NCBI RefSeq assembly: GCF_002893095.1
Contig: NZ_PKQQ01000002.1
Span: forward strand, 124,001-188,000
DNA: 64,000 nucleotides
Source of the DNA: Stenotrophomonas sp. VV52
Lineage (GTDB): Bacteria > Pseudomonadota > Gammaproteobacteria > Xanthomonadales > Xanthomonadaceae
Direction: 5' to 3'
Below, in pieces: positions 1-64,000 of this stretch; within the stretch, counting starts at the first letter, position 1; each line of letters starts with the position of its first letter. The translations under genes were made by a program, and so were the position numbers. The notes under the pieces were generated by a model. It was not told the origin of the DNA. It saw nothing but the letters and a program-made list of their open reading frames with translations, and did not search any database.

Positions 1-106
1 AGGGCAGCCGGGCGATCACGAAGGCGGCCAGGATGAAGGCGAAGGTCGGCCAGTGCCGGGGATTGCGCAGGGACGGCCGGGTGGCGGTGGAAGCGTTATC
101 GGACAT
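1..106 (-). CDS. Lipid A biosynthesis acyltransferase, N-terminal fragment (LpxL/HtrB family)
   Basis: Only the first 35 codons are inside the window; the gene runs off the left edge. The start ATG is at 106 and the protein begins MSDNASTATRPSLRNPRHWP, followed by a hydrophobic stretch. A short polar tail, then 'RNPRHWPTF' and a membrane-anchoring helix, is typical of LpxL/HtrB lauroyl acyltransferases, which add a secondary acyl chain to Kdo2-lipid IVA at the inner membrane. The neighbour is the divergent waaA, whose Kdo transfer precedes this acylation, so the context fits. The family call rests on a short N-terminus and context. The catalytic HX4D motif lies outside the window. Confidence 0.6.
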   Translation of the reverse strand, partial: MSDNASTATRPSLRNPRHWPTFAFILAAFVIARLP

Positions 107-173
107 GCCCCGATTCTAAGTCATGCGGCGGCCGCGCATGTCTTTCCCGGTGCCGCTCCCGTATCCTCCGTAC

Positions 174-1472
174 ATGCGTAAAAGCCCTGTCGAATGGATC
201 CTGCGCGGCCTGTACTCGGTCGTGCTGTACCTGCTGTTGCCGATCACCGTGTACCACCTGGTCTGGCGGGGTTTCCGGGTGCGCGAGTACTTCCAGCGCT
301 GGGACGAGCGCTACGCGTCCTACCCGCATTCCAGCGCCCAGCCCCGAGTCTGGCTGCACGCGGTGTCGGTGGGCGAGGTGAACGCGGCCGCGCCGCTGGT
401 CAACGCGCTGCGCCAGCTGCGCCCGGACATCCGTTGGGTGATCACCACCATCACCCCGACCGGCTCTGAACGGGTGCGTTCGCTGTGGGGCGATGCGGTC
501 GACCACGTGTACCTGCCCTACGACGTGCCCGGCAGCGTCGGCCGCTTCCTGGGCCACTTCAAGCCCAGCCTGGCGCTGATCCTGGAAACCGAGCTGTGGC
601 CGAACCTGCTGTTTGGTTGCCGCGACCGTGGCATTCCGGTGTACATCCTCAACGCGCGGCTGTCGGCCCGCTCGCTGCGCGGCTACCGCCTGCTGCGACC
701 GCTGATCGGACGCACCCTGCGCACCGTGACCTGCGTGGCCGCGCAGTCGGCCGACGATGCCGAACGCTTCATCCAACTGGGTGCGCTGCCCGAGCAGGTG
801 CAGCCGCTGGGCAACCTGAAGTTCGACATCGCCACCCCGAACGTGCGCGAGTTCACCGCCCACTTCCACGCGGCCGTGCCGGGCACACGCCCGGTGTGGA
901 TCGCCGCCAGCACCCATGAGGGCGAGGAGCAGGCCACCATCGACCTGCACCGGCGCCTGCGCGCGGAAATTCCCGGCCTGCTGCTGCTGTGGGCGCCGCG
1001 CCATCCCGAGCGGTTCCCCCGGGTCGAAGCGCTGGCGCGCGAACAGGGCTGGAAGGTCAGCACGCGCCGCCAGCAGCAGTGGCCGCAGGCCGACAGCGAT
1101 GTGTTCGTGATCGACACGCTGGGCGAGTTGATGGCGTTCTACGGCTGCGCGCAGGTCGCCTTCGTCGGTGGCAGCCTGCAGCCGATCGGCGGGCACAACC
1201 TGCTTGAGCCGGCCGCGATGGGCACCGCCACGGTGACCGGCCCGCACCTGCACAACTTCGCCGAGATTTCCCGGCGCATGCGCGAAGCCGGCGCGGTGCT
1301 GATTGAAGAGGATGTGGCTGGCGTGGGTGATGCTCTGCTGGCGCTGTTGCGCGATCCCGAAGCCCGCGAAGACATGGCCAGTGCCGGCTGCGCGCTGGTC
1401 AGCAACGGGCGTGGCGCGTTGAAGCGCACGGTGGAATTGATAGCGCCCAAATTGCCGCCGCCGTTGGGGTGA
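174..1472 (+). CDS. waaA: 3-deoxy-D-manno-octulosonic acid (Kdo) transferase
   Basis: WaaA transfers Kdo from CMP-Kdo to lipid IVA at the cytoplasmic face of the inner membrane. The protein is 432 aa from the ATG at 174, beginning MRKSPVEW with a membrane-anchor helix straight after (about residues 8-32). An upstream in-frame ATG at 123 would only add an unconserved tail. Visible family motifs are HAVSVGEVNAA (nucleotide-sugar side, near residue 65), TTITPTGSERV, the ETELWPN block (near residue 130) and a C-terminal GGHNLLEPAAMGTATVTGP segment typical of GT-B/GT30 enzymes. Length is normal. It is divergent from the lpxL-type gene and is followed by a SMAG dimer and a terminator shared with the convergent tolC. 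Confidence 0.95.
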   Translation: MRKSPVEWILRGLYSVVLYLLLPITVYHLVWRGFRVREYFQRWDERYASYPHSSAQPRVWLHAVSVGEVNAAAPLVNALRQLRPDIRWVITTITPTGSERVRSLWGDAVDHVYLPYDVPGSVGRFLGHFKPSLALILETELWPNLLFGCRDRGIPVYILNARLSARSLRGYRLLRPLIGRTLRTVTCVAAQSADDAERFIQLGALPEQVQPLGNLKFDIATPNVREFTAHFHAAVPGTRPVWIAASTHEGEEQATIDLHRRLRAEIPGLLLLWAPRHPERFPRVEALAREQGWKVSTRRQQQWPQADSDVFVIDTLGELMAFYGCAQVAFVGGSLQPIGGHNLLEPAAMGTATVTGPHLHNFAEISRRMREAGAVLIEEDVAGVGDALLALLRDPEAREDMASAGCALVSNGRGALKRTVELIAPKLPPPLG

Positions 1473-1479
1473 CCTCGGC

Positions 1480-1547
1480 GTAGTGACACGCCATGCGTGT
1501 CCGCGCGGTGCCGGCGATCCGTGGGACACGCATGGCGTGTCGCTACG
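1480..1547. repeat. SMAG/REP-type palindrome dimer
   Basis: Two inverted copies of a GTAG-headed palindrome face each other. The left copy starts GTAGTGACACG at 1480 with core GACACGCCATGCGTGTC; the right copy is its mirror and ends CGCTACG at 1547. The same core returns at 21152, 56166 and 56226. GTAG-type elements are characteristic of Stenotrophomonas intergenic regions. Here the dimer sits between convergent waaA and tolC. Confidence 0.8.
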
Positions 1548-1577
1548 AAAAAGCCACCCTTTCGGGTGGCTTTTTTT
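1548..1577. terminator. Bidirectional Rho-independent terminator between waaA and tolC
   Basis: The stem GCCACCC/GGGTGGC (1553-1559 with 1564-1570) has a TTTC loop, five A on its left and seven T on its right. Either strand therefore yields a hairpin with a U-run, which suits its position between two convergent genes. Confidence 0.85.
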
Positions 1578-1598
1578 GGTTCCTGCGTTACGCCGCGG

Positions 1599-2963
1599 TC
1601 AGTTGTTGACCGTGGTGCTCGGCGTTGCCGCCTGCTGGGTCAGCAGGCGGTTGATGTCCTGCAGTTCGGCGATGTCCAGCACGCCCACTGCCTGGCCCAG
1701 CAACAGCCGGTTCTGCAGGAAGGTGTAGCGGGCGTTGGCGTACTCGAGCTGGGCCGCGAACAGGATGCGCTGGTTCTGGATCACGTCCAGCACGGTGCGG
1801 GTACCCACTTCCAGGCCCACCTGCGAGGCGTCATACGCGCTCTGTGCCGAAACCACCGCCAGGCGGCGCGCTTCCACTTCGCTGATGCCTGCCTTCAGGG
1901 TCTGGTAGGCGTTGCGGGTGTTGCGGTCCAGGGCGCGCTTCTGCTGCTCGTAACCGTCCTGGGCGATGTCGCGCTGGGCCAGGGCCTGGCGCACGCCGGA
2001 CTGGGTGGCGCCGCCGGAGAAGATCGGCACGCTCAGGGTCAGGCCGATGCTGTTGCTGCGCGCATCCGGGCTGAAGTTCGAACCGCTGCCCACCACGTCG
2101 CCCCAGCTGGCCTGGCGGCCGGCGCTGGCACCCAGCGACAGGGTCGGGTAGTGGCCACCGCGTGCGGCCTGGACGCTGGATTCAGCCGCGCTGACCTTCA
2201 GCTCCTGCGCCTTCAGCGCCGGGTTCTGTTCGACCGAACGGTTCACCAGCTCGTCGACGGTGGCGTACTTGGCCGGCAGTTCCGGACGGAAGTCGGTCGG
2301 CAGGGCGCGCAGGTCGGTGACCGGCTGGCCGGTCAGTTCGGTCAGCGCCTGGTAGGAATCGGCCAGGGTGTTCTGCGCCACGATGGTGTTGGCGCGGGCC
2401 TGGTCGTACTGGGCGCGGGCTTCATGCACGTCGGTGATCGGGGCCAGGCCCACTTCCAGGCGCTTGTCGGCGAAGTCGAACTGCTTCTTGGCGGCCGCTT
2501 CGTTGGTCTGTGCGGCCGACAGCGATTCGATGCCCACCAGCACGTTGAAGTACGCCGCCGAGGTGCGCACGATCAGGTCGTCGTTGGCCGAATCCAGGGT
2601 GAAGTCTGCGGCCTGGCTCAGCTCGCGCTGCGCACGCAGGTTGGAGATCTGGGTCCAGTTGAACAGCGTCTGCGACGCGTTGACGCCGTAGTTGCGGTTC
2701 TTGGTGGTGTACGAAGTCGAGCTGATGTCGTGGTTCGGGTTGGTGCGGTTCTGCGTCAGCGACGCCTCGCCGTTGATCTGCGGCAGCAGTGCCGCACGCG
2801 CCTGCACGGCGCCTTCCTTGTCGAACAGACGGGTCGATTCTGCTGCAGACAGCTGCGGATCGCCGTTACGCGCCATTTCGTAGACCTGCAGCAGGTCGGC
2901 GGCAGAGGCGGTCATGGGCAGCAGTGCGGCGGCCAGCGCAATAGCGAGGGATCGGCGGATCAT
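1599..2963 (-). CDS. tolC: TolC-family outer membrane efflux protein (TolCSm)
   Basis: This is an outer membrane channel for tripartite efflux and type I secretion. It is 454 aa from the ATG at 2963, with a clean signal peptide (MIRRSLAIALAAALLPMTASA, cut before ADLLQVYEMA). 'LLQVYEMARNGDPQL' is the standard opening of mature TolC proteins, and the two internal outer-membrane-efflux repeats follow, with the usual 'LDVIQNQRILFAAQ' in the second half. It is 16 bases downstream of pcm on the same strand. The order tolC-pcm-tetR with divergent MFP-RND matches the published smeOP-tolCSm arrangement in S. maltophilia, where TolCSm partners SmeOP and the TetR regulator represses both operons (recalled knowledge). 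The C-terminal tail is rich in Q/A/T, as is common. Confidence 0.93.
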   Translation of the reverse strand: MIRRSLAIALAAALLPMTASAADLLQVYEMARNGDPQLSAAESTRLFDKEGAVQARAALLPQINGEASLTQNRTNPNHDISSTSYTTKNRNYGVNASQTLFNWTQISNLRAQRELSQAADFTLDSANDDLIVRTSAAYFNVLVGIESLSAAQTNEAAAKKQFDFADKRLEVGLAPITDVHEARAQYDQARANTIVAQNTLADSYQALTELTGQPVTDLRALPTDFRPELPAKYATVDELVNRSVEQNPALKAQELKVSAAESSVQAARGGHYPTLSLGASAGRQASWGDVVGSGSNFSPDARSNSIGLTLSVPIFSGGATQSGVRQALAQRDIAQDGYEQQKRALDRNTRNAYQTLKAGISEVEARRLAVVSAQSAYDASQVGLEVGTRTVLDVIQNQRILFAAQLEYANARYTFLQNRLLLGQAVGVLDIAELQDINRLLTQQAATPSTTVNN

Positions 2964-2979
2964 TGCGGCTTCCTTGGAC

Positions 2980-3627
2980 TCAGAGTTGGAACTGGGGTGC
3001 CGGCGCGGCACCGCGCAGGTAGTCGATATCGGTTTCAAACAGGGAATCGATGCTGCCGTCGGCCTTGACCAGGACCGCTTCCATCACCGGCGACTGGCCG
3101 CGGATCACGTACAGGCGACCGTTCGGGCGCAGCCACTGGGTGAAGCGGGCCGGGATGGTTTCGACCGCGCCGGTCACGCAGATCGCGTCGAAGCGGCGCT
3201 CGGTATCCCAGGTCAGCGCGTCGGCGGTTTCAATGCGGACGTTGGTGCCCAGGCCCTTGGCGTCCAGGTTGGCGCGCGCAGTGGCGGCCAGCTCCGGCTG
3301 GATTTCCAGGCTCAGCACTTCGCGGGCCAGCGCGCCCATGCAGGCACTCAGGTAGCCGCTGCCGGTGCCGATTTCCAGCACTTCGTCGCCGGGCTGGAGG
3401 TCCAGCGCCTGCAGGGTGCGGCCTTCGATGACCGGCTTCATCATCTTCTGGCCGAAGCCCAGCGGCAGCTCCACGTCGGTGTAGGCGAGCTTGCGGTGCG
3501 TTTCGGCGACGAACGCCTCGCGCGGCAACTGTGCCAGTACATCGAGCACACGGATGTCCAGCACGTCCCAGGGACGGATCTGCTGTTCAACCATCAGTTC
3601 GCGGGCGTGGGCGTAATCGATCGTCAT
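2980..3627 (-). CDS. pcm: Protein-L-isoaspartate O-methyltransferase family protein
   Basis: The 215-aa protein has the SAM-binding Rossmann core of the PIMT family: motif I VLEIGTGSGYLSACMG (about residues 84-99), then an acidic LSLEIQPELA strand and a GRLYVIRG strand near the C-terminus. Genuine PIMTs carry a GHGQTIS-like catalytic segment before motif I. Here the equivalent reads LGFGQKMMKPVI, so the usual Thr/Ser is missing. The fold is clear, but isoaspartyl repair activity is doubtful. It lies between the TetR gene and tolC in one transcriptional direction, as in the described tolCSm-pcm-smeRo operon. Its role in an efflux operon is unknown. Confidence 0.85.
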   Translation of the reverse strand: MTIDYAHARELMVEQQIRPWDVLDIRVLDVLAQLPREAFVAETHRKLAYTDVELPLGFGQKMMKPVIEGRTLQALDLQPGDEVLEIGTGSGYLSACMGALAREVLSLEIQPELAATARANLDAKGLGTNVRIETADALTWDTERRFDAICVTGAVETIPARFTQWLRPNGRLYVIRGQSPVMEAVLVKADGSIDSLFETDIDYLRGAAPAPQFQL

Positions 3628-3762
3628 GAGGTTCTAATCCAGCGCAGTGGGCCGGCCATTTTACCGGTGCCGGGAGCCGGCGGCGCACTGGGAGCATCGC
3701 TGCCGTCGCGCCGGGGTCGCAGTGCCGGAAGTCACCGCGACCTCCAGCCATTCATCTTGGTG

Positions 3763-4434
3763 TCACCGCGCGGGGCGGGTGGCGTAGGCCCTCAGGAAGA
3801 AGGTGACGCTTTCCTCCACGTGGGTGGTGGCGTCGCACTCGGCCGGGACCGGTCGCAGCCCGCACATCATATGCGTATGCAGCTCGCCTTTGATCAGGGT
3901 GAAGAACTGCTGGGCCGCGGTGTGGAAGTCGGTGATCTCCAGTTCGCCGCGCTCGGTGCGGGCGCGCAGGAACTCGGCCAGGGCATCGCTGGTGCGCTGC
4001 GGGCCGGCTTCCCAGAACATCTCGCGGATCCGGTCGTCGGTATCCGGGGCCATCATCACCCGTTGCACGGCTACGGCCGCCGGCGAGGTGATCATGTTGA
4101 AGAACGCCCGGCCGATGCCCAGCAGCTGCTCGCGCAGGGCGCCTTCGGCGTCGGTGACGAACAGCGCGTCGGGCAGCATTTCGACGCAGGTGGACTTCAC
4201 AGCTTCGGTGAAAAGCGTCTCTTTATCGCCGAAATGGCTGTAAACGGTGAGCTTGGACACCCCGGCCTGGGCCGCGATGCTGTCCATGCTGACACCGCCG
4301 TACCCCTGTTCGACGAACAATGCCTTGGCCGCGTCCAGGATCGCGGCGCGCTTGCCCAGATCCTTCGGGCGGCCGGGTCCGGCGGCCTTGGCGGCGGGCT
4401 TGGACGAGGCGGCGGCAGCAGTGGGATCGGTCAT
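3763..4434 (-). CDS. smeRo: TetR-family repressor of the efflux operons (SmeRo-like)
   Basis: This is a 223-aa TetR/AcrR regulator. After a low-complexity Ala/Gly/Lys-rich tail of about 28 residues comes the DNA-binding domain: KRAAILDAAKALFVEQGYGG, then SMDSIAAQAGVSKLTVYSHF (the helix-turn-helix), then GDKETLF. The C-terminal ligand domain has the AefR-like TetR arrangement. It is divergent from the MFP gene at 4560, and the 125-base gap holds an inverted repeat suitable as its operator (4449-4484). In S. maltophilia the equivalent regulator SmeRo represses both smeOP and tolCSm-pcm-smeRo (recalled knowledge). The 135 bases down to pcm contain no obvious terminator. Confidence 0.88.
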   Translation of the reverse strand: MTDPTAAAASSKPAAKAAGPGRPKDLGKRAAILDAAKALFVEQGYGGVSMDSIAAQAGVSKLTVYSHFGDKETLFTEAVKSTCVEMLPDALFVTDAEGALREQLLGIGRAFFNMITSPAAVAVQRVMMAPDTDDRIREMFWEAGPQRTSDALAEFLRARTERGELEITDFHTAAQQFFTLIKGELHTHMMCGLRPVPAECDATTHVEESVTFFLRAYATRPAR

Positions 4435-4448
4435 GCAAACAATACTAG

Positions 4449-4484
4449 ACCAATCGGTTCGATATTTATACTATACCGACTGGT
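4449..4484. promoter_or_regulatory. Candidate SmeRo operator and divergent promoters
   Basis: ACCAATCGGT at 4449-4458 and ACCGACTGGT at 4475-4484 are inverted copies with one mismatch; each arm is itself nearly palindromic. Between them lies an AT-rich stretch unlike the GC-rich surroundings, holding TATACT (4467-4472, plus strand) and an overlapping minus-strand -10-like TATAAA. A TetR dimer bound here would block both directions. The site is inferred from symmetry and position only. Confidence 0.6.
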
Positions 4485-4559
4485 TCACTATTATCCGTCG
4501 TGGAATAGAGTGTCGCGTTCCGCACGGCTCCCCCGGGTACTTCCAAGGTCCGAGACCTC

Positions 4560-5690
4560 ATGAACAAGTTGCAATGGATGGGCAGTGGCCTGCTGGCGTT
4601 GATGCTGGCAGCGTGTGGCAAGCAGGACGCCGAACCGGCCGCACCGATCCCGGTGCTGGTGGTGCAACCGGGTACGGTGAGCGGGCAGGAAGTGGCCGCG
4701 TATCCGGGTGAGGTGCATGCCCGCGAGGAAAGCCCGCTGTCGTTCCGGGTCGGGGGCAACCTGATCAAGCGCCATGTCGACGCCGGACAGCGCGTGCGCA
4801 AGGGCGACCTGCTGGCCGAACTGGACGCGGCCGACTTCGCCGCCCAGGCCAGTGCGTCGCAGGCGCAGCTGGCCGCCGCCGAGGCCGACCTGGTGCGCGC
4901 CCGCGATGACCAGAAGCGCTACGCCACCCTGGCCGAGCAGCAGCTGGTCAGCAGATCCACGCTGGACGCGCAGACCGCCGCATTCAAGGCCGCGCAGGGC
5001 CAGGCCAATGCCGCCCGCGCCAACCTGGCGGTGGCCCGCAACCAGACCGGTTACGCGCAGCTGCGCGCGCCGGCCGACGGCGTGATCGCCAGCCGCCAGG
5101 CCGAAGCCGGGCAGGTGGTCGGCGCCGGGCAGACGGTATTCACGCTGGCCGCCGACGGCGGTCGTGAGGTGCTGATCGCGCTGCCGGAAAGCACCATCCG
5201 CGATTACAAGGTCGGCCAGGAGGTGCAGGTCGAGCTGTGGAACCGTCCAGGCCAGATGCTGCCGGGCACGATCCGCGAGATCGCGCCGGCCGCCGACGCG
5301 CAGGCACGTACCTATGCGACCCGGGTCAGCCTGGCGCCGGAAGCACTGGCCGAAGTGGAGCTGGGCCAGAGCGCGCGCGTGTTCGCCGCCGCCGGCCGCA
5401 GCGGCACCCTGCAGCTGCCGCTGGGTGCGGTGCTGCGCGGCGCCAACGGCGCGCCCAGCGTGTGGGTGGTGAACCCGACCAACGGGGCGCTGAAATCCAC
5501 GCCGGTCACGGTAGGCGCTTACGGTCCCGAATCGGTGCCGGTGCTGTCCGGCGTGGCCGCGCAGGACTGGGTGGTCGCCGCCGGCGGGCACCTGCTGCGC
5601 GAAGGCCAGGTGGTGACGCCTGTCGACCGGCAGAACCGGCCGGTGCTGAAGCCGGCCGCCGCGCCGGCTGCCGCGGCCAAGGCGCACTGA
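4560..5690 (+). CDS. smeO: RND efflux periplasmic adaptor (membrane fusion) lipoprotein, SmeO-like
   Basis: The 376-aa adaptor links an inner membrane RND pump to TolC. The N-terminus MNKLQWMGSGLLALMLAACG ends in a lipobox (LAAC), so it should be a lipoprotein. The order is typical of MFPs: barrel/lipoyl half with FRVGGNLIKRHVDAGQRVRKGD, an alpha-helical hairpin (about residues 95-150, rich in Ala/Gln/Arg), second lipoyl half 'LRAPADGVIASRQAEAGQVV', then beta-barrel and membrane-proximal domains. An Ala/Pro/Lys tail ends the protein. The RND gene follows after three bases, so the two are one operon. Homology and gene order support SmeO of the SmeOP-TolCSm pump. Confidence 0.9.
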   Translation: MNKLQWMGSGLLALMLAACGKQDAEPAAPIPVLVVQPGTVSGQEVAAYPGEVHAREESPLSFRVGGNLIKRHVDAGQRVRKGDLLAELDAADFAAQASASQAQLAAAEADLVRARDDQKRYATLAEQQLVSRSTLDAQTAAFKAAQGQANAARANLAVARNQTGYAQLRAPADGVIASRQAEAGQVVGAGQTVFTLAADGGREVLIALPESTIRDYKVGQEVQVELWNRPGQMLPGTIREIAPAADAQARTYATRVSLAPEALAEVELGQSARVFAAAGRSGTLQLPLGAVLRGANGAPSVWVVNPTNGALKSTPVTVGAYGPESVPVLSGVAAQDWVVAAGGHLLREGQVVTPVDRQNRPVLKPAAAPAAAAKAH

Positions 5691-5693
5691 CCC

Positions 5694-8600
5694 GTGCGCC
5701 GCTTCAATCTTTCCGAATGGGCGCTGGGCAACCGCGCGCTGGTGCTGTTCGCCATGCTCGCCTTCGCCATCATCGGCGCGTGGTCGTACAAGCACCTGGG
5801 CCAGTCCGAGGATCCGCCGTTCACCTTCAAGGTGATGGTGGTCCGCACGCTGTGGCCGGGTGCCACCGCCGAGCAGGTCTCCCGGCAGGTGACCGAGCCG
5901 ATCGAAAAGGCGCTGTTGAACACCGGGCAGTACGAGTTCATCCGCTCGTATTCGCGTCCGGGCGAGTCGCAGGTGATCTTCGTGGCGCGCGACAGCCTGC
6001 GTTCCAAGGCGATTCCGGACCTGTGGTACCAGGTGCGCAAGCGCGTGGGCGACATCAAGCCGACCCTGCCGCGCGAGATCGTGGGGCCGTTCTTCAACGA
6101 TGAGTTCGGCGACACCTTCGGCAACATCTATGCGTTGACCGGGCAGGGCTTCGACTACGCGGTGATGCGCGACTACGCCGACCGCATCCAGCTGGAGCTG
6201 CAGCGGGTACCGGACGTGGGCAAGATCGAGTTGGAAGGCCTGCAGGACGAGAAGATCTGGATCGAGCTGTCCAACACCAAGCTGGCCACGCTGGGCGTGT
6301 CGCTGCAGCAGGTGCAGCAGGCGCTGGCCGACCAGAACGCGATCACCGCGACCAGCTTCTTCGAAACGCCGACCGACCGCGTGCAGCTGCGCGTGACCGG
6401 CCAGTTCCAGAGCGTGGACGACATCCGCCGCTTCCCGATCCAGGCCGGCGACCGCACGCTGCACCTGGGCGACATCGCCGAGATCAAGCGCGGCTTCGCC
6501 GACCCGGCCTCGCCGAAGATGCGCTTCATGGGCGAGGACGCGATCGGCATTGCGGTGGCGATGAAGGACGGTGGCGACATCCTCAAGCTGGGTTCGACCC
6601 TGGATGCGGAGTTCGAACGCCTGCAGAAGACGCTGCCGGCGGGGATGCAGCTGCGCAAGGTCTCCGACCAGCCGCATGCGGTGGAAGAGTCGGTGGGCGA
6701 GTTCGTGCAGGTGCTGACCGAGGCGGTGGTGATCGTGCTGCTGGTCAGCTTCTTCTCGCTGGGCCTGCGCACCGGCTTGGTGGTGGGTGTGACCATTCCG
6801 CTGGTGCTGGCGATGACGTTCTTCGTCATGCATTACTTCGACATCGGCCTGCACAAGATTTCGCTGGGTGCGCTGGTGCTGGCGCTGGGCCTGCTGGTGG
6901 ACGATGCGATCATCGCGGTGGAGATGATGGCCACCAAGATGGAGCAGGGCTACGACCGCCTGCGCGCGGCGAGTTTTGCGTGGGAGTCGACGGCGTTCCC
7001 GATGTTGACCGGTACGTTGATCACGGCGGCCGGCTTCCTGCCGATCGCGACGGCGGCGTCGAGCACGGGCGAGTACACGCGGTCGCTGTTCCAGGTGGTG
7101 ACCATTGCGCTGGTGGTGTCGTGGATCGCGGCGGTGCTGTTCATTCCGTACCTGGGCGACAAGATGCTGCCGGACCTGTTCAATCCGCAGCCGCCGAAGC
7201 CGGGCAGTTTCGCGGCGCGCTGGCATGCGCGGCGGCAGGCGTGGGGCGATCGGTTCCCGGCGCTGGGGCGCTTCATCGTGCCGAAGCAGCATGCGCACGA
7301 CCATGATCCGTACCAGCGGCCGTTCTATACGCGCTTCCGGCGATTCCTGGATAGCTGCCTGCGCCATCGCTGGTGGGTGATCGCGGCGACAGCGGCGTTG
7401 TTCGTGTTCTCGCTGCTGATGTTCCGCTTCGTGCCGCAGCAGTTCTTCCCGGATTCGACCCGGCCGGAACTGATGGTGGACATCGAGCTGGCCGAAGGTG
7501 CGTCGCTGCAGGCGACGCAGGCGCAGGCGCACAAGCTGGAGACGCTGTTGAAGGGGCGGGACGGCATCAGCAACTACGTGGCCTACGTGGGCACGGGGTC
7601 GCCGCGTTTCTACCTGCCGCTGGACCAGCAGCTGCCGGCGACCAATTTCTCGCAGTTCGTGGTGTTGACGGAGAACGCGGAGGCGCGCGAGGCGACGCGG
7701 AGCTGGTTGCTGAAAGAGGTGATTCCGCAGTTCCCGGACGTGCAGATGCGGGTGACGCGGCTGGAGAACGGGCCGCCGGTGGGCTACCCGGTGCAGATGC
7801 GTATTTCCGGTGAGCATATCGAGCAGGTGCAGGCAATTGCGCGCAAGGTGGAGGCGAAGGTGCGGGAGAACCCGCATGTGATGAACGTGAACCTGGACTG
7901 GAGCGAGCCGAGCAAGGTGGTGCGGCTGGTGATCGACCAGGACCGTGCGCGGGCGCTGGGCGTGAGCAGTGCGCAGGTGAGCCAGCTGTTGGGCACGTCG
8001 TTGTCGGGGATGAGCGTGAGCACGTACCGGGAGGGCAATCGCCTGATCGAGATGCTGCTGCGGGGTCCGGACAATGAGCGGGTGCGGCTGGACATGCTGG
8101 GCAGCCTGGCGATTCCGACCAGCGGCGGGACGTCGGTGACGTTGTCGCAGGTGGCGCGGCTGGAGTATGTGTTCGAGGACGGGATCATCTGGCACCGCAA
8201 CCGGTTGCCGACGGTGACGGTGCGTGCGGACATCGGCGATGGGAAGCAGCCGCTGGATGTGGTGCAGCAGTTGTTGCCGACGCTGGAAGGGATCCGGGCG
8301 GAGCTGCCGTCGGGGTATCTGCTGGAGACAGGCGGTACGGTGGAGGATTCGGCGCGTGGCCAGAATTCGATCAAGGCGGGCATGCCGTTGTTCCTGATCG
8401 TGGTGGCGACGTTGCTGATGCTGCAGCTGCGCAGTTTCTCGCGGGCGGCGATGGTGCTGGTGACGGCGCCGCTGGGGATCATCGGGGCGACGCTGTTCCT
8501 GCTGTTGTTCCGGGCGCCGTTCGGGTTCGTGGCGTTGCTGGGGACGATCGCGCTGGCGGGCATGATCATGCGCAATTCGGTGATCCTGATCGATCAGATC

Positions 8601-8861
8601 CAGCAGGACATCGATGCGGGGCATGACCGTTGGCACGCGATCATCGATGCGACGGTGCGCCGGTTCCGGCCGATCGTGCTGACGGCGCTGGCGGCGGTGC
8701 TGGCGATGATTCCGCTGTCGCGCAGCGCGTTCTACGGGTCGATGGCGATTTCGATCATGGGCGGGCTGATCGTGGGCACGGTGTTGACGCTGGTGTTCCT
8801 GCCGGCGTTGTATGCGGCGTGGTTCCGGGTGAAGCCGGATGAGGCTGGGGAGCAGGCGTGA
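5694..8861 (+). CDS. smeP: RND multidrug efflux transporter permease, SmeP-like
   Basis: This is a proton-driven inner membrane pump of 1055 aa, the normal RND length. The GTG at 5694 is the first codon giving the conserved opening (RRFNLSEWALGNRALVLF, TM1) and lies three bases after smeO. Two halves are visible, each with a porter domain and a six-helix bundle. The TM4 segment 'GALVLALGLLVDDAIIAVEMM' carries the adjacent Asp pair expected in the proton relay, and 'LAGMIMRNSVILIDQI' is the TM10 equivalent. In S. maltophilia SmeOP-TolCSm exports several antibiotic classes, dyes and detergents (recalled). From about 6950 on, synonymous codon choice shifts sharply towards G-ending codons. Confidence 0.92.
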   Translation: MRRFNLSEWALGNRALVLFAMLAFAIIGAWSYKHLGQSEDPPFTFKVMVVRTLWPGATAEQVSRQVTEPIEKALLNTGQYEFIRSYSRPGESQVIFVARDSLRSKAIPDLWYQVRKRVGDIKPTLPREIVGPFFNDEFGDTFGNIYALTGQGFDYAVMRDYADRIQLELQRVPDVGKIELEGLQDEKIWIELSNTKLATLGVSLQQVQQALADQNAITATSFFETPTDRVQLRVTGQFQSVDDIRRFPIQAGDRTLHLGDIAEIKRGFADPASPKMRFMGEDAIGIAVAMKDGGDILKLGSTLDAEFERLQKTLPAGMQLRKVSDQPHAVEESVGEFVQVLTEAVVIVLLVSFFSLGLRTGLVVGVTIPLVLAMTFFVMHYFDIGLHKISLGALVLALGLLVDDAIIAVEMMATKMEQGYDRLRAASFAWESTAFPMLTGTLITAAGFLPIATAASSTGEYTRSLFQVVTIALVVSWIAAVLFIPYLGDKMLPDLFNPQPPKPGSFAARWHARRQAWGDRFPALGRFIVPKQHAHDHDPYQRPFYTRFRRFLDSCLRHRWWVIAATAALFVFSLLMFRFVPQQFFPDSTRPELMVDIELAEGASLQATQAQAHKLETLLKGRDGISNYVAYVGTGSPRFYLPLDQQLPATNFSQFVVLTENAEAREATRSWLLKEVIPQFPDVQMRVTRLENGPPVGYPVQMRISGEHIEQVQAIARKVEAKVRENPHVMNVNLDWSEPSKVVRLVIDQDRARALGVSSAQVSQLLGTSLSGMSVSTYREGNRLIEMLLRGPDNERVRLDMLGSLAIPTSGGTSVTLSQVARLEYVFEDGIIWHRNRLPTVTVRADIGDGKQPLDVVQQLLPTLEGIRAELPSGYLLETGGTVEDSARGQNSIKAGMPLFLIVVATLLMLQLRSFSRAAMVLVTAPLGIIGATLFLLLFRAPFGFVALLGTIALAGMIMRNSVILIDQIQQDIDAGHDRWHAIIDATVRRFRPIVLTALAAVLAMIPLSRSAFYGSMAISIMGGLIVGTVLTLVFLPALYAAWFRVKPDEAGEQA

Positions 8862-8902
8862 TCATTGCGGCGCGAAGAGCGGCGCTTTGATTTTTCCGTG
8901 CT

Positions 8903-9017
8903 GGGGCGGCCGCCGGGCAGCCCCGCTCCGGGACACGCCGCAAGTACGTCCTTGTACGCTGCTAGAAAACATCCATGTTTTCTAGCGTCCCTCCGGGGGC
9001 TACCCGGCGGCCGCCCC
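8903..9017. repeat. Large intergenic hairpin between convergent smeP and leuB
   Basis: Outer arms of 22 bases (8903-8924 and 8996-9017) are inverted copies with one mismatch. Inside sits a perfect palindrome at 8961-8986 with 12-base arms around a central CC. The first 30 bases (8903-8932) recur exactly, inverted, at 21295-21324. It fills most of the 186-base gap between two convergent genes and may stop transcription from both sides, though it has no U-run. Confidence 0.7.
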
Positions 9018-9047
9018 CGATGGTTGGTCGTGGGCGGTTGGGAAGGG

Positions 9048-10106
9048 CTACAACCGCGCCAACACGGCGTCGGTGGCCTGCGTGGTCGATACGGCCTGGC
9101 CCTTTGCTGCGAGGTCGGCGGTGAATACGCCGTCGTCCAACGCGGCATGCACGGCGGCTTCTACTGCTGCCGCTTCTGCTTCCAATCCCAACGAATGGCG
9201 CAGCAGCATTGCGGCGCTGAAGATGGTGGCGTACGGGTTTGCGATGCCCTTGCCGGCGATGTCCGGGGCCGAACCGTGGATGGGTTCGTAGATGCCCACG
9301 GCGCCGGGTTCACCCAGCGATGCCGACGGCAGCAGGCCCAGGGAGCCGGCCAGCATCGAGGCCTCATCGGTCAGGATGTCGCCGAACATGTTCTCGGTCA
9401 CGATCACGTCGTACTCGCGCGGCTTGGCCAGCAGGTGCATGGCCATGGAGTCGACCAGCTGGTGTTCGAGGGCGATCTCGGGGAACTCTTCGCGGCCGAT
9501 GCGTGCGGCGACGTCGCGCCACAGGCGCGAGGTTTCCAGTACGTTGGCCTTGTCGACCGAGGTGACCTTGCCGCGGCGCTGCTGGGCCAGGCGGAAGGCG
9601 CTGCGCATGACGCGTTCGATCTCGCCGACGCTGTAGCTGCACAGGTCGCTGGCGGTGTCGGCGGTGCGGGTCTTTTCGCCGAAGTAGATGCCGCCTGTGA
9701 GTTCGCGTACGACGACGAAGTCGACGCCTTCGAGCAGTTCGGCCTTGATCGGCGAGGCGCCGAGGGCGGCGGGGTGGGTGCGCACGGGGCGCAGGTTGGC
9801 GTACAGGCCGAGCGCTTTGCGGATGGCCAGCAGGCCCTGTTCGGGCCGGACCTTTGCATTGGGGTCGGACCATTTCGGGCCGCCCACCGCGCCGAGCAGG
9901 ATGGCGTTGGCCTGGCGGCAGGCGTCGAGGGTGGCGGCGGGGAGCGGTTCGCCGTGGCGGTCGATGGCGATGCCACCGATGTCGTGCTCGCTGAAGGTGA
10001 AGGTGTGGCCAAAGCGTTCGGCGACGGCGCCCAGCACCGCGACGGCGGCAGCGGCGACTTCGGGACCGATGCCATCACCGGGTAAAGCGACGATCTCAGC
10101 GTGCAT
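9048..10106 (-). CDS. leuB: 3-isopropylmalate dehydrogenase
   Basis: LeuB oxidises and decarboxylates 3-isopropylmalate to 2-ketoisocaproate with NAD+, the third step of leucine synthesis. It is 352 aa from the ATG at 10106 (MHAEIVALPGDGIGPEV); an upstream in-frame start is less likely. Diagnostic blocks are AILLGAVGGPKWSD, RPEQGLLAIRKALGLYANLRP, RELTGGIYFG, the Lys in SVDKANVLE, VTENMFGDILTDEAS (metal-binding Asp) and IYEPIHGSAPDIAGKGIANP (NAD specificity region). Its start overlaps the end of leuD by 11 bases. It is the last gene of the branched-chain operon, followed by the large hairpin at 8903-9017. Confidence 0.97.
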   Translation of the reverse strand: MHAEIVALPGDGIGPEVAAAAVAVLGAVAERFGHTFTFSEHDIGGIAIDRHGEPLPAATLDACRQANAILLGAVGGPKWSDPNAKVRPEQGLLAIRKALGLYANLRPVRTHPAALGASPIKAELLEGVDFVVVRELTGGIYFGEKTRTADTASDLCSYSVGEIERVMRSAFRLAQQRRGKVTSVDKANVLETSRLWRDVAARIGREEFPEIALEHQLVDSMAMHLLAKPREYDVIVTENMFGDILTDEASMLAGSLGLLPSASLGEPGAVGIYEPIHGSAPDIAGKGIANPYATIFSAAMLLRHSLGLEAEAAAVEAAVHAALDDGVFTADLAAKGQAVSTTQATDAVLARL

Positions 10107-10674
10107 GTTCACTCTCGTAACGTTCAATGTCAGGGGTGCGGCCCAGCAGATACCCCAGCTGGTCCACGCCTTCCAGCAGGCAGGTCTGCGAGAAGCCGTC
10201 CAGCGGGAAGGTGTACACGCGGCCGTCGGGCGTGCGCAGTTCGCGCGCGGCGACGTCCACGGTCAAGGCATCGTCGGGGCGCTGCATCAGGGTCTGTACG
10301 TCGGCTTCGTCCAGCACGATCGGCAGCAGGCCGTTCTTCAGGGCGTTGCCACGGAAGATGTCGGCGATTTCGCTGCTGACGATGGCGCGCAGGCCCAGGT
10401 CGACCAGCGCCCACGGCGCGTGCTCGCGGGAGGAGCCGCAGCCGAAGTTGCGTCCGGCCAGCAGGATGCTGCGGCCGGCGTTGTGCGGCTGGTTGAAGGC
10501 AAACGCGGGGTTCGGGGCACCGTCGGCCTGCCAGCGCCAGTCGTTGAACGCATGCTTGCCGAGCCCGGCGCGTTCGGTGGTGGACAGGAACCGCGCCGGA
10601 ATGATCTGGTCGGTGTCGATGTTGGTCTCGCGCAGCACCACGCTGGTCGAGGTCAGGGTGCGGAAACCGCTCAT
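10096..10674 (-). CDS. leuD: 3-isopropylmalate dehydratase small subunit
   Basis: LeuD forms the swivelling small subunit of isopropylmalate isomerase with LeuC. It is 192 aa, of normal size. Conserved signatures are NIDTDQIIPARFL near the N-terminus, the substrate-contact loop 'GRNFGCGSSREHAPWAL' and 'SSEIADIFRGNALKNGLLPI'. Its ATG shares a base with the leuC stop (TGATG), and leuB starts inside its 3' end. This packing implies translational coupling across leuC-leuD-leuB. Confidence 0.97.
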   Translation of the reverse strand: MSGFRTLTSTSVVLRETNIDTDQIIPARFLSTTERAGLGKHAFNDWRWQADGAPNPAFAFNQPHNAGRSILLAGRNFGCGSSREHAPWALVDLGLRAIVSSEIADIFRGNALKNGLLPIVLDEADVQTLMQRPDDALTVDVAARELRTPDGRVYTFPLDGFSQTCLLEGVDQLGYLLGRTPDIERYESEHAR

Positions 10675-12095
10675 CAGGCCACCTCCTGCGCGGCATACAG
10701 GTCACGGGGGTCGGCCACCCGGCCGTTCACCGCGGCCCAGGCGGCGGTCATCGGCGAGGCCAGCAGGGTGCGCGAGCCGGGGCCCTGGCGACCTTCGAAA
10801 TTGCGGTTGCTGGTGCTCACCGCCAGCTGGCCGGGGGCGACCAGGTCGCCGTTCATGGCGATGCACATCGAGCAGCCCGGTTCGCGCCATTCGGCACCGG
10901 CCGCGCGCACGATGGCGTGGATGCCTTCGGCTTCGGCCTGGCGCTTGACGATTTCCGAGCCCGGTACCACCAGCATGCGCACGCCGGAGGCCACGTGGCG
11001 GCCCTGCAGCACCTGCGCCACTTCGCGCATGTCGCTCAGCCGGCCATTGGTGCAGGAGCCGACGAACACCACGTCGACGGGGGTGCCGGCCAGGGTCTGC
11101 CCGGCGTGGAAGTGCATGTAGTCCAGGCCCTTCTGGTCGGCGGCATCGTTGGCAGCCGGAATCGGCGCGTCCACCGCGATGGCGGTGCCCGGATGGGTGC
11201 CCCAGGTCAGGGTCGGGCGGATGTCGGCGGCGTCGATGCGTACTTCGGCGTCGAAGCGTGCGCCCTCGTCGCTGCGCAGCTGCTTCCACTGCGCCACGGC
11301 CAGGTCGAATTCGATGCCCTTCGGGCCGCGCGGGGTGTTGGCGACCCAGTCGAAGGTGACCTGGTCGGGCGCGACCATGCCGGCGCGGGCGCCGGCTTCG
11401 ATCGACATATTGCACAGGGTCATGCGCTGCTCCATGTCCATCGCGGTGATTGCGCTACCGCGGAATTCCAGCACGTGCCCGGTGCCGCCGTTGACGCCGA
11501 TCACGCCGATGATGTGCAGCACCACGTCCTTGGCGCCCACGCCGGGCGCCAGCGTGCCATCGACGGTGATCGCCATGGTTTTGGCCTTGCGCTGCAGCAG
11601 GCACTGGGTGGCCAGCACGTGGCCCACTTCACTGGTGCCGATGCCGAACGCCAGCGCGCCGAACGCACCGTGCGTGGAGGTGTGGCTGTCGCCGCAGACG
11701 ATGGTCATGCCGGGCTGGGTGAAGCCCTGCTCTGGCGCGATGACGTGCACGATGCCGCGGTTGGCCGACTGCATGTCGAACAGTTCGATGCCGTGCTCGG
11801 CGCAGTTGCGCGCCAGCATCGCCACCTGCGCTTCGGAGGCGGCGCTGGCGTAGGGCAGGGTGCCATCGGCCGCCGCCGGCAGGGTCGGGGTGGAGTGGTC
11901 CATGGTCGCCTTGGTCCGGTCCGGGCGGCGCGGGGACAGGCCGCGCTCGCGCAGTTCGGTGAACGCCTGTGGCGAGGTCACTTCATGGATCAGGTGCAGG
12001 TCGATGTACAGCACGGCGGGCGCGCTGTCCGATTCGGGTACGACCACGTGGGCGTCCCACAGTTTGTCGTACAGGGTGCGGGGAGCTGGGGTCAT
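10674..12095 (-). CDS. leuC: 3-isopropylmalate dehydratase large subunit
   Basis: This is the aconitase-family [4Fe-4S] subunit that isomerises 2- to 3-isopropylmalate. From the ATG at 12095 it is 473 aa. That start ([18 protein letters not shown]) is chosen because AAGG lies about 8 bases upstream and it matches LeuC N-termini; an ATG 21 bases earlier is possible. Seen are [20 protein letters not shown], the cluster-ligand Cys in [12 protein letters not shown], and the paired cysteines in [13 protein letters not shown], which is the expected set of three. There is a 46-base gap after the methyltransferase gene and a one-base overlap with leuD. Confidence 0.97.
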
Positions 12096-12141
12096 GGGAT
12101 GGCCTTGCGGGTTCATGTGACGATAGTGCGGAAAGGTCGAA

Positions 12142-12924
12142 TCAGGAAGCGCGCAGGCGCGCGTCGAAGCGCAGTCGCACGTAGTCGGCGGTCCACTGAC
12201 CGTGCGCGTTGCGCTGGCTGGGCGCGAGCAGCGCCACGGTGTCGTCGATCACGCGCTGGTGCTGGGTGCTGTCCAGCCCGCCCAGGAACGGCGACGCGAA
12301 CGTGCGCAGCCAGCCGGCCATGCCGGTGGGCAGCACCGTCGGGCGCGGCAGGGATTCGATGTGGCGGACCTGGAAGCCATGCGCGCGCAGGCGGTCGGCG
12401 TACTCGTCGGCGCTGGGGAAGTACCACGGAAACGCCGGTACCGCATGGCCATTGCTGCACAGCGCGGCCTGCAATGCGCTGGTGACGGTGGCCACGTTGC
12501 CCTGGCCGCCCATCTCGGCGACGAAGCGGCCGCCGCTGCGCAGGGCACGACGCACGCCGTCGATCACCCGGTCCGGTTCGCGCATCCAGTGCAGCGCGGC
12601 ATTGCTGAACACCGCATCGAAGCAGCGCTCGAAGGTCATCGCATGCGCGTCCATCAGGCGGGCATCCAAGCCGCGCGCGCGGGCGCCACCGATCAGCTCC
12701 GGCGAGCTGTCCACGCCCACGACCGTTGCACCGCTGAGCGCCAGGTCGAACGTGAGCACGCCGTCGCCGCAGCCCAGGTCCAGGATGCGCTCGCCGCGCT
12801 GCGCGTCGAGCAGGCGGGCCACCGCGCCGCCGAGCACCGGCACGAAGCCGGCGTCGATGGCGTAGTCGTGCGCGTTCCATTGCTGGGTGCTGTCGGGGAC
12901 GAACGGCGAGTCGAAGGCGCTCAT
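12142..12924 (-). CDS. Class I SAM-dependent methyltransferase inside the leu operon
   Basis: The protein is 260 aa with a single Rossmann methyltransferase domain: motif [17 protein letters not shown] (about residues 47-62), [11 protein letters not shown] for motif II, and '[13 protein letters not shown]' before the last core strand. That last segment is characteristic of the trans-aconitate methyltransferase/BioC-like group. No leucine-pathway step requires a methyltransferase. It sits 10 bases after leuA and 46 before leuC, so it should be co-transcribed and attenuated with them. Trans-aconitate methyltransferases also act on isopropylmalate in yeast (family knowledge), which could make the placement meaningful; the substrate here is unknown. 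Confidence 0.85.
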
Positions 12925-12934
12925 GCGGAATCCC

Positions 12935-14488
12935 TCAGGCGGCCGCGGTTGCGGCGGTGTGTTCGGTACTGGCCTGGCGCTGGCGCAGCAGGCGGTTGGC
13001 CACGTCCAGCCAGGCCAGCGCGGAGGCCTCGATGATGTCGCGGCTGGTGCCGGTCCCTTCGTACTCCACGCCGTCGTGGCGTACGCTCAGGTTGGCTTCG
13101 CCGCGCGCGTCGGCGCCGATGCCGACGCTGTGCACGTGGTAGCTGTCCAGCATCAGCTGCACGCCGGTGGCGGCGGCCAGTGCGCCGAACAATGCATCCA
13201 CCGGGCCGTCGCCCTGGGCGGTCTCGGCGACGCGGTTGCCGTCCGGGTCGGACAGTTCGACCAGCGCATTGGCGCGGCTGCCGACGTCGCTGATGGTCAT
13301 CGAGGCGAGGCGGTAGCCGTTCTGGGTGGAGCTGCCCTGCATCAGTACCTGCAGGTCGGCATCGGTGACCACGCGCTGCTGCTCGCACAGCGACTTGAAC
13401 TGTTCGAACACCAGCTTCAGCTCTTCCTCTTCCAGCCAGAAGCCCAGCGCGCGCAGGCGCGCTTCCACTGCGGCACGGCCGCTGTGCCGGCCCAGCACCA
13501 TCTGCGAGTTTTCCCAGCCCACGTCTTCCGGGCGCATGATTTCGTAGGTGCCGCGGTGGCGCAGCATGCCGTGCTGGTGGATGCCGGACTCGTGCGCGAA
13601 GGCGTTGGCGCCCACGATCGCCTTGTTGCGCTGGACCGGCATGCCGACCAGGCGCTGCAGCAGCTGCGAGGTGGAGACGATGCGCGGGGTGTTGATCCGG
13701 GTGTCTTCCTCGTAGAAGGCGTTGCGCACCTTCAGCACCATCACCAGCTCTTCCAGCGAGCAGTTGCCGGCGCGTTCGCCGATGCCGTTGATGGTGCATT
13801 CCACCTGGCGCGCGCCGCCTTCGATGGCGGCCAGCGAGTTGGCCACGGCCAAGCCCAGGTCGTTGTGGCAATGCGCACTGAAGATGATGCGGTCGCTGTC
13901 GGGCACCCCGGCGATGACACGCTGGAACATGCCGCGGATCTCTTCGGGCGTGGTGAAGCCCACGGTGTCGGGCAGGTTGATGGTGGTGGCGCCGGCGGCT
14001 ACCGCCACGCGTGCGACTTCCACCAGGAAGTCTTCTTCGGTGCGGGTCGCATCTTCGGCGGAGAATTCCACGTCGTCGATATAGCTGCGGGCCAGGCTGA
14101 CGTGCTTGTGCACCGACTCCAGCACCTGCTCGCGGCTCATGCGCAGCTTGTGCTCGCGGTGCAGCGGGCTGGTCGACAGGAACACGTGCAGGCGCGCGTT
14201 GGCGGCCGCGTCCAGGGCGCGGGCCGAGGTCTCGATGTCGGTGGCCAGGCAGCGCGACAGCACCGCCAGCGTGGGGCGGCGTACCTCGCGGCCGATCATC
14301 GCCATCGCGTCGCGGTCGGACTGCGAGCTGGCCGGGAAGCCGGTCTCGATGATGTCCACGCCCAGCTCGTCGAGCGCGCGGGCCATCACCAGCTTCTGCT
14401 GCGGGCTCATGCTGCAGCCGGGCGACTGTTCGCCGTCGCGCAGGGTGGTGTCGAAAATTCGAATTCGGGGGGAGTTGGGCGTGGTCAC
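12935..14488 (-). CDS. leuA: 2-isopropylmalate synthase
   Basis: LeuA condenses acetyl-CoA with 2-ketoisovalerate, the committed and leucine-inhibited step. It is 517 aa from a GTG at 14488. GAGGAG lies 8 bases upstream and the start gives [20 protein letters not shown], the family N-terminus. Catalytic-domain marks are [22 protein letters not shown], the metal-binding [13 protein letters not shown], and [13 protein letters not shown]. The C-terminal LeuA dimer/allosteric domain follows (after about residue 390), with a variable Ala/Thr-rich end. The GTG overlaps the ilvA stop by four bases (GTGA). This is the full-length regulated form. Confidence 0.97.
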
Positions 14489-15588
14489 CAGGAGGTCTCC
14501 TCGACGGCAAGGTCGGATGGCAAGGCAGGGGAAGGAAGAACGGGGGAAGTCGGGGGTGGCGCGAGCACGGTCGGTAGGGGCGGCCGTGTTCGCTCGCTGG
14601 CGCGGCGGCGCGGTTTGCGCGGTGCGCGTGGGCGGATGTCGGAGAGCAGCTGGGCCAGCACCATCGCGTCGATGTTGCCGCCGGAGACCACCGCGCACTT
14701 GCGCCGGCCGGCGACGCGGCGGCCGGCCGCCAGCGCCAGCGCACCGGCGCCTTCGGCGATGATGTGTTCTTCCAGTGCCAGCCGTACCAGCGTTTCGCGC
14801 AGCTCGGCTTCGCGCACGATCACTACGTCGTCCAGCAGCGCGCTGCACAGGCGGCGGGTCAGCTGGCCGGGAATCTTTACCTTGACGCCGTCGGCCAGGG
14901 TCGGCACCGGCGCGATCTCACGGCTGTCGCCCCGGATCGCGCGGGCCATCGAATCGACCCCTTCGACCTGCGCGCCGACGATGCGCACGCCCTGGGATTT
15001 CAGTGCCAGCGCCACGCCCGAGGCCAGGCCGCCACCGCCGATCGGCACGATCACCACGTCCGGCGCGTGCGCGGCCAGTTCGATGCCCAGCGTGCCCTGG
15101 CCGGCGATCACGTCCGGATCGTCGAACGCGGACAGGAAGCGGTAGCCGTGCTGTTCAGCCAATGCCCGCGCGAACGCGTAGGCCTCGTCATAGCTGTTGC
15201 CATGCTGGCGCACGGTGGCGCCCCAGTGCGCCACGCCGGCGATCTTGGTCGCCGGGGCGCCATGCGGCATCACCGTGATCGCCGGGATGTCCAGCCGGTA
15301 GGCCGACCACGCCACGCCTTGGGCGTGGTTGCCGGCCGAGGCGCAGATCACCGGGCGGTCGTCGCCGCGCTCGCGCCCGGCCAGCAGCGCATTCAACGCA
15401 CCGCGTACCTTGTACGACCCGGTGCGCTGCAGGTTCTCCAGCTTCAGCCAGGTGCCGAACCGTTCTGCGTAATGCAGCGGGGTCGGCGGCAGGAACCGGC
15501 GCAGCCGCGCCTGCGCGGCCAGCACGTCGGCGACGCTTACGTCGCCTACTTCCGGTTCCTGGGGCGCGCGGCTAGCAGGCATGGCCAT
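14485..15588 (-). CDS. ilvA: Threonine dehydratase, short form without ACT domain
   Basis: This PLP enzyme deaminates threonine to 2-ketobutyrate, the entry to isoleucine. It is 367 aa from ATG 15588 (or 15582). Visible are the PLP lysine motif [20 protein letters not shown] (about residues 50-69), [16 protein letters not shown] and the phosphate-binding [15 protein letters not shown]. There is no C-terminal ACT-like regulatory region, unlike enterobacterial IlvA, so it resembles the catabolic TdcB type; xanthomonad genomes often label this operon member tdcB. The last 45 or so residues are Pro/Arg/Ser-rich and look unstructured. The stop overlaps the leuA GTG. An 87-base gap separates it from ilvM, the widest gap inside the operon. 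Confidence 0.93.
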
Positions 15589-15675
15589 GACACGCAGGCA
15601 CGACCCGGTCGCGCGACGTCGACGGGCCTGCGAGAAGACCCCTCCGTACCGGCACCGTAACCACGGTGCGGGCGT

Positions 15676-15936
15676 TCATGCCGATACTCCAGCGCCGGGC
15701 TCCAGCGCGCTGATCCGCACCGACACGCAGTCGTAGATCTTCTCGATCTGGCGGCACAGGGTTTCCGGCGGTCGGGTGCTGTCCACCACCAGCTGCAGGT
15801 GCCAGCGGCCATCGTCGGCGGCATTGGGCGCGCCGACGATCGCGCGCGGGGCGAAGCCGCGGCGTTCGGCCATGCCGATCACGCGCAGCAGCGCGCCTTC
15901 GGCCGGAACCAGCACCAGGTCAAGCCGGTATTGCAT
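15676..15936 (-). CDS. ilvM: Acetolactate synthase small (regulatory) subunit, IlvM type
   Basis: This is an 86-aa ACT-domain protein ([20 protein letters not shown]...), the length of IlvM rather than the longer IlvH/IlvN. ACT features include the first strand, a Gly-containing helix '[13 protein letters not shown]' and a second strand '[10 protein letters not shown]', with '[13 protein letters not shown]' at the end. It starts 17 bases inside the 3' end of ilvG, and this overlap is the best evidence for the start at 15936. As the partner of IlvG it stabilises the large subunit and may set its feedback response. Confidence 0.9.
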
Positions 15937-17656
15937 GGGGGAACTCCTGCGGCTGGTGGGCGGGGTTGCTTTCCAGCATGGTGCTGTTGGCATTGTTGGG
16001 CGGCACCAGTGGCCACACGTTGGCGCGGGCGTCGATGGCCACGTGCAGCAGCGCCGGGCCGGGTTCGGCCAGCAGCGCGGCCAGGCCGCCTTCGACGTCG
16101 TCGCGCGCCTCGATGCGGGTGGCCGGAATGCCGAACACCTTGGCCAGTGCGGCGAAGTCCGGGTTGTCGGACAGGTCGATCTCGCTGTAGCGCTCGGCGA
16201 AGAACAGCTCCTGCCACTGCCGGACCATGCCCAGCGAACTGTTGTCCAGCAGCACGATCTTCACCGGCAGGCGGCAGCGTGCGATGGTGGCCAGCTCCTG
16301 CACGTTCATCATGAAGCTGCCATCGCCGGAAACCAGCACCACGGTGCGCTCGGGACAGGCGAACTGCGCGCCCATCGCCGCCGGCAGGCCGAAGCCCATG
16401 GTGCCCAGCGCGCCGCTGGTCAGGTGGTTGCGCGGATGGTTGAAGCGGCAGTGCTGGGCCACCCACATCTGGTGCTGGCCGACATCGCAGGCAATGATCG
16501 CGTCGGCCGGGGCGACTTCGCTCAGGCGCTTCAGCAGGGCCGGGGCATAGATGTGCGCGCCGGGGGCGTCGTAGCGCGCGGCGAAGCGCTCGCGGTGGGT
16601 CGCGCAGCGCTTGCGCCACGCGTCCTGTGCCGGTGCGGGGCTGGGCAGTGCGGCAGTCAGCGCTCGCAGTGCGGTGCCGACGTTGCCCGGTACCGCCACA
16701 TCGGCAGTACGCAGCTTGGAGATCTCGTACGCGTCGGCGTCGATGTGGATGACCCGCGCGAACGGTGCGAACTCGTTCAACTTGCCGGTGGCGCGGTCGT
16801 CGAAACGTGCGCCGACCACCACCAGCAGGTCGCTTTCCTGCACCGCCATGTTGGCCGCGCGGGTGCCGTGCATGCCCAGCATGCCCAGGTAGTGCGGGTG
16901 CTGCGCCGGCAGGCCGCCCAGGCCGCGCAGGGTCAGCACGGTGGGAATGGCGGTGGCATTGACGAACGCGCGGAAGTCCTCGACCGCATCGCCCAGGGCG
17001 ACGCCGCCGCCGGCATAGATCACCGGCTTCTCTGCTGCCTGGATCGCGGCGATGGCGGCGGCCACGGCCTCGTCCTGCGGGGCGGCGGGCGGGTTCACCG
17101 TTTCGGGGACATGCGCCGGCAGGTGGCTGGCGTCGGCGATCTGCACGTCCTTGGGCAGGTCGATCAGCACCGGGCCGGGGCGGCCTTCGCGGGCAATGCG
17201 GAAGGCTTCGCGGACGATGCGCGGCAGCTCGTCGACCGAACGCACCAGCCAGCTGTGCTTGACGATCGGCAGGGTCAGGCCGAACACGTCCAGTTCCTGG
17301 AACGCGTCGGTGCCCAGCAGCGGGGTGGCGACCTGGCCGGTGATGCAGACCATCGGCACCGAATCCAGCATCGCATCGGCGATGCCGGTGACCAGGTTGG
17401 AGGCGCCCGGGCCGGAGGTGGCCACGCACACCCCGACCCGGCCGCTGGCGCGGGCATAGCCGTTGGCGGCCAGGGCCGCGCCCTGTTCGTGGCGGACCAG
17501 GATGTGCTTGAGCCCCGAGTCCACCAGGGCGTCGTAGAAGGGCATGATGGTGCCGCCCGGATAGCCGAACAGCGTGTCGACGCCCTCGGCTTCCAGGGCC
17601 TGCGTCAACCAGCGTGCGCCGTTGCGGTGCGCGGTGCTGTGTGCGGAGGTGTTCAT
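15920..17656 (-). CDS. ilvG: Acetolactate synthase large (catalytic) subunit
   Basis: This ThDP enzyme forms acetolactate or acetohydroxybutyrate from pyruvate and starts the common Val/Leu/Ile pathway. It is 578 aa from ATG 17656. Motifs in order are [18 protein letters not shown], the catalytic Glu in [37 protein letters not shown], the FAD-region residues in the middle, and the ThDP motif from [12 protein letters not shown] to [13 protein letters not shown] near the C-terminus. It lies 38 bases after ilvC. The pairing with a short ilvM downstream is why ilvG is preferred over ilvB/ilvI as the symbol. Confidence 0.95.
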
Positions 17657-17694
17657 GCGGTGACCTTTGCGAAAGCGGTGGGGGAGCCGCGCGG

Positions 17695-18669
17695 TTACGC
17701 GGCTTGACTTTGCAACCAGACCATCTTGGCGCGCAGTTCCTTGCCTACCTTCTCGATCGGATGTTCCAGGTCGGCCTGCTTGAACTTGTTGTAGTTCGGC
17801 AGGCCCGCTTCGTATTCGGCCACCCAGTTCTTGGTGAAGGTGCCGTCCTGGATGTCGGTCAGCACGGCCTTCATGCGCTCCTTGGTGCCGGCGTCGATCA
17901 CCCGCGGGCCGCTCACGTAGTCGCCGTACTGCGCGGTTTCGGAGATGAACTCCAGCATGCGGGTGATGCCGCCTTCGTAGAACAGGTCCACGATCAGCTT
18001 CAGTTCGTGCAGCACTTCGTAGTAGGCGATTTCCGGCTGGTAACCGGCTTCCACCAGCGTTTCGAAACCGGCCTGGACCAGCGCCGAGGCGCCGCCGCAC
18101 AGCACCGCCTGCTCACCGAAAAGGTCGGTTTCGGTTTCTTCCTTGAAGGTGGTCTGGATCAGGTTGGCGCGCGCGCCGCCCAGGCCAGCGGCATAGGCCA
18201 GCGCGTACTCGGCGGCCTTGCCGCTGCGGTCCTGGTAGACCGCCCAGATGCACGGCACGCCACGGCCGATTTCGTATTCGCGGCGGACCAGCGCGCCCGG
18301 GCCCTTGGGCGCGACCAGCACCACGTCCAGGTCGTCGCGCGGGGCGATCATGTTGAAGTGCACGTTCAGGCCGTGCGCGAACAGCAGCACCGCGCCCTGT
18401 TTCATGTTCGGTGCCAGTACGTCTTCGTAGAGCTTCTTCTGCACCATGTCCGGGGTCAGTACGGCGACCAGGTCGGCGTCCTTGACGGCCTCGGCCGGGG
18501 CCTTCACGGTGAAGCCGTCCGCCTGCGCCTTGACCTCGGTCGGGCCGCCCGGACGCAGGCCGATGACGACATCGAATCCGGATTCACGCAGGTTCAGGGC
18601 GTGGGCGCGGCCCTGGCTGCCATAGCCGACAACAGCGATCTTGATCTGGGGCAGGTCGTTGGTGCTCAT
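17695..18669 (-). CDS. ilvC: Ketol-acid reductoisomerase (NADP+), class I
   Basis: IlvC isomerises and reduces acetohydroxy acids to dihydroxy acids in Val/Ile/Leu synthesis. It is 324 aa from ATG 18669, the short class I size. Seen are the nucleotide-binding [17 protein letters not shown], '[17 protein letters not shown]', and the metal-binding block '[14 protein letters not shown]' with '[18 protein letters not shown]' further on. It is the first structural gene after the leader peptide and attenuator, so its expression should follow branched-chain aminoacyl-tRNA supply. Confidence 0.97.
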
Positions 18670-18727
18670 GGGGGAGGTCCTCTGGAAGATGTAGCGGAAG
18701 GAAGAAGAATCGAAGGGTTCTGAAACG

Positions 18728-18758
18728 AAAAAACCCGCACCTGGGTGGGTGCGGGTTT
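18728..18758 (-). terminator. Attenuator terminator of the ilv-leu operon
   Basis: On the minus strand an 11-base perfect stem (AAACCCGCACC with GGTGCGGGTTT, loop CACCC plus one base) is followed by an unbroken run of T. It sits 23 bases after the leader-peptide stop and about 60 bases before ilvC, the place expected for a transcription attenuator. Confidence 0.85.
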
Positions 18759-18781
18759 CGATGGATACCTGGCAGTTCTGC

Positions 18782-18910
18782 TTACACGCCGGTCCGTCCC
18801 GCACCTGTTGGTTGGGTAATAAGTACGAGGACAAGAAGCGAACGGATCGAGGCCGCGCCGGGTCCGGCGTGCTCGATGGATTCGTCAATGGGCGTGTGGC
18901 GCTGCAACAT
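18782..18910 (-). CDS. ilvL: ilv operon leader peptide
   Basis: A 42-codon [17 protein letters not shown]..., ends ...[22 protein letters not shown] and stop. Codons 25-31 read LLVLVLI (CTT CTT GTC CTC GTA CTT ATT): seven consecutive Leu, Val or Ile codons, using CTT, GTA and ATT that are rare in this GC-rich genome. This is the classic sensor for ribosome stalling in attenuation of a branched-chain operon. The ORF ends just upstream of the terminator hairpin at 18728-18758. The ATG at 18910 has no strong Shine-Dalgarno sequence, so the start is less certain than the control region. Confidence 0.85.
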
Positions 18911-19178
18911 GTGATCGAGAAAACCACAGAGGTTTTGCCGCTGTCAACCGTGGAAAGGCGATTTCCAACAGTTTCGCCTGTATCCAGCGCAAAGCCCTGT
19001 CGCACAAGGATGGTTGCGGGTGAAAGCGTTCCGGTGAACCCGGGTTCAAGTATTGAAGCGGGGTTTCCGCGCGGAATATCGGCTTGAGCGTGTGTCGTGC
19101 ATGACCATTGTCGGATGTGCGAATGCGGCCGCTGCGGCGACCATCGGTGGGTTATCTCACTTCCTGGAATCCCCAGCC

Positions 19179-20897
19179 GTGTCCCGACCCCTTGCCCGTG
19201 CCGTACTGGCCACTGCGCTGCTGTGCGCGCTGCCGCTGTTCTCTTCCGCTGCCGACCGGGTGACCGGGCGGGACTTCGCGACCCGTTCGGAGGTGATCGC
19301 GCCGCACGCGATGGCGGCCACGTCGCAGCCGCTGGCCACGCAGATCGCGCTGGAGGTGATGAAGGGCGGCGGTTCGGCGGTGGACGCGGCGATCGCGGCC
19401 AATGCGGCGCTGGGCTTGATGGAGCCGACCGGCAATGGGGTGGGCGGAGACCTGTTCGCAATCGTGTGGGATCCGAAGACGCAGAAGCTGTACGGCTACA
19501 ACGGCTCGGGCCGGTCGCCGAAGTCGCTGACGCTGGCGGAGTTCCAGCGCCGCGGGTTGAAGGACATTCCGGCGACGGGGCCGCTGCCGGTATCGGTGCC
19601 GGGTGCGGTGGATGGCTGGTTCGCGCTGCATGACAAGTTCGGCCGCAAGCCGATGGCGGACAACCTGGCGCCGGCGATCCGCTATGCGCGCGAGGGCCAT
19701 CCGGTGGCGGAGGTGATCGCGTACTACTGGGACCGTTCGGTGCCGAAGCTGTCGCAGTACCCGGGCTTCAAGGAGCAGTTCACGATCAACGGGCATGCGC
19801 CGCGCAAGGGCGAGCTGTGGAAGAACCCGAACCTGGCAAACACGCTGGAGCAGATTGCAACGGGCGGGCGCGATGCGTTCTACAAGGGCGACATCGCGCG
19901 CACGATCGGTACGTACTTCAAGGCGAACGGTGGCTACCTGAGCTATGAGGACATGGCGAGCCACCACGGTGAGTGGGTGGAGCCGGTGAGCAGCAATTAC
20001 CGGGGTTATGACGTGTGGGAGCTGCCGCCGAACAGCCAGGGCATCGCGGCGCTGCAGATCCTGAACGTGCTGGAGGGCTACGATTTCTCGAAGATTCCAT
20101 TCGGGTCGCCGGAGCATGTGCACCTGTTCGTGGAGGCGAAGAAGCTGGCGTTTGCGGACCGGGCGCGCTTCTACACGGACCCGGCGTTCCAGCCGGCGCC
20201 GGTGCAGAAGCTGGTGTCGAAGGAGTATGCGGCGGAGCGGCGAAAGCTGATTTCGATGGACAAGGCGCTGCGCGAGGTGCAGCCGGGCACGCCGAAGCAG
20301 CTGGAGGAGGGCGACACGATCTACATGACGGTGGCGGACGCGGACGGGATGATGGTGTCGTTGATCCAGTCCAACTACCGGGGCATGGGCAGCGGCATGG
20401 CGCCGCCGGGGCTGGGCTTCATCCTGCAGGATCGCGGTGAGATGTTCGTGCTGCGCAAGGATCATCCGAACGGCTATGCGCCGGGCAAGCGTCCGTTCCA
20501 GACGATCATTCCGGGCTTCGTGACCAAGGACGGGAAGCCGTACATGAGTTTCGGGGTGATGGGCGGTGCGATGCAGCCGCAGGGCCATGCGCAGATCGTG
20601 ATGAACATGGTGGACTTCGGAATGAACCTGCAGGAGGCGGGCGATGCGCCGCGCATCCAGCACGAGGGCTCGACCGAACCGACCGGTCAGGCGACGGCGA
20701 TGAGCGATGGTGGCGAAGTCAACCTGGAAACGGGTTACCCGTATGAAACCGTGCGCGCGCTGATGCGCAAGGGGCACCGCGTCACCTTCGCTGACGGCCC
20801 CTACGGCGGCTACCAGGCGATCATGCGCGACCCGGAAACCGGTGTGTACTACGGCGCTTCGGAAAGCCGCAAGGATGGGCAGGCTGCAGGGTACTGA
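19179..20897 (+). CDS. ggt: Gamma-glutamyltransferase family Ntn-hydrolase, exported
   Basis: This periplasmic/secreted enzyme transfers or hydrolyses gamma-glutamyl groups of glutathione and related compounds. From the GTG at 19179 the protein is 572 aa and starts with a signal peptide ([23 protein letters not shown], cut before ADR); longer starts at 19101 and 19053 put non-signal residues in front. Conserved: [20 protein letters not shown], a [13 protein letters not shown] block, and the autoprocessing site [15 protein letters not shown], where the Thr (about residue 380) is the expected nucleophile after cleavage. DTIY rather than the TTH of E. coli GGT suggests the YwrD/cephalosporin-acylase-like branch. 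About 19300-20680 uses almost only G-ending Ala, Thr, Pro and Glu codons, whereas the last 70 codons do not. Confidence 0.88.
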
Positions 20898-20920
20898 GAA
20901 CGTCGGCTCACAGAAGATCC

Positions 20921-20943
20921 GTAGAGCCGGGCTCTGCCCGGCC
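20921..20943. repeat. SMAG/REP-type palindrome
   Basis: GTAG followed by the palindrome AGCCGGGCTCTGCCCGGC. The same version occurs at 32396 and 45771. It opens the 461-base gap between ggt and the BCCT gene (20898-21358), which also holds a hairpin, a second SMAG copy, a terminator and a 30-bp repeat, listed separately. I see no gene in this gap. Confidence 0.75.
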
Positions 20944-21014
20944 GCTGTTGGATTCAGGCGAACAGCCGACGTCCGCAAGGTTTCCCTGGTCAGGGCCGTC
21001 GGGTGCGGATTTGT

Positions 21015-21076
21015 GGGGGACGCCGTAAATACATCCATGTAGGCTCATCGCCGCATCCATGCGGCTCGTGCCCCCT
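21015..21076. repeat. Intergenic hairpin repeat
   Basis: A stem-loop element begins GGGGGACGCCGTAAATACAT (21015) and ends at GTGCCCCC (about 21076), with internal inverted repeats (ACATCCATGT; CCGCATCCATGCGG). The pattern of a GGGACG start with ATCCAT loops resembles the interior of the element at 8903-9017, suggesting one family of extragenic hairpins. Confidence 0.6.
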
Positions 21077-21151
21077 CAAACCCACCCCCGCCGACCCTCC
21101 GATAGTTGGCAGGTGGCCAAGGGAAACCCCACTGCGCCGTCAGACCCCCGC

Positions 21152-21173
21152 GTAGGGACACGCCATGCGTGTC
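21152..21173. repeat. SMAG/REP-type palindrome
   Basis: GTAGG followed by the core GACACGCCATGCGTGTC, the same core as in the dimers at 1480-1547 and 56166-56251. Confidence 0.7.
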
Positions 21174-21206
21174 TTCTCTCGCAGGCGGGGCAGATCTCTC
21201 TGGAGA

Positions 21207-21231
21207 AAAGCCCCCTTCTTGTTGAAGGGGG
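21207..21231 (-). terminator. Rho-independent terminator of the BCCT transporter gene
   Basis: The perfect stem GCCCCCTTC/GAAGGGGGC with a TTGTT loop is followed, on the minus strand, by TTTTC. It lies about 130 bases after the transporter stop codon. Confidence 0.7.
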
Positions 21232-21294
21232 CGCGCCGAAGGCGCAGGGTTAAGGTGGAATGCGCGGATAACGCGGGCCGCAGGCACGTGTTAT

Positions 21295-21324
21295 CCCGGA
21301 GCGGGGCTGCCCGGCGGCCGCCCC
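21295..21324. repeat. 30-bp repeat shared with the smeP-leuB hairpin
   Basis: These 30 bases are an exact inverted copy of 8903-8932. The opposite hairpin arm present at 8996-9017 is absent here, so this looks like a solitary half-element. Just before it, GGATAAC and GTTATCC (about 21266-21299) form another inverted repeat. Confidence 0.6.
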
Positions 21325-21358
21325 TGCACGTAGCAACTGAAACGCTGCTCCTGCGTTA

Positions 21359-22930
21359 TTAGGTATCCGCGCGAGACGCCTCATCGCGCGTCTCTTCCTG
21401 CGCGGCAATTTCGCGTTCTATCCAGGCATCCATCATGCGCCGCGCGCGCTGGGCGCGCCGGCGCTGCAACTGGTATTCGGTATCCAGCACGCGATACAGC
21501 GATACGATCACCGCCAGCATCAACAGCGCGAAGGGCAGGGCCGCAATGGTGATCATGCCCTGCAACGCATCCAGCCCGCCGGCCAGCAACAGTACGGCGG
21601 CAATCAGCGCGATCGCCACGCCCCAGGTGATGCGCCGCGCCAGCGGCGGGTCGCCGGCCTGGTCGGTGGACATGCTCGCCAGCACCAGCACCGCCGAGTC
21701 GGCCGAGGTGACGAAGAAGATCATCAGCAGCAACAGCGCGATCACCGACAGCACACCCGGCATCGGCAGGCTGTCGAACATGGTGAACAGCACGGTCTCG
21801 TAGCCGTTGCCCAGCGCCTGGGCGAGGTCGACATGACCAAAGATCTGCGACCACAACGCGGTGCCGCCAAACACCGAGAACCACAGGAAGCCGAGCACGG
21901 TGGGCGCGATCACCACGCCGAGCACGAATTCGCGGATGGTACGGCCGCGCGAAACACGGGCAATGAACGAGCCCACGAACGGTGCCCACGCGATCCACCA
22001 CGCCCAGTAGAAGATCGTCCAGTCCGCCACCCAGGTGCTGCCCGAGAACGGCGACATGCGCAGGCTCATCGTGACCAGCTGGTTGAGGTAACCGCCCAGC
22101 GTCGTGGTGAAGGTGTCGAAGATGAAACCGGTGGGCCCGAGCACCAGCACCAGTGCCAGCAGCAGTGCGGCCAGTCCCAGGTTGATGTTGGACAGCCACT
22201 TGATCCCGCGCTGCACGCCGCTGGTGGTGGACGCCATGTACAACACGAAGGCGACGGCGATGATGGTCAACTGCGTGGGCACGTCCGAGTGGATGCCGAA
22301 CACCCGCTCCAGGCCGGCGGCAATCTGGATCGTGCCGAAGCCCAGCGTGGTCGCGACACCGATCGCAGTGGCCACTACCGCCGCCACGTCCACCACCGTG
22401 CCCATCCAGCCGCGATGGTGTGCACCGATCAGCGGTTGCAGCAGGTCGCTGATCTGGCCCCGCCCGTTGCGGTTGAACTGGAACCACGCCATCGCCAGGC
22501 CGATCAGGGCGTAGATGGCCCACGGGTGCAGGCCCCAGTGGAAGAATACGTATCGCATCGCCGCGCGCGCCGCTTCCATGCTCTGCGGCGGCAGGCCTTC
22601 GGGCGGCGTGATGAAGTGCGAGACCGGCTCGGCCGCGCCCCAGAACACCAGGCCGATGCCCATGCCCGCCGCGAACAGCATCGCCATCCAGCTGGCGTTG
22701 GAGAACTCCGGCTCGGCGTCTTCGCCGCCGATGCGCAGGCTGCCCAGCCGGCCAAAGGCGAGGTAGAGCAGGAAGGAGAGGGTGATGAACACCACCAGCA
22801 GGTACAGCCACCCCGCACCGCGGACGATGTGGACCAGTCCGCCGCGGACGATGTCATTGAATGCGTCCGGGGCAACGCCGGCGGCCAGCACCAGCAGCAG
22901 GACCAGCGCGATGGAGATTCTGAAGACCAT
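21359..22930 (-). CDS. BCCT-family (betaine/carnitine/choline) transporter
   Basis: This is a secondary transporter for quaternary ammonium osmolytes such as glycine betaine or choline. It is 523 aa from ATG 22930; a TTG six codons upstream is possible. About twelve hydrophobic helices are evident. Family signatures are GMGIGLVFWGAAEPVSHF (the glycine motif of TM3), HWGLHPWAIYALIG, and the conserved TM8 block 'FYWAWWIAWAPFVGSFIARV' followed by SRGRTIREF. The charged C-terminal tail (QRRRAQRARRMMDAWIERE) is short, without a long osmosensing extension. It is transcribed away from thiC. The substrate cannot be fixed from sequence. Confidence 0.9.
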   Translation of the reverse strand: MVFRISIALVLLLVLAAGVAPDAFNDIVRGGLVHIVRGAGWLYLLVVFITLSFLLYLAFGRLGSLRIGGEDAEPEFSNASWMAMLFAAGMGIGLVFWGAAEPVSHFITPPEGLPPQSMEAARAAMRYVFFHWGLHPWAIYALIGLAMAWFQFNRNGRGQISDLLQPLIGAHHRGWMGTVVDVAAVVATAIGVATTLGFGTIQIAAGLERVFGIHSDVPTQLTIIAVAFVLYMASTTSGVQRGIKWLSNINLGLAALLLALVLVLGPTGFIFDTFTTTLGGYLNQLVTMSLRMSPFSGSTWVADWTIFYWAWWIAWAPFVGSFIARVSRGRTIREFVLGVVIAPTVLGFLWFSVFGGTALWSQIFGHVDLAQALGNGYETVLFTMFDSLPMPGVLSVIALLLLMIFFVTSADSAVLVLASMSTDQAGDPPLARRITWGVAIALIAAVLLLAGGLDALQGMITIAALPFALLMLAVIVSLYRVLDTEYQLQRRRAQRARRMMDAWIEREIAAQEETRDEASRADT

Positions 22931-23000
22931 GCCGGAGAGTCTAGCCAAGCCCGGATGACACCCGTGTTCACGTTCGGGCCGGGCTGTGCTCTAATCCGCC

Positions 23001-25075
<2,075 letters not shown>

Positions 25076-25115
25076 GCTAAGCTCCGGGCACCACACTGGG
25101 GACCGGGGACGGACG

Positions 25116-25793
25116 ATGGCGATTGCACGCACCACCAAGTGGCTGGCCATTGCCCGCCGGCATCCGTCGGCCTGGCTGCTGGGCGTGCAGTTGCTGGGCG
25201 TGCTGATGTACCCCGCCATGGACGAGTCCGGGGCCGGTCGCGCACTGTTCGGTGCGTTCGGCATCGCCGTGCTGGGCTTGGCGATCTGGGTGGTGCGGCG
25301 CAGCCCGCTGGGGATGTGGCTGGCACTGGTGCTGGCCATTCCCTCGGTGGTGTTTTCCATCGCCGGCGCGTTGCTCGGGCGCCCGGCGCTGGTCACCACC
25401 GCGCAGCTGCTCGAATGCCTGCTGTACTTCTATACGGCTGGCAGCCTGATTGCCTACATGCTGCAGGACCACAAGGTCACCCGCGACGAGCTGTTCGCCG
25501 CGGGGGCCACCTTCACCCTGCTGGCGTGGGCGTTCGCCTTCGCCTTCGCGGTCTGCCAGCAGTGGTACCCGGGCAGCTTCGTAGCGACCAGCGAGAACGA
25601 GCTTCGCACCTGGATGGAACTGCTTTATCTGAGCTTCAGCTTGCTGTCCGGCGTTGGCCTCAGCGATGTGGTGCCCATCCACCCGCAGGCGCGTGCGCTG
25701 GTGATGCTCGAACAGTTCGCCGGCGTGATGTACGTCGCGCTGGTGGTATCGCGTCTGGTGGGCCTGACCATGATTCGGAATGCACGAAGCTGA
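25116..25793 (+). CDS. Ion-channel-like membrane protein (two-pore-helix type)
   Basis: The protein is 225 aa from ATG 25116. There are about six hydrophobic segments. The last two flank a pore-like stretch, LLYLSFSLLSGVGLSDVVP, which resembles the pore loop of Ion_trans_2 channels, but the canonical T(V/I)GYGD filter is replaced by SGVGLSD. It may therefore be a channel of altered selectivity or a non-conducting relative. It begins 40 bases after thiC and could be read through from it, though no thiamine function is implied. Family assignment is moderate; function is unknown. Confidence 0.6.
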   Translation: MAIARTTKWLAIARRHPSAWLLGVQLLGVLMYPAMDESGAGRALFGAFGIAVLGLAIWVVRRSPLGMWLALVLAIPSVVFSIAGALLGRPALVTTAQLLECLLYFYTAGSLIAYMLQDHKVTRDELFAAGATFTLLAWAFAFAFAVCQQWYPGSFVATSENELRTWMELLYLSFSLLSGVGLSDVVPIHPQARALVMLEQFAGVMYVALVVSRLVGLTMIRNARS

Positions 25794-25824
25794 ATCAACA
25801 ATAAAAATTTGCTGAATCGCAGAT

Positions 25825-25848
25825 AAAAAAAACGCGCCCGAAGGCGCG
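25825..25848 (-). terminator. Minus-strand Rho-independent terminator without an obvious upstream gene
   Basis: The stem CGCGCC/GGCGCG with CGAA/TTCG loop is followed on the minus strand by eight T. Read on the plus strand there is no U-run, so it faces leftward. No minus-strand protein gene lies to its right for many kilobases. It may end a small RNA (see 25825-25945). Confidence 0.7.
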
Positions 25849-25945
25849 AATAGTGCAGCAAATTGTATGGATTCGTCGGCGAGAGAGGGCCTGATGTCTT
25901 CCCGACGCACAGGCGCCGTTTAACCTGCTTAGGCTAGTATTCGCG
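25825..25945 (-). ncRNA. Candidate small RNA
   Basis: The basis is a strong leftward intrinsic terminator with no gene to serve, preceded by about 100 bases of non-coding sequence less GC-rich than the surroundings, with a weak AATACT -10-like box near 25938 on the minus strand. It lies in the 249-base gap between the channel gene and the winged-helix regulator. No known family is recognised. Alternatively, the terminator merely insulates thiC from antisense transcription. Confidence 0.3.
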
Positions 25946-26042
25946 CGCCTCAGTGTTTTTGCGCTTTGCGCTGATGCCATGTGCGGAATCTGGCGGTTCG
26001 GTCGCTGCGTTCCAGTTGTTCAGTTGTCGCAGCAGTACCGGA

Positions 26043-28355
26043 ATGAACGTCATAGAGAGTGAGACACCCGCTGCCGACCGCATCCGGATCGGCGAATGCA
26101 CCATCACGCTGTCGTCGCGTGAAGTGGTGGTGGACGGCGCGCGCCGTCCGCGGCGCTTGACGCCCAAAGCGCTGGGTGTGCTCAAGGTGCTGATGCGCGT
26201 GCCCGGGGCGGTGGTCACCCGCGACGACCTGTTCGCCGAGGTCTGGCCGGACACGCTGCCCACCAACGATGTGCTGACCCAAGCCATCACCCAGTTGCGA
26301 AAAGCCTTCTCGCGCGACGACGAGGCCGGCACCGCCTATATCGAAACCATCGCCAAGACCGGATACAGGCTGCTGCAGCCGGTGTCGGTGCTGGCCGAAC
26401 CGCTGCCCGACGTCGACAGCGCGCCCGGTGAAGACGAGCGCGACGCGCTGGCCGCGGTGTTTGCCGCCCCTACGCCCGCGCCCGCGCCGCGCCCTCGCAG
26501 CCGCTGGCGGCGTACCCGCCGCTACGTGTTCCTGGCGATCGGCCTGGCCATGGCGGTGGCGCTGCTGGTGCTGACCGCGCTGCTGCTGCAACGCCCGGCC
26601 GGTGCACCCACGCCCAACGGCGTGCTGGAAGACGGCAGCCGCGTGGTCGGCAGCCCGCAGCGCCCGTACCGGCTGATCACCGCCACGGCGGGCTTTGAAA
26701 CCTATCCCACGGTGTCGCCGGATGGGTCGCAGGTCGCCTACGAAGCCGACGATGCCAGCGGCGGCGGCAGCGCGATCAAGGTGCAGACCTCGGGCAATGC
26801 ACCGGCACGCCTGCTCACCGACACCCCGGCCGGGCATTCCGACCGGTTCCCGAACTGGTCGCCGAACGGCCGCGACATTGCCTTTGCGCGCTTCGGGCCG
26901 GAGGCCAGCTGCGAAGTGCTGATCGCCAGCGCGACCGGTGGTGCGATCCGCCATGTCACGCGCTGCGACGGTACCGAGCTGCTCAGCTTCGACTGGACCC
27001 CGGATGGGCGCGGTCTGGTGTTCGGTTCGTTGTCCGGTCGCCATGCGCACCGGGGCATCCGCGTGCTGGACATCGCCAGCGGCGCCTGGACCCCGGTCGA
27101 CTACCCGGCTGCCGAGGACAGTTTCGACTATGCGCCGCGGTTCTCGCCCGATGGGCGCTGGATCGTGTTCGTGCGCAACCCGCAGATCGGCGACCTGTGG
27201 CGCCTGCCCGCCACCGGCGGCGAACCCGAACAGCTCACCAGCGATTCGGCCGAGATCCGCGGCTGGGCCTGGCGCGGCGACAGCCGCCACATCGTGTTCG
27301 GCCGCCGTGTCGACAGCGAAGCGCGCCTGTACGAACTGGACACCGAAACGCGCACGCTGCGCGATGTCGGCCTGGACGATGCGCAGTCGCCGGCATTGTC
27401 GCGACACAACAACATGTTGGCCTTCGTGCACCGCAAGGCGCAGTTCGGCCTGTTCCGCGTGCCGGTCAGGGACGGGCGCCCCGGCACCCCCGAGCGCCTG
27501 TTCCCGTCCAACGGCCGCGATGGCCAGCCGATGCTGGCGCCCGATGGCCAGCAGTTGGTGTTCACCTCCGATCGCTCCGGCAATTACGGCCTGTGGTGGG
27601 CCGACCTGGGCCGGCCGGAGTCGCTGCGTCCGGTGGAAGGGCTGCGCCCGGAAACCCGCCAGTCGGCGGACTGGTCGCCCGACAGCCGGCACCTGCTGGT
27701 CTCCGGCCGCGACGCGCAGGCACAGCCGGTGATCTACGAAGTCTCACCGCGCGACGAGCAGATCGTGGCGTTGCCGGTACCGGTGGCGCAACCGTTGCAG
27801 GCGCTGTACGCCGGCGACAACGACCACATCCTGGTGGTCGAACGCGATCACGACGAACGCATGCGGTTGTCGCTGTTCGACCGCCGCGCAACACCGTGGA
27901 AGCTGCTCGGCAGCGTGGACGGCGTGTCCCAGGCGCGGCTGGATCCGGCCCATCAGCGCGTGCTGTTCACCCGCTTGTCCGCCGGTGGCCTGTGGTCGGC
28001 CAACCTGCAGCTGGATCCGGCCAGCGTGCAGCAGGTGAGCGAAGACCGCCCGTCGCGCTGGCGCTACCGCACCTGGGCGGTCGCACGCGACGGCAGCCTG
28101 GATTACCTGTCCAGCCGTGCCGACTGCTCCACCGTGTTCGCGCGCATCAATGCGCCTTCCAATGGCGAAGAAGTGTGCCTGGATGCAGATCGCCTCAGCG
28201 CCGGCAACGGCTTCAGCGCGCAGCCCGACGGCAGTGCCCTGTACCTGGCCCTGGCGGTTGCCGATGGCGCCGATATAGGCGTGATGACGCTGCCCGAACC
28301 ACCGCGCCCGGTGTTCTCGGCTGCGCCCAACCTGTTGTTCTGGAAAGGAAAGTAG
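26043..28355 (+). CDS. Membrane-anchored winged-helix regulator with periplasmic TolB-like beta-propeller
   Basis: This 770-aa protein has a CadC/ToxR-like layout. Residues 13-113 form an OmpR-type winged helix (RIRIGECTITLSSREVVVDG, then LTPKALGVLKVLM and a YIETIAKTGYRLLQPV wing). A Pro/Ala/Arg linker leads to one transmembrane helix (about 161-183, YVFLAIGLAMAVALLVLTAL). The rest is a periplasmic domain with repeated PD40/WD40-like blades (FETYPTVSPDGSQVAYEA, SDRFPNWSPNGRDIAFAR, DYAPRFSPDGRWIVFVR, QPMLAPDGQQLVF). It should sense an envelope signal and act on DNA directly. The ATG at 26043 is chosen; an earlier in-frame start adds no domain. It lies upstream of an AraC regulator and a TonB receptor on the same strand, which may be targets. 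Confidence 0.85.
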   Translation: MNVIESETPAADRIRIGECTITLSSREVVVDGARRPRRLTPKALGVLKVLMRVPGAVVTRDDLFAEVWPDTLPTNDVLTQAITQLRKAFSRDDEAGTAYIETIAKTGYRLLQPVSVLAEPLPDVDSAPGEDERDALAAVFAAPTPAPAPRPRSRWRRTRRYVFLAIGLAMAVALLVLTALLLQRPAGAPTPNGVLEDGSRVVGSPQRPYRLITATAGFETYPTVSPDGSQVAYEADDASGGGSAIKVQTSGNAPARLLTDTPAGHSDRFPNWSPNGRDIAFARFGPEASCEVLIASATGGAIRHVTRCDGTELLSFDWTPDGRGLVFGSLSGRHAHRGIRVLDIASGAWTPVDYPAAEDSFDYAPRFSPDGRWIVFVRNPQIGDLWRLPATGGEPEQLTSDSAEIRGWAWRGDSRHIVFGRRVDSEARLYELDTETRTLRDVGLDDAQSPALSRHNNMLAFVHRKAQFGLFRVPVRDGRPGTPERLFPSNGRDGQPMLAPDGQQLVFTSDRSGNYGLWWADLGRPESLRPVEGLRPETRQSADWSPDSRHLLVSGRDAQAQPVIYEVSPRDEQIVALPVPVAQPLQALYAGDNDHILVVERDHDERMRLSLFDRRATPWKLLGSVDGVSQARLDPAHQRVLFTRLSAGGLWSANLQLDPASVQQVSEDRPSRWRYRTWAVARDGSLDYLSSRADCSTVFARINAPSNGEEVCLDADRLSAGNGFSAQPDGSALYLALAVADGADIGVMTLPEPPRPVFSAAPNLLFWKGK

Positions 28356-28478
28356 TCGTCGTATTTTCTTCGTGATGGCATCGTGACGAATTCGGATCAA
28401 TCTCGTCGAATCTTCCTGACCGCGTTGACCTGATTTGGCAAAACGGGAGCCCTGTTACGGCAAACCCCGGTGTACGTC

Positions 28479-29360
28479 ATGCGTCAGCTTTCCCTGGCCG
28501 ATCGCGGCCAATCGCTTTCCCTGGACAAGATCGTCGACGACGGTCCGCTGCCGACCTGTCTCGGTGTTGCCCGGCTGGGCAGCCTGCAGACGGCCGGCAC
28601 CACGTTCACCGTGTGGATGCAGCTGCGGGGCAGCGCCTGGGTCGAATCCAAGGAAGGCCGCTTCCGCCTGCGCCAGCGCGAATGGATTGCATTCGAGAAA
28701 GAGTCCAAGCCGATGATCCAGGCAGGCCGTGATGGCCTGTGCATCGGCCTGAGCCTGACCCCGGACGCGCTGCGCGCACTGGGCGAACTGGCCGATTGCA
28801 GCCTGTACGCCGGGCGCGGCAGCATGTCGCGCAGCGAAGTGCGGGTGGCCCTGCGCCTGTGGCGCGACGTACTGGCCACTGGCCAACCGGCGCAGGCCCT
28901 GCGTCCGGTACTGCTGCACCTGGCGGCGATGCAGCGTGGCATGGCCACCGGCGTACAGCGTTGCCCCGGTCGTTCGCGCATCCGCAAGCGCCAGGTGTTC
29001 GGGCGCATGCAGCGCGCGCGCCTGTACCTGGAAGGCAACAGCCACCGCGTGGTGCGCATCGGCGAACTGGCCGAACTGACCAACTTCTCCAGCTGGTACC
29101 TGTCCAAGACCTTCCAGAGCCTGTATGAAGAAAGCCCGCAGTCGCTGTCGGCGCGTCTTCGCCTGGAACGCGCGGCGGACCTGCTGCGCGACACCGACAT
29201 GATGATCGGTGAAGTCGCAGCGGCCAGTGGTTTCGACAACTGCTGCAGCTTCGCGCGTGCGTTCCGCGCCCGTTATGGCCAGTCTGCGTCGGGCTTCCGC
29301 CAGACCGGTGGATCGCTTCCGCCAAAGTCGGCAAACAGTCCGGTGGCATCGCGCAAATAA
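28479..29360 (+). CDS. AraC-family transcriptional regulator
   Basis: This is a 293-aa regulator with an unassigned N-terminal sensing half and a C-terminal AraC/XylS DNA-binding domain (from about residue 175). The latter has two helix-turn-helices: RIGELAELTNFSSWYLSKTF, and IGEVAAASGFDNCCSFARAF preceding RARYGQSASGFRQ. A GTG nine bases before the chosen ATG is also possible. It ends 68 bases before a large TonB-dependent receptor on the same strand. Such pairs often link a ligand-responsive AraC protein to its receptor, so control of 29429-32284 is a fair inference. Confidence 0.85.
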   Translation: MRQLSLADRGQSLSLDKIVDDGPLPTCLGVARLGSLQTAGTTFTVWMQLRGSAWVESKEGRFRLRQREWIAFEKESKPMIQAGRDGLCIGLSLTPDALRALGELADCSLYAGRGSMSRSEVRVALRLWRDVLATGQPAQALRPVLLHLAAMQRGMATGVQRCPGRSRIRKRQVFGRMQRARLYLEGNSHRVVRIGELAELTNFSSWYLSKTFQSLYEESPQSLSARLRLERAADLLRDTDMMIGEVAAASGFDNCCSFARAFRARYGQSASGFRQTGGSLPPKSANSPVASRK

Positions 29361-29428
29361 TTAACGGTAACGCAATCGTAACTTTCCGAGGCGGTTTAAC
29401 ACGCTACTAACGTACCTTGGAGAGATTG

Positions 29429-32284
29429 ATGAATTTTCGTACTCCCGCAGTGCGGCTGGGTCTTCTGCCGGCCGGCATTGCGCTGGCGCTCGTGCCGAGC
29501 TTCGCTTCGGCACAGGAAGCAGCCTCCGGCACCACTGACCTCGATCGCATCTCGGTCACCGGCTCGCGCATTCGCGGCGCCAACATGGAGACCCAGCAGC
29601 CGATCCTGACGATGACCCGCGAATCCCTGGAAAAGCAGGGCTTCTCGAGCGTCGCTGACGTGCTGAACAACCTGACCTCGGCCGGTTCGCCGGCCATCTC
29701 GCGTTCGGAATCGCTGGCTTCCGGCGAGAACGTGGGCGGTTACTACGTCGACATCCGCAACCTGGGCGCCGAGCGCACCCTGGTGCTGATGAACGGCAAG
29801 CGCCTCGGCGCCACCACCGCTGGCCTGCAGGATCTGAGCCAGATCCCGATGTCGGCCGTTGAGCGCATCGAAATCCTGAAGGACGGCGCGTCGTCCATCT
29901 ACGGTTCCGACGCCATTGCCGGCGTGGTCAACGTGATCACCCGCAAGAACTTCGACGGCGGCGAAGCCCAGGTCTATGTCGGCCAGTACGACAACGGCGA
30001 CGGCGACACCCAGCAGTACTCGATGACCCTCGGTGCTACCGGCGAGCGCGGCAGCCTGACCCTGTCGGCTGAGTACAACAAGCAGGATCCGGTCTGGGCG
30101 AAGGACCGCTGGTACAGCCGCGATGGCGGCCTGGGCCCGCTGTCGACCCCGGAAGACTGGAGCCCGATCAGCCAGAACGGCAGCTGGTGCAACCCGCTGG
30201 TGTACGACTGCTCGCGCACCTCCAAGACCGCCGTGTGGCAGACCCTGAACCAGGGTGGCAACCCGAACAACCCGGCCGACTACCACGAGCTGACCCCGGC
30301 CGAGTACGCCAACTCCAACCAGCAGATGACCCTGCTGACCGGCGTTGAGCGCAAGTCGCTGTACGTCAACGGCACCTACGACTTCACCGACACCATCAGC
30401 CTGAACACCGACGTGCTCTACAACGAGCGCAAGACGTTCCAGCAGATCGCCGGTTACCCGTACCAGTCGTCCTCGTTCGGCACCCCGCTGACCGCCGCCA
30501 GCGCGTTCAACCCGGTTGGCCAGAACGTCGACTTCCGTCGCCGCCTGTGGGAAGTGCCGCGCACCACCGACAGCCAGCTGAAGACCCTGCGCTTCGCCCC
30601 GACCGTCAGCGGCTACTTCGAGCTGGCCGGCAAGACCTTCGATTGGGACGTCGGCGCGCTGTGGAACCGCAACGAGTCGGTCAAGTCGAACTACGGCGAC
30701 ATGAGCCTGATCGCCGCCGAGCAGGCGCTGGGCCCGTCGTTCATCAACGGCCAGGGCATCGCGCAGTGCGGTACCGCTGCCAACCCGGTCGCGCTGGGTG
30801 ACTGCCGCCCGTGGAACCCGCTGCTGCCGTACGGCGTTGCAGGCCAGGGTTCGCTGGCTGATCCGGAACTGCAGAGCTTCCTGTTCCCGACCTACACCAC
30901 CCGTGGCGAAACCAAGACCACCAGCTTCACCGCCAACCTGGCCGGTTCCATCGTGACCCTGCCGGCCGGCGACCTCGGCTTCGCCGTGGGCGTGGAGCAC
31001 CGCAAGGAAGAAGGCAGCTACGTGCCGGACGCCTTCGCACAGTCGGGCATGTCCACCGGCCTGGGCCAGAAGCCGACCCAGGGTGAGTACGATCTGAACG
31101 AGGTCTACCTCGAACTGAACGTGCCGATCCTGGCCGACATGGCGTTCGCCAAGGAACTGACCCTGAACGTTGCCAGCCGTTACTCGGACTACAGCAACTT
31201 CGGTGGCACCACCAACAGCAAGTTCGGCCTGACCTGGCGTCCGATGGACGAGCTGCTGGTCCGCGGCACCTACGCCGAGGGCTTCCGTGCTCCGACCATC
31301 AGCGACCTGTACGGTGGCCTGAGCTCGAGCTTCGAGTCGTACATCGACCCGTGCGGCACCACCGCGCCGGGCAGCGTTGCCGGCAATGCCGCCTGCTCTG
31401 CCGCTGGCGTGCCGGCCGACTACGTGCAGCTGGGCCAGGGCAACCGTCCGTGCTCGACCCTGCCGTGCCAGTCGGGTGACCAGTTCATCTCGGGTGCCAA
31501 CCCGAACCTGTCGCCGGAAACCTCCAAGAGCAAGACCATGGGTCTGGTCTGGAGCCCGCGTTGGGTGCAGGGCCTGGACGTCTCGCTGGACTGGTACCGC
31601 TACGAAATCAGCAACATGATCATTGCTGACAGCGTCGACCGCATCCTGCGTGACTGCTACGTGCTCGGCAACAGCGGCCGTTGCGACAGCATCGTCCGTG
31701 CCGACGACGGCCACGTCAGCGCCATCACCTATGGCACTGCCAACCTCGGCATGATGGAAACCGAAGGTTACGACCTGGGCATCAAGTACCGCCTGCCGGA
31801 GCTGGCCATCGGTCAGTTCAACATCGACTGGCAGACCAGCTACACCTCCAAGTACGACGAGCAGGGCCAGAACGCTGCCGGCGACAACATCATGATCGGT
31901 CGCGTCGGTGAAGCCGGCCTGTTCCGCGTGCGTTCGAACCTGGGCGTGAACTGGCAGTACGGCGATTTCGGTGTGAACTACACCGCGCGCTACTACTCGG
32001 GCATGAAGGAAGGCTGCATCGACACCGGCGAGTTCTGGTGCAATGCCCCGGACCATATGGCCAACGGCGAAGCGGATCCGCTGCGCAAGACCGGCTCCAA
32101 CACCTTCCACGACCTGCAGGTCAGCTGGAAGGCGCCGTGGGATGCCACCATCGCCCTGGGCGCGAACAACGTGTTCGACCACAAGGGTCCGCTGATGTAC
32201 TCGGCGCCGAACTCGAGCTTCGCCTACTACGGCGGCTTCGACATCGGTCGCTTCCTGTACATGAAGTACACCCAGAAGTTCTGA
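29429..32284 (+). CDS. TonB-dependent outer membrane receptor
   Basis: The 951-aa receptor has a GGAGAG ribosome binding site just before ATG 29429, which favours it over the in-frame ATG 12 bases earlier. It has a signal peptide (to about residue 29, ending PSFASA), then a TonB-box-like region (DLDRISVTGSRIRG) and a plug domain with DIRNLGAERTLVLMNGKR, VERIEILKDGASSIYGSDAI and AGVVNVITRK. The long barrel ends in an aromatic strand (FLYMKYTQKF), as outer membrane assembly requires. It lacks the extra STN signalling domain seen in the receptor at 39109. Several Cys pairs lie in predicted extracellular loops. The substrate is unknown; large xanthomonad receptors of this style often import peptides or plant/host-derived compounds. 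Confidence 0.9.
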   Translation: MNFRTPAVRLGLLPAGIALALVPSFASAQEAASGTTDLDRISVTGSRIRGANMETQQPILTMTRESLEKQGFSSVADVLNNLTSAGSPAISRSESLASGENVGGYYVDIRNLGAERTLVLMNGKRLGATTAGLQDLSQIPMSAVERIEILKDGASSIYGSDAIAGVVNVITRKNFDGGEAQVYVGQYDNGDGDTQQYSMTLGATGERGSLTLSAEYNKQDPVWAKDRWYSRDGGLGPLSTPEDWSPISQNGSWCNPLVYDCSRTSKTAVWQTLNQGGNPNNPADYHELTPAEYANSNQQMTLLTGVERKSLYVNGTYDFTDTISLNTDVLYNERKTFQQIAGYPYQSSSFGTPLTAASAFNPVGQNVDFRRRLWEVPRTTDSQLKTLRFAPTVSGYFELAGKTFDWDVGALWNRNESVKSNYGDMSLIAAEQALGPSFINGQGIAQCGTAANPVALGDCRPWNPLLPYGVAGQGSLADPELQSFLFPTYTTRGETKTTSFTANLAGSIVTLPAGDLGFAVGVEHRKEEGSYVPDAFAQSGMSTGLGQKPTQGEYDLNEVYLELNVPILADMAFAKELTLNVASRYSDYSNFGGTTNSKFGLTWRPMDELLVRGTYAEGFRAPTISDLYGGLSSSFESYIDPCGTTAPGSVAGNAACSAAGVPADYVQLGQGNRPCSTLPCQSGDQFISGANPNLSPETSKSKTMGLVWSPRWVQGLDVSLDWYRYEISNMIIADSVDRILRDCYVLGNSGRCDSIVRADDGHVSAITYGTANLGMMETEGYDLGIKYRLPELAIGQFNIDWQTSYTSKYDEQGQNAAGDNIMIGRVGEAGLFRVRSNLGVNWQYGDFGVNYTARYYSGMKEGCIDTGEFWCNAPDHMANGEADPLRKTGSNTFHDLQVSWKAPWDATIALGANNVFDHKGPLMYSAPNSSFAYYGGFDIGRFLYMKYTQKF

Positions 32285-32309
32285 TCCATCGAACCACTGG
32301 TGCAATAAG

Positions 32310-32347
32310 AGGAGGGCGGGCCGCAAGGCCCGCCCTCTTTCTTTGCC
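32310..32347 (+). terminator. Terminator of the TonB receptor gene
   Basis: The stem GAGGGCGGGCC/GGCCCGCCCTC with GCAA loop is followed by TTTCTTT, 30 bases after the receptor stop. Confidence 0.85.
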
Positions 32348-32359
32348 CGAACGCCGGGC

Positions 32360-32388
32360 AAAAAAAAACCGACCTCAAATGGTCGGTT
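32360..32388 (-). terminator. Terminator of the HDOD gene
   Basis: On the minus strand, stem AACCGACC/GGTCGGTT with loop ATTTGA is followed by a long T run. It faces the opposite way to the terminator at 32310, so the convergent pair is insulated on both sides. Confidence 0.85.
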
Positions 32389-32395
32389 CCTCCCG

Positions 32396-32421
32396 GTAGA
32401 GCCGGGCTCTGCCCGGCTCCA
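32396..32421. repeat. SMAG/REP-type palindrome
   Basis: GTAG followed by AGCCGGGCTCTGCCCGGCTC, the same version as at 20921 and 45771. It lies between the two terminators and the end of the HDOD gene. Confidence 0.75.
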
Positions 32422-32433
32422 CGCATTCCATCA

Positions 32434-33555
32434 TCAAGCGTCGGCGGTCGCCAACCCCATCAATCCGTTGGCATGGTCGCGCCACTGCGGCAACTTGCCC
32501 AGCACGCCCGCACGCTGCAGGTACTCCTCGTCCACCGGCTCGCCGTTGACCAGCGCCAGCGCCACGTGCACCGCACCGGTCACCCAGAAGCTGCGCGTGT
32601 TCGACCGCTGCGGCTGCAGATGGAACGCCACCGCTTCGATGATCGGCATCGGCAGGCCCCACAGGCCCAGCAGGTACGCACCGGCTTCGCTGTGGCCCGG
32701 GCGCGGGTCGGCATCGCTGGCCGGCTCGGTGCGTTCGTTGCGCACGCCCGGCAGCAGCAGGCCGATGTCGGCCAGCAGCGCTGCAGTGGCGCCCAGTTCG
32801 GCACTGGATTCCGGCAGCAGCTTGGCCGCCAGCCGCGAGGCCAGCAGCGCGCGCTGCTGCAGCGCATTGCGCTCGGCACCGGACAGCGCCGAAGCCGAGA
32901 ACACTTCACTGGCCAGCACCAGGTCACGCAGCGTGGCCAGGCCCAGTCGGGTCACCGCGCTGCGCAGGTCGGAAATGGTCCGCCCGCTGTTGAAGAACGC
33001 CGAGTTGGACAACTGCAGCACCTTGGCCGCAATCGCCGGGTCGGCCGAAACCAGCTTGGCCACGTCGGCGGTATCGGTGTCGTCGTCGTGCTCCAGCGCC
33101 TGGGTCAGGCTCAGGTACAGGTGCGGCGGCGACGGCAGTTTTTCGATGCGCCCGATGGCGCTGCGCAGGCGTTCGCTGTCGAGCAGCTCGCGCAGCTCTT
33201 CCAGGCTGGTCAGTGCTTCAAGCAGCACTTCCGGCGCCAGCGGCAGCGGCAGGAACCGATGGGCCACGCCGATCAGGCGCGCCGGCGGCGGCCGGTTGCC
33301 CTGCGGCGCTTCAACCAGCGCGATGCGGATCGTTTCCGGACGCAGCGTCCGGATCTGGCCCAGCAGCGTGGTCGCGGTGAGATCGGGCAGGGTGGGGCAG
33401 GCAATGACCGCATCGACCGGCGAGGCCGACACGATGCTCATGGCCGTCTGGCCATCGGCGGCGGTCAACGGCTGCCATTCTTCCCCAAGATCGGCAATGA
33501 AATCCAACAGCTCAGCCGACAGGCTGGCTTCGTCCCCAACTAACAGAATACGCAC
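32434..33555 (-). CDS. HDOD-domain signalling protein with receiver-like N-terminus
   Basis: The protein is 373 aa from the GTG at 33555 (AGGGGA about 8 bases upstream; VRILLVGDEASLSAELL). Residues 1-115 resemble a response-regulator receiver in predicted strand-helix order (RILLVGDE, VDAVIACPTLPDL, IRIALVEAPQG), but a clean phospho-acceptor Asp context is not obvious. The C-terminal two thirds is an HDOD domain: LVSADPAIAAKVLQLSNSAF, GRTISDLRSAVTRLGLATLR, and a later ALLADIGLLLP in place of HD-type metal residues. HDOD proteins act as non-catalytic regulators in motility, stress or second-messenger pathways. It is preceded by ppa on the same strand with a 153-base gap. Confidence 0.82.
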   Translation of the reverse strand: MRILLVGDEASLSAELLDFIADLGEEWQPLTAADGQTAMSIVSASPVDAVIACPTLPDLTATTLLGQIRTLRPETIRIALVEAPQGNRPPPARLIGVAHRFLPLPLAPEVLLEALTSLEELRELLDSERLRSAIGRIEKLPSPPHLYLSLTQALEHDDDTDTADVAKLVSADPAIAAKVLQLSNSAFFNSGRTISDLRSAVTRLGLATLRDLVLASEVFSASALSGAERNALQQRALLASRLAAKLLPESSAELGATAALLADIGLLLPGVRNERTEPASDADPRPGHSEAGAYLLGLWGLPMPIIEAVAFHLQPQRSNTRSFWVTGAVHVALALVNGEPVDEEYLQRAGVLGKLPQWRDHANGLMGLATADA

Positions 33556-33708
33556 GACACAATCCCCTGGGTGACCACGGTGAACCTCACCGTGGACGGT
33601 GTAGAAGTCGCAATGTACCCAATCCGGCACAAACTGTGATGTGCCACAGCGTAAAAACGTGATGGGCGTCGCTCCGGCGGCAGGCGCCGGAGCGGTGCTC
33701 ATTCAGTC

Positions 33709-34245
33709 TCAGCTGGCGCTGGACAGATAGCGCTGGTGCGCTTCGACCAGGATCTGCTTGGCTTCGGCGGCGCCGCCCCAGCCATCCAGCTTGACCCACT
33801 TGCCCTTCTCCAGGTCCTTGTAGTGTTCGAAGAAGTGGCCGATGCGCTCCAGCCAGTGGCTGGACACCTGCTCGATGTCTTCCACGTGCGCGTAGCCGCT
33901 GAATACCTTGGACACCGGCACGGCCAGGATCTTTTCATCGCTGCCGGCTTCGTCGCTCATCTTCAGCACGCCGACCGGACGGCAGCGCACCACCGAACCG
34001 GGGATCAGCGGCAGCGGCAGCACCACCAGCACGTCGGCCGGGTCGCCGTCGCCGCACAGGGTGCTCGGCACGTAGCCGTAGTTGCACGGGTAGCGCATCG
34101 GGGTGGAGAGGATGCGGTCGACGAAGATCGCGCCGGTTTCCTTGTCCACTTCGTACTTGACCGGTTCCGAGTCCTTCGGGATCTCGATGATGACGTTGAT
34201 TTCTTCCGGCGGGTTCTTGCCGGGCGAGACGAGTTCCAGACCCAT
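33709..34245 (-). CDS. ppa: Soluble inorganic pyrophosphatase (family I)
   Basis: Ppa hydrolyses PPi to phosphate in the cytoplasm. It is 178 aa from ATG 34245 (MGLELVSPGKNPPEEINVII). Family I motifs are EIPKDSEPVKYEVDKETG, RYPCNYGYVPSTLCGDGDPADVLVV (contains the DXDXXD metal site) and the DEKILAVP block. Length is typical for the prokaryotic enzyme. The gap to the HDOD gene contains a strong GC stem (about 33670-33696) but no U-run. It shares the window with a membrane H+-pyrophosphatase and a PPi-type phosphofructokinase, so PPi has several competing fates. Confidence 0.96.
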   Translation of the reverse strand: MGLELVSPGKNPPEEINVIIEIPKDSEPVKYEVDKETGAIFVDRILSTPMRYPCNYGYVPSTLCGDGDPADVLVVLPLPLIPGSVVRCRPVGVLKMSDEAGSDEKILAVPVSKVFSGYAHVEDIEQVSSHWLERIGHFFEHYKDLEKGKWVKLDGWGGAAEAKQILVEAHQRYLSSAS

Positions 34246-34430
34246 GGTGTGCTCCGAGAGGGGGGATGGCGCGATAAGACCTCCCATTTTATGCCTTTGC
34301 CGGCCGCCGTGCAGGTGGGGGTGTGGCCGACCCTTCGTTGCGGCATGGGCCGACCCTCGCCCACGAACCCGCCTGATCCTCCCGGCGCCCGCGCCGGCGC
34401 ACCGTGGAGCTCCTTCCACGGAGCCCCACC

Positions 34431-34958
34431 ATGACCCTGCGCACCGCGTGTTTCCGCCATCTGCTGCCGCTGTCCCTCGCCCTGCTGGCCCTGTCGTCGG
34501 CCGTGTCGGCCCAGGGGCTGGCCGGCCCGCCGCGTTACATCGACCTGGCCGAGCGTCTCGCGCCCGGCGAGACGCCCGACGACACCGCCTACCGGGAGCT
34601 CGACCGCTGGCTGGCCGACGAGTTCACCGACGCCTGCCCGGACGCGTTCTGTGCCGGGCGTATCGGCAACTACCGTCCGCTGCGCCTGGACTGCGTGGTC
34701 GACACCCGCCAGGACCGCATCCACACCTGCCGCTATGCGGTGGTGGCCAGCCAGACCTGGGTGCACCCGGGCACCGGCGCGGTGCGTACCGAGCTGAGCC
34801 AGTGGTACTGCCCGCTGCCGCTTCCGTACGCGCTGTCGGCCGAAGACTTCCTTGCCCACATGACCACGCTGCAACCGAACAGCTCCGGCTACCTGTTCAA
34901 CCGCCTGCCCGGCGGCCAGGTGTCGCTGTTCGACGTGCTGCGCCGCTGCCTGTCCTGA
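34431..34958 (+). CDS. Small exported Cys-containing protein, tandem paralogue A
   Basis: The 175-aa protein has a signal peptide (MTLRTACFRHLLPLSLALLA...SAVSA). No known domain is recognised. The mature part contains ELDRWLADEFTDACPDAFCA, then a Tyr/Pro segment, RLDCVV and RIHTCRYAVVAS, then WYCPLPLPY; the ordered cysteines suggest disulfides in the periplasm. The next gene encodes a protein with the same pattern (DACPDAFC here, DVCPDTFC there; same Cys spacing and a closing 'LFDVLRRCL' versus 'LFDALAECL'). A GGAG site precedes the ATG at 34431. It is 22 bases from paralogue B and probably in one operon with it. Confidence 0.75.
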   Translation: MTLRTACFRHLLPLSLALLALSSAVSAQGLAGPPRYIDLAERLAPGETPDDTAYRELDRWLADEFTDACPDAFCAGRIGNYRPLRLDCVVDTRQDRIHTCRYAVVASQTWVHPGTGAVRTELSQWYCPLPLPYALSAEDFLAHMTTLQPNSSGYLFNRLPGGQVSLFDVLRRCLS

Positions 34959-34980
34959 TCCGCCGCCAAGGAGAACTGCC

Positions 34981-35490
34981 ATGACCGCCTTTCTGCCGTT
35001 GGTCCACATTCCCGTGCTGGCCGCTGCGCTGGCCATGCTGCCGGCCGCGCAGGCGCCGGCGCCGCCCGCGCCCTTTGCCGCGCCGTTGCACGTCGACCTG
35101 GTCGACTACCCCACGCCGCAGGCGAACTGGGCGGCGTTCCGTGACCTGCGCCACCGGCTGGAAGATGCCTTCGACGACGTCTGCCCGGATACGTTCTGCG
35201 AAGGCGAGTTCACCGACTACGCGCCGATGAAGCTGCGCTGCTCGGTCGAGCGGGCCAGCGGCAGGGTGAATGCGTGTGGCTGGGCGTTTGCCGCCAGTGA
35301 GGTGGAGGTCGATCCCGTCAGCGGCGCACTGCTGCACCGACAGCCGACCTGGCTGTGCCGCTTCCCGCTCGGTGCACGGACCTCGGTGGGGGCGCTGCTG
35401 GCGTCGCTCGACGGGCCACAGCCGCTGTTCCAGTCGCTGCCGGGCACCGGAAAGACGCTGTTCGACGCACTGGCCGAGTGCCTGCGCTAG
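34981..35490 (+). CDS. Small exported Cys-containing protein, tandem paralogue B
   Basis: The 169-aa protein has an AAGGAG site before ATG 34981 and a signal peptide ending around AAQA. Shared features with the preceding protein: AFDDVCPDTFCEGEFTDY, MKLRCSVE, NACGWAFAASEVEVDPVSG, WLCRFPLG, and LFDALAECL at the end. It is therefore a divergent duplicate with at least six matching cysteines. Function is unknown. The regulator gene at 35500 begins 9 bases after its stop, so the two may be co-expressed. Confidence 0.75.
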   Translation: MTAFLPLVHIPVLAAALAMLPAAQAPAPPAPFAAPLHVDLVDYPTPQANWAAFRDLRHRLEDAFDDVCPDTFCEGEFTDYAPMKLRCSVERASGRVNACGWAFAASEVEVDPVSGALLHRQPTWLCRFPLGARTSVGALLASLDGPQPLFQSLPGTGKTLFDALAECLR

Positions 35491-35499
35491 CCTGCACGC

Positions 35500-36720
35500 A
35501 TGGATTCACTGCTTACCGCTGCCGCCCGTGCCCTTGCCGCCGGTGATGTGCTCACCGCGCTGGGGCACGTGTCCCTGCGCGGCGACCCACCCGCGCTTGC
35601 CCTGCGTGGCGTGGCCATGGCGCAGCTGGGCGAACTGGAGCGGGCCCGCGAACTGCTGCGCCAGGCGCAGCGTGGCTTTGGTCGCGATGAAGTGCTGGCA
35701 CGGGCCCGCTGTGTCGTGGCCGAGGCCGAAGTGGCGCTGGCGCTGCGCGACCTCGCCGGGTCCAGCACGCCATTGCTGGCTGCCGCACTTGCCCTGCAGA
35801 CGCGCGGTGACCCGCACAACGCACAGCAGGCGTGGTTGATCCTGGCACGCCGCGCACTGCTGCTGGGACGCCCGCAGGAAGCGGTCACTGCCCTGGCGCA
35901 GGTGCGCGCACGCGCGCAGGCACCGGCGCTCGCGGCAATGGCCGCATTGACCGAGGCCGCGTTGGCGGCCTGTGCGCTGCAGGTGCCGCAGGCAGAGGCC
36001 GCGTTGCTGCTGGCCGCCGATGCGGCCCAGGCATCCGGCATCGCGGCGCTGCAGGCCGAAGTGGCGCACGCGAGCGGACAACTGGTGCAGCCCGCAGCAC
36101 GCAGGCTGGGAGAAGGCGCCGCAACGCCGCTGGACCTGGCCGCCGTGCAACGCCTGCTCGCGTCGCCTGCGTGCGTGATCGACGGTTGTCGTCGGGGCGT
36201 CTGGCAGTCGGGGCAGTGGCGCTCGCTGGCGCGCCGCCCGCTGCTGTTCGGGTTGCTGCGTGCGCTCGGCCAGGCCTGGCCGGGCGACGTGGATCGCGAT
36301 CTGTTGATTGCAGAGGTGTTCCGGACCCATGCCGGTGACCACACCCATCGCGCGCGCCTGCGCGTGGACATCGGGCGGGTTCGCGCAGCGGTGCAGGGTC
36401 TGCTGGAGATCGAGGCAACCGACACCGGATACCGGTTGCGCGCACCGGCCGGTATCGACGTGGCCGTGCTGGTGCCCCCGCGCGATGGCGAGCCGGCGGC
36501 ACTGGAAGCGCTGCTGGCCGACGGCGCGGCCTGGTCCACCTCGGCACTGGCGCTGGCGGTGGGCGCAAGCCAGCGCACCGTGCAGCGCGAACTGGCAGCG
36601 CTGGAAGCCGAAGGCGCGGTGCGCAGCCATGGGCGCGGGCGCGCGCAGCGCTGGCTGGGCACGCCGCTGGCCGGATTCACGACGATCTTGTTACTCCCTG
36701 CCTCGCTGCCAGGCGACTAG
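35500..36720 (+). CDS. Transcriptional regulator with helical repeats and two winged-helix segments
   Basis: The 406-aa protein is very rich in Ala, Leu and Arg. Residues 1-190 form a run of amphipathic helices with TPR-like spacing (AMAQLGELERARELLRQAQR, AWLILARRALLLGRPQEAV). Around residues 245-315 is an OmpR-like winged helix (DRDLLIAEVFRTHAGDHTHR, RLRVDIGRVRAAVQGLLEIE, TDTGYRLRAP). A further HTH lies near the C-terminus ([37 protein letters not shown]). It is unlike common regulator families in domain order. It sits between the secreted paralogue pair and a small propeller protein, all on one strand, and may control either. Confidence 0.7.
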   Translation: MDSLLTAAARALAAGDVLTALGHVSLRGDPPALALRGVAMAQLGELERARELLRQAQRGFGRDEVLARARCVVAEAEVALALRDLAGSSTPLLAAALALQTRGDPHNAQQAWLILARRALLLGRPQEAVTALAQVRARAQAPALAAMAALTEAALAACALQVPQAEAALLLAADAAQASGIAALQAEVAHASGQLVQPAARRLGEGAATPLDLAAVQRLLASPACVIDGCRRGVWQSGQWRSLARRPLLFGLLRALGQAWPGDVDRDLLIAEVFRTHAGDHTHRARLRVDIGRVRAAVQGLLEIEATDTGYRLRAPAGIDVAVLVPPRDGEPAALEALLADGAAWSTSALALAVGASQRTVQRELAALEAEGAVRSHGRGRAQRWLGTPLAGFTTILLLPASLPGD

Positions 36721-36764
36721 TGTCATGGCCAGGCACCCCTTCCGACGTGCCAGGAGATGCTGAA

Positions 36765-37400
36765 ATGAACACTGCAACTGCTGAAGTCACCCGCGAATTC
36801 GGCCCGTTTGCCGGCGCCGACGCCGTGCATGGGGTCAGTTTCGACGGCCGCCACGTCTGGGCCGCCACCGGCGCGGCCCTGCTCGCGATCGATCCGGACA
36901 CCGGCCAGACCGTGCGTTCGCTGCCGGTGCCCTGCGACGCCGGTACTGCCTTCGACGGCACGCATCTGTACCAGATCGCCGAAGCCCGGATCGACCGGAT
37001 CGACCCGCAGACCGGCAAGGTACTGGGCTCCATTCCTGCTCCCGGCGGCGGCAACGACTCGGGCATGGCCTGGGCCGACGGCAGTCTCTGGGTTGGGCAG
37101 TACCGCGACCGTCGCATCCATCAGATCGACCCCGACAACGGGCGCGTGATCCGCACGATCGAATCGGATCGCTTCGTCACCGGCGTGACCTGGGTCGACG
37201 GTGAGCTCTGGCATGGCACCGACGACGGCGAGCGCAGCGACATCCGCCGCGTGGACCCCGCCAGCGGCGAGGTGCTGGAGCGGCTGGAGATGCCCGAAGG
37301 CCAGCACGTGAGTGGCCTGGAAGCCGACGGTGCCGGCCTGTTCTATGCCGGCGGCGGGCGCAGCGGCAAACTTCGCGTGGTGCGGCGTCCACGGGCTTAA
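36765..37400 (+). CDS. Small beta-propeller protein (glutamine cyclotransferase/YncE-like)
   Basis: The 211-aa protein has no signal peptide; an AGGAG site precedes ATG 36765. Repeated blades are visible: GVSFDGRHVWAATGAALLAI, DPDTGQTVRSLPVP, GTAFDGTHLYQIAEARIDRI, GMAWADGSLWVGQYRDRRIH, GVTWVDGELWHGTDDGE. This alternation of (D/W)G-(S/H/E)-LW strands and DP-x-TG-x-V turns resembles YncE and glutaminyl cyclotransferase-like propellers. Only about five blades are present, so it may oligomerise or be a partial propeller. It lies 44 bases after the HTH regulator. No catalytic site is recognised. Confidence 0.7.
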   Translation: MNTATAEVTREFGPFAGADAVHGVSFDGRHVWAATGAALLAIDPDTGQTVRSLPVPCDAGTAFDGTHLYQIAEARIDRIDPQTGKVLGSIPAPGGGNDSGMAWADGSLWVGQYRDRRIHQIDPDNGRVIRTIESDRFVTGVTWVDGELWHGTDDGERSDIRRVDPASGEVLERLEMPEGQHVSGLEADGAGLFYAGGGRSGKLRVVRRPRA

Positions 37401-37403
37401 CGT

Positions 37404-37421
37404 GACTCATTCTCATTTGGA
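37404..37421. promoter_or_regulatory. Fur-box-like sequence before the ECF sigma gene
   Basis: On the minus strand the segment reads AATGAGAATGAG, matching 9 of 12 positions of the Fur core AATGATAATCAT. It is about 20 bases before the sigma gene, where iron-bound Fur would block its transcription. The match is partial, so this is a candidate. Confidence 0.45.
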
Positions 37422-37428
37422 GGGTAAG

Positions 37429-37476
37429 ATGCCGCGCCCATGTCGTCCAATGCCTCGACCCTCACCGAGCTGCTGA
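37429..37476 (+). other. Short out-of-frame ORF overlapping the sigma-factor start
   Basis: A 15-codon ORF (MPRPCRPMPRPSPSC) begins at an ATG five bases after the only good Shine-Dalgarno sequence here (GGAGG, 37419-37423) and ends at TGA 37474-37476, inside the sigma gene in another frame. The sigma ATG at 37440 is 16 bases from that site. The ORF could be a regulatory overlap, or it may show that the sigma start is unusual. It is unlikely to encode a functional peptide. Confidence 0.3.
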
Positions 37477-37940
37477 TCCGCGAACGCCCGGCGCTGCTGC
37501 GCCTGGTGCGCCGGATACTGGGCAGCGACAGCAGCGCTGAAGATGTGATCCAGGCCATCTGGTTCAAGGCCCGCGGCGTCGATGGCAGCGTGGCCATCGA
37601 CAACCCGCGGGCCTATCTGTACCGTCTGACCACCAACCTGGCCACCGACCAGGGCCGGAAACGCAGCCGCCAGGCGCGGCTGTTGGCCGACCACTACCTG
37701 TGGGGGCCGGATGAAGTGCTGTCCACGGAAGAACAGGCCATGGCCCAGGACGAGCTGCAGCGCGTGCTGGCCGCCGCCGACCATCTTCCCGAACCGACCC
37801 GCACGATCTTCCGCCTCAACCGGTTGCAGGGGCTGACCCAGGCGGAGATTGCCCGGCGCCGTGGCGTGTCGGTCACCACCGTGGAAAACCATGTGCGGGC
37901 CGCGTTGCAGCGGCTCGCCTGGGCGCGCAGCGGGCGGTAA
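37440..37940 (+). CDS. ECF RNA polymerase sigma factor (FecI type)
   Basis: The 166-aa sigma factor has region 2 (LTELLIRERPALLRLVRRIL...SSAEDVIQAIWFKAR) and region 4 (LPEPTRTIFRLNRLQGLTQAEIARRRGVSVTTVENHVRAAL). The NPRAYLYRLTTNLATDQ segment is characteristic of FecI-group factors used in iron/haem cell-surface signalling. It is followed by a FecR-type gene and an STN-containing receptor, the standard trio. I recall an S. maltophilia haem system named hgbIRBC with this composition, and this may be it. The predicted target promoter, CTTGGGGWWGT-N12-CGTCTT, precedes the next three haem genes on this strand. Upstream lies a Fur-like box. The translational start is awkward because the good ribosome site favours another frame. 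Confidence 0.9.
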   Translation: MSSNASTLTELLIRERPALLRLVRRILGSDSSAEDVIQAIWFKARGVDGSVAIDNPRAYLYRLTTNLATDQGRKRSRQARLLADHYLWGPDEVLSTEEQAMAQDELQRVLAAADHLPEPTRTIFRLNRLQGLTQAEIARRRGVSVTTVENHVRAALQRLAWARSGR

Positions 37941-37950
37941 GGCGCACGGG

Positions 37951-37979
37951 CTTGGGGAAGTGCCGTTCCCACACGTCTT
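37951..37979 (+). promoter_or_regulatory. Predicted ECF-sigma promoter, copy 1 (anti-sigma gene)
   Basis: CTTGGGGAAGT (37951-37961), 12 bases, then CGTCTT (37974-37979). It starts 10 bases after the sigma stop codon and ends 38 bases before the FecR-type ATG. The same element with the same spacing is found at 38982 and 42420. Confidence 0.7.
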
Positions 37980-38017
37980 GATGGTAACGGCGCTGCCACC
38001 GCACCCCTTGCCAGCCA

Positions 38018-38974
38018 ATGAGCCCGCAGAACCTGCCCGACCACCGGACCCAACCCGACTCGCCCGACCTGCTTGCCGAACAGGCGCAGGCGTGGATCGC
38101 GTGGCTGGCGTCCGGCGCGGTCGAACCCGAGCGCATGCAGGCCTTCGAGAAGTGGTTGAAGCAACCCGGCCACCGCCGCGCGTTCGAATACGAACGGCAG
38201 CTGTGGCAGGCGGTGGCGCAGCCCCCGGTGCGCGCCCACCGTGCACCCCGCAGGCGCGCGCCGCGCATCGCGCTGGCGGCAGCAGCGGTGCTCGCCCTGC
38301 TGTGGGTGTCGCCGGACGCGTGGCTGCGCCTGCGCGCCGACCACCGCAGCGGCAGCGAAGTGGTGACACTGGCATTGCCCGACGGCAGCCGCGCGGTGCT
38401 CGATGCCGACTCGGCGATCGCCGTGGACTACGACGACAGCGAGCGCGGCATCCGCCTGCTGCGCGGCCGCGCCTGGTTCGAAGTCGCGCCCGGGCACGCG
38501 CAGCCTTTCCGGGTCCGCGCGCAGGGTGGGGTAGTGGAAGACATCGCCACGGCCTTCGCGGTGGCCGATACCGGACACGGCGTGGACGCCGAAGTGTCGC
38601 AGGGACAGATCCGCGTGGCGGCGACGCCGGAAAGCGGCTGGACCTATCTGCTGGCCGGGCAACGCGCCGGCTTCGCGCGTGGCGGGCAGGTGCTGCGCCA
38701 TGCCGACCTCGCGCCGGACCGGATCGCAGCATGGCGCGAGGGCGAGCTGCTGCTGGATGCGGTGCCGGTGGGCGCGGCGGTCGACCAGATCGCGCGGTAT
38801 CGCGCCGGGCCGACCTTCGTGCGCGGGGACCTGTCGGCGTTGTCGCCGGTCAACGCCGCGCTGCGCGTCGACCAGCCCGAGCAGGCGCTGGACGCGCTCG
38901 CGATGTCGGCCGGCCTGCGCGTCACCCGCCTGCCGCTGGGCGTGGCGATAGTGAGCCGCGAAGCGGCGCACTGA
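38018..38974 (+). CDS. FecR-type anti-sigma/signal transducer
   Basis: This inner membrane regulator transmits the receptor's signal to the sigma factor. It is 318 aa from ATG 38018. The N-terminal cytoplasmic anti-sigma segment (LLAEQAQAWIAWLASGAVEP, then FEKWLKQPGHRRAFEYERQLW) matches the FecR N-terminal DUF4880 pattern. A single membrane helix follows (about residues 87-103, IALAAAAVLALLWVSPDAW). The periplasmic FecR domain includes VVTLALPDGSRAVLDADSAI and RGRAWFEVAPGHAQPF; a C-terminal STN-interacting part ends with LSALSPVNAALRVDQPEQAL. It has its own predicted promoter at 37951-37979, so it can be induced separately from the sigma gene. Confidence 0.92.
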   Translation: MSPQNLPDHRTQPDSPDLLAEQAQAWIAWLASGAVEPERMQAFEKWLKQPGHRRAFEYERQLWQAVAQPPVRAHRAPRRRAPRIALAAAAVLALLWVSPDAWLRLRADHRSGSEVVTLALPDGSRAVLDADSAIAVDYDDSERGIRLLRGRAWFEVAPGHAQPFRVRAQGGVVEDIATAFAVADTGHGVDAEVSQGQIRVAATPESGWTYLLAGQRAGFARGGQVLRHADLAPDRIAAWREGELLLDAVPVGAAVDQIARYRAGPTFVRGDLSALSPVNAALRVDQPEQALDALAMSAGLRVTRLPLGVAIVSREAAH

Positions 38975-38981
38975 AATCGAT

Positions 38982-39010
38982 CTTGGGGATGTACGCCCCG
39001 CACGCGTCTT
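38982..39010 (+). promoter_or_regulatory. Predicted ECF-sigma promoter, copy 2 (TonB receptor)
   Basis: CTTGGGGATGT (38982-38992), 12 bases, then CGTCTT (39005-39010) and ACCC. It lies directly after the FecR-type stop and 98 bases before the receptor ATG. The long leader includes a small CCGCAG/CTGCGG stem. Confidence 0.72.
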
Positions 39011-39108
39011 ACCCCCGAACGTACCCGCCGCCGCCACGTACTTCGCAGCGCCCGCAGTCCCTGCGGGGACGCCGTCTGCACGGCATCGCCCTACCTACAG
39101 GTTTCAAC

Positions 39109-42036
39109 ATGCTTTCCAACTCCCGACCGCGCGCGTTGCCGCGCCCGTCCCGCCTGTGCATCGCCTTGCTGGCGTGCGGCCTGGCCGCTGCACCCGCAGC
39201 GCCGGCGCTGGCCCAGTCCGCCGACAGCGCCGCACTCTCCGCCGTGCAGTCGTTCGACATTCCGGCGCAGCCGCTGGCCGATGCACTGCGCAGCTACATG
39301 CGCCAGTCCGGTGTCCAAGTGGCGTATCCGGCGGCGCTGGCTGAAGGTGCCACCTCCACGGCGGTGCGCGGCACGCTGGATGCGCAGCGCGCGCTGGCGC
39401 AGCTGCTGGACGGCAGCGGGCTGGCCCCGCGCGTGCTCGGCCCGGGTGCGGTCAGCCTTGAACGTGCCACGCGCGGCCAACGCGCCGATGGCGTGATCGT
39501 CACCGACACCCTGCGCGTGGCCGGCGACCAGTCCAGCGCAGAGGGCGGCGACAACGAACGCGCACTGGAGGTGTACCGCAGCAGCGGCTCCAGCGTGTAT
39601 GTCCCGCGTGCGACCATCGAACGCTTTCGCGGCACCTCCACCGCCGACATCGTCAAGGGCGTGGTTGGCGTCACCGCCGGCGATCCGCGCACCGCCAATG
39701 CGCTGGACCTCAACATCCGCGGCATCCAGGGCCAGAGCCGCATTCCGGTCATCATCGACGGCGGCCAGTCGACCATGGACACCTACCGTGGCTACGCCGG
39801 CCAGTCGCAGCGCACCTATCTGGACCCGGATCTCATTTCCAGCCTGACCGTGACCAAGGGCCCCAGCCTTGGCGCCAACGCGTCCGGCGGCATCGGGGGC
39901 GTGGTGGAGATGGAAACGCTGAACATCGGCGACGTGCTGCGCGACGGCCAGGACGCCGGCCTGCGCGTGCGCAGCGGCGTGTCCAACGGCAGCGCCCGCG
40001 GCCTGCCGGCCTACAACGCCGTGCCGCGCACCGACCGCAACAGCCTCGGCGGCCAGTTCTTCAACATCGCCGGCGGCAAGCACTGGGACCGGTTCGACCT
40101 GGTCGCCGCCTACGCCTGGCGCGACACCGGCAACTACTACTCGGGCAAGCACGGCTACGACGACTTCCCGCAGACCCGGCGCACCCTGGCGCCGTTGAAC
40201 CCGCCCAATACCGAAGTGTTCAACACCTCGTCCAAGTCCAACTCGGTGCTGCTCAAGGGCACCTGGCGGATCGACGATGTGCAGACCCTGGAGGCCGGTT
40301 ACCGCCATTACAGCGGTCGCCAGGGCGAGATCATGGCCTCGCAGATCATCCGCGTGGACCGCGACCGCGTGCCGCAGTGGGAGCCGGGCAGCGTCGACCT
40401 GGATGCCTACAACCTGCGCTACCGCTTCAACCCCGGCAACGACATCGTCGACCTCAAGGCCAACCTCTGGTACACCGAGGCCGACAGCCTGATGTACAAC
40501 GGCCTGACCGGCATCACCCCGTGGTACTTCGACCGCCGCACCGAGTGGTACGACGGCCCGACCTTCAACACCGATCCGGGTTACAAGGACGCCTACCGCA
40601 ACGACATGACCCAGAAGCGGTTCGGCCTGGACGTGTCCAACACCACGGTGCTGGTGACCGACAGCGCGGGGCTGTTCACCTTCGACTACGGCCTGGCCTT
40701 CAGCGACGAAGACGTGGGCCCGGGCGAGAACGCGCCGATCAAGCATGACGACCTGATCAACAACCGCTTCCTGCGCAACGCGGCGCGGAAGGAATACAGC
40801 GCAGTCGCGTCGATGAAGTGGCAGCCGGGCGAGCGCTGGGACGTGCTGCTCGGTGGGCGCTTCAGCCGGGTCAGCATCCATGACCGCAACCGCCTGGCCA
40901 CGCCGGACGGCGAGGAGGTGATCGGCCAGTACCGCTACACCCAGCTGCTCAACGGCAACCCGGCGCTGCCGGCGTGGCGCGCGCAGCGCATCGCGATGCT
41001 CAACTGGTACCCGGACGCGAACGGCCAGTTCACCGAAGCCTCGCTGCTGGCCTCGCCGTACAAGAAGGGCACGGTGGCCGACATCACCGGCTGGAATTTC
41101 CACGACGTCACTGCCACCGAAGACCTGGGGGTACCCACCAGTTGGACCTGGTCGCAGCCGATCCGCCGTACCGACCACGCGTTCATGCCCACCGGCAGCG
41201 TCACCTGGCATGCCGACGAAGACACCCTGCTGTACATCAAGTACGCCGAAGGGGTGAAGCTGCCGAGCCTGTTCGAGAGTACGCTGGGCCTGTTCACGGC
41301 GGCCAAGCCGATCGACGGTGAGCTCAAGCCCGAACGCGCCGCAACCTGGGAAGTGGGGGCCAGCACGGTGAAGCACGACCTGTTCGCCGACGGCGACCAG
41401 GCCGCGTTCAAGCTGGCCTACTTCAACACCCGCATCGACGACCTGATCACCCGCGACTACCGCACGCTGTCGGCCGGCTACATCCGCAACATCGACCGCT
41501 TCAAGGTCTCGGGCCTGGAGTTCCAGTCCAGCTACGACGCCGGCAAGGTATTCGCCGATCTGTCGGCGCACTATTACTTCGAGGCCAAGACCTGCGCGCC
41601 GGACATCGCCGCCGAACGCCGCGCCTATGGCGTGCAGCGGAAGATTCCGGAACTGGCCGCGACGCCGGACTGCGTGGACGGTGGCTTCGAGGGCTCCTAC
41701 AGCAACACCCAGAACCCGCCGCGTTACACGGTCAACCTGACCCTGGGTTCGCGCCTGTTCGACCAGCGGCTGAGCTTCGGCACCCGCGTGATCCACAACA
41801 GCGGCCCGATCAGCAAGCTCGACAAGGAATGGAACGTGGGCTTGTCGGCGATCCAGCAGTTGTACCAGCCGGCTACGGTGGTGGACGTGTTCGCCAGCTG
41901 GCAGGCCAGCGGGCAGCTGGCCTTCGACTTCAACGTGGACAACCTGACCGACCGCTATTACCTGGATCCGCTGGCGCTGGGCGTGATGCCGGCGCCGGGC
42001 CGGATCATGCGGCTGGCGGTGACCTGGCGGTATTGA
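39109..42036 (+). CDS. TonB-dependent receptor with STN signalling domain, probable haem/haemophore receptor
   Basis: The receptor is 975 aa from ATG 39109, with a signal peptide ending near PALAQ. An STN domain follows (VQSFDIPAQPLADALRSYMR, QSGVQVAYPAALAEG), which contacts the FecR periplasmic domain. The plug has STADIVKGVVGVTAGDPRTA, IRGIQGQSRIPVIIDG and LDPDLISSLTVTKGPSLGAN; then a 22-strand-type barrel ends AVTWRY. Barrel features such as LLYIKYAEGVKLPSLFESTL resemble the HasR-like group. A haem ligand is inferred from the haem oxygenase sharing the same promoter element. A Cys pair (TCAPD, TPDCVDGG) lies in a late loop. A terminator follows at 42040-42067. Confidence 0.9.
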   Translation: MLSNSRPRALPRPSRLCIALLACGLAAAPAAPALAQSADSAALSAVQSFDIPAQPLADALRSYMRQSGVQVAYPAALAEGATSTAVRGTLDAQRALAQLLDGSGLAPRVLGPGAVSLERATRGQRADGVIVTDTLRVAGDQSSAEGGDNERALEVYRSSGSSVYVPRATIERFRGTSTADIVKGVVGVTAGDPRTANALDLNIRGIQGQSRIPVIIDGGQSTMDTYRGYAGQSQRTYLDPDLISSLTVTKGPSLGANASGGIGGVVEMETLNIGDVLRDGQDAGLRVRSGVSNGSARGLPAYNAVPRTDRNSLGGQFFNIAGGKHWDRFDLVAAYAWRDTGNYYSGKHGYDDFPQTRRTLAPLNPPNTEVFNTSSKSNSVLLKGTWRIDDVQTLEAGYRHYSGRQGEIMASQIIRVDRDRVPQWEPGSVDLDAYNLRYRFNPGNDIVDLKANLWYTEADSLMYNGLTGITPWYFDRRTEWYDGPTFNTDPGYKDAYRNDMTQKRFGLDVSNTTVLVTDSAGLFTFDYGLAFSDEDVGPGENAPIKHDDLINNRFLRNAARKEYSAVASMKWQPGERWDVLLGGRFSRVSIHDRNRLATPDGEEVIGQYRYTQLLNGNPALPAWRAQRIAMLNWYPDANGQFTEASLLASPYKKGTVADITGWNFHDVTATEDLGVPTSWTWSQPIRRTDHAFMPTGSVTWHADEDTLLYIKYAEGVKLPSLFESTLGLFTAAKPIDGELKPERAATWEVGASTVKHDLFADGDQAAFKLAYFNTRIDDLITRDYRTLSAGYIRNIDRFKVSGLEFQSSYDAGKVFADLSAHYYFEAKTCAPDIAAERRAYGVQRKIPELAATPDCVDGGFEGSYSNTQNPPRYTVNLTLGSRLFDQRLSFGTRVIHNSGPISKLDKEWNVGLSAIQQLYQPATVVDVFASWQASGQLAFDFNVDNLTDRYYLDPLALGVMPAPGRIMRLAVTWRY

Positions 42037-42039
42037 TCG

Positions 42040-42067
42040 AATGGGCGCGGCACTCGCCGCGCCCATT
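42040..42067. terminator. Bidirectional terminator between receptor and DUF2789 gene
   Basis: The stem ATGGGCGCGGC/GCCGCGCCCAT with ACTC loop is followed by TTTTCG. It lies between two convergent genes with only 36 bases between their stops. Confidence 0.75.
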
Positions 42068-42072
42068 TTCGT

Positions 42073-42318
42073 TCAGGCCTTGGTCGCGTCCGCGTGCAAC
42101 GCTTCGTTCAACTCATCGACCACGATCGCCCAATCGGCATCTTCCTTCAGCTCTTCGCCCAGGAACTGCCGCTGCGCGTCACTCCAGAAAGGCGCCTCGG
42201 CCAGGGTCACATCGGCTGCCAGCTGATGGTCAAGGATGAATCGGGCAATGGCCTCCTTGCTGGAGTCCAGTCCCAACTGCTCGAACAGGTTGGTCATGCG
42301 CGATTCGGTGGTGTCCAT
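42073..42318 (-). CDS. DUF2789 family small protein
   Basis: The 81-aa protein begins MDTTESRMTNLFEQLGLDSS, the opening usual for DUF2789, and includes EAIARFILDHQLAADVTLAE, APFWSDAQRQFLGEELKEDA and the acidic DWAIVVDELNEALH. There is no signal peptide or membrane segment. The start at 42318 follows family alignment; the ATG just before it (42321) is equally close to the AAGGA ribosome site. Function is unknown. It is placed antisense between the receptor and haem oxygenase genes, so transcription of the haem regulon must either restart at 42420 or cross it. Confidence 0.8.
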   Translation of the reverse strand: MDTTESRMTNLFEQLGLDSSKEAIARFILDHQLAADVTLAEAPFWSDAQRQFLGEELKEDADWAIVVDELNEALHADATKA

Positions 42319-42419
42319 CATGGCAATCCTTGTGGGGCGGAAGAATGCGCCATTATCAACACCCCGGGGTGAGGATGGCATCGCCGGAATGGGGGAGCGG
42401 GCCTGCCGCGGCAATCCGG

Positions 42420-42448
42420 CTTGGGGTAGTCTGCGTGGCAGGCGTCTT
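42420..42448 (+). promoter_or_regulatory. Predicted ECF-sigma promoter, copy 3 (haem oxygenase)
   Basis: CTTGGGGTAGT (42420-42430), 12 bases, then CGTCTT (42443-42448) and ACCC. It ends 52 bases before the haem oxygenase ATG. It matches copies 1 and 2 in both blocks and in spacing. Confidence 0.72.
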
Positions 42449-42500
42449 ACCCGTGTGACGCGCGCTGCGCGGCACTGCCACCTTTTCCTGCCAGAACGCC

Positions 42501-43088
42501 ATGAACGCCACCGAGACCCTTGAAGCCACCCGCAGCCAACGCCTGAAGGCCGCTACCCGCGACAGCCACGGCGCGCTGGACAAGCGCATCATGGCCGGCG
42601 AGATCTTCGCCGACCGCGACCGCTTCGCCCGGTTCCTGCGCGTGCAGTACCGCTTCCACCGCGACATCGACGCGCTGTACGCCAATGCCGCGCTGGACGC
42701 GCTGCTGCCGGACCTGGCCGAACGCCGGCGGTTGCCCCAGGTCACCCGCGACCTGCATGACCTGGAACAGGTCCTGCCTGGCCCGGTGCCGATGCGGCTG
42801 GGCCCGGACCTGCCGTTGCCGGCCGCGCTGGGCTGGTTGTACGTGGCCGAAGGCTCCAACCTGGGCGGCACCATCCTGTACAAGATGGCCGGCCAGCTCG
42901 GCCTGGACGCCGACTTCGGCGCCCGCCACCTGGCCGCCCATCCCGATGGCGCCGCACGTCATTGGCGCGCGTTCACCGCCGCGCTCGACACCGTGGTGCT
43001 CACCGCCGAGCAGGAACAGCAGGTCATCGACGCCGCCGATGCGGCGTTCCGCAGCGTGCATGACCATGTCGAGCTGGAATTCGCATGA
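42501..43088 (+). CDS. Biliverdin-producing haem oxygenase
   Basis: The 195-aa cytoplasmic enzyme opens the haem ring with O2 and reductant, yielding biliverdin, CO and iron. Haem oxygenase features are the proximal-His region RLKAATRDSHGALDKRIM (His at about residue 23) and the distal helix LGWLYVAEGSNLGGTILYKM with its flexible Gly residues. Length agrees with HemO/BphO-type enzymes. It is preceded by a copy of the ECF promoter shared with the receptor and anti-sigma genes, so iron extraction and haem uptake are co-induced. YbaN follows after 28 bases. BphO-type enzymes can also supply bacteriophytochrome, but no phytochrome gene is in the window. Confidence 0.92.
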   Translation: MNATETLEATRSQRLKAATRDSHGALDKRIMAGEIFADRDRFARFLRVQYRFHRDIDALYANAALDALLPDLAERRRLPQVTRDLHDLEQVLPGPVPMRLGPDLPLPAALGWLYVAEGSNLGGTILYKMAGQLGLDADFGARHLAAHPDGAARHWRAFTAALDTVVLTAEQEQQVIDAADAAFRSVHDHVELEFA

Positions 43089-43116
43089 GTGCTGACCGCA
43101 GGCCCCGGGCACCCTG

Positions 43117-43479
43117 ATGCGTTGGCTCTGGTTCTGCCTCGGCTGGGTGATGGTCGCGCTGGGCGTGATCGGCGCGCTGCTGCCGGTCATGCCGACCACG
43201 ATCTTCCTGATCCTGGCAGTGGGTTGTTTCGCGCGCAGCTCGCCGAAGTTCGAACGAAAGCTGCTGGAGCACCCGCGCTATGGACCATCGCTGCGCGCAT
43301 GGCGCGAGCAGGGCGCGATCAGCCGCAAGGGCAAGGCGTTCGCCGCCGGCGGCATGGCCTTCGGGTTCGTGATGTTTCTGTGGGGCGCGCGGCCATCGTG
43401 GCCGTTGTTGCTGGGGGTCGCGGTGTTTTTCCTGGCCAGCGCGGTTTACGTGCTTTCTCGACCGTCACCAGTGCCCTGA
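43117..43479 (+). CDS. ybaN: YbaN-like inner membrane protein (DUF454)
   Basis: The 120-aa protein begins MRWLWFCLGWVMVALGVIGA and continues LLPVMPTTIFLILAVGCFAR, the DUF454 signature: two hydrophobic helices around a Pro-rich turn. A basic loop (RKLLEHPRYGPSLRAWREQG) and two C-terminal helices follow. It is 28 bases after haem oxygenase, and this suggests co-transcription from the promoter at 42420. The function of DUF454 is not established. A stem CCGCGACG/CGTCGCGG (43489-43513) lies between it and convergent hppA. Confidence 0.85.
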   Translation: MRWLWFCLGWVMVALGVIGALLPVMPTTIFLILAVGCFARSSPKFERKLLEHPRYGPSLRAWREQGAISRKGKAFAAGGMAFGFVMFLWGARPSWPLLLGVAVFFLASAVYVLSRPSPVP

Positions 43480-43524
43480 ACGAACTGCCGCGACGCCCCT
43501 AGGGACGTCGCGGCCCCAAATCCA

Positions 43525-45552
43525 TTACAACAACGGCACCAGCAACAACGCCACGATGTTGATGATCTTGATCAACGGGTTGATCGCCGGCCCCGCCGTG
43601 TCCTTGTACGGATCGCCCACCGTGTCGCCGGTCACCGCGGCTTTGTGCGCTTCACTGCCCTTGCCGCCGAAGTGCCCGTCTTCGATGTACTTCTTCGCGT
43701 TGTCCCAGGCCCCGCCGCCGGTGGTCATCGAAATCGCCACGAACAGGCCGGTCACGATGGTGCCGATCAGCAACCCGCCCAGCGCACGCGGCCCCAGCAG
43801 CAGGCCGACCACCACCGGCACCGCCACCGGCAGCAGCGAGGGCACGATCATTTCGCGGATCGCCGAGCGGGTCAGCATGTCCACCGCGCGGTCGTACTGC
43901 GGCTTGCCGGTACCTTCCATGATCCCTGCGATCTCGCGGAACTGGCGGCGCACTTCCTCCACCACCGCGCCGGCCGCGCGGCCGACTGCTTCCATCGCCA
44001 TCGCGCCGAACAGGTAGGGAATCAACCCACCGATCAGCAACCCGATGATCACCGTGTGGTCGGACAGGTCGAACGCAAACACTTCACCCGGATGCGCGGC
44101 CTGCAGGTTGTGGGTGTAATCGGCAAACAGCACCAGTGCGGCCAGCGCCGCCGACCCGATCGCATACCCCTTGGTCACCGCCTTGGTGGTGTTGCCCACC
44201 GCATCCAGCGGGTCGGTGATGTCGCGGATCTCCGGCGGCAGCTCGGCCATTTCGGCGATGCCACCGGCGTTGTCGGTGATCGGCCCGTACGCATCCAGCG
44301 CCACGATCATGCCCGCCATCGACAGCATCGAAGTGGCGGCGATCGCGATCCCGTACAGCCCACCATGCAGGTGCGCCAGCCAGATCGCCAGGCACACCGC
44401 GATCACCGGCAGCGCGGTAGACTTCATCGACACGCCCAGCCCGGCGATGATGTTGGTGCCATGCCCGGTGGTCGACGCCTGCGCCACGTGCTGCACCGGC
44501 TTGTACTGGGTGCCGGTGTAGTACTCGGTGATCCACACGATCAACCCGGTGAGGATCAGGCCGATCAGCGCGCAGATATACAGGTTCATCGCCCCGTGCG
44601 CGTTGTCGGGCATCAGCTGCCGGGTGATCGGGTAGAACGCGATCGCCGCCAGCACGCCGGACACGATCACGCCCTTGTACAGCGCGCCCATGATCGAGCC
44701 GCCGGGTTTCACCTTGACGAACAGCGCGCCGATGATCGAAGCGATGATCGACACCCCGCCCAGTACCAGCGGATACAGGATCGCGTTGCGACCGGCCTCG
44801 GCGATCATCAGGCTGCCCAGCAGCATGGTGGCGATCACCGTGACCGCATAGGTCTCGAACAGGTCGGCGGCCATGCCGGCGCAGTCGCCGACGTTGTCGC
44901 CCACGTTGTCGGCGATCACCGCCGGGTTGCGCGGGTCGTCTTCGGGAATGCCGGCTTCGACCTTGCCGACCAGGTCCGCGCCGACGTCGGCGCCCTTGGT
45001 GAAGATGCCGCCGCCGAGCCGCGCGAAGATCGAGATCAGCGACGAACCGAACGCCAACCCGACCAGCGCATGCAGCGCCGCGCCGGTGTCCAGCCCCAGC
45101 CGCAGCAGCAGTGCGTAGTAACCGGCCACGCCCAGCAGGCCCAGCCCGACCACCAGCATGCCGGTGATCGCGCCGCCACGGAACGCCACGTCCATGGCCG
45201 CGCTCAGTCCATTGCGCGCGGCTTCGGCGGTGCGCACGTTGGCGCGTACGGACACGTTCATGCCGATGTAGCCGGCCGCGCCGGACAGCACCGCACCGAT
45301 CGCGAAACCGATCGCGGTGTACCAGCTGAGGAAGATCCCGACCAGCACGAACAACACGATGCCGGCGATGCCGATGGTCAGGTATTGGCGGTTGAGGTAG
45401 GCGCGCGCGCCTTCCTGGATGGCGGCGGCGATTTCCTGCATGCGGGCATTGCCGGCCGGTTGCCGGAGGATCCAGCGTGCCGACACGATGCCGTAGAGAA
45501 TCGCAAGGATGGCGCAGAACAGCGCAAGTGAAAGCCCATAACGTTCCAGCAT
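43525..45552 (-). CDS. hppA: Membrane-bound H+-translocating pyrophosphatase, K+-independent type
   Basis: The pump couples PPi hydrolysis to proton transport across the inner membrane. It is 675 aa from ATG 45552 with about 16 hydrophobic helices. Catalytic motifs are [56 protein letters not shown], and near the C-terminus [14 protein letters not shown] and [16 protein letters not shown]. In [20 protein letters not shown] the Lys after GNTT, rather than Ala, is the known marker of K+-independent enzymes. It shares this region with a PPi-type phosphofructokinase, adenylate kinase and soluble pyrophosphatase. The 308-base gap upstream (45553-45860) holds one SMAG copy and no gene that I can see. 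Confidence 0.96.
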
Positions 45553-45770
45553 GTCCCCTCCCGGGTGATGGATGGCATCCAGTCGACGGACGAACCTCAC
45601 CACGCGGGGCACAACGGGCTGCAACGATGGACCAACCCGTTCAGACCGTCCCCGGTCATCAAGCGTGTGGCTTTGTTCAGCAATCCTGGTGCCCCCCGAT
45701 TATGCAGGGAAAACGCCCAAAGCGACCACGCCGACGCGCCAACCGACGCGCCACGCCCCAAACGTCACCG

Positions 45771-45793
45771 GTAGAGCCGGGCTCTGCCCGGCC
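45771..45793. repeat. SMAG/REP-type palindrome
   Basis: GTAG followed by AGCCGGGCTCTGCCCGGC, the same version as at 20921 and 32396, in the divergent gap between hppA and the next plus-strand gene. Confidence 0.75.
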
Positions 45794-45860
45794 CGGCCCT
45801 TGGCGCAACATTCATCCGCTGCGCGCCATCTTGACTGGCATTCCCCACAGGCGCCGCCCC

Positions 45861-46364
45861 ATGTCCCCACGCCACCTCCTCCTGCTAGCCCTGCTGCCCA
45901 CCGTCGCCGCCACCGCCGCAGAAACCCCCGAGCTCCAACGTCCCACCGGCGCCGCGCAAGCGGTGAACGCCGTCCACACCCTGCGCCAGATCCCCGAAGC
46001 CTGCGCCCGCCTGGAGGGCGCCTTCACTGGCGACGCGGCGAATCCGTACAAATTCGCCGTGGTCCGCACCAGCGAGCAGTGCCAGGCCCGCGCCCGCTTC
46101 GTCGACTACGCCAAGGCACAGCCCAGCGAAGCCAAGGGCTGGAAGCTCAATGACGTGATCCGCGTACCGAGCGCGGCCTGCCCGGCGCAGCAGGCGGTGG
46201 TGCGCGTCTGGCGTCTGCCGGTAGACCAGAAGACCGAACTTGACGGCCAAGGCCAGTCGCGGATCTACCTGGAAGAAGCAAAGAAGCAGGCTGCGGCCGG
46301 CAAGATCGCGCAGATCCCGATGTTCGCCGCGCAGATGACGATGGAAGGAAACGCCTGCCGGTAA
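45861..46364 (+). CDS. Small exported protein of unknown function
   Basis: The 167-aa protein has a signal peptide (MSPRHLLLLALLPTVAATAA, cut before ETPEL). Mature features are AVNAVHTLRQIPEACARLEG, a conserved-looking YKFAVVRTSEQCQARARFVD, and VIRVPSAACPAQQAVVRVWR; four to five cysteines suggest disulfides. No domain is recognised. It is divergent from hppA and is followed after 8 bases by a terminator that also serves the next, convergent gene. Codon use matches the surroundings. Confidence 0.72.
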   Translation: MSPRHLLLLALLPTVAATAAETPELQRPTGAAQAVNAVHTLRQIPEACARLEGAFTGDAANPYKFAVVRTSEQCQARARFVDYAKAQPSEAKGWKLNDVIRVPSAACPAQQAVVRVWRLPVDQKTELDGQGQSRIYLEEAKKQAAAGKIAQIPMFAAQMTMEGNACR

Positions 46365-46372
46365 CCGGCATG

Positions 46373-46401
46373 AAAAAACCCGGGCGGCGGGGCCGTCCGG
46401 G
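46373..46401. terminator. Terminator between two convergent secreted-protein genes
   Basis: The stem AACCCGG.../...CCGGGTT encloses a GC-rich centre and is flanked by AAAAAA on the left. The minus-strand reading therefore gives a T run after the hairpin; the plus-strand reading is weaker. Confidence 0.7.
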
Positions 46402-46432
46402 TTCTGGTATCACGATCGCGCGAACCGCAGGC

Positions 46433-47233
46433 TCAGTTGCCCTTGCAATCCCGCAACCACATCACGCGGTTGTTCTGATCGTAGTGATCGATCACACCCT
46501 TGAGCGTGACGTTTTCCTTCGGGCGCAGCGCCATGGCATATGCGGTCTGGCTCGGCGCGAAGCGGCAGGAGATGGCGACGCTGTCGAAATCGATGCCGCC
46601 GCTGGGATTGCCGCCGACATCGAACCCGGTGTTGTAGCCGTTGCCGTCCTTGAACACGGTGATCACGCGACCGGTGATCGCGTATTCCTTGCCCTGGTAA
46701 CGTGCTTCCATCGCGCCGGGGTTGTCCTTGTGCTGCGAGCGCAGGCGCGAACCGAATTCACGGGCGGTGGTGTTCACCACCGACGCCTTCGGGGTAGCCG
46801 CAGCCAGCTGCTCGCCGGCCTTGCCCGGCTTGACCTGGGTCAGCAGGTCGCACATGGCTTTCTTGATGCCGTCGGCGCTGGCGAAGGCGCCGGGGTTGAC
46901 CTTCAACAACAGGCCCACGGTGCCGGTGCCGCCCTCGCTGGTCGCACTGACGATCAGCGGCAGGTTCTTGTGCATGCCGGTCTGCGGTTCTTCGATCAGC
47001 ATTGCGCCGTTCTCGGCGTCTTCGCTGATCACGTCCATGTTGGCGTTCTTGGCGATCACGCGCATCTGGCCAATGGCGTTCGGCACGGTCAGGCCGGGGT
47101 GGCTGACCGAGGCGGTGAAGTTGGTGCCTTTCAGCGGGTTGCCCTTCTTGAGGAAGGAGCTTTCGCAGGAGTCGGCAAACGCCGGGGCGGCCGCAGCGAG
47201 CAGCAGCACGGCAAACAGGGGTGTGCACTTCAT
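46433..47233 (-). CDS. Exported protein with OB-fold (tRNA_anti-like) C-terminal domain
   Basis: The 266-aa protein has a signal peptide (MKCTPLFAVLLLAAAAPAFA, cut before DSCESSF). The first half reads MRVIAKNANMDVISEDAENG, LIEEPQTGMHKNLPLIVSAT and resembles small secreted unknowns. The second half (about residues 165-266) has ARYQGKEYAITGRVITVFKD, VAISCRFAPSQTAYAMALRP and ENVTLKGVIDHYDQNNRVMW, a strand order like the OB-fold tRNA_anti-like domain found in many periplasmic lipoproteins. A GGACAG site precedes ATG 47233. Its role is unknown; the 274-base gap upstream holds SMAG copies. Confidence 0.72.
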   Translation of the reverse strand: MKCTPLFAVLLLAAAAPAFADSCESSFLKKGNPLKGTNFTASVSHPGLTVPNAIGQMRVIAKNANMDVISEDAENGAMLIEEPQTGMHKNLPLIVSATSEGGTGTVGLLLKVNPGAFASADGIKKAMCDLLTQVKPGKAGEQLAAATPKASVVNTTAREFGSRLRSQHKDNPGAMEARYQGKEYAITGRVITVFKDGNGYNTGFDVGGNPSGGIDFDSVAISCRFAPSQTAYAMALRPKENVTLKGVIDHYDQNNRVMWLRDCKGN

Positions 47234-47418
47234 GTCGGGTACTGTCCTTGTCATCGTCCGCAGGGCGCGGAGGGTGGGTCGCGGTTGCGAACGCCGACGT
47301 GTCCTGCCGGCGTTGGGGGATTGTAGGGGGCGGTGGAGGGTGTCGCAAACGGCGGCTTCGGTTGGGTGTACACGCGGAAGCATGGCCGCAACCGATGACA
47401 GACACGGCTCCGGACGCT

Positions 47419-47495
47419 TGAGCCGCGCTCTGCGCGGTGTCCGGCCAACGGCCGGACCTACGAATTCTCCCGAACGGCCGTAGATCCGGACACGT
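47419..47495. repeat. SMAG/REP-type cluster
   Basis: Three related units: an imperfect GAGCCGCGCTCTGCGCGG (47420-47437), an inverted GTCCGGCCAACGGCCGGAC ending CTACG (to 47462), and a truncated GTAGATCCGGACACG (about 47480-47494). They lie just after the pfp stop, between it and the secreted-protein gene. Confidence 0.65.
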
Positions 47496-47507
47496 CAGCA
47501 GGATTCT

Positions 47508-48764
47508 TCACGCCTCGAAGGGTGGCAATTTCTTTTTGACTGCCACGTTCTTCAGCGTTACGTACTTCGGCAAACCATCGGCGCCGTACGGCAACGGGGC
47601 TTCACCTTTGATCAGCGGCGACAGGTAGGCCCTGGCCTTGTCGGTGATCCCGAAGCCGTCGCGGCGGATGAAGCCGGCCGGCATCTTCTTCTCGTGGTTG
47701 GCCACCTTGTGCAGCGGTGCCGGCTCGATCTTCCAGCGGTAGGGCGCGTCGCTGCTGCGCACGATCACCGGCATCACCGCATTCTGGCCCTTCAGCGCGT
47801 ACTGCACCGCGGCCTTGCCCACCGCCTGCGCCTGCTCCCAGTCGGTCTTCGAGGCAATGTGCCGCGCCGAGCGCTGCAGGTAGTCGGGGAGGGTCCAGTG
47901 CACCTTGTAGCCCAGCGCGTCCTTGACCCGTGCGGCCAGCTGCGAGGCCACGCCGCCCAGCTGGGTGTGCCCGAACGAATCCTTGCCGCCACCGGCGTCG
48001 GCCACGAAGCGGCCATCGGCGGTCTGGATGCCTTCCGACGCCACCACCACGCAGTGGCCCACGCGCTCGACCACCTGCTTGACCTTGGCCAGGAACGCAG
48101 CCTCGTCGTAGGCGCGCTCGGGCAGCAGGATGATGTGCGGCGCCTCATCGGGCCCGTTGCCGGCCAGACCGGCCGCCGCAGCCAGCCAGCCGGCGTGCCG
48201 GCCCATGGCCTCGTACACGAACACCTTGGTCGAGGTTTCGGCCATCGCCGCCACGTCCAGTGCCGCCTCGCGCACCGACACCGCCGTGTACTTGGCCGCC
48301 GAGCCGAAGCCGGGGCAGGTGTCGGTCACCGCCAGGTCGTTGTCGATGGTCTTGGGCACGCCGATGCAGGTCAGGTCGTAATCGAACGCCTTGGCCAGCT
48401 GCGACACCTTCCAGGCGGTGTCGGCCGAATCGTTGCCGCCGTTGTAGAGGAACCAGCGCACGTCATGGGCCCGCAGCACCGCCAGCAGGCGCTCGTAGCG
48501 GGCGCGGTCGGCCTCCAGCGACTTGAGCTTGTAGCGGCACGAGCCGAACGCCCCGCCCGGGGTGTGGGCCAGTGCCGCAATGGCCGCCGCGGACTCCTTC
48601 GAGGTGTCGATCAGCTCCTCGCGCAGCGCCCCCAGGATGCCGTTGCGGGCAGCCAAGACCTTGATTCCCTTGGCCCTGGCGGTACTGATCACGGCCGAAG
48701 CGGTGGCATTGATGACGGCGGTGACGCCGCCTGACTGGGCGTACAGCAGGGTACCTTTGGACAT
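47508..48764 (-). CDS. pfp: 6-phosphofructokinase, pyrophosphate-dependent type
   Basis: The enzyme phosphorylates fructose 6-phosphate, reversibly when PPi is the donor. It is 418 aa. Motifs are LLYAQSGGVTAVINATASAV, the donor site FLYNGGNDSADTAWKV, and GVPKTIDNDLAVTDTCPGFG. The Lys in PKTIDND (Gly in ATP enzymes) is the classical mark of PPi specificity; GGND in place of GGDD is a variant of the other determinant. Xanthomonas has a characterised PPi-dependent enzyme of this family (recalled). It is divergent from adk. With hppA and ppa close by, the cell appears to manage PPi as an energy currency. Confidence 0.92.
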   Translation of the reverse strand: MSKGTLLYAQSGGVTAVINATASAVISTARAKGIKVLAARNGILGALREELIDTSKESAAAIAALAHTPGGAFGSCRYKLKSLEADRARYERLLAVLRAHDVRWFLYNGGNDSADTAWKVSQLAKAFDYDLTCIGVPKTIDNDLAVTDTCPGFGSAAKYTAVSVREAALDVAAMAETSTKVFVYEAMGRHAGWLAAAAGLAGNGPDEAPHIILLPERAYDEAAFLAKVKQVVERVGHCVVVASEGIQTADGRFVADAGGGKDSFGHTQLGGVASQLAARVKDALGYKVHWTLPDYLQRSARHIASKTDWEQAQAVGKAAVQYALKGQNAVMPVIVRSSDAPYRWKIEPAPLHKVANHEKKMPAGFIRRDGFGITDKARAYLSPLIKGEAPLPYGADGLPKYVTLKNVAVKKKLPPFEA

Positions 48765-48905
48765 GGTCGGACCTTGGTCGGGGGGAAGGACATTGCAGGG
48801 ACATTACCGGTATGAGGTAAAGTGCGTATATTGCGGTGCAGCGTGATTGTGGACAATCCCGGGGCGCGCGCCCTTCCGTTTTTTTACCAAGTTGGAGTCA
48901 GGTTG

Positions 48906-49469
48906 ATGCGATTGGTTCTGTTGGGACCGCCCGGTTCGGGCAAGGGGACACAGGCGACGCGCCTGAAGGAACACCTGGGCATCGCCCACATTTCCACCGG
49001 CGACCTGCTGCGCGCCGAAGTGGCCGCCGGCACCGAGCTGGGCAAGCAGGCCAAGGCGGTGATGGATGCCGGCAACCTGGTGTCCGACGACATCCTGCTG
49101 GGCATGCTCGAATCGCGCCTGGGCCAGCCGGACGTGGCCAAGGGCTTCATCCTCGACGGTTACCCGCGCAATGTGGCCCAGGCCAACGCGCTGGATGGCC
49201 TGCTGGCCAAGATCGGCCAGCCGCTGGATGCGGTGGTGCAGCTGGACGTGGCCAGCGATCTGCTGGTGCAGCGCATTGCCGGCCGTGCGGCCGAGCAGGG
49301 CCGTGCCGATGACAATCCGGACTCGGTGCGCCAGCGCCTGCAGGTCTATACCGACCAGACCGCGCCGGTGGTGGACTTCTATGCAGGTCGCGGCACCCTG
49401 GCGCGCGTGGATGGCGTGGGCGAGCTGGACGAAGTGGAAAGCCGCATCCACGCAGCCATCAAGGGCTGA
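48906..49469 (+). CDS. adk: Adenylate kinase, short form
   Basis: Adk interconverts ATP+AMP and 2 ADP. It is 187 aa from ATG 48906. The P-loop is LLGPPGSGKGTQATRL; AMP-site blocks are ISTGDLLRAEV and GFILDGYPRNVAQANAL; the lid is reduced (RAAEQGRADDNPDSVRQRL), without the Zn-finger-like extension of long forms. Length equals other xanthomonad Adk proteins. Earlier in-frame starts add only unconserved residues. It is divergent from pfp, with a 141-base shared promoter region. Confidence 0.96.
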   Translation: MRLVLLGPPGSGKGTQATRLKEHLGIAHISTGDLLRAEVAAGTELGKQAKAVMDAGNLVSDDILLGMLESRLGQPDVAKGFILDGYPRNVAQANALDGLLAKIGQPLDAVVQLDVASDLLVQRIAGRAAEQGRADDNPDSVRQRLQVYTDQTAPVVDFYAGRGTLARVDGVGELDEVESRIHAAIKG

Positions 49470-49623
49470 ACAACCTACACGCGCACGCCCGGTCCTATCG
49501 GAACCGGGCGTGCGGTGTAGAACGCCAGCGATCAGGCCTGCTCAGAGCCTCACAATATGAGCCCCCCTTGGGACGGCCTCTTGGGGAGTAGGACCATCGG
49601 GAGTACTGCGGCTGGCGCGATGA

Positions 49624-49643
49624 ATTGTGTCCGTATTCACAAT
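49624..49643. promoter_or_regulatory. Perfect inverted repeat in the adk-mpl gap
   Basis: ATTGTG (49624-49629) and CACAAT (49638-49643) are exact inverted arms with an 8-base spacer, in an AT-richer patch about 90 bases before mpl. It could be an operator or chance. The rest of the 260-base gap (49470-49729) shows only a GC stem (about 49481-49516) after adk, lacking a U-run. Confidence 0.3.
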
Positions 49644-49729
49644 ACGTCGCTATCAGGGATTCCCCTACAGCACGCTACGGCATGCGTTGCGCCTCCCCTT
49701 CATGGTTGGCTTTGGGCGACAATCGTCCG

Positions 49730-51094
49730 ATGAGCACGATCCACATTCTTGGTATTGCCGGCACCTTCATGGGCGGCGTGGCCGCGCTGGCGCGGGAACT
49801 GGGCCATACGGTCCGTGGCAGCGACCAGGCGATCTATCCGCCGATGTCCACCCAGCTCGAACAGCTGGGCATCGCCCTCGACCCGGGCTATCGCAGCGAC
49901 AGCGTCTCCAGCGACTGCGACGAGGTCGTGGTCGGCAATGCGCTGTCGCGCGGCAATCCCGCGGTCGAAGCCGTCCTCGACGCCGGGCAGCGCTACATTT
50001 CCGGCGCGCAGTGGCTGTCCGAGCAGGTGCTGCCGGGCCGCGACACCCTGGCCGTGGCCGGCACCCACGGCAAGACCACCACCACCACCATCCTGACCTG
50101 GCTGCTGCAGGCGGCCGGCCGCGAGCCGGGCTTCCTGATCGGCGGCGTGGCCGAAGACTTCGGCGTCTCCGCGCGGGTCGGGCAGGGCCGCGAGTTCGTG
50201 GTCGAAGCGGACGAGTACGACACCGCGTTTTTCGACAAGCGCAGCAAGTTCGTGCACTACCGCCCGCTCGTGGCCATCCTCAACAACCTCGAGTACGACC
50301 ACGCCGACATCTTCCCGGACGTGGCCGCGATCCAGCGCCAGTTCCACCACTTGGTGCGCACCGTGCCCGCGCGCGGGCGGTTGATCGTCAACGGCGAGGA
50401 CGCCTACCTGGCTGAAGTGCTGGCGATGGGCTGCTGGACCCCGGTGGAACGCTTCGGCTTCGACCCCGGCCTGGAATGGCATGCCGAGCTGGTCAACGCC
50501 GATGGCAGCGCCTTCATCGTGCACCACCGTGGCGTGGCGCTGGGCGAAGTGCGCTGGTCGCTGCTCGGCCGCCACAACGTGCTCAATGGCCTGGCGGCAC
50601 TGGCGGCCGCGCATGCGGTCGGCGTTGCGCCGGCCACGGTGATTCCCGCGCTGGCGAACTTCCGCAGCGTCAAGCGGCGCATGGAAGTGATCGGCGACGC
50701 GGACGGCATTACCGTCTATGACGATTTCGCCCATCACCCCACCGCCATCCACACCACGCTGGAAGGGTTGCGCGCCAAGGTGGGCGCTCGCCGCATCGTG
50801 GTCGCGATGGAGCCGCGCAGCAATTCGATGCGGCTCGGCGCGCATGCCGAGGCACTGGCACCGTCGCTGGCGCTGGCCGACGCGGTGGTGTTCCTGCACC
50901 GTCCGGAACTGGCCTGGGACGCCGCCAGCGTGATCGCCGCCGTGCGCGGCCAGGCGCATGCCGTGCCCGACACCGATGCGTTGCTGGCCCAGCTGGGTGA
51001 CATCGTGCAGCCCGGCGACCACGTGGTGTTCATGTCCAACGGGGGCTTCGACGGCGCGCCGCGCCGGTTCCTGACCCAGTTGCAGGCGCGGTGA
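49730..51094 (+). CDS. mpl: UDP-N-acetylmuramate:L-alanyl-gamma-D-glutamyl-meso-DAP ligase
   Basis: Mpl reattaches recycled murein tripeptide to UDP-MurNAc in the cytoplasm. It is 454 aa from ATG 49730 (MSTIHILGIAGTFMGGVAAL, the typical Mpl opening). Further marks are VVVGNALSRGNPAVEAVLD, the Mur ligase P-loop LAVAGTHGKTTTTTILTWLL, EADEYDTAFFDKRSKFVHYR (Mpl-specific, with catalytic Glu/Lys), ILNNLEYDHADIFPD and YDDFAHHPTAIHTTLEGLR. It ends 7 bases before the next gene, which is probably co-transcribed. Confidence 0.96.
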   Translation: MSTIHILGIAGTFMGGVAALARELGHTVRGSDQAIYPPMSTQLEQLGIALDPGYRSDSVSSDCDEVVVGNALSRGNPAVEAVLDAGQRYISGAQWLSEQVLPGRDTLAVAGTHGKTTTTTILTWLLQAAGREPGFLIGGVAEDFGVSARVGQGREFVVEADEYDTAFFDKRSKFVHYRPLVAILNNLEYDHADIFPDVAAIQRQFHHLVRTVPARGRLIVNGEDAYLAEVLAMGCWTPVERFGFDPGLEWHAELVNADGSAFIVHHRGVALGEVRWSLLGRHNVLNGLAALAAAHAVGVAPATVIPALANFRSVKRRMEVIGDADGITVYDDFAHHPTAIHTTLEGLRAKVGARRIVVAMEPRSNSMRLGAHAEALAPSLALADAVVFLHRPELAWDAASVIAAVRGQAHAVPDTDALLAQLGDIVQPGDHVVFMSNGGFDGAPRRFLTQLQAR

Positions 51095-51101
51095 GCGCTG
51101 C

Positions 51102-51710
51102 ATGACCGACACCACGACCTTGCCGTTGTTCCCGCTGCATTCGGCGCTGCTGCCGGGTGCAGCGCTGGGCCTGCGCGTATTCGAGCGCCGCTACCTGGAC
51201 ATGCTGCGCGAATGCAGCCGCAACGACACCCCGTTCGGGATCTGCCTGATCCTCGAAGGCGAGGAGGTCGGCGCCCCGGCCACCCCGGCCGCGCATGGCG
51301 TGGAAGCACGCATCGAAGACTTCGACATGGGCGCCGACGGCGTCCTGGTGCTGCGCCTGCGCGGCCACCGGCGTTTCCACGCGCGCCCGCCGCGGATCCG
51401 CGACAACGGCCTGATCGTGGCCGAGGTCGAATGGAGCGCGCCTGATCCGGACGACGAACTGCGCCCGGAACACGCGCTGCTTTCCACCGTGCTGGCCCAC
51501 ATCATCGAACAGGCCGGCAGCGCGTTCGAGCCGAGCCATCCGGCCCTGCTGGATCAGTCGGCCTGGGTCGGCTGGCGGCTGGCCGAACTGATGCCGCTGG
51601 AAGAAGCCCAGCGCCTGCAACTGCTGCAGATGGACGACCCGCACCAGCGCCTGGACGCGCTGCTGCGCTGGATGCCGCCCAACGCCACCGTGATCGACGA
51701 AAACTGGTAG
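51102..51710 (+). CDS. Lon protease N-terminal domain protein (stand-alone)
   Basis: The 202-aa protein consists of the LON substrate-binding domain alone: LPLFPLHSALLPGAALGLRV, FERRYLDMLRECSRNDTPFG, ICLILEGEEVGAP, EARIEDFDMGADGVLVLRLR and RRFHARPPRI. ATPase and protease domains are absent, as normal for this family. A helical C-terminus has LLDQSAWVGWRLAELMPLEE. Function is unknown, though it may be an adaptor in protein quality control. It starts 7 bases after mpl. Confidence 0.9.
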   Translation: MTDTTTLPLFPLHSALLPGAALGLRVFERRYLDMLRECSRNDTPFGICLILEGEEVGAPATPAAHGVEARIEDFDMGADGVLVLRLRGHRRFHARPPRIRDNGLIVAEVEWSAPDPDDELRPEHALLSTVLAHIIEQAGSAFEPSHPALLDQSAWVGWRLAELMPLEEAQRLQLLQMDDPHQRLDALLRWMPPNATVIDENW

Positions 51711-51759
51711 GTGTAAATCACGGCGGTCGCTTCAGACACAGCACTCCGCCGTGATTCCT

Positions 51760-53751
51760 TCAATACGTCCTGACCCGCAGCACCGGCATGCCCGTATCCG
51801 GATGGTTGCCTACGTCCTGCGGCAGCCCTTCCAGCGCTTCACGCACCGCCGTCAGCGACGGGTCGATGCCGCGCATCGGCCGCCACATCCCGATCAGCTT
51901 GAAGTGCTGCTGGTAGTGAAGGGTCTGCGCGCTGCCCAGCCACAGCGGCTGGTCGCCCGGCTGCAGCTGCACCGGCGCCGGCCACAGGCGCAACGCGAAG
52001 ATCTCGTTGGGCGCGTTGCCCGGGCGCAGCATCAGCAGCGATTCCACCTGGGTGTCCAGCGTGGCCGGCAGCACCGGCACTTCGTCCTGGGTGGCGGACT
52101 TGTCCAGCATCAGCAGCGCCTGCTCCCAGCCGGCCTGCGGCTGCACGCGCCAGCCCTGGCTTTCCAGCCGCTCGCGCAGCGGTTCCAGCGGCCCGGCCAC
52201 CTGCACGTCCAGCGGCCAGCGCTGGTCGTCGTCGAACTCATTGCGGCGCGACGGCAGGCTGCGCCATTGGCCGCCCCACCATGCCTGTGCCACCAGCCTG
52301 GCGGGCGCCGGCTGGGCCGGTTCGAAGCGCTGCAGCTTCAGGTCGACGTTGCGCGGCGCGTACCACAGCGCGGCCACCGCGAAAGTGCCATAGAACAGCC
52401 ACGACACCGGCTTGACCCAGAACGAGCGGTTGAAGCGGCGACGGTAGGCAATGCCCAGCACCAGCAGCCAGAACGTGCCGAACAACATGCCGCCGATCAC
52501 GTCGCTCAGCCAGTGCGCGCCCAGGTACAGCCGCGCGAACCCGATCAGGCTGACGATGATGCCCGACAGCAGGTACGGCCACACCCGCGTGCGGCCGGGC
52601 AGCTCGCGTGCGATCAGCACCGCGAAGAAGCCGAAGGTGATGGTGGCCATGGTCACCGACACCGACGGGAAGCCGAAGCCGCTGCTCGCGTCCGGCGGTC
52701 GTACCACGTCCACCGTGGCGCCCAGCAGCCGGGTCAGGGCCAGGCCGAAGGCCAGTGCGGCCAGCCAATGCGCGGCGGCCATCCAGCGGCGGCGCCAGAT
52801 CAGGTAGCCCATGGTCAGCACGGTCGGCGGCAGCAGCACCTGCCAGGCGCCGAGCGAGGCCAGCGCGGCCATCGGGTAATCGGCCAGCGGGTTGCGCAGC
52901 GCCAGCATCGCCTGGTGCACGGCGAGGTCCAGGCTCAGCGGTTCGCCATGCGCGACCACCGCCATCAACAGCGCGAACCAGCCCCAGCCCAGCAACAGCA
53001 GCATCAGCGCCAGCATCGCCAGCGGCACCGACTCGCGCCGTTGTGGGTCGAACACGGAGACCGAATAGCGGCCCAGCGTGGGATGGCGCTGCGACCACTG
53101 CAGCAGGCTGGCCAGCCAGCTGTCCATGCGCGCGGCCGACCAGCGGTAGCCGTACAGCACGATCGCCCAGACCACGCCCATCACCACGCCGACCAGCGCC
53201 AGCACCAGCACCAGCCGCCCGGCCACCGCCGCGACCGCGTCGTAGGCTTCGCCCAGCACCCAGCCCGGCGCCAGGAACAGCACCGCCCAGGAAATGCTGG
53301 CGATGCCGCTGGCCTGCACGTAGCGCATCGCCGGCATGTTCATCATTCCGGCGATGGCCGGCACGAACGGGCGGATCGCGCCCACGTAGCGGGCCACCAG
53401 GATGCTCTTGAAGGCATTGCGGCGGAACATCGTTTCGCCACGGTCGAGCAGCTGCGGGTAACGGCTGAACGGCCACACCCCGCGCAGCCGGTCGCCCCAT
53501 CGCCGGCCTATCCAATAGCTGATGCCATCACCGGCGAAGGCGCCCAGCGCCGCGCACGCCACCGCGTACGGTCCGGAGATCTGGCCCAGACCAATGAAGA
53601 CGCCCACCGCGAACAGCAGCGGCAGGGCGGGCACGATGGCGCCCAGCACGATCACCGCATCGCAGAAGGCGATGAGGAAGATGACCGCGCCGGCGAGCAC
53701 CGGGTGAGCTGATATCCACGCAAGCGTGGCATCGATCCATGACGAGTCCAT
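51760..53751 (-). CDS. Fusion membrane protein: DedA/VTT + PAP2 phosphatase + LssY-like C-terminus
   Basis: The protein is 663 aa from ATG 53751. Residues 1-200 are a DedA/VTT domain: AVIVLGAIVPALPLLFAVGV, FAGDGISYWIGRRWGDRLRG, and FKSILVARYVGAIRPFVPAI (conserved Arg-Phe-Pro block). Residues about 240-440 are a PAP2 acid phosphatase: KXXX-type start at RLLGATVDVVRPPDASSG, GFGFPSVSVTMATITFG (Ser-Val in place of the SGH His), and LYLGAHWLSDVIGGMLFG (catalytic RX...H...D third motif). The last 170 residues are a periplasmic LssY-like domain. It suits lipid-carrier recycling or envelope phospholipid work. The altered PSGH motif (PSVS) is notable. Confidence 0.88.
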   Translation of the reverse strand: MDSSWIDATLAWISAHPVLAGAVIFLIAFCDAVIVLGAIVPALPLLFAVGVFIGLGQISGPYAVACAALGAFAGDGISYWIGRRWGDRLRGVWPFSRYPQLLDRGETMFRRNAFKSILVARYVGAIRPFVPAIAGMMNMPAMRYVQASGIASISWAVLFLAPGWVLGEAYDAVAAVAGRLVLVLALVGVVMGVVWAIVLYGYRWSAARMDSWLASLLQWSQRHPTLGRYSVSVFDPQRRESVPLAMLALMLLLLGWGWFALLMAVVAHGEPLSLDLAVHQAMLALRNPLADYPMAALASLGAWQVLLPPTVLTMGYLIWRRRWMAAAHWLAALAFGLALTRLLGATVDVVRPPDASSGFGFPSVSVTMATITFGFFAVLIARELPGRTRVWPYLLSGIIVSLIGFARLYLGAHWLSDVIGGMLFGTFWLLVLGIAYRRRFNRSFWVKPVSWLFYGTFAVAALWYAPRNVDLKLQRFEPAQPAPARLVAQAWWGGQWRSLPSRRNEFDDDQRWPLDVQVAGPLEPLRERLESQGWRVQPQAGWEQALLMLDKSATQDEVPVLPATLDTQVESLLMLRPGNAPNEIFALRLWPAPVQLQPGDQPLWLGSAQTLHYQQHFKLIGMWRPMRGIDPSLTAVREALEGLPQDVGNHPDTGMPVLRVRTY

Positions 53752-53845
53752 CGGTCGATTATAGAGGCGGCAACGTGACTGACTGCCCGACAGGGCCGCC
53801 CCGCGTTCGTCACGGGGCGGCAAAGAATGTGGTCCGCCGCCTAGA

Positions 53846-54517
53846 ATGGCCGGCATGAACCGTCCGCTCCCGCCCGCGTCACATGCCCTCAAGGCCGACA
53901 GCTTTGGCCGCATCCTGTTGATGGAACAGGACGGCCGGCGTTTCGTCCGCCGCGACCTGGGCGCCACGCCGTGGTGGCTGCGCCTGCCGGCCTGGTGGCT
54001 GGCCCGGCGCGAAGCGCGCGCGCTGGCGCACCTGGACGGCATGCCCGACACCCCGGCGCTGCTGGCCTGGAACGGGCGCTGGCTGGACCGCAGCTTCATG
54101 GCCGGCGACGCCATGTACCAGCGCCCGCCGCGTGCCGACATCGCCTACTTCCGCGCCGCGCGCCGCCTGCTGCAGAAGGTGCACCGCCACGGCATCGCCC
54201 ACAACGACCTGGCCAAGGAAGCCAACTGGCTGGTGCGCGAAGACGGCAGCCCGGCGCTGATCGACTTCCAGCTCGCGGTGATCGGCAACCCGCGCTCGCG
54301 CTGGATGCGCCTGCTGGCCCGCGAGGACCTGCGGCACCTGCTCAAGCACAAGCGCATGTACTGCCGCGAGTCGCTGACCCCGGTGGAAAAGCGCGTGCTC
54401 AAGCGCCACTCGTGGGTGCGCGACCTGTGGTTCCGCACCGGCAAGCCGGTCTACCGCGTGGTCACCCGCAAAATCCTGCACTGGGAAGACAACGAAGGGC
54501 AGGGGCCAAAGCCCTGA
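53846..54517 (+). CDS. Protein-kinase-like/lipopolysaccharide-kinase-like protein
   Basis: The 223-aa protein has a compact kinase fold. GRILLMEQDGRRFVRRDLGA provides an N-lobe; the catalytic loop is HGIAHNDLAKEANWLV (HXD...N); the Mg site is ALIDFQLAV, DFQ in place of DFG. It resembles small RIO/InaA/WaaP-like kinases that phosphorylate sugars or lipopolysaccharide. No regulatory domains are present. The start may be 53846 or the ATG at 53855; neither has a good ribosome site. A GC stem (53795-53821) lies in its upstream region, shared with the divergent DedA fusion. Confidence 0.72.
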   Translation: MAGMNRPLPPASHALKADSFGRILLMEQDGRRFVRRDLGATPWWLRLPAWWLARREARALAHLDGMPDTPALLAWNGRWLDRSFMAGDAMYQRPPRADIAYFRAARRLLQKVHRHGIAHNDLAKEANWLVREDGSPALIDFQLAVIGNPRSRWMRLLAREDLRHLLKHKRMYCRESLTPVEKRVLKRHSWVRDLWFRTGKPVYRVVTRKILHWEDNEGQGPKP

Positions 54518-54524
54518 CGATTAC

Positions 54525-55217
54525 CTACGGCGTTGCCGGTACCACCTGCTGCCCGATGAAATTACGCTGCGCATCGAAGTCGTAGCCGATCTGCACGGTG
54601 CCGACATCGGCGCAGGCGTGGCATTCGCGCAGGGGCGTGCGGTACAGCAGGCGAACGCCGCCGCCGTCCAGCGGTGTACTGGCCGCTGCCTGCGCCGGTG
54701 GGAAGGGCATGGCCTGCGGGTCGGTGGCCAGCAGCGCCTGTATGCCGGGGTCCGCACGCAGCGTGTCATCCAACTGCACGTTGTCCACGTCGATGCGCTT
54801 GCCGCTGGCGTCGATCAGGCGCGTGCCTTCGTTGGTGTTGGCGCGGAACGGGTAGGTGACGGTGGCGACGCCGATGCCATCCTGGTCGTGCCAGGCGCTG
54901 GCGTAGGCGAGTTCGCCGCCGCTGGACAGTTGCTCGGCGGCAGCGATGGCGTCTGCATTCGCGCCGGCACTGCGCATCGCGGTGATCAGGCATTCGCGGG
55001 TGGCCGCGGCCTCGCCTTGGCGGCAGCTGTTGAGATCACCACTCCAGACCACCGCATTGCTCCAGCGGAGGTTGGCATTGGCGGCTGCCGATGGGGCGGT
55101 CGCGTCGGCGGTGGCAGCCGGTGTTGGCGCCTCGGGCGCATCAGAGGGGTTGCGTTGGCACGCAGTGGCAAGAACGAGCAGACCCAGGACGGGGAACAGA
55201 CAGCGGGAACGGCGCAT
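54525..55217 (-). CDS. Putative lipoprotein of unknown function
   Basis: The 230-aa protein has signal MRRSRCLFPVLGLLVLATAC, a lipobox (LATAC) giving an N-acyl Cys, then an Ala/Pro/Thr-rich linker to about residue 48. The folded part contains LRWSNAVVWSGDLNSCRQGE, a helical ECLITAMRSAGANADAIAAA, and YASAWHDQDGIGVATVTYPF; near the end PLRECHACADVGTVQIGYDF has a CHAC pair. It is convergent with the kinase-like gene (7 bases apart). No family is recognised. Confidence 0.72.
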   Translation of the reverse strand: MRRSRCLFPVLGLLVLATACQRNPSDAPEAPTPAATADATAPSAAANANLRWSNAVVWSGDLNSCRQGEAAATRECLITAMRSAGANADAIAAAEQLSSGGELAYASAWHDQDGIGVATVTYPFRANTNEGTRLIDASGKRIDVDNVQLDDTLRADPGIQALLATDPQAMPFPPAQAAASTPLDGGGVRLLYRTPLRECHACADVGTVQIGYDFDAQRNFIGQQVVPATP

Positions 55218-55325
55218 GGCAGGGACCTCGCAGCGGTAACCAGGGTGTCACTATCGTCAAGGGGCGGTTAATTGCGCGTAGGCGCGGCATACTGGGCGAA
55301 TCATGAATTCGCGGGAGTGATCGAC

Positions 55326-56144
55326 ATGGCCAGTCTGCAAGGGAAAACCCTGTTCATTACCGGTGCCTCGCGCGGCATCGGCCTGGCCATTGCGCTTCGC
55401 GCGGCCCGTGACGGCGCCAACGTGGCCATCGCGGCGAAGTCGGCGGTGCCGAACCCGAAGCTGCCGGGCACCATCCACAGTGCGGCCGAGGCGGTGACCG
55501 CTGCCGGCGGCCAGGGCCTGGCGCTGAAGTGCGACATCCGCGAGGAAGACCAGGTGCGTGCCGCGGTGGCGGCCACCGTGGACACCTTTGGCGGCATCGA
55601 CATCCTGGTCAACAACGCCAGCGCGATCTGGCTGCGCGGCACGCTGGACACACCGATGAAGCGCTTCGACCTGATGCAGCAGGTCAATTCACGCGGCAGC
55701 TTCCTGTGCGCGCAGGCCTGCCTGCCGCACCTGCTGCAGGCGCCGAACCCGCACATCCTGACCCTGGCGCCGCCGCCCAGCCTGGACCCGAAGTGGTGGG
55801 GGCCGCATACCGGTTACACCCTGGCCAAGATGGGCATGAGCTTCGTCACCCTGGGCCTGGCCGCCGAGTTCGGCCCGCAGGGCGTGGCGGTGAATGCGTT
55901 GTGGCCGCGTACGGTGATCGCCACTGACGCAATCAACATGATTCCGGGCGTGGACGTGGGCGGCTGCCGCACGCCGGAGATCCTGGCCGATGCCGCGCAT
56001 GCGGTGTTGACGCGCGAGGCGGCGGGGTTCAGCGGGAATTTCCTGTTGGATGACGAGGTGTTGGCGGAGGCGGGTATTACCGACCTGAGCGGATACGCAG
56101 TGGATCCGTCTCGGCCGTTGTTGCCGGATCTGTTTCTGGATTGA
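55326..56144 (+). CDS. Short-chain dehydrogenase/reductase (HSDL2-like)
   Basis: The 272-aa NAD(P)-dependent oxidoreductase begins at ATG 55326. The cofactor motif is LFITGASRGIGLAIALRAAR; DIREEDQVRAAV and ILVNNASAIWL follow; the catalytic Tyr and Lys are in GYTLAKMGMSF. The sequence IAAKSAVPNPKLPGTIHSAA after strand 2 and the end TGxN-poor 'FSGNFLLDDEVL' match the HSDL2-like SDR group. The substrate is unknown. A SMAG pair follows the gene. Confidence 0.85.
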   Translation: MASLQGKTLFITGASRGIGLAIALRAARDGANVAIAAKSAVPNPKLPGTIHSAAEAVTAAGGQGLALKCDIREEDQVRAAVAATVDTFGGIDILVNNASAIWLRGTLDTPMKRFDLMQQVNSRGSFLCAQACLPHLLQAPNPHILTLAPPPSLDPKWWGPHTGYTLAKMGMSFVTLGLAAEFGPQGVAVNALWPRTVIATDAINMIPGVDVGGCRTPEILADAAHAVLTREAAGFSGNFLLDDEVLAEAGITDLSGYAVDPSRPLLPDLFLD

Positions 56145-56165
56145 TGGGATGGCTGGCACCGCGCG

Positions 56166-56251
56166 GGACACGCATGGCGTGTCGCTACGCCCATCGGGTC
56201 CGACACCAATTCCGCGGCCGCACGCGTAGAGACACGCCATGCGTGTCCCAC
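56166..56251. repeat. SMAG/REP-type palindrome pair
   Basis: Two inverted copies of the GACACGC(C)ATGCGTGTC type: GGACACGCATGGCGTGTC ending CGCTACG (56166-56189) and GTAGAGACACGCCATGCGTG (56226 on). They fill the gap between convergent SDR and channel genes, and match the dimer at 1480-1547. Confidence 0.8.
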
Positions 56252-56261
56252 GTATACCCGA

Positions 56262-57134
56262 TCATGTATTGAACGTCTCCGGCAACGCATGCCCACACCG
56301 CCGGCAATACTTCGCCTCCGTTTCATGCCCTTCCAACCCGCACGAGGGGCATCCGCGTGCATCGCGCTTGGCGGCGCGTTCGGCGTCCCGCATCGTATTG
56401 GCCAGTTCGGCGGTATAGATGCCGGTCGGCACCGCGATGATGCTGTAACCGATCAGGATCAATACCGAGGTCACGAACCGCCCCAGCACCGTCTGCGGCA
56501 CGATGTCGCCGAACCCCACCGTCGCCATCGTCACCACCGCCCAGTACATCGCACTGGGAATGCTGGTGAAGCCATGGTTCGGCCCTTCGATCACGTACAT
56601 CAAGGTGCCGGCAATGATCGTGATGGTGACCACCGTGAACAGGAACAGCAGGATCTTGCGCCGGCTGCGCCACAGCGACTCCATCAGCACGCCGCTTTCT
56701 TCGATGTAGCGGGTCAGCTTGAGGATGCGGAACACGCGCAGGATGCGCAGTGCGCGCACCACCAGCAGGCTCTGCGCACCGGGAATGAAAAGCGACAGAT
56801 AGGTGGGCAGGATCGAGGCCAGGTCGATGATGCCCCAGATGCTGAAGGCATAGCGGAGTGGCCGTTTCACCACCACCAGGCGCAGCAGGTACTCGGCGGT
56901 GAACAGGATGGTGAAGCCCCACTCCACCACGTACAGCCAGCTGGCATGTTCGATATGGAAGCGCTGCACGCTGTCGAACATCACCACCAGCACGCTGGCG
57001 ATGATCGCGTAGACCAGCAGCAGGTCGAAGTTGCGCGAGGGCCGGGTATCGTGCCGGTAAATGATGTCGAACCAGGTCCGGCGCCAGCCGGTCTCGGTCG
57101 CGGGGTTGAGCTGGGGGGCGCGGAAGGGGTGCAT
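56262..57134 (-). CDS. Voltage-gated-type potassium channel with C-terminal zinc ribbon
   Basis: The 290-aa protein has six transmembrane segments. S4 carries spaced arginines (RALRILRVFRILKLTRY, about residues 117-133). The pore has the K+ filter TMATVGFGDIVPQTVLGRF. After S6 comes a short tail with CPSCGLEGHETEAKYCRRCG (two CXXC pairs), a zinc-ribbon-like end not usual for the minimal bacterial Kv family. ATG 57134 is chosen; one three codons earlier is possible. It is divergent from argD. Confidence 0.9.
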   Translation of the reverse strand: MHPFRAPQLNPATETGWRRTWFDIIYRHDTRPSRNFDLLLVYAIIASVLVVMFDSVQRFHIEHASWLYVVEWGFTILFTAEYLLRLVVVKRPLRYAFSIWGIIDLASILPTYLSLFIPGAQSLLVVRALRILRVFRILKLTRYIEESGVLMESLWRSRRKILLFLFTVVTITIIAGTLMYVIEGPNHGFTSIPSAMYWAVVTMATVGFGDIVPQTVLGRFVTSVLILIGYSIIAVPTGIYTAELANTMRDAERAAKRDARGCPSCGLEGHETEAKYCRRCGHALPETFNT

Positions 57135-57198
57135 GGGCCGCATTGTGCCCCAGCCGGTGGAGGGGGAGAATGGAGGCTTTCCCGGACCCCTGACCGCC

Positions 57199-58428
57199 AT
57201 GACCGCCGCTGCCCCCGATCCGCTCCTGTCCCTGTCGCATTACTACCTGCCGGTCTACAAGCCGCGCCAGGTGGTGCTTGAGCGCGGCCAGGGCGCCCGC
57301 GTCTGGGACACCCAGGGCCGTGAGTTCATCGACCTGGCCGCCGGCATTGCCGTGTGCGGGCTGGGCCACAACGACCCGGACCTGAAGGCCGCGCTGATCG
57401 AGCAGGCCGGCAAGCTGTGGCACACCAGCAACGTGTTCTACAGTGAACCGCCGCTACGCCTGGCTGAAGAGCTGGTCACCGCCTCGCGCTTCGCCGAGCG
57501 GGTGTTCCTGTGCAATTCCGGCGCCGAAGCCAATGAAGTGGCGATCAAGCTGGTGCGCAAGTGGGCCGCTTCCCAGGGACGCCCAGCCCACCAGCGGGTG
57601 ATCGTGACCTTCCGCGGGAGCTTCCACGGCCGCACCCTGGCGGCAGTGACCGCCACCGCACAGCCGAAGTACCAGGAAGGCTACGAGCCGCTGCCCGGTG
57701 GCTTCCGCTACGTCGACTTCAACGACGAGGTGCAGCTGGAAACGGCGATGGCCGTCGGCGACGTCGCCGCGGTGATGCTGGAGCCGATCCAGGGCGAGGG
57801 CGGGGTGATGCCGGCCAAGCCGGGCTTCATGAAGCGCATCCGCGAGCTGTGCGACCAGCACAACGCGCTGATGGTACTGGACGAGATCCAGGTAGGCATG
57901 GGCCGCACCGGCACCCTGTTCGCGCACTGGCAGGACGAGGTCAAACCCGACATCGTGACCCTGGCCAAGGCGCTGGGCGGTGGTTTCCCGATCGGCGCGA
58001 TGCTGGCCGGGCCGAAGGTGGCCGAGGCGATGCAGTTCGGCGCGCACGGCACCACCTTCGGTGGCAACCCGCTGGCCGCTGCGGTGGCCCGGGTGGCGCT
58101 GCGCAAGCTGTCCTCGCCGGAGATCGCGCGCAACGTGAGCCGCCAGTCGCAGGCGCTGCGCGATGGACTGGGGAAGATCAACGACGAGTTCAAGGTGTTC
58201 GGCCAGGTGCGCGGTCGCGGCCTGATGCTGGGCGCGGTGCTGGACAAGGACTTCGCCGGCCAGGCCGGCGCGATCCTGGATCATGCGGCCGATCAGGGGC
58301 TGCTGACGCTGCAGGCCGGGCCGGATGTGCTGCGCTTCGTGCCGGCGTTGAACATCACCGATGAAGAAGTCGCCGAAGGCCTGAAGCGCCTGCGGGCTGC
58401 GGTGCAGTCGTACATCGCGTCGCGCTGA
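57199..58428 (+). CDS. argD: Acetylornithine transaminase (class III aminotransferase)
   Basis: This PLP aminotransferase makes N-acetylornithine in arginine synthesis; xanthomonads may use the succinylated intermediate. It is 409 aa from ATG 57199. Seen are VWDTQGREFIDLAAGIAVCG, LCNSGAEANEVAIKLVRKW, FRGSFHGRTLAAVTATAQPK, EPIQGEGGVMPA, DEIQVGMGRTGTLFA and the PLP lysine in TLAKALGGGFPIGAML. Closely related astC-type enzymes in arginine catabolism cannot be excluded by sequence alone, and no other arg or ast gene is in the window to decide. Confidence 0.88.
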   Translation: MTAAAPDPLLSLSHYYLPVYKPRQVVLERGQGARVWDTQGREFIDLAAGIAVCGLGHNDPDLKAALIEQAGKLWHTSNVFYSEPPLRLAEELVTASRFAERVFLCNSGAEANEVAIKLVRKWAASQGRPAHQRVIVTFRGSFHGRTLAAVTATAQPKYQEGYEPLPGGFRYVDFNDEVQLETAMAVGDVAAVMLEPIQGEGGVMPAKPGFMKRIRELCDQHNALMVLDEIQVGMGRTGTLFAHWQDEVKPDIVTLAKALGGGFPIGAMLAGPKVAEAMQFGAHGTTFGGNPLAAAVARVALRKLSSPEIARNVSRQSQALRDGLGKINDEFKVFGQVRGRGLMLGAVLDKDFAGQAGAILDHAADQGLLTLQAGPDVLRFVPALNITDEEVAEGLKRLRAAVQSYIASR

Positions 58429-58446
58429 GGCGCCACGCAGCAGGGG

Positions 58447-59061
58447 TCAGGCATCCAGGCCGAACCGGTGCATGAGCTTGCCGAAGCTGCGGCTGTCGTG
58501 GGCGGTGTCGGCATGCAGGCCGGCCTGGCGGGCACCGCGCACGTTGACGAACAGGTCGTCGACGAACAGGGTGTGGGTGGGGCGTGCGTTGAGCCGCTCC
58601 ACCGCGTGAAGGAACACGGTCGGGTGGGGCTTTCGCCCGCCCAGTTCGCCGCTGCACAGGATGCGGCCGTCCAGCGCTGCGGCAAGGCCCGGCAGGATCT
58701 GCGGAATCGTCTTCGCCATCAGCGCGCCGTTGTTGGTGAGGATTGCGATCGGCAACGCGCCGGCGATGCGTTGCACGCGCTCGATCACGCCGTGTTGGGG
58801 CGGTGACGCGGCGATGCGTGCGGCCTGCCACTGCGCGACGCTGATCTGCGTACCGAGCGCGGCGCTCAGCTCCTGCAGGTAAGCGCCGCTGTCCATGCCC
58901 TCGTCATGGCGCCGCTCCAGTCCGCTGTCGAACAACGCGGCCTGCACCTCCGCGGGCGTACGCCGGCACGCTTCGGCCAGGTGACGCACGCGCAGGTGCC
59001 GTGCGTAGTTGACCAGCACGCCGTCGAAATCCAGCAGCAGGCACTCCAGGGCGACGCGCAT
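58447..59061 (-). CDS. HAD-superfamily hydrolase (IA subfamily)
   Basis: The 204-aa hydrolase begins at ATG 59061 and has the HAD motifs: CLLLDFDGVLVNYARHLRVR (nucleophile Asp and the second Asp of DXD), IAILTNNGALMAK (motif II Thr), GGRKPHPTVFLHAVERL (motif III Lys), and TLFVDDLFVNVRGAR (motif IV DD). The cap is a short helical bundle, as in epoxide-hydrolase-like or YihX phosphatases. An upstream start gives only an Ala/Thr-rich extension. It is convergent with argD (18 bases). Confidence 0.85.
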   Translation of the reverse strand: MRVALECLLLDFDGVLVNYARHLRVRHLAEACRRTPAEVQAALFDSGLERRHDEGMDSGAYLQELSAALGTQISVAQWQAARIAASPPQHGVIERVQRIAGALPIAILTNNGALMAKTIPQILPGLAAALDGRILCSGELGGRKPHPTVFLHAVERLNARPTHTLFVDDLFVNVRGARQAGLHADTAHDSRSFGKLMHRFGLDA

Positions 59062-59186
59062 GGTGTCCGTTGTCGGTGCAGTAGCGGCTGACGTTACCGC
59101 ATTGGACGCCGTTGCTGCGACATCGCGTCGCACCTCGGTCACCGCGTGCCTGCCTAGAATTGCAGTGCCTGATGATGGAGATCGCC

Positions 59187-59633
59187 GTGAAACTGCTTGT
59201 TCCCGTGTTGCTCGCTGGCCTCGCCCTGGCCCCTGCCGCGCAGGCGCGCATGTGCGCGGTGAACCTGGACAGTACCGACCAGATGAGCTTCAGCCAGAAG
59301 GAGATCAAGGTCGCCGGCGACTGCACGCAGGTGAAGCTGACCCTGCGCCACACCGGCAAGCTGGCCGCCACCGCGATGGGGCACAACTGGGTCCTGACCC
59401 GCACCGCCGATTACCAGCCGGTGGCAATGGCGGGCATGCGCATGACCCTGGCCGACAGCTACCTGCCGAAGAAGGATGCACGGGTGCTGGCGCACACCGC
59501 CGTGATCGGCGGCGGACAGACCACCAGCGTCACCTTCTCCACCGCCGCGTTGCGCAAGGGGGGCGATTACACCTTCTTCTGCTCGTTCCCCGGGCATTTC
59601 GCGATGATGAAAGGCAAATTCGTCTTCGGTTGA
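59187..59633 (+). CDS. azu: Azurin, blue copper electron carrier
   Basis: The 148-aa periplasmic cupredoxin passes electrons in respiration or stress responses. The GTG at 59187 has GGAG 7 bases upstream and gives a compact signal peptide (KLLVPVLLAGLALAPAAQA); ATGs 12-15 bases earlier are less well placed. The mature protein has the type 1 Cu ligands: His in MGHNWVLT, and Cys, His and Met in FCSFPGHFAMMKGKF. The disulfide Cys pair is MCAVNL and GDCTQV, and the characteristic TGKLAATAMGHNW is present. It is divergent from the HAD gene. Confidence 0.95.
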   Translation: MKLLVPVLLAGLALAPAAQARMCAVNLDSTDQMSFSQKEIKVAGDCTQVKLTLRHTGKLAATAMGHNWVLTRTADYQPVAMAGMRMTLADSYLPKKDARVLAHTAVIGGGQTTSVTFSTAALRKGGDYTFFCSFPGHFAMMKGKFVFG

Positions 59634-59639
59634 GGTGCA

Positions 59640-59698
59640 GCCACGCAGGGCGTGGCTCTACCTCGTAGCGACCGGTAGTGCCACGCCCTGCGTGGCAC
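59640..59698. repeat. SMAG/REP-type palindrome dimer
   Basis: Two inverted copies: GCCACGCAGGGCGTGGCTCT followed by AC (59640-59661) and GTAGTGCCACGCCCTGCGTG onwards (59675-59698). The dimer occupies almost all of the gap between convergent azurin and hemL and may work as a terminator. Confidence 0.85.
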
Positions 59699-59704
59699 CC
59701 GCGA

Positions 59705-60997
59705 TCAACCCGCCTTGACCACCTTGAACGCCTCGCGCGCCGCGTCCAGGGTCGCGTCGATGATCGCGTCGTCATGCGCGCTCGACAGGAACCCGGCCTC
59801 ATACGCCGACGGCGCCAGGAACACGCCACGCTCCAGCATGGCGTGGAAGAACCGGTTGAACGCCGCGATGTCGCAGGCCGTTGCCTGCGCGTAGGTTTCC
59901 ACCTTCTGATCAGTAAAGAACAACCCGAACATCGCGCCCACCTGGTTGGTGGTCACCGCCACGCCGGCCTCGGCCGCCGCCGCTTCCAGGCCCGCGCACA
60001 GGCGCGCGCTGGCGGCGGAGAGTCGGTCGTGGAAGCCCGGTGCCTGCACCAGTTCCAGCATCGCCAGGCCCGCAGCCATCGCCACCGGGTTGCCGCTCAG
60101 CGTGCCGGCCTGGTAGATCGGGCCGGCCGGCGCGATCTGCGACATCAGCTCGCGGCGGCCACCGTAGGCGCCCACCGGCATGCCGCCGCCGATGATCTTG
60201 CCGAAGGTGGTCAGGTCCGGGGTGATCCCGTAATGCGCCTGCGCGCCACCCAGGGCCACGCGGAAGCCGGTCATCACTTCATCGAAGATCAGCACCGCGC
60301 CGTACTGCGTGCACAGCGCACGCAGGTGCTGCAGGTAACCGTCGCGCGGCAGAATGCAGTTGGCGTTGCCCACCACCGGTTCGATGATCAGGCCGGCGAT
60401 GTCCGCGCCCTGTTCGGCGAACAGCGCGGTGGCGGCCTCGAAGTCGTTGTAGGGCAGGGTCAGGGTCAGCTCGCTCAGCCCCGCCGGCACGCCCGGCGAG
60501 GTCGGCACGCCCAGGGTCAGCATGCCGCTGCCGGCCTTGACCAGGAACGAGTCGCCGTGGCCGTGGTAGCAGCCTTCGAACTTGACGATGCGGTTGCGGC
60601 CGGTGGCACCGCGCGCCAGCCGGATCGCCGACAAGGTCGCCTCGGTCCCGGAGTTGACCATGCGCACCATCTCGCACGACGGCACCAGCCGGGTCAGGGT
60701 CTCGGCCATGGTCACCTCGGCCGCGCACGGCGCGCCGAACGACAGGCCGTTGTTGATCGCCTGCTTCACCGCCTGGCGCACCGTGGCGTGGTTGTGGCCG
60801 ACGATCATCGGGCCCCACGAGCCCACGTAGTCGATGTAGCGGTTGCCATCCACGTCGTACAGGTACGGGCCGTCGGCGCGTTCGACGAAGAACGGCTCGC
60901 CGCCCACCGACTTGAACGCGCGCACCGGCGAGTTGACGCCGCCCGGCAGCAGGGCCTGGGCGCGGGTGAACAGGGCGTGGGACTGGTCGTGGTTCAT
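59705..60997 (-). CDS. hemL: Glutamate-1-semialdehyde 2,1-aminomutase
   Basis: HemL makes 5-aminolevulinate in the C5 haem pathway. It is 430 aa from ATG 60997. Family marks are [85 protein letters not shown] and the PLP lysine in [18 protein letters not shown]. Its ATG overlaps the thiE stop by four bases (ATGA), so the two are translationally coupled, a pairing common in gammaproteobacteria. Confidence 0.97.
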
Positions 60998-61641
60998 GCG
61001 GAAGGTTCCTGGAAACGGGCGAGGTAGGCGCGCAGCGTGGCCACCGGGTCGGCGGCGGCGAACACGCCGCTGACCACGGCCAGCAGGTCGGCGCCGGCGT
61101 CGATGAGCGGGCCCACATTGTCCGGGCTCAGCCCCCCGATCGCCACCCGTGGCACGCCCAGTGCGGCGCTTTGCCGCAGCAGGTCCGGGTGGGCGCGGCT
61201 GCTGGTGACCTTGGTGGTGGTCGGGAAGAATGCGCCGAAGGCCACGTAGCTGGCCCCGGCGGCCACCGCGCGCTCGGCGTTGCCCAGCTGGTCGTAGCAG
61301 GACGCACCGATGATGGCCTGCGGGCCGAGCAGGGCGCGCGCCGCGCCGACGTCGCCGTCGGTGCCGCCCAGGTGCACGCCGGCCGCACCGACCGCCAGCG
61401 CCAGTGCCGGGTCGTCGTTGATGATCAGCGGCACCGCGTGCGCGGCGCACAGCGCCTGCAGGGCCCGCGCCTGTTCGTGCCGCAGGTCGCTGCTGGCGGT
61501 CTTGTTGCGGTACTGCAGCCAGGTCGGGCCGGCCGCCAGCAGGGGCTCGACCCGCGCCAGCAGGCGGGCGGTGTCGGCGTCGTCGGGGGTGATCAGGTAC
61601 ACGCCGCGCACGGGCGCGGACGGGGAAGCAGGGGCTGTCAT
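60994..61641 (-). CDS. thiE: Thiamine-phosphate synthase
   Basis: ThiE joins HMP-PP and thiazole phosphate to form thiamine phosphate. It is 215 aa: [40 protein letters not shown] (the Gln/Arg/Lys pyrophosphate-binding set), [40 protein letters not shown] (phosphate loop) and [20 protein letters not shown]. It makes use of the pyrimidine from thiC at 23198. It is divergent from rubredoxin and coupled with hemL. Confidence 0.95.
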
Positions 61642-61713
61642 CGATGGCTACCGGTAGCGCGGCGGGAGTGGGACAATGGCCTATGACCGTACTGTCCAAC
61701 GCCTGATTATCCG

Positions 61714-61905
61714 ATGACCGACGCCACCGCCACCACCTTCCGCACCTGGATGTGCGTTGTCTGCGGCTTCATCTACAAGGAGGCCGACGGCCTGCCCGAA
61801 GAGGGCATCGCCCCGGGCACCGCGTGGGAAGACGTGCCCGACACCTGGACCTGCCCGGACTGCGGCGTGACCAAAGACGATTTCGAAATGGTCGAGATCG
61901 ACTAA
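61714..61905 (+). CDS. Rubredoxin
   Basis: The 63-aa iron protein has two Cys pairs binding one Fe: [15 protein letters not shown] and [18 protein letters not shown]. Length and spacing are those of a simple type I rubredoxin with a short N-terminal tail. It is a one-electron carrier, whose partner is not in the window. Its last four bases overlap the end of the convergent SirB1-like gene. It is divergent from thiE with 72 bases between. Confidence 0.96.
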
Positions 61906-62735
61906 TGTAACCGCGGTACCCGGCCACCCATCTCGATCAGCTTCTCCCGGACCCACTGCGCGTCATTGGCCTGGCCATTGCGCTGCAGGTACAGCCCCAG
62001 GTCGTGGCGGGCGCCGGCTTCGTAATCCAGCTGCAGGTACGCCAGCCCCCGATCGCGCAGGGCGTCGTCCTGCTCCGGCGCCAGCTTCAGCAGGCGATCG
62101 GCACTGCGCGCGGCGCGGTCCCATTCGCTGCGCTCGGCATACACCCCGTGCAGGTTGCGCAGCATGCGCATCAGGATCGCGCGCGCCGGCGCCGCGTCCA
62201 GGATCTGCGCCAGCACCTGGTCATCCGGCGTCTCGCCGCCGAGGTGCGAACGCGCGCGTTCGCGCAGCTCTTCCACGTCCAGCGGCCGGCCGCCGTTGAA
62301 CGGGTCCATCACCAGCATCCCGTCATCGACCGGCAGCCGCACCAGGAAGTGCCCCGGGAACGACACCCCGTCCAGCGGAATGCCCAGGCGTCGTGCCACT
62401 TCCATCTGCACCATGGCCAGCGAGATCGGATTGCCCAGGCGGCGTTCGAACACCTGGTTGAGGTAGCTGTTGCGCGGGTCGTAATACTCGCCGTGGTCGC
62501 CGCCATAGCCAAGCTCGTCGAACAGATGGCGATTCACCGCCGCGATCTTGAGCGGCCAGTGCGCGATGGTGTCCACCTCGCTGCGCAGGTGGTCGGCGTG
62601 GCTCTGCACCAGCGCGTCGTAGACCTGCGGGTCCAGGTCGGGGTACTCGTCGCGCGCGATCAGCAGGGCCGTGGGCAACAGCGGCAGCGCCTCGTCGTCC
62701 AGTTCGGCCAGGGAGTCCCACGCCGGCAATGTCAT
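61902..62735 (-). CDS. SirB1-family transglutaminase-like/TPR protein
   Basis: The 277-aa protein has an N-terminal helical segment (SLAELDDEALPLLPTALLIA), the SirB1 core (AAVNRHLFDELGYGGDHGEY, YDPRNSYLNQVFERRLGNPI, SLAMVQMEVARRLGIPLDGV, FPGHFLVRL) and two C-terminal TPR-like repeats (WDRAARSADRLLKLAPEQDD, ALRDRGLAYLQLDYEAGARH). The catalytic Cys expected in transglutaminases is not obvious (SLAMVQ where others have a Cys), as in many SirB1 proteins. ATG 62735 is preferred, with another four codons earlier. Function is unknown. Confidence 0.85.
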   Translation of the reverse strand: MTLPAWDSLAELDDEALPLLPTALLIARDEYPDLDPQVYDALVQSHADHLRSEVDTIAHWPLKIAAVNRHLFDELGYGGDHGEYYDPRNSYLNQVFERRLGNPISLAMVQMEVARRLGIPLDGVSFPGHFLVRLPVDDGMLVMDPFNGGRPLDVEELRERARSHLGGETPDDQVLAQILDAAPARAILMRMLRNLHGVYAERSEWDRAARSADRLLKLAPEQDDALRDRGLAYLQLDYEAGARHDLGLYLQRNGQANDAQWVREKLIEMGGRVPRLH

Positions 62736-62821
62736 GTGCCCCTGCATGGACACAGACTGGCGACAAACGCGGTGCGATTCAAGCAGTGCGGCGTGAAAAC
62801 AGCGCCGCCACCGCAGGGCGT

Positions 62822-63277
62822 TCAGGGCTGGTCGGCGATGCCGGGGCCGAAGGTGAGCTGGGCCCCGTCCTGCAGGCCCAGTTTCTCGGCCTGGCCGGCA
62901 TTGAGCTCCAGCACGTAGCGGGCCGGGCCGCTGCTGGGGTAGGGCGGGCAGCGGTCGCCGGCCGAACACGGCGGCACGTCGCGCTGCTGGCTGACCAGGC
63001 GGCGCTGGTCATCGAAATACAGGATGTCCAGCGCGATTTTGGTGTTCTTCATCCAGTACGCCTGCAGCTCCTGGCGCTCGTGCAGGAACAGCATGCCGTG
63101 GTCGGCCGGCATCTCGTCGCGGAACATCAGCCCTCGTGCGCGCGATTCGTCAGTGGTGGCCAGTTCGACCTGGTAACGGGCACCGCCCAGTTCCACCCAA
63201 TGGCTTGCGCCGGTGCTGGCGCAGCCGGACAAGGTAAGCAGCAACAGCAACGGCAACAGCAGGCGCATCAAGCGCAT
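62822..63277 (-). CDS. DUF192 lipoprotein
   Basis: The 151-aa protein has signal MRLMRLLLPLLLLLTLSGC with lipobox LSGC. The DUF192 domain follows: VELATTDESRARGLMFRDEM, GMLFLHERQELQAYWMKNT, IALDILYFDDQRRLVSQ and YVLELNAGQAEKLGLQDGAQ. A CSAGDRCPPYP insertion is usual in this family. Function is unestablished. It lies between rpiA and the SirB1-like gene on one strand. Confidence 0.88.
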   Translation of the reverse strand: MRLMRLLLPLLLLLTLSGCASTGASHWVELGGARYQVELATTDESRARGLMFRDEMPADHGMLFLHERQELQAYWMKNTKIALDILYFDDQRRLVSQQRDVPPCSAGDRCPPYPSSGPARYVLELNAGQAEKLGLQDGAQLTFGPGIADQP

Positions 63278-63325
63278 GGGCAGACCCTCGGGCAGGAGCC
63301 GGCACGGGCGTGCCGGCGGGGGTTA

Positions 63326-63973
63326 TCAGAACACCTTCGGCGGTTCGCCGCCAACAATCACCACGTCGGCCGGGCGGCGCGCGAACAGGCCCACGCAGAC
63401 CACGCCGGGCAGCTGGTTGAGTTCGCGTTCCAGCGCCACCGGGTCGGTGATCTGCAGGTGGTGGATGTCCAGGATCTGGTTGCCGTTGTCGGTGATGACG
63501 CCTTCGCGCCAGGCCGGCTGGCCGCCGGTCATGTCCATGATCCGGCGTGCGACCAGGCTGCGTCCCATCGGAATCACTTCCACCGGCAGCGGGAAGCGGC
63601 CCAGTACCGGCACCTGCTTGCTCGGGTCGACGATGCACACGAAGCGCTCGCTGGCCTCGGCGATGATCTTCTCGCGGGTCAGTGCGGCGCCGCCGCCCTT
63701 GATCAGGCACTTGTTGCCGTCGCACTCGTCGGCGCCGTCGACGTACAGCGACAGGTTGCCGGTGTGGTTCAGTTCCATCACCTCGATGCCGTGCTGGCGC
63801 AGGCGCGCGGTGCTCTGCTCGGAGCTGGACACGGTGGCCTTGATGCGGTGCTGGATGCGGGCCAGGCCGTCGATGAAGTAGGCAACGGTGGAGCCGGTGC
63901 CGACCCCGACGATCATGCCGTCTTCGACGTATTCCAGGGCTTTCTCTGCGGCGAGGCGTTTGGCTTCGGACAT
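63326..63973 (-). CDS. rpiA: Ribose-5-phosphate isomerase A
   Basis: RpiA interconverts ribose 5-phosphate and ribulose 5-phosphate. It is 215 aa with the full set of RpiA motifs: [58 protein letters not shown] (catalytic Asp and Glu), [20 protein letters not shown] and [20 protein letters not shown]. The gene is complete; 27 bases remain to the window edge and show nothing identifiable. Confidence 0.97.
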
Positions 63974-64000
63974 GGCGGGAAACTCGTACGGGAAAGGGGT

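Follow-up and report, generated by a model that had tools for sequence, protein, structure and literature searches.

Genes and Repeated Elements at the Locus

The window analyzed in this study, a stretch of 64,000 nucleotides from Stenotrophomonas sp. VV52, contains a FecI-type system together with genes for haem utilization. The FecI/HasI-type ECF sigma factor (37440..37940, forward strand) has Sigma70 regions 2 and 4 only and shows 78-95% identity to its counterparts in 29 named loci. It is adjoined by a FecR-family anti-sigma factor, the HemR orthologue (38018..38974, forward strand), with FecR (PF04773) and DUF4880 domains, for which the nearest solved chain is 6ovk_R. The next gene encodes a TonB-dependent receptor (39109..42036, forward strand) with an STN signalling domain, a plug, and a barrel. 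A DUF2789 gene (PF10982; 42073..42321, reverse strand) lies antisense between the receptor gene and the gene for haem oxygenase (PF01126; 42501..43088, forward strand), whose nearest solved structures are pa-HO 1sk7 and HemO 1j77. The gene for a DUF454 protein (PF04304; 43117..43479, forward strand) follows and probably shares a transcript with the oxygenase gene. In the region 43117-45624, the next gene after DUF454 is on the opposite strand and encodes an H+ pyrophosphatase, and no exbB-exbD-tonB genes adjoin DUF454, unlike in Stenotrophomonas maltophilia D457. Five further sigma-like genes, all distant (25-34% identity), were found in the genome.

The best solved match of the receptor, open over 975 aa, is HasR (E 5.5e-42), and its score against the hemin-receptor model TIGR01785 is 276 bits, under the cut-off of 317. 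HasR contains H189 and H603, which we take to be its two haem-ligand histidines. Both are absent here: the H189 column holds Tyr in all 17 receptors compared, and H603 falls in a gap. In the window receptor the H189 column is occupied by Tyr229. With these histidines missing, haem is a putative ligand; the signal passing through the STN receptor is most likely haem-related.

A Fur-box-like site, matching 16 of 19 bases of a Fur consensus, precedes the sigma gene (37399..37417, forward strand). Of the 29 orthologous loci, 28 have a site scoring at least 13/19 against this consensus ahead of the sigma gene; among 2000 random 125-base stretches drawn from the window, 24 reach this score, some possibly by overlapping 37399..37417. 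At the oxygenase promoter, the best score is 12/19, at the DUF2789 start, and a Fur box in this position, as proposed for S. maltophilia, is thus weak here and was not retained. Just upstream of the Fur-box-like site, a gene at 36765-37397 encodes a protein that weakly matches propeller-type families (PF05096, DUF6923, and DUF5074).

Three copies of a two-part element were found on the forward strand: before the anti-sigma gene (37951-37979), before the receptor gene (38982-39010), and before the oxygenase gene (42420-42448). As the earlier note had described, each of these 29-mers is an exact match to CTTGGGGWWGT-N12-CGTCTT, with 16 bases between CTTGGGG and CGTCTT in every copy and with the blocks kept while the spacers differ; such matches were absent from 100 dinucleotide shuffles of the window. 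All three copies point toward the next gene, at 38 (anti-sigma), 98 (receptor), and 52 (oxygenase) bases from its ATG, within the range of 38-98 given before. The element is non-palindromic, and the CGTC of its downstream block is common in ECF promoters. The three intergenic regions share a block of 6+4 bases with one common spacer of 13-19. None of 5000 shuffled triples shared such a block, and 8 of 5000 random triples taken from the window did, some possibly by overlapping the sites themselves.

The pattern CTTGGGG-N16-CGTCTT was searched across the whole genome (4.43 Mb), a scan that the earlier note had suggested, and three exact copies were found, all at this locus. When up to two mismatches were allowed, 97 sites (37 + 60) were found vs. 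142 (75 + 67) for the reversed pattern; these near-matches, being rarer than the control, represent background. Likewise, up to three mismatches gave 12 sites in the window vs. 17.6 expected.

Distribution of the Element in Related Genomes

The search for the sigma factor yielded 31 loci, 29 of which (L075-L103) were kept as orthologues; two with 24 and 27% identity were dropped. The proposed consensus fits the three copies of the window in full, but its WWGT part is not kept in relatives, where the conserved core is TTGGGG-N16-CGTC, mostly preceded by C. This core was found before the anti-sigma gene in 27 of the 29 orthologous loci exactly and in the remaining two with one mismatch, and before the receptor gene in all 27 loci that reach it. 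For the oxygenase gene, the core is present in 23 of 25 loci, that is, in 23/23 with DUF2789 lying between the receptor and oxygenase genes and in 0/2 without it. The comparison also supports the earlier suggestion that oxygenase and receptor are linked across the antisense gene. The two loci lacking the oxygenase element belong to Luteimonas and Lysobacter, in which the oxygenase gene starts at most about 35 bases after the receptor gene; with oxygenase directly behind the receptor and no DUF2789 gene, a separate promoter is unneeded. In the 29 named loci, the available stretch ahead of the sigma gene has no exact element.

Additionally, a slightly looser pattern was run against another 30 oxygenase loci from the genus, which partly overlap by species with the set of 29; in 28 of them the element lies within 160 bases of the gene start. 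The exceptions are G173, which has no sigma factor, and G211, with one changed base in the -10 block. One-mismatch or shifted copies were observed in L079 and L102 and also in G489, G530, G163, and G211. The core columns carry 1.6 to 2.0 bits and the spacer columns 0.2 to 1.7 bits; conservation is fairly high across the whole oxygenase promoter, which is therefore weaker evidence when taken alone. The receptor gene has a long and steady leader (39011-39108 in the window), the distance from the -10 box to the start being 95-105 bases in 27/27 loci; the Rfam search gave no match at gathering score. One of the orthologous loci, L081, lies on a contig titled Bacillus subtilis, and its locus is of the Stenotrophomonas type (86% sigma identity), so this record looks mislabelled or contaminated.

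The distribution of the element follows that of the sigma factor. At a threshold of E 1e-40, the sigma factor was found in 66 of 91 genomes of the genus and was missing from 25. Matches to TTGGGG-N16-CGTCT average 3.5 per genome with the sigma factor (n=66) and 0.8 without it (n=25), in related genomes of one genus, so that the counts are not independent and the Mann-Whitney value is not a true probability. The reversed-pattern control gives 0.86 and 0.88, respectively. At least three matches occur in 57 of the 66 sigma-bearing genomes vs. 0 of the 25 sigma-less ones; an excess of about three matches per genome is seen only where the sigma factor is present. An oxygenase homologue is encoded in seven sigma-less genomes, of which five were examined. 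In G173 (16 kb read), the sigma, anti-sigma, and receptor genes are absent, DUF2789 and a 91%-identical oxygenase are kept, and the -35 block of the oxygenase gene is TTGCGG instead of TTGGGG, a single case. In the other four, with oxygenases of 55-69% identity, no site with up to one mismatch was found in the stretch examined.

In the order-wide search, with nine candidates scored per genome, the sigma factor was found in at least 16 of 398 genomes, two of them outside the genus. In both of these loci, the element before the receptor gene is exact and the one before the anti-sigma gene has a single mismatch; no oxygenase gene was found within the 12 kb examined. The family-wide pattern search outside the genus gave scattered single matches, and the search of plasmid DNA gave none.

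A wider regulon was also considered. In the window's genome, TTGGGG-N15-17-CGTC was found at 24 sites vs. 39 for the reversed control, 21 of them outside the locus. Fifteen of these 21 lie inside reading frames with a Pfam family above cut-off and are probably coding. The other six (L150, L151, L152, L153, L159, and L164) could not be placed by Pfam on the covering frame; cover by a long frame does not sort sites, as the three real elements lie under long frames too. The fourth match to TTGGGG-N16-CGTCT in the genome (contig 9, L160) is inside an amino acid kinase frame, and similar matches recur in sigma-less genomes, among the matches listed. No fourth target is claimed.

A Paralogous Cassette With Its Own Element

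A paralogous sigma factor, 38-42% identical, was found in 38 of the 91 genomes of the genus; its cassette was not found in the window's genome. In total, 31 paralogous loci were analyzed, including 30 of the loci from these 38 genomes (L182-L211) and one of another genus (L044). A different element, GTGGGC-N16-TGTC, precedes both the anti-sigma and receptor genes in 29 of the 31 loci. Of the remaining two, L203 is a short locus with one copy, and in L044 one copy is exact and another, seen by eye, has a 17-base spacer. The element of the window was absent from all 31 loci. The receptor of the paralogous cassette is also HasR-like, as judged from one receptor tested. Between the two groups of sigma factors, 31 positions differ. 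Alphaproteobacterial relatives located on plasmids show 35-39% identity. The analysis covered two of them, L212 and L213, leaving aside L214-L216, which lack a gene table; only 9-of-10 matches were found, which does not support extending the rule to these relatives, and L212 lacks a receptor gene after the anti-sigma gene.

Known Systems and Recognition of the Elements

On sequence grounds, the sigma factor of the window is the orthologue of the published HemI of S. maltophilia. In D457 and the other named S. maltophilia loci, the sigma factor is 86% identical and the gene order is the same. The HemI-HemR-HemAD system of strain KJ shares with the window the succession of a 166-aa sigma factor, FecR, receptor, 85-aa protein, and oxygenase-hemU, and has a Fur box before the sigma gene (PMC12772443), where the window has its Fur-box-like site. 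It differs in being described as one operon transcribed from a promoter before hemI; in the available part of that report, no HemI consensus or internal promoters are described, and its locus tags for the sigma factor and receptor are assigned inconsistently (PMC12772443). The earlier note knew of no published consensus, and the literature search indeed found none for HemI, although the sigma factor itself was already in print. Overall, the three elements are real and conserved and very probably form a set of ECF promoters; the system is of a known type, its sigma factor is published, and its recognition sequence was not found in print.

According to the same part of the report, hemI is repressed by Fur, growth on hemin requires HemI, and induction of hemU by chelator and hemin needs both HemI and HemP, with no role for HemI at hemA and tonB1 (PMC12772443). 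The 373 bp hemI promoter was insensitive to loss of hemI or hemR (PMC12772443). The element before the HemI-dependent operon, together with its absence upstream of the sigma gene, fits these results. Induction of the orthologous oxygenase operon also requires HemP (PMC11002078; PMC12772443, available part), and HemI is therefore not the only input. Chelator alone raises expression of the operon smlt3896-hemU-exbB2-exbD2-tonB2 about 15-fold, and the combination of chelator and hemin raises it 139-fold; a strain lacking only the oxygenase gene smlt3896 still grows on hemin (PMC11002078). The D457 gene order is oxygenase, DUF454, ExbB, ExbD, and TonB, matching the published operon, so HemU appears to be the DUF454 protein. 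Likely counterparts of HemU/DUF454 (PF04304) are located at 43117-43479 in the window and at 15726-16280 in L083. If HemU is this protein, a family with no assigned function would gain a role in haem use.

Among other known systems, HasI-HasS-HasR of Serratia marcescens has the receptor that the window receptor resembles and a Fur-controlled sigma factor; HasI is reported to act on the anti-sigma and receptor genes and not on its own (PMC9249621). In the window, a shared element precedes both of these genes. The HasI -35 element, TTTACGGGTTT, differs from TTGGGG, and HasISR has a hemophore (PMC9249621); the HasR haem histidines are absent from the window receptor. A hemophore gene hasA is reported to be absent from S. 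maltophilia K279a (PMC9241770). FecI-FecR-FecA of Escherichia coli similarly has a sigma factor, FecR-type regulator, STN receptor, and Fur box before the sigma gene, but is described with a single promoter, before fecA, the anti-sigma gene not being controlled (PMC9249621). HxuI of Pseudomonas aeruginosa is also a haem-linked ECF sigma factor, whose targets include a haem receptor; its MEME motif, MTGAAWRACDWKKTTTWKCADTCGCRWWT, is unlike the element of the window, and self-regulation was reported (PMC8768829).

The three elements very probably serve as promoters for the neighbouring FecI/HasI-type sigma factor, as proposed in the earlier note. This assignment is well supported by the conserved placement, the co-occurrence with the sigma factor, the distinct element of the paralogue, and the reported HemI dependence of the oxygenase operon (PMC12772443). 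With high confidence, we propose that this HemI-type factor reads all three elements and, itself controlled by Fur, drives the anti-sigma gene, the receptor gene, and the oxygenase-DUF454 unit. RNA polymerase carrying the sigma factor of 37440-37940 would read the -35 block TTGGGG, the 16-base spacer, and the -10 block CGTC; we infer both this direct recognition and the transcription starts. With plentiful iron, Fur would repress the sigma gene; under iron scarcity, the factor would be made and held under control of the FecR-type anti-sigma factor until activated by a signal, most likely haem-related, via the STN receptor. The active factor would then transcribe its own anti-sigma gene, which may provide negative feedback, the receptor gene, for more sensing and uptake, and the oxygenase-DUF454 unit, for haem use, but not its own gene. 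Induction of the anti-sigma gene apart from the sigma gene, also claimed earlier, is predicted by the element and stands as such a prediction; no terminator was found in the gap between the two genes, so read-through is possible and may also supply the anti-sigma factor.

Two published observations bear on this scheme. The KJ hemI transcript climbs further with hemin, by a route left unexplained in the available text (PMC12772443), which, with no element before hemI, counts against the explanation. The KJ cassette's own receptor was reported as truncated, whereas the window receptor is open over its full length, yet hemin induces hemU via HemI in KJ (PMC12772443); the simple model leaves this unexplained.

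The element could instead be an operator of a DNA-binding activator, such as HemP or another haem regulator, with the genes transcribed by another sigma factor. The reported need for HemP alongside HemI in hemU induction (PMC12772443) speaks for such a role, which we nevertheless consider very improbable: the element is non-palindromic, has two blocks with CGTC downstream, and tracks the presence of the sigma factor, and HemP also represses KJ hemA, where HemI plays no part (PMC12772443). Recognition by another ECF sigma factor, for which the five distant sigma-like genes would be the candidates, is less probable still, because match numbers rise only in genomes with the adjacent-type sigma factor, the elements sit in that factor's own cassette, and the paralogous cassette has a different one. 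The probability of a chance or mobile repeat without function is negligible; nothing was found in its favour, and it is contradicted by the conserved placement, the preservation of blocks between differing spacers, and the results with the shuffled window and shuffled triples.

Reading by the adjacent sigma factor would give a haem sigma factor that was published only recently its recognition sequence, along with a short list of targets: three exact sites in this genome, all at this locus. The published lack of autoregulation is predicted to hold for the sigma factor's own promoter only, with the circuit feeding back through the anti-sigma factor and receptor. HemI is thus predicted to act at internal promoters ahead of hemR and the receptor gene, as HasI does with hasS. 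Taken with the paralogous cassette, we find it more probable than not that sigma-driven expression of the anti-sigma gene, described as an exception for HasI/hasS, is the rule for HasR-type cassettes of Stenotrophomonas and its relatives. Two paralogous sigma factors, about 40% identical and each with its own element before the anti-sigma and receptor genes, would then operate as self-limiting switches side by side without cross-talk. With slightly different elements in the same places, they form a natural pair for finding the sigma residues that set promoter choice.
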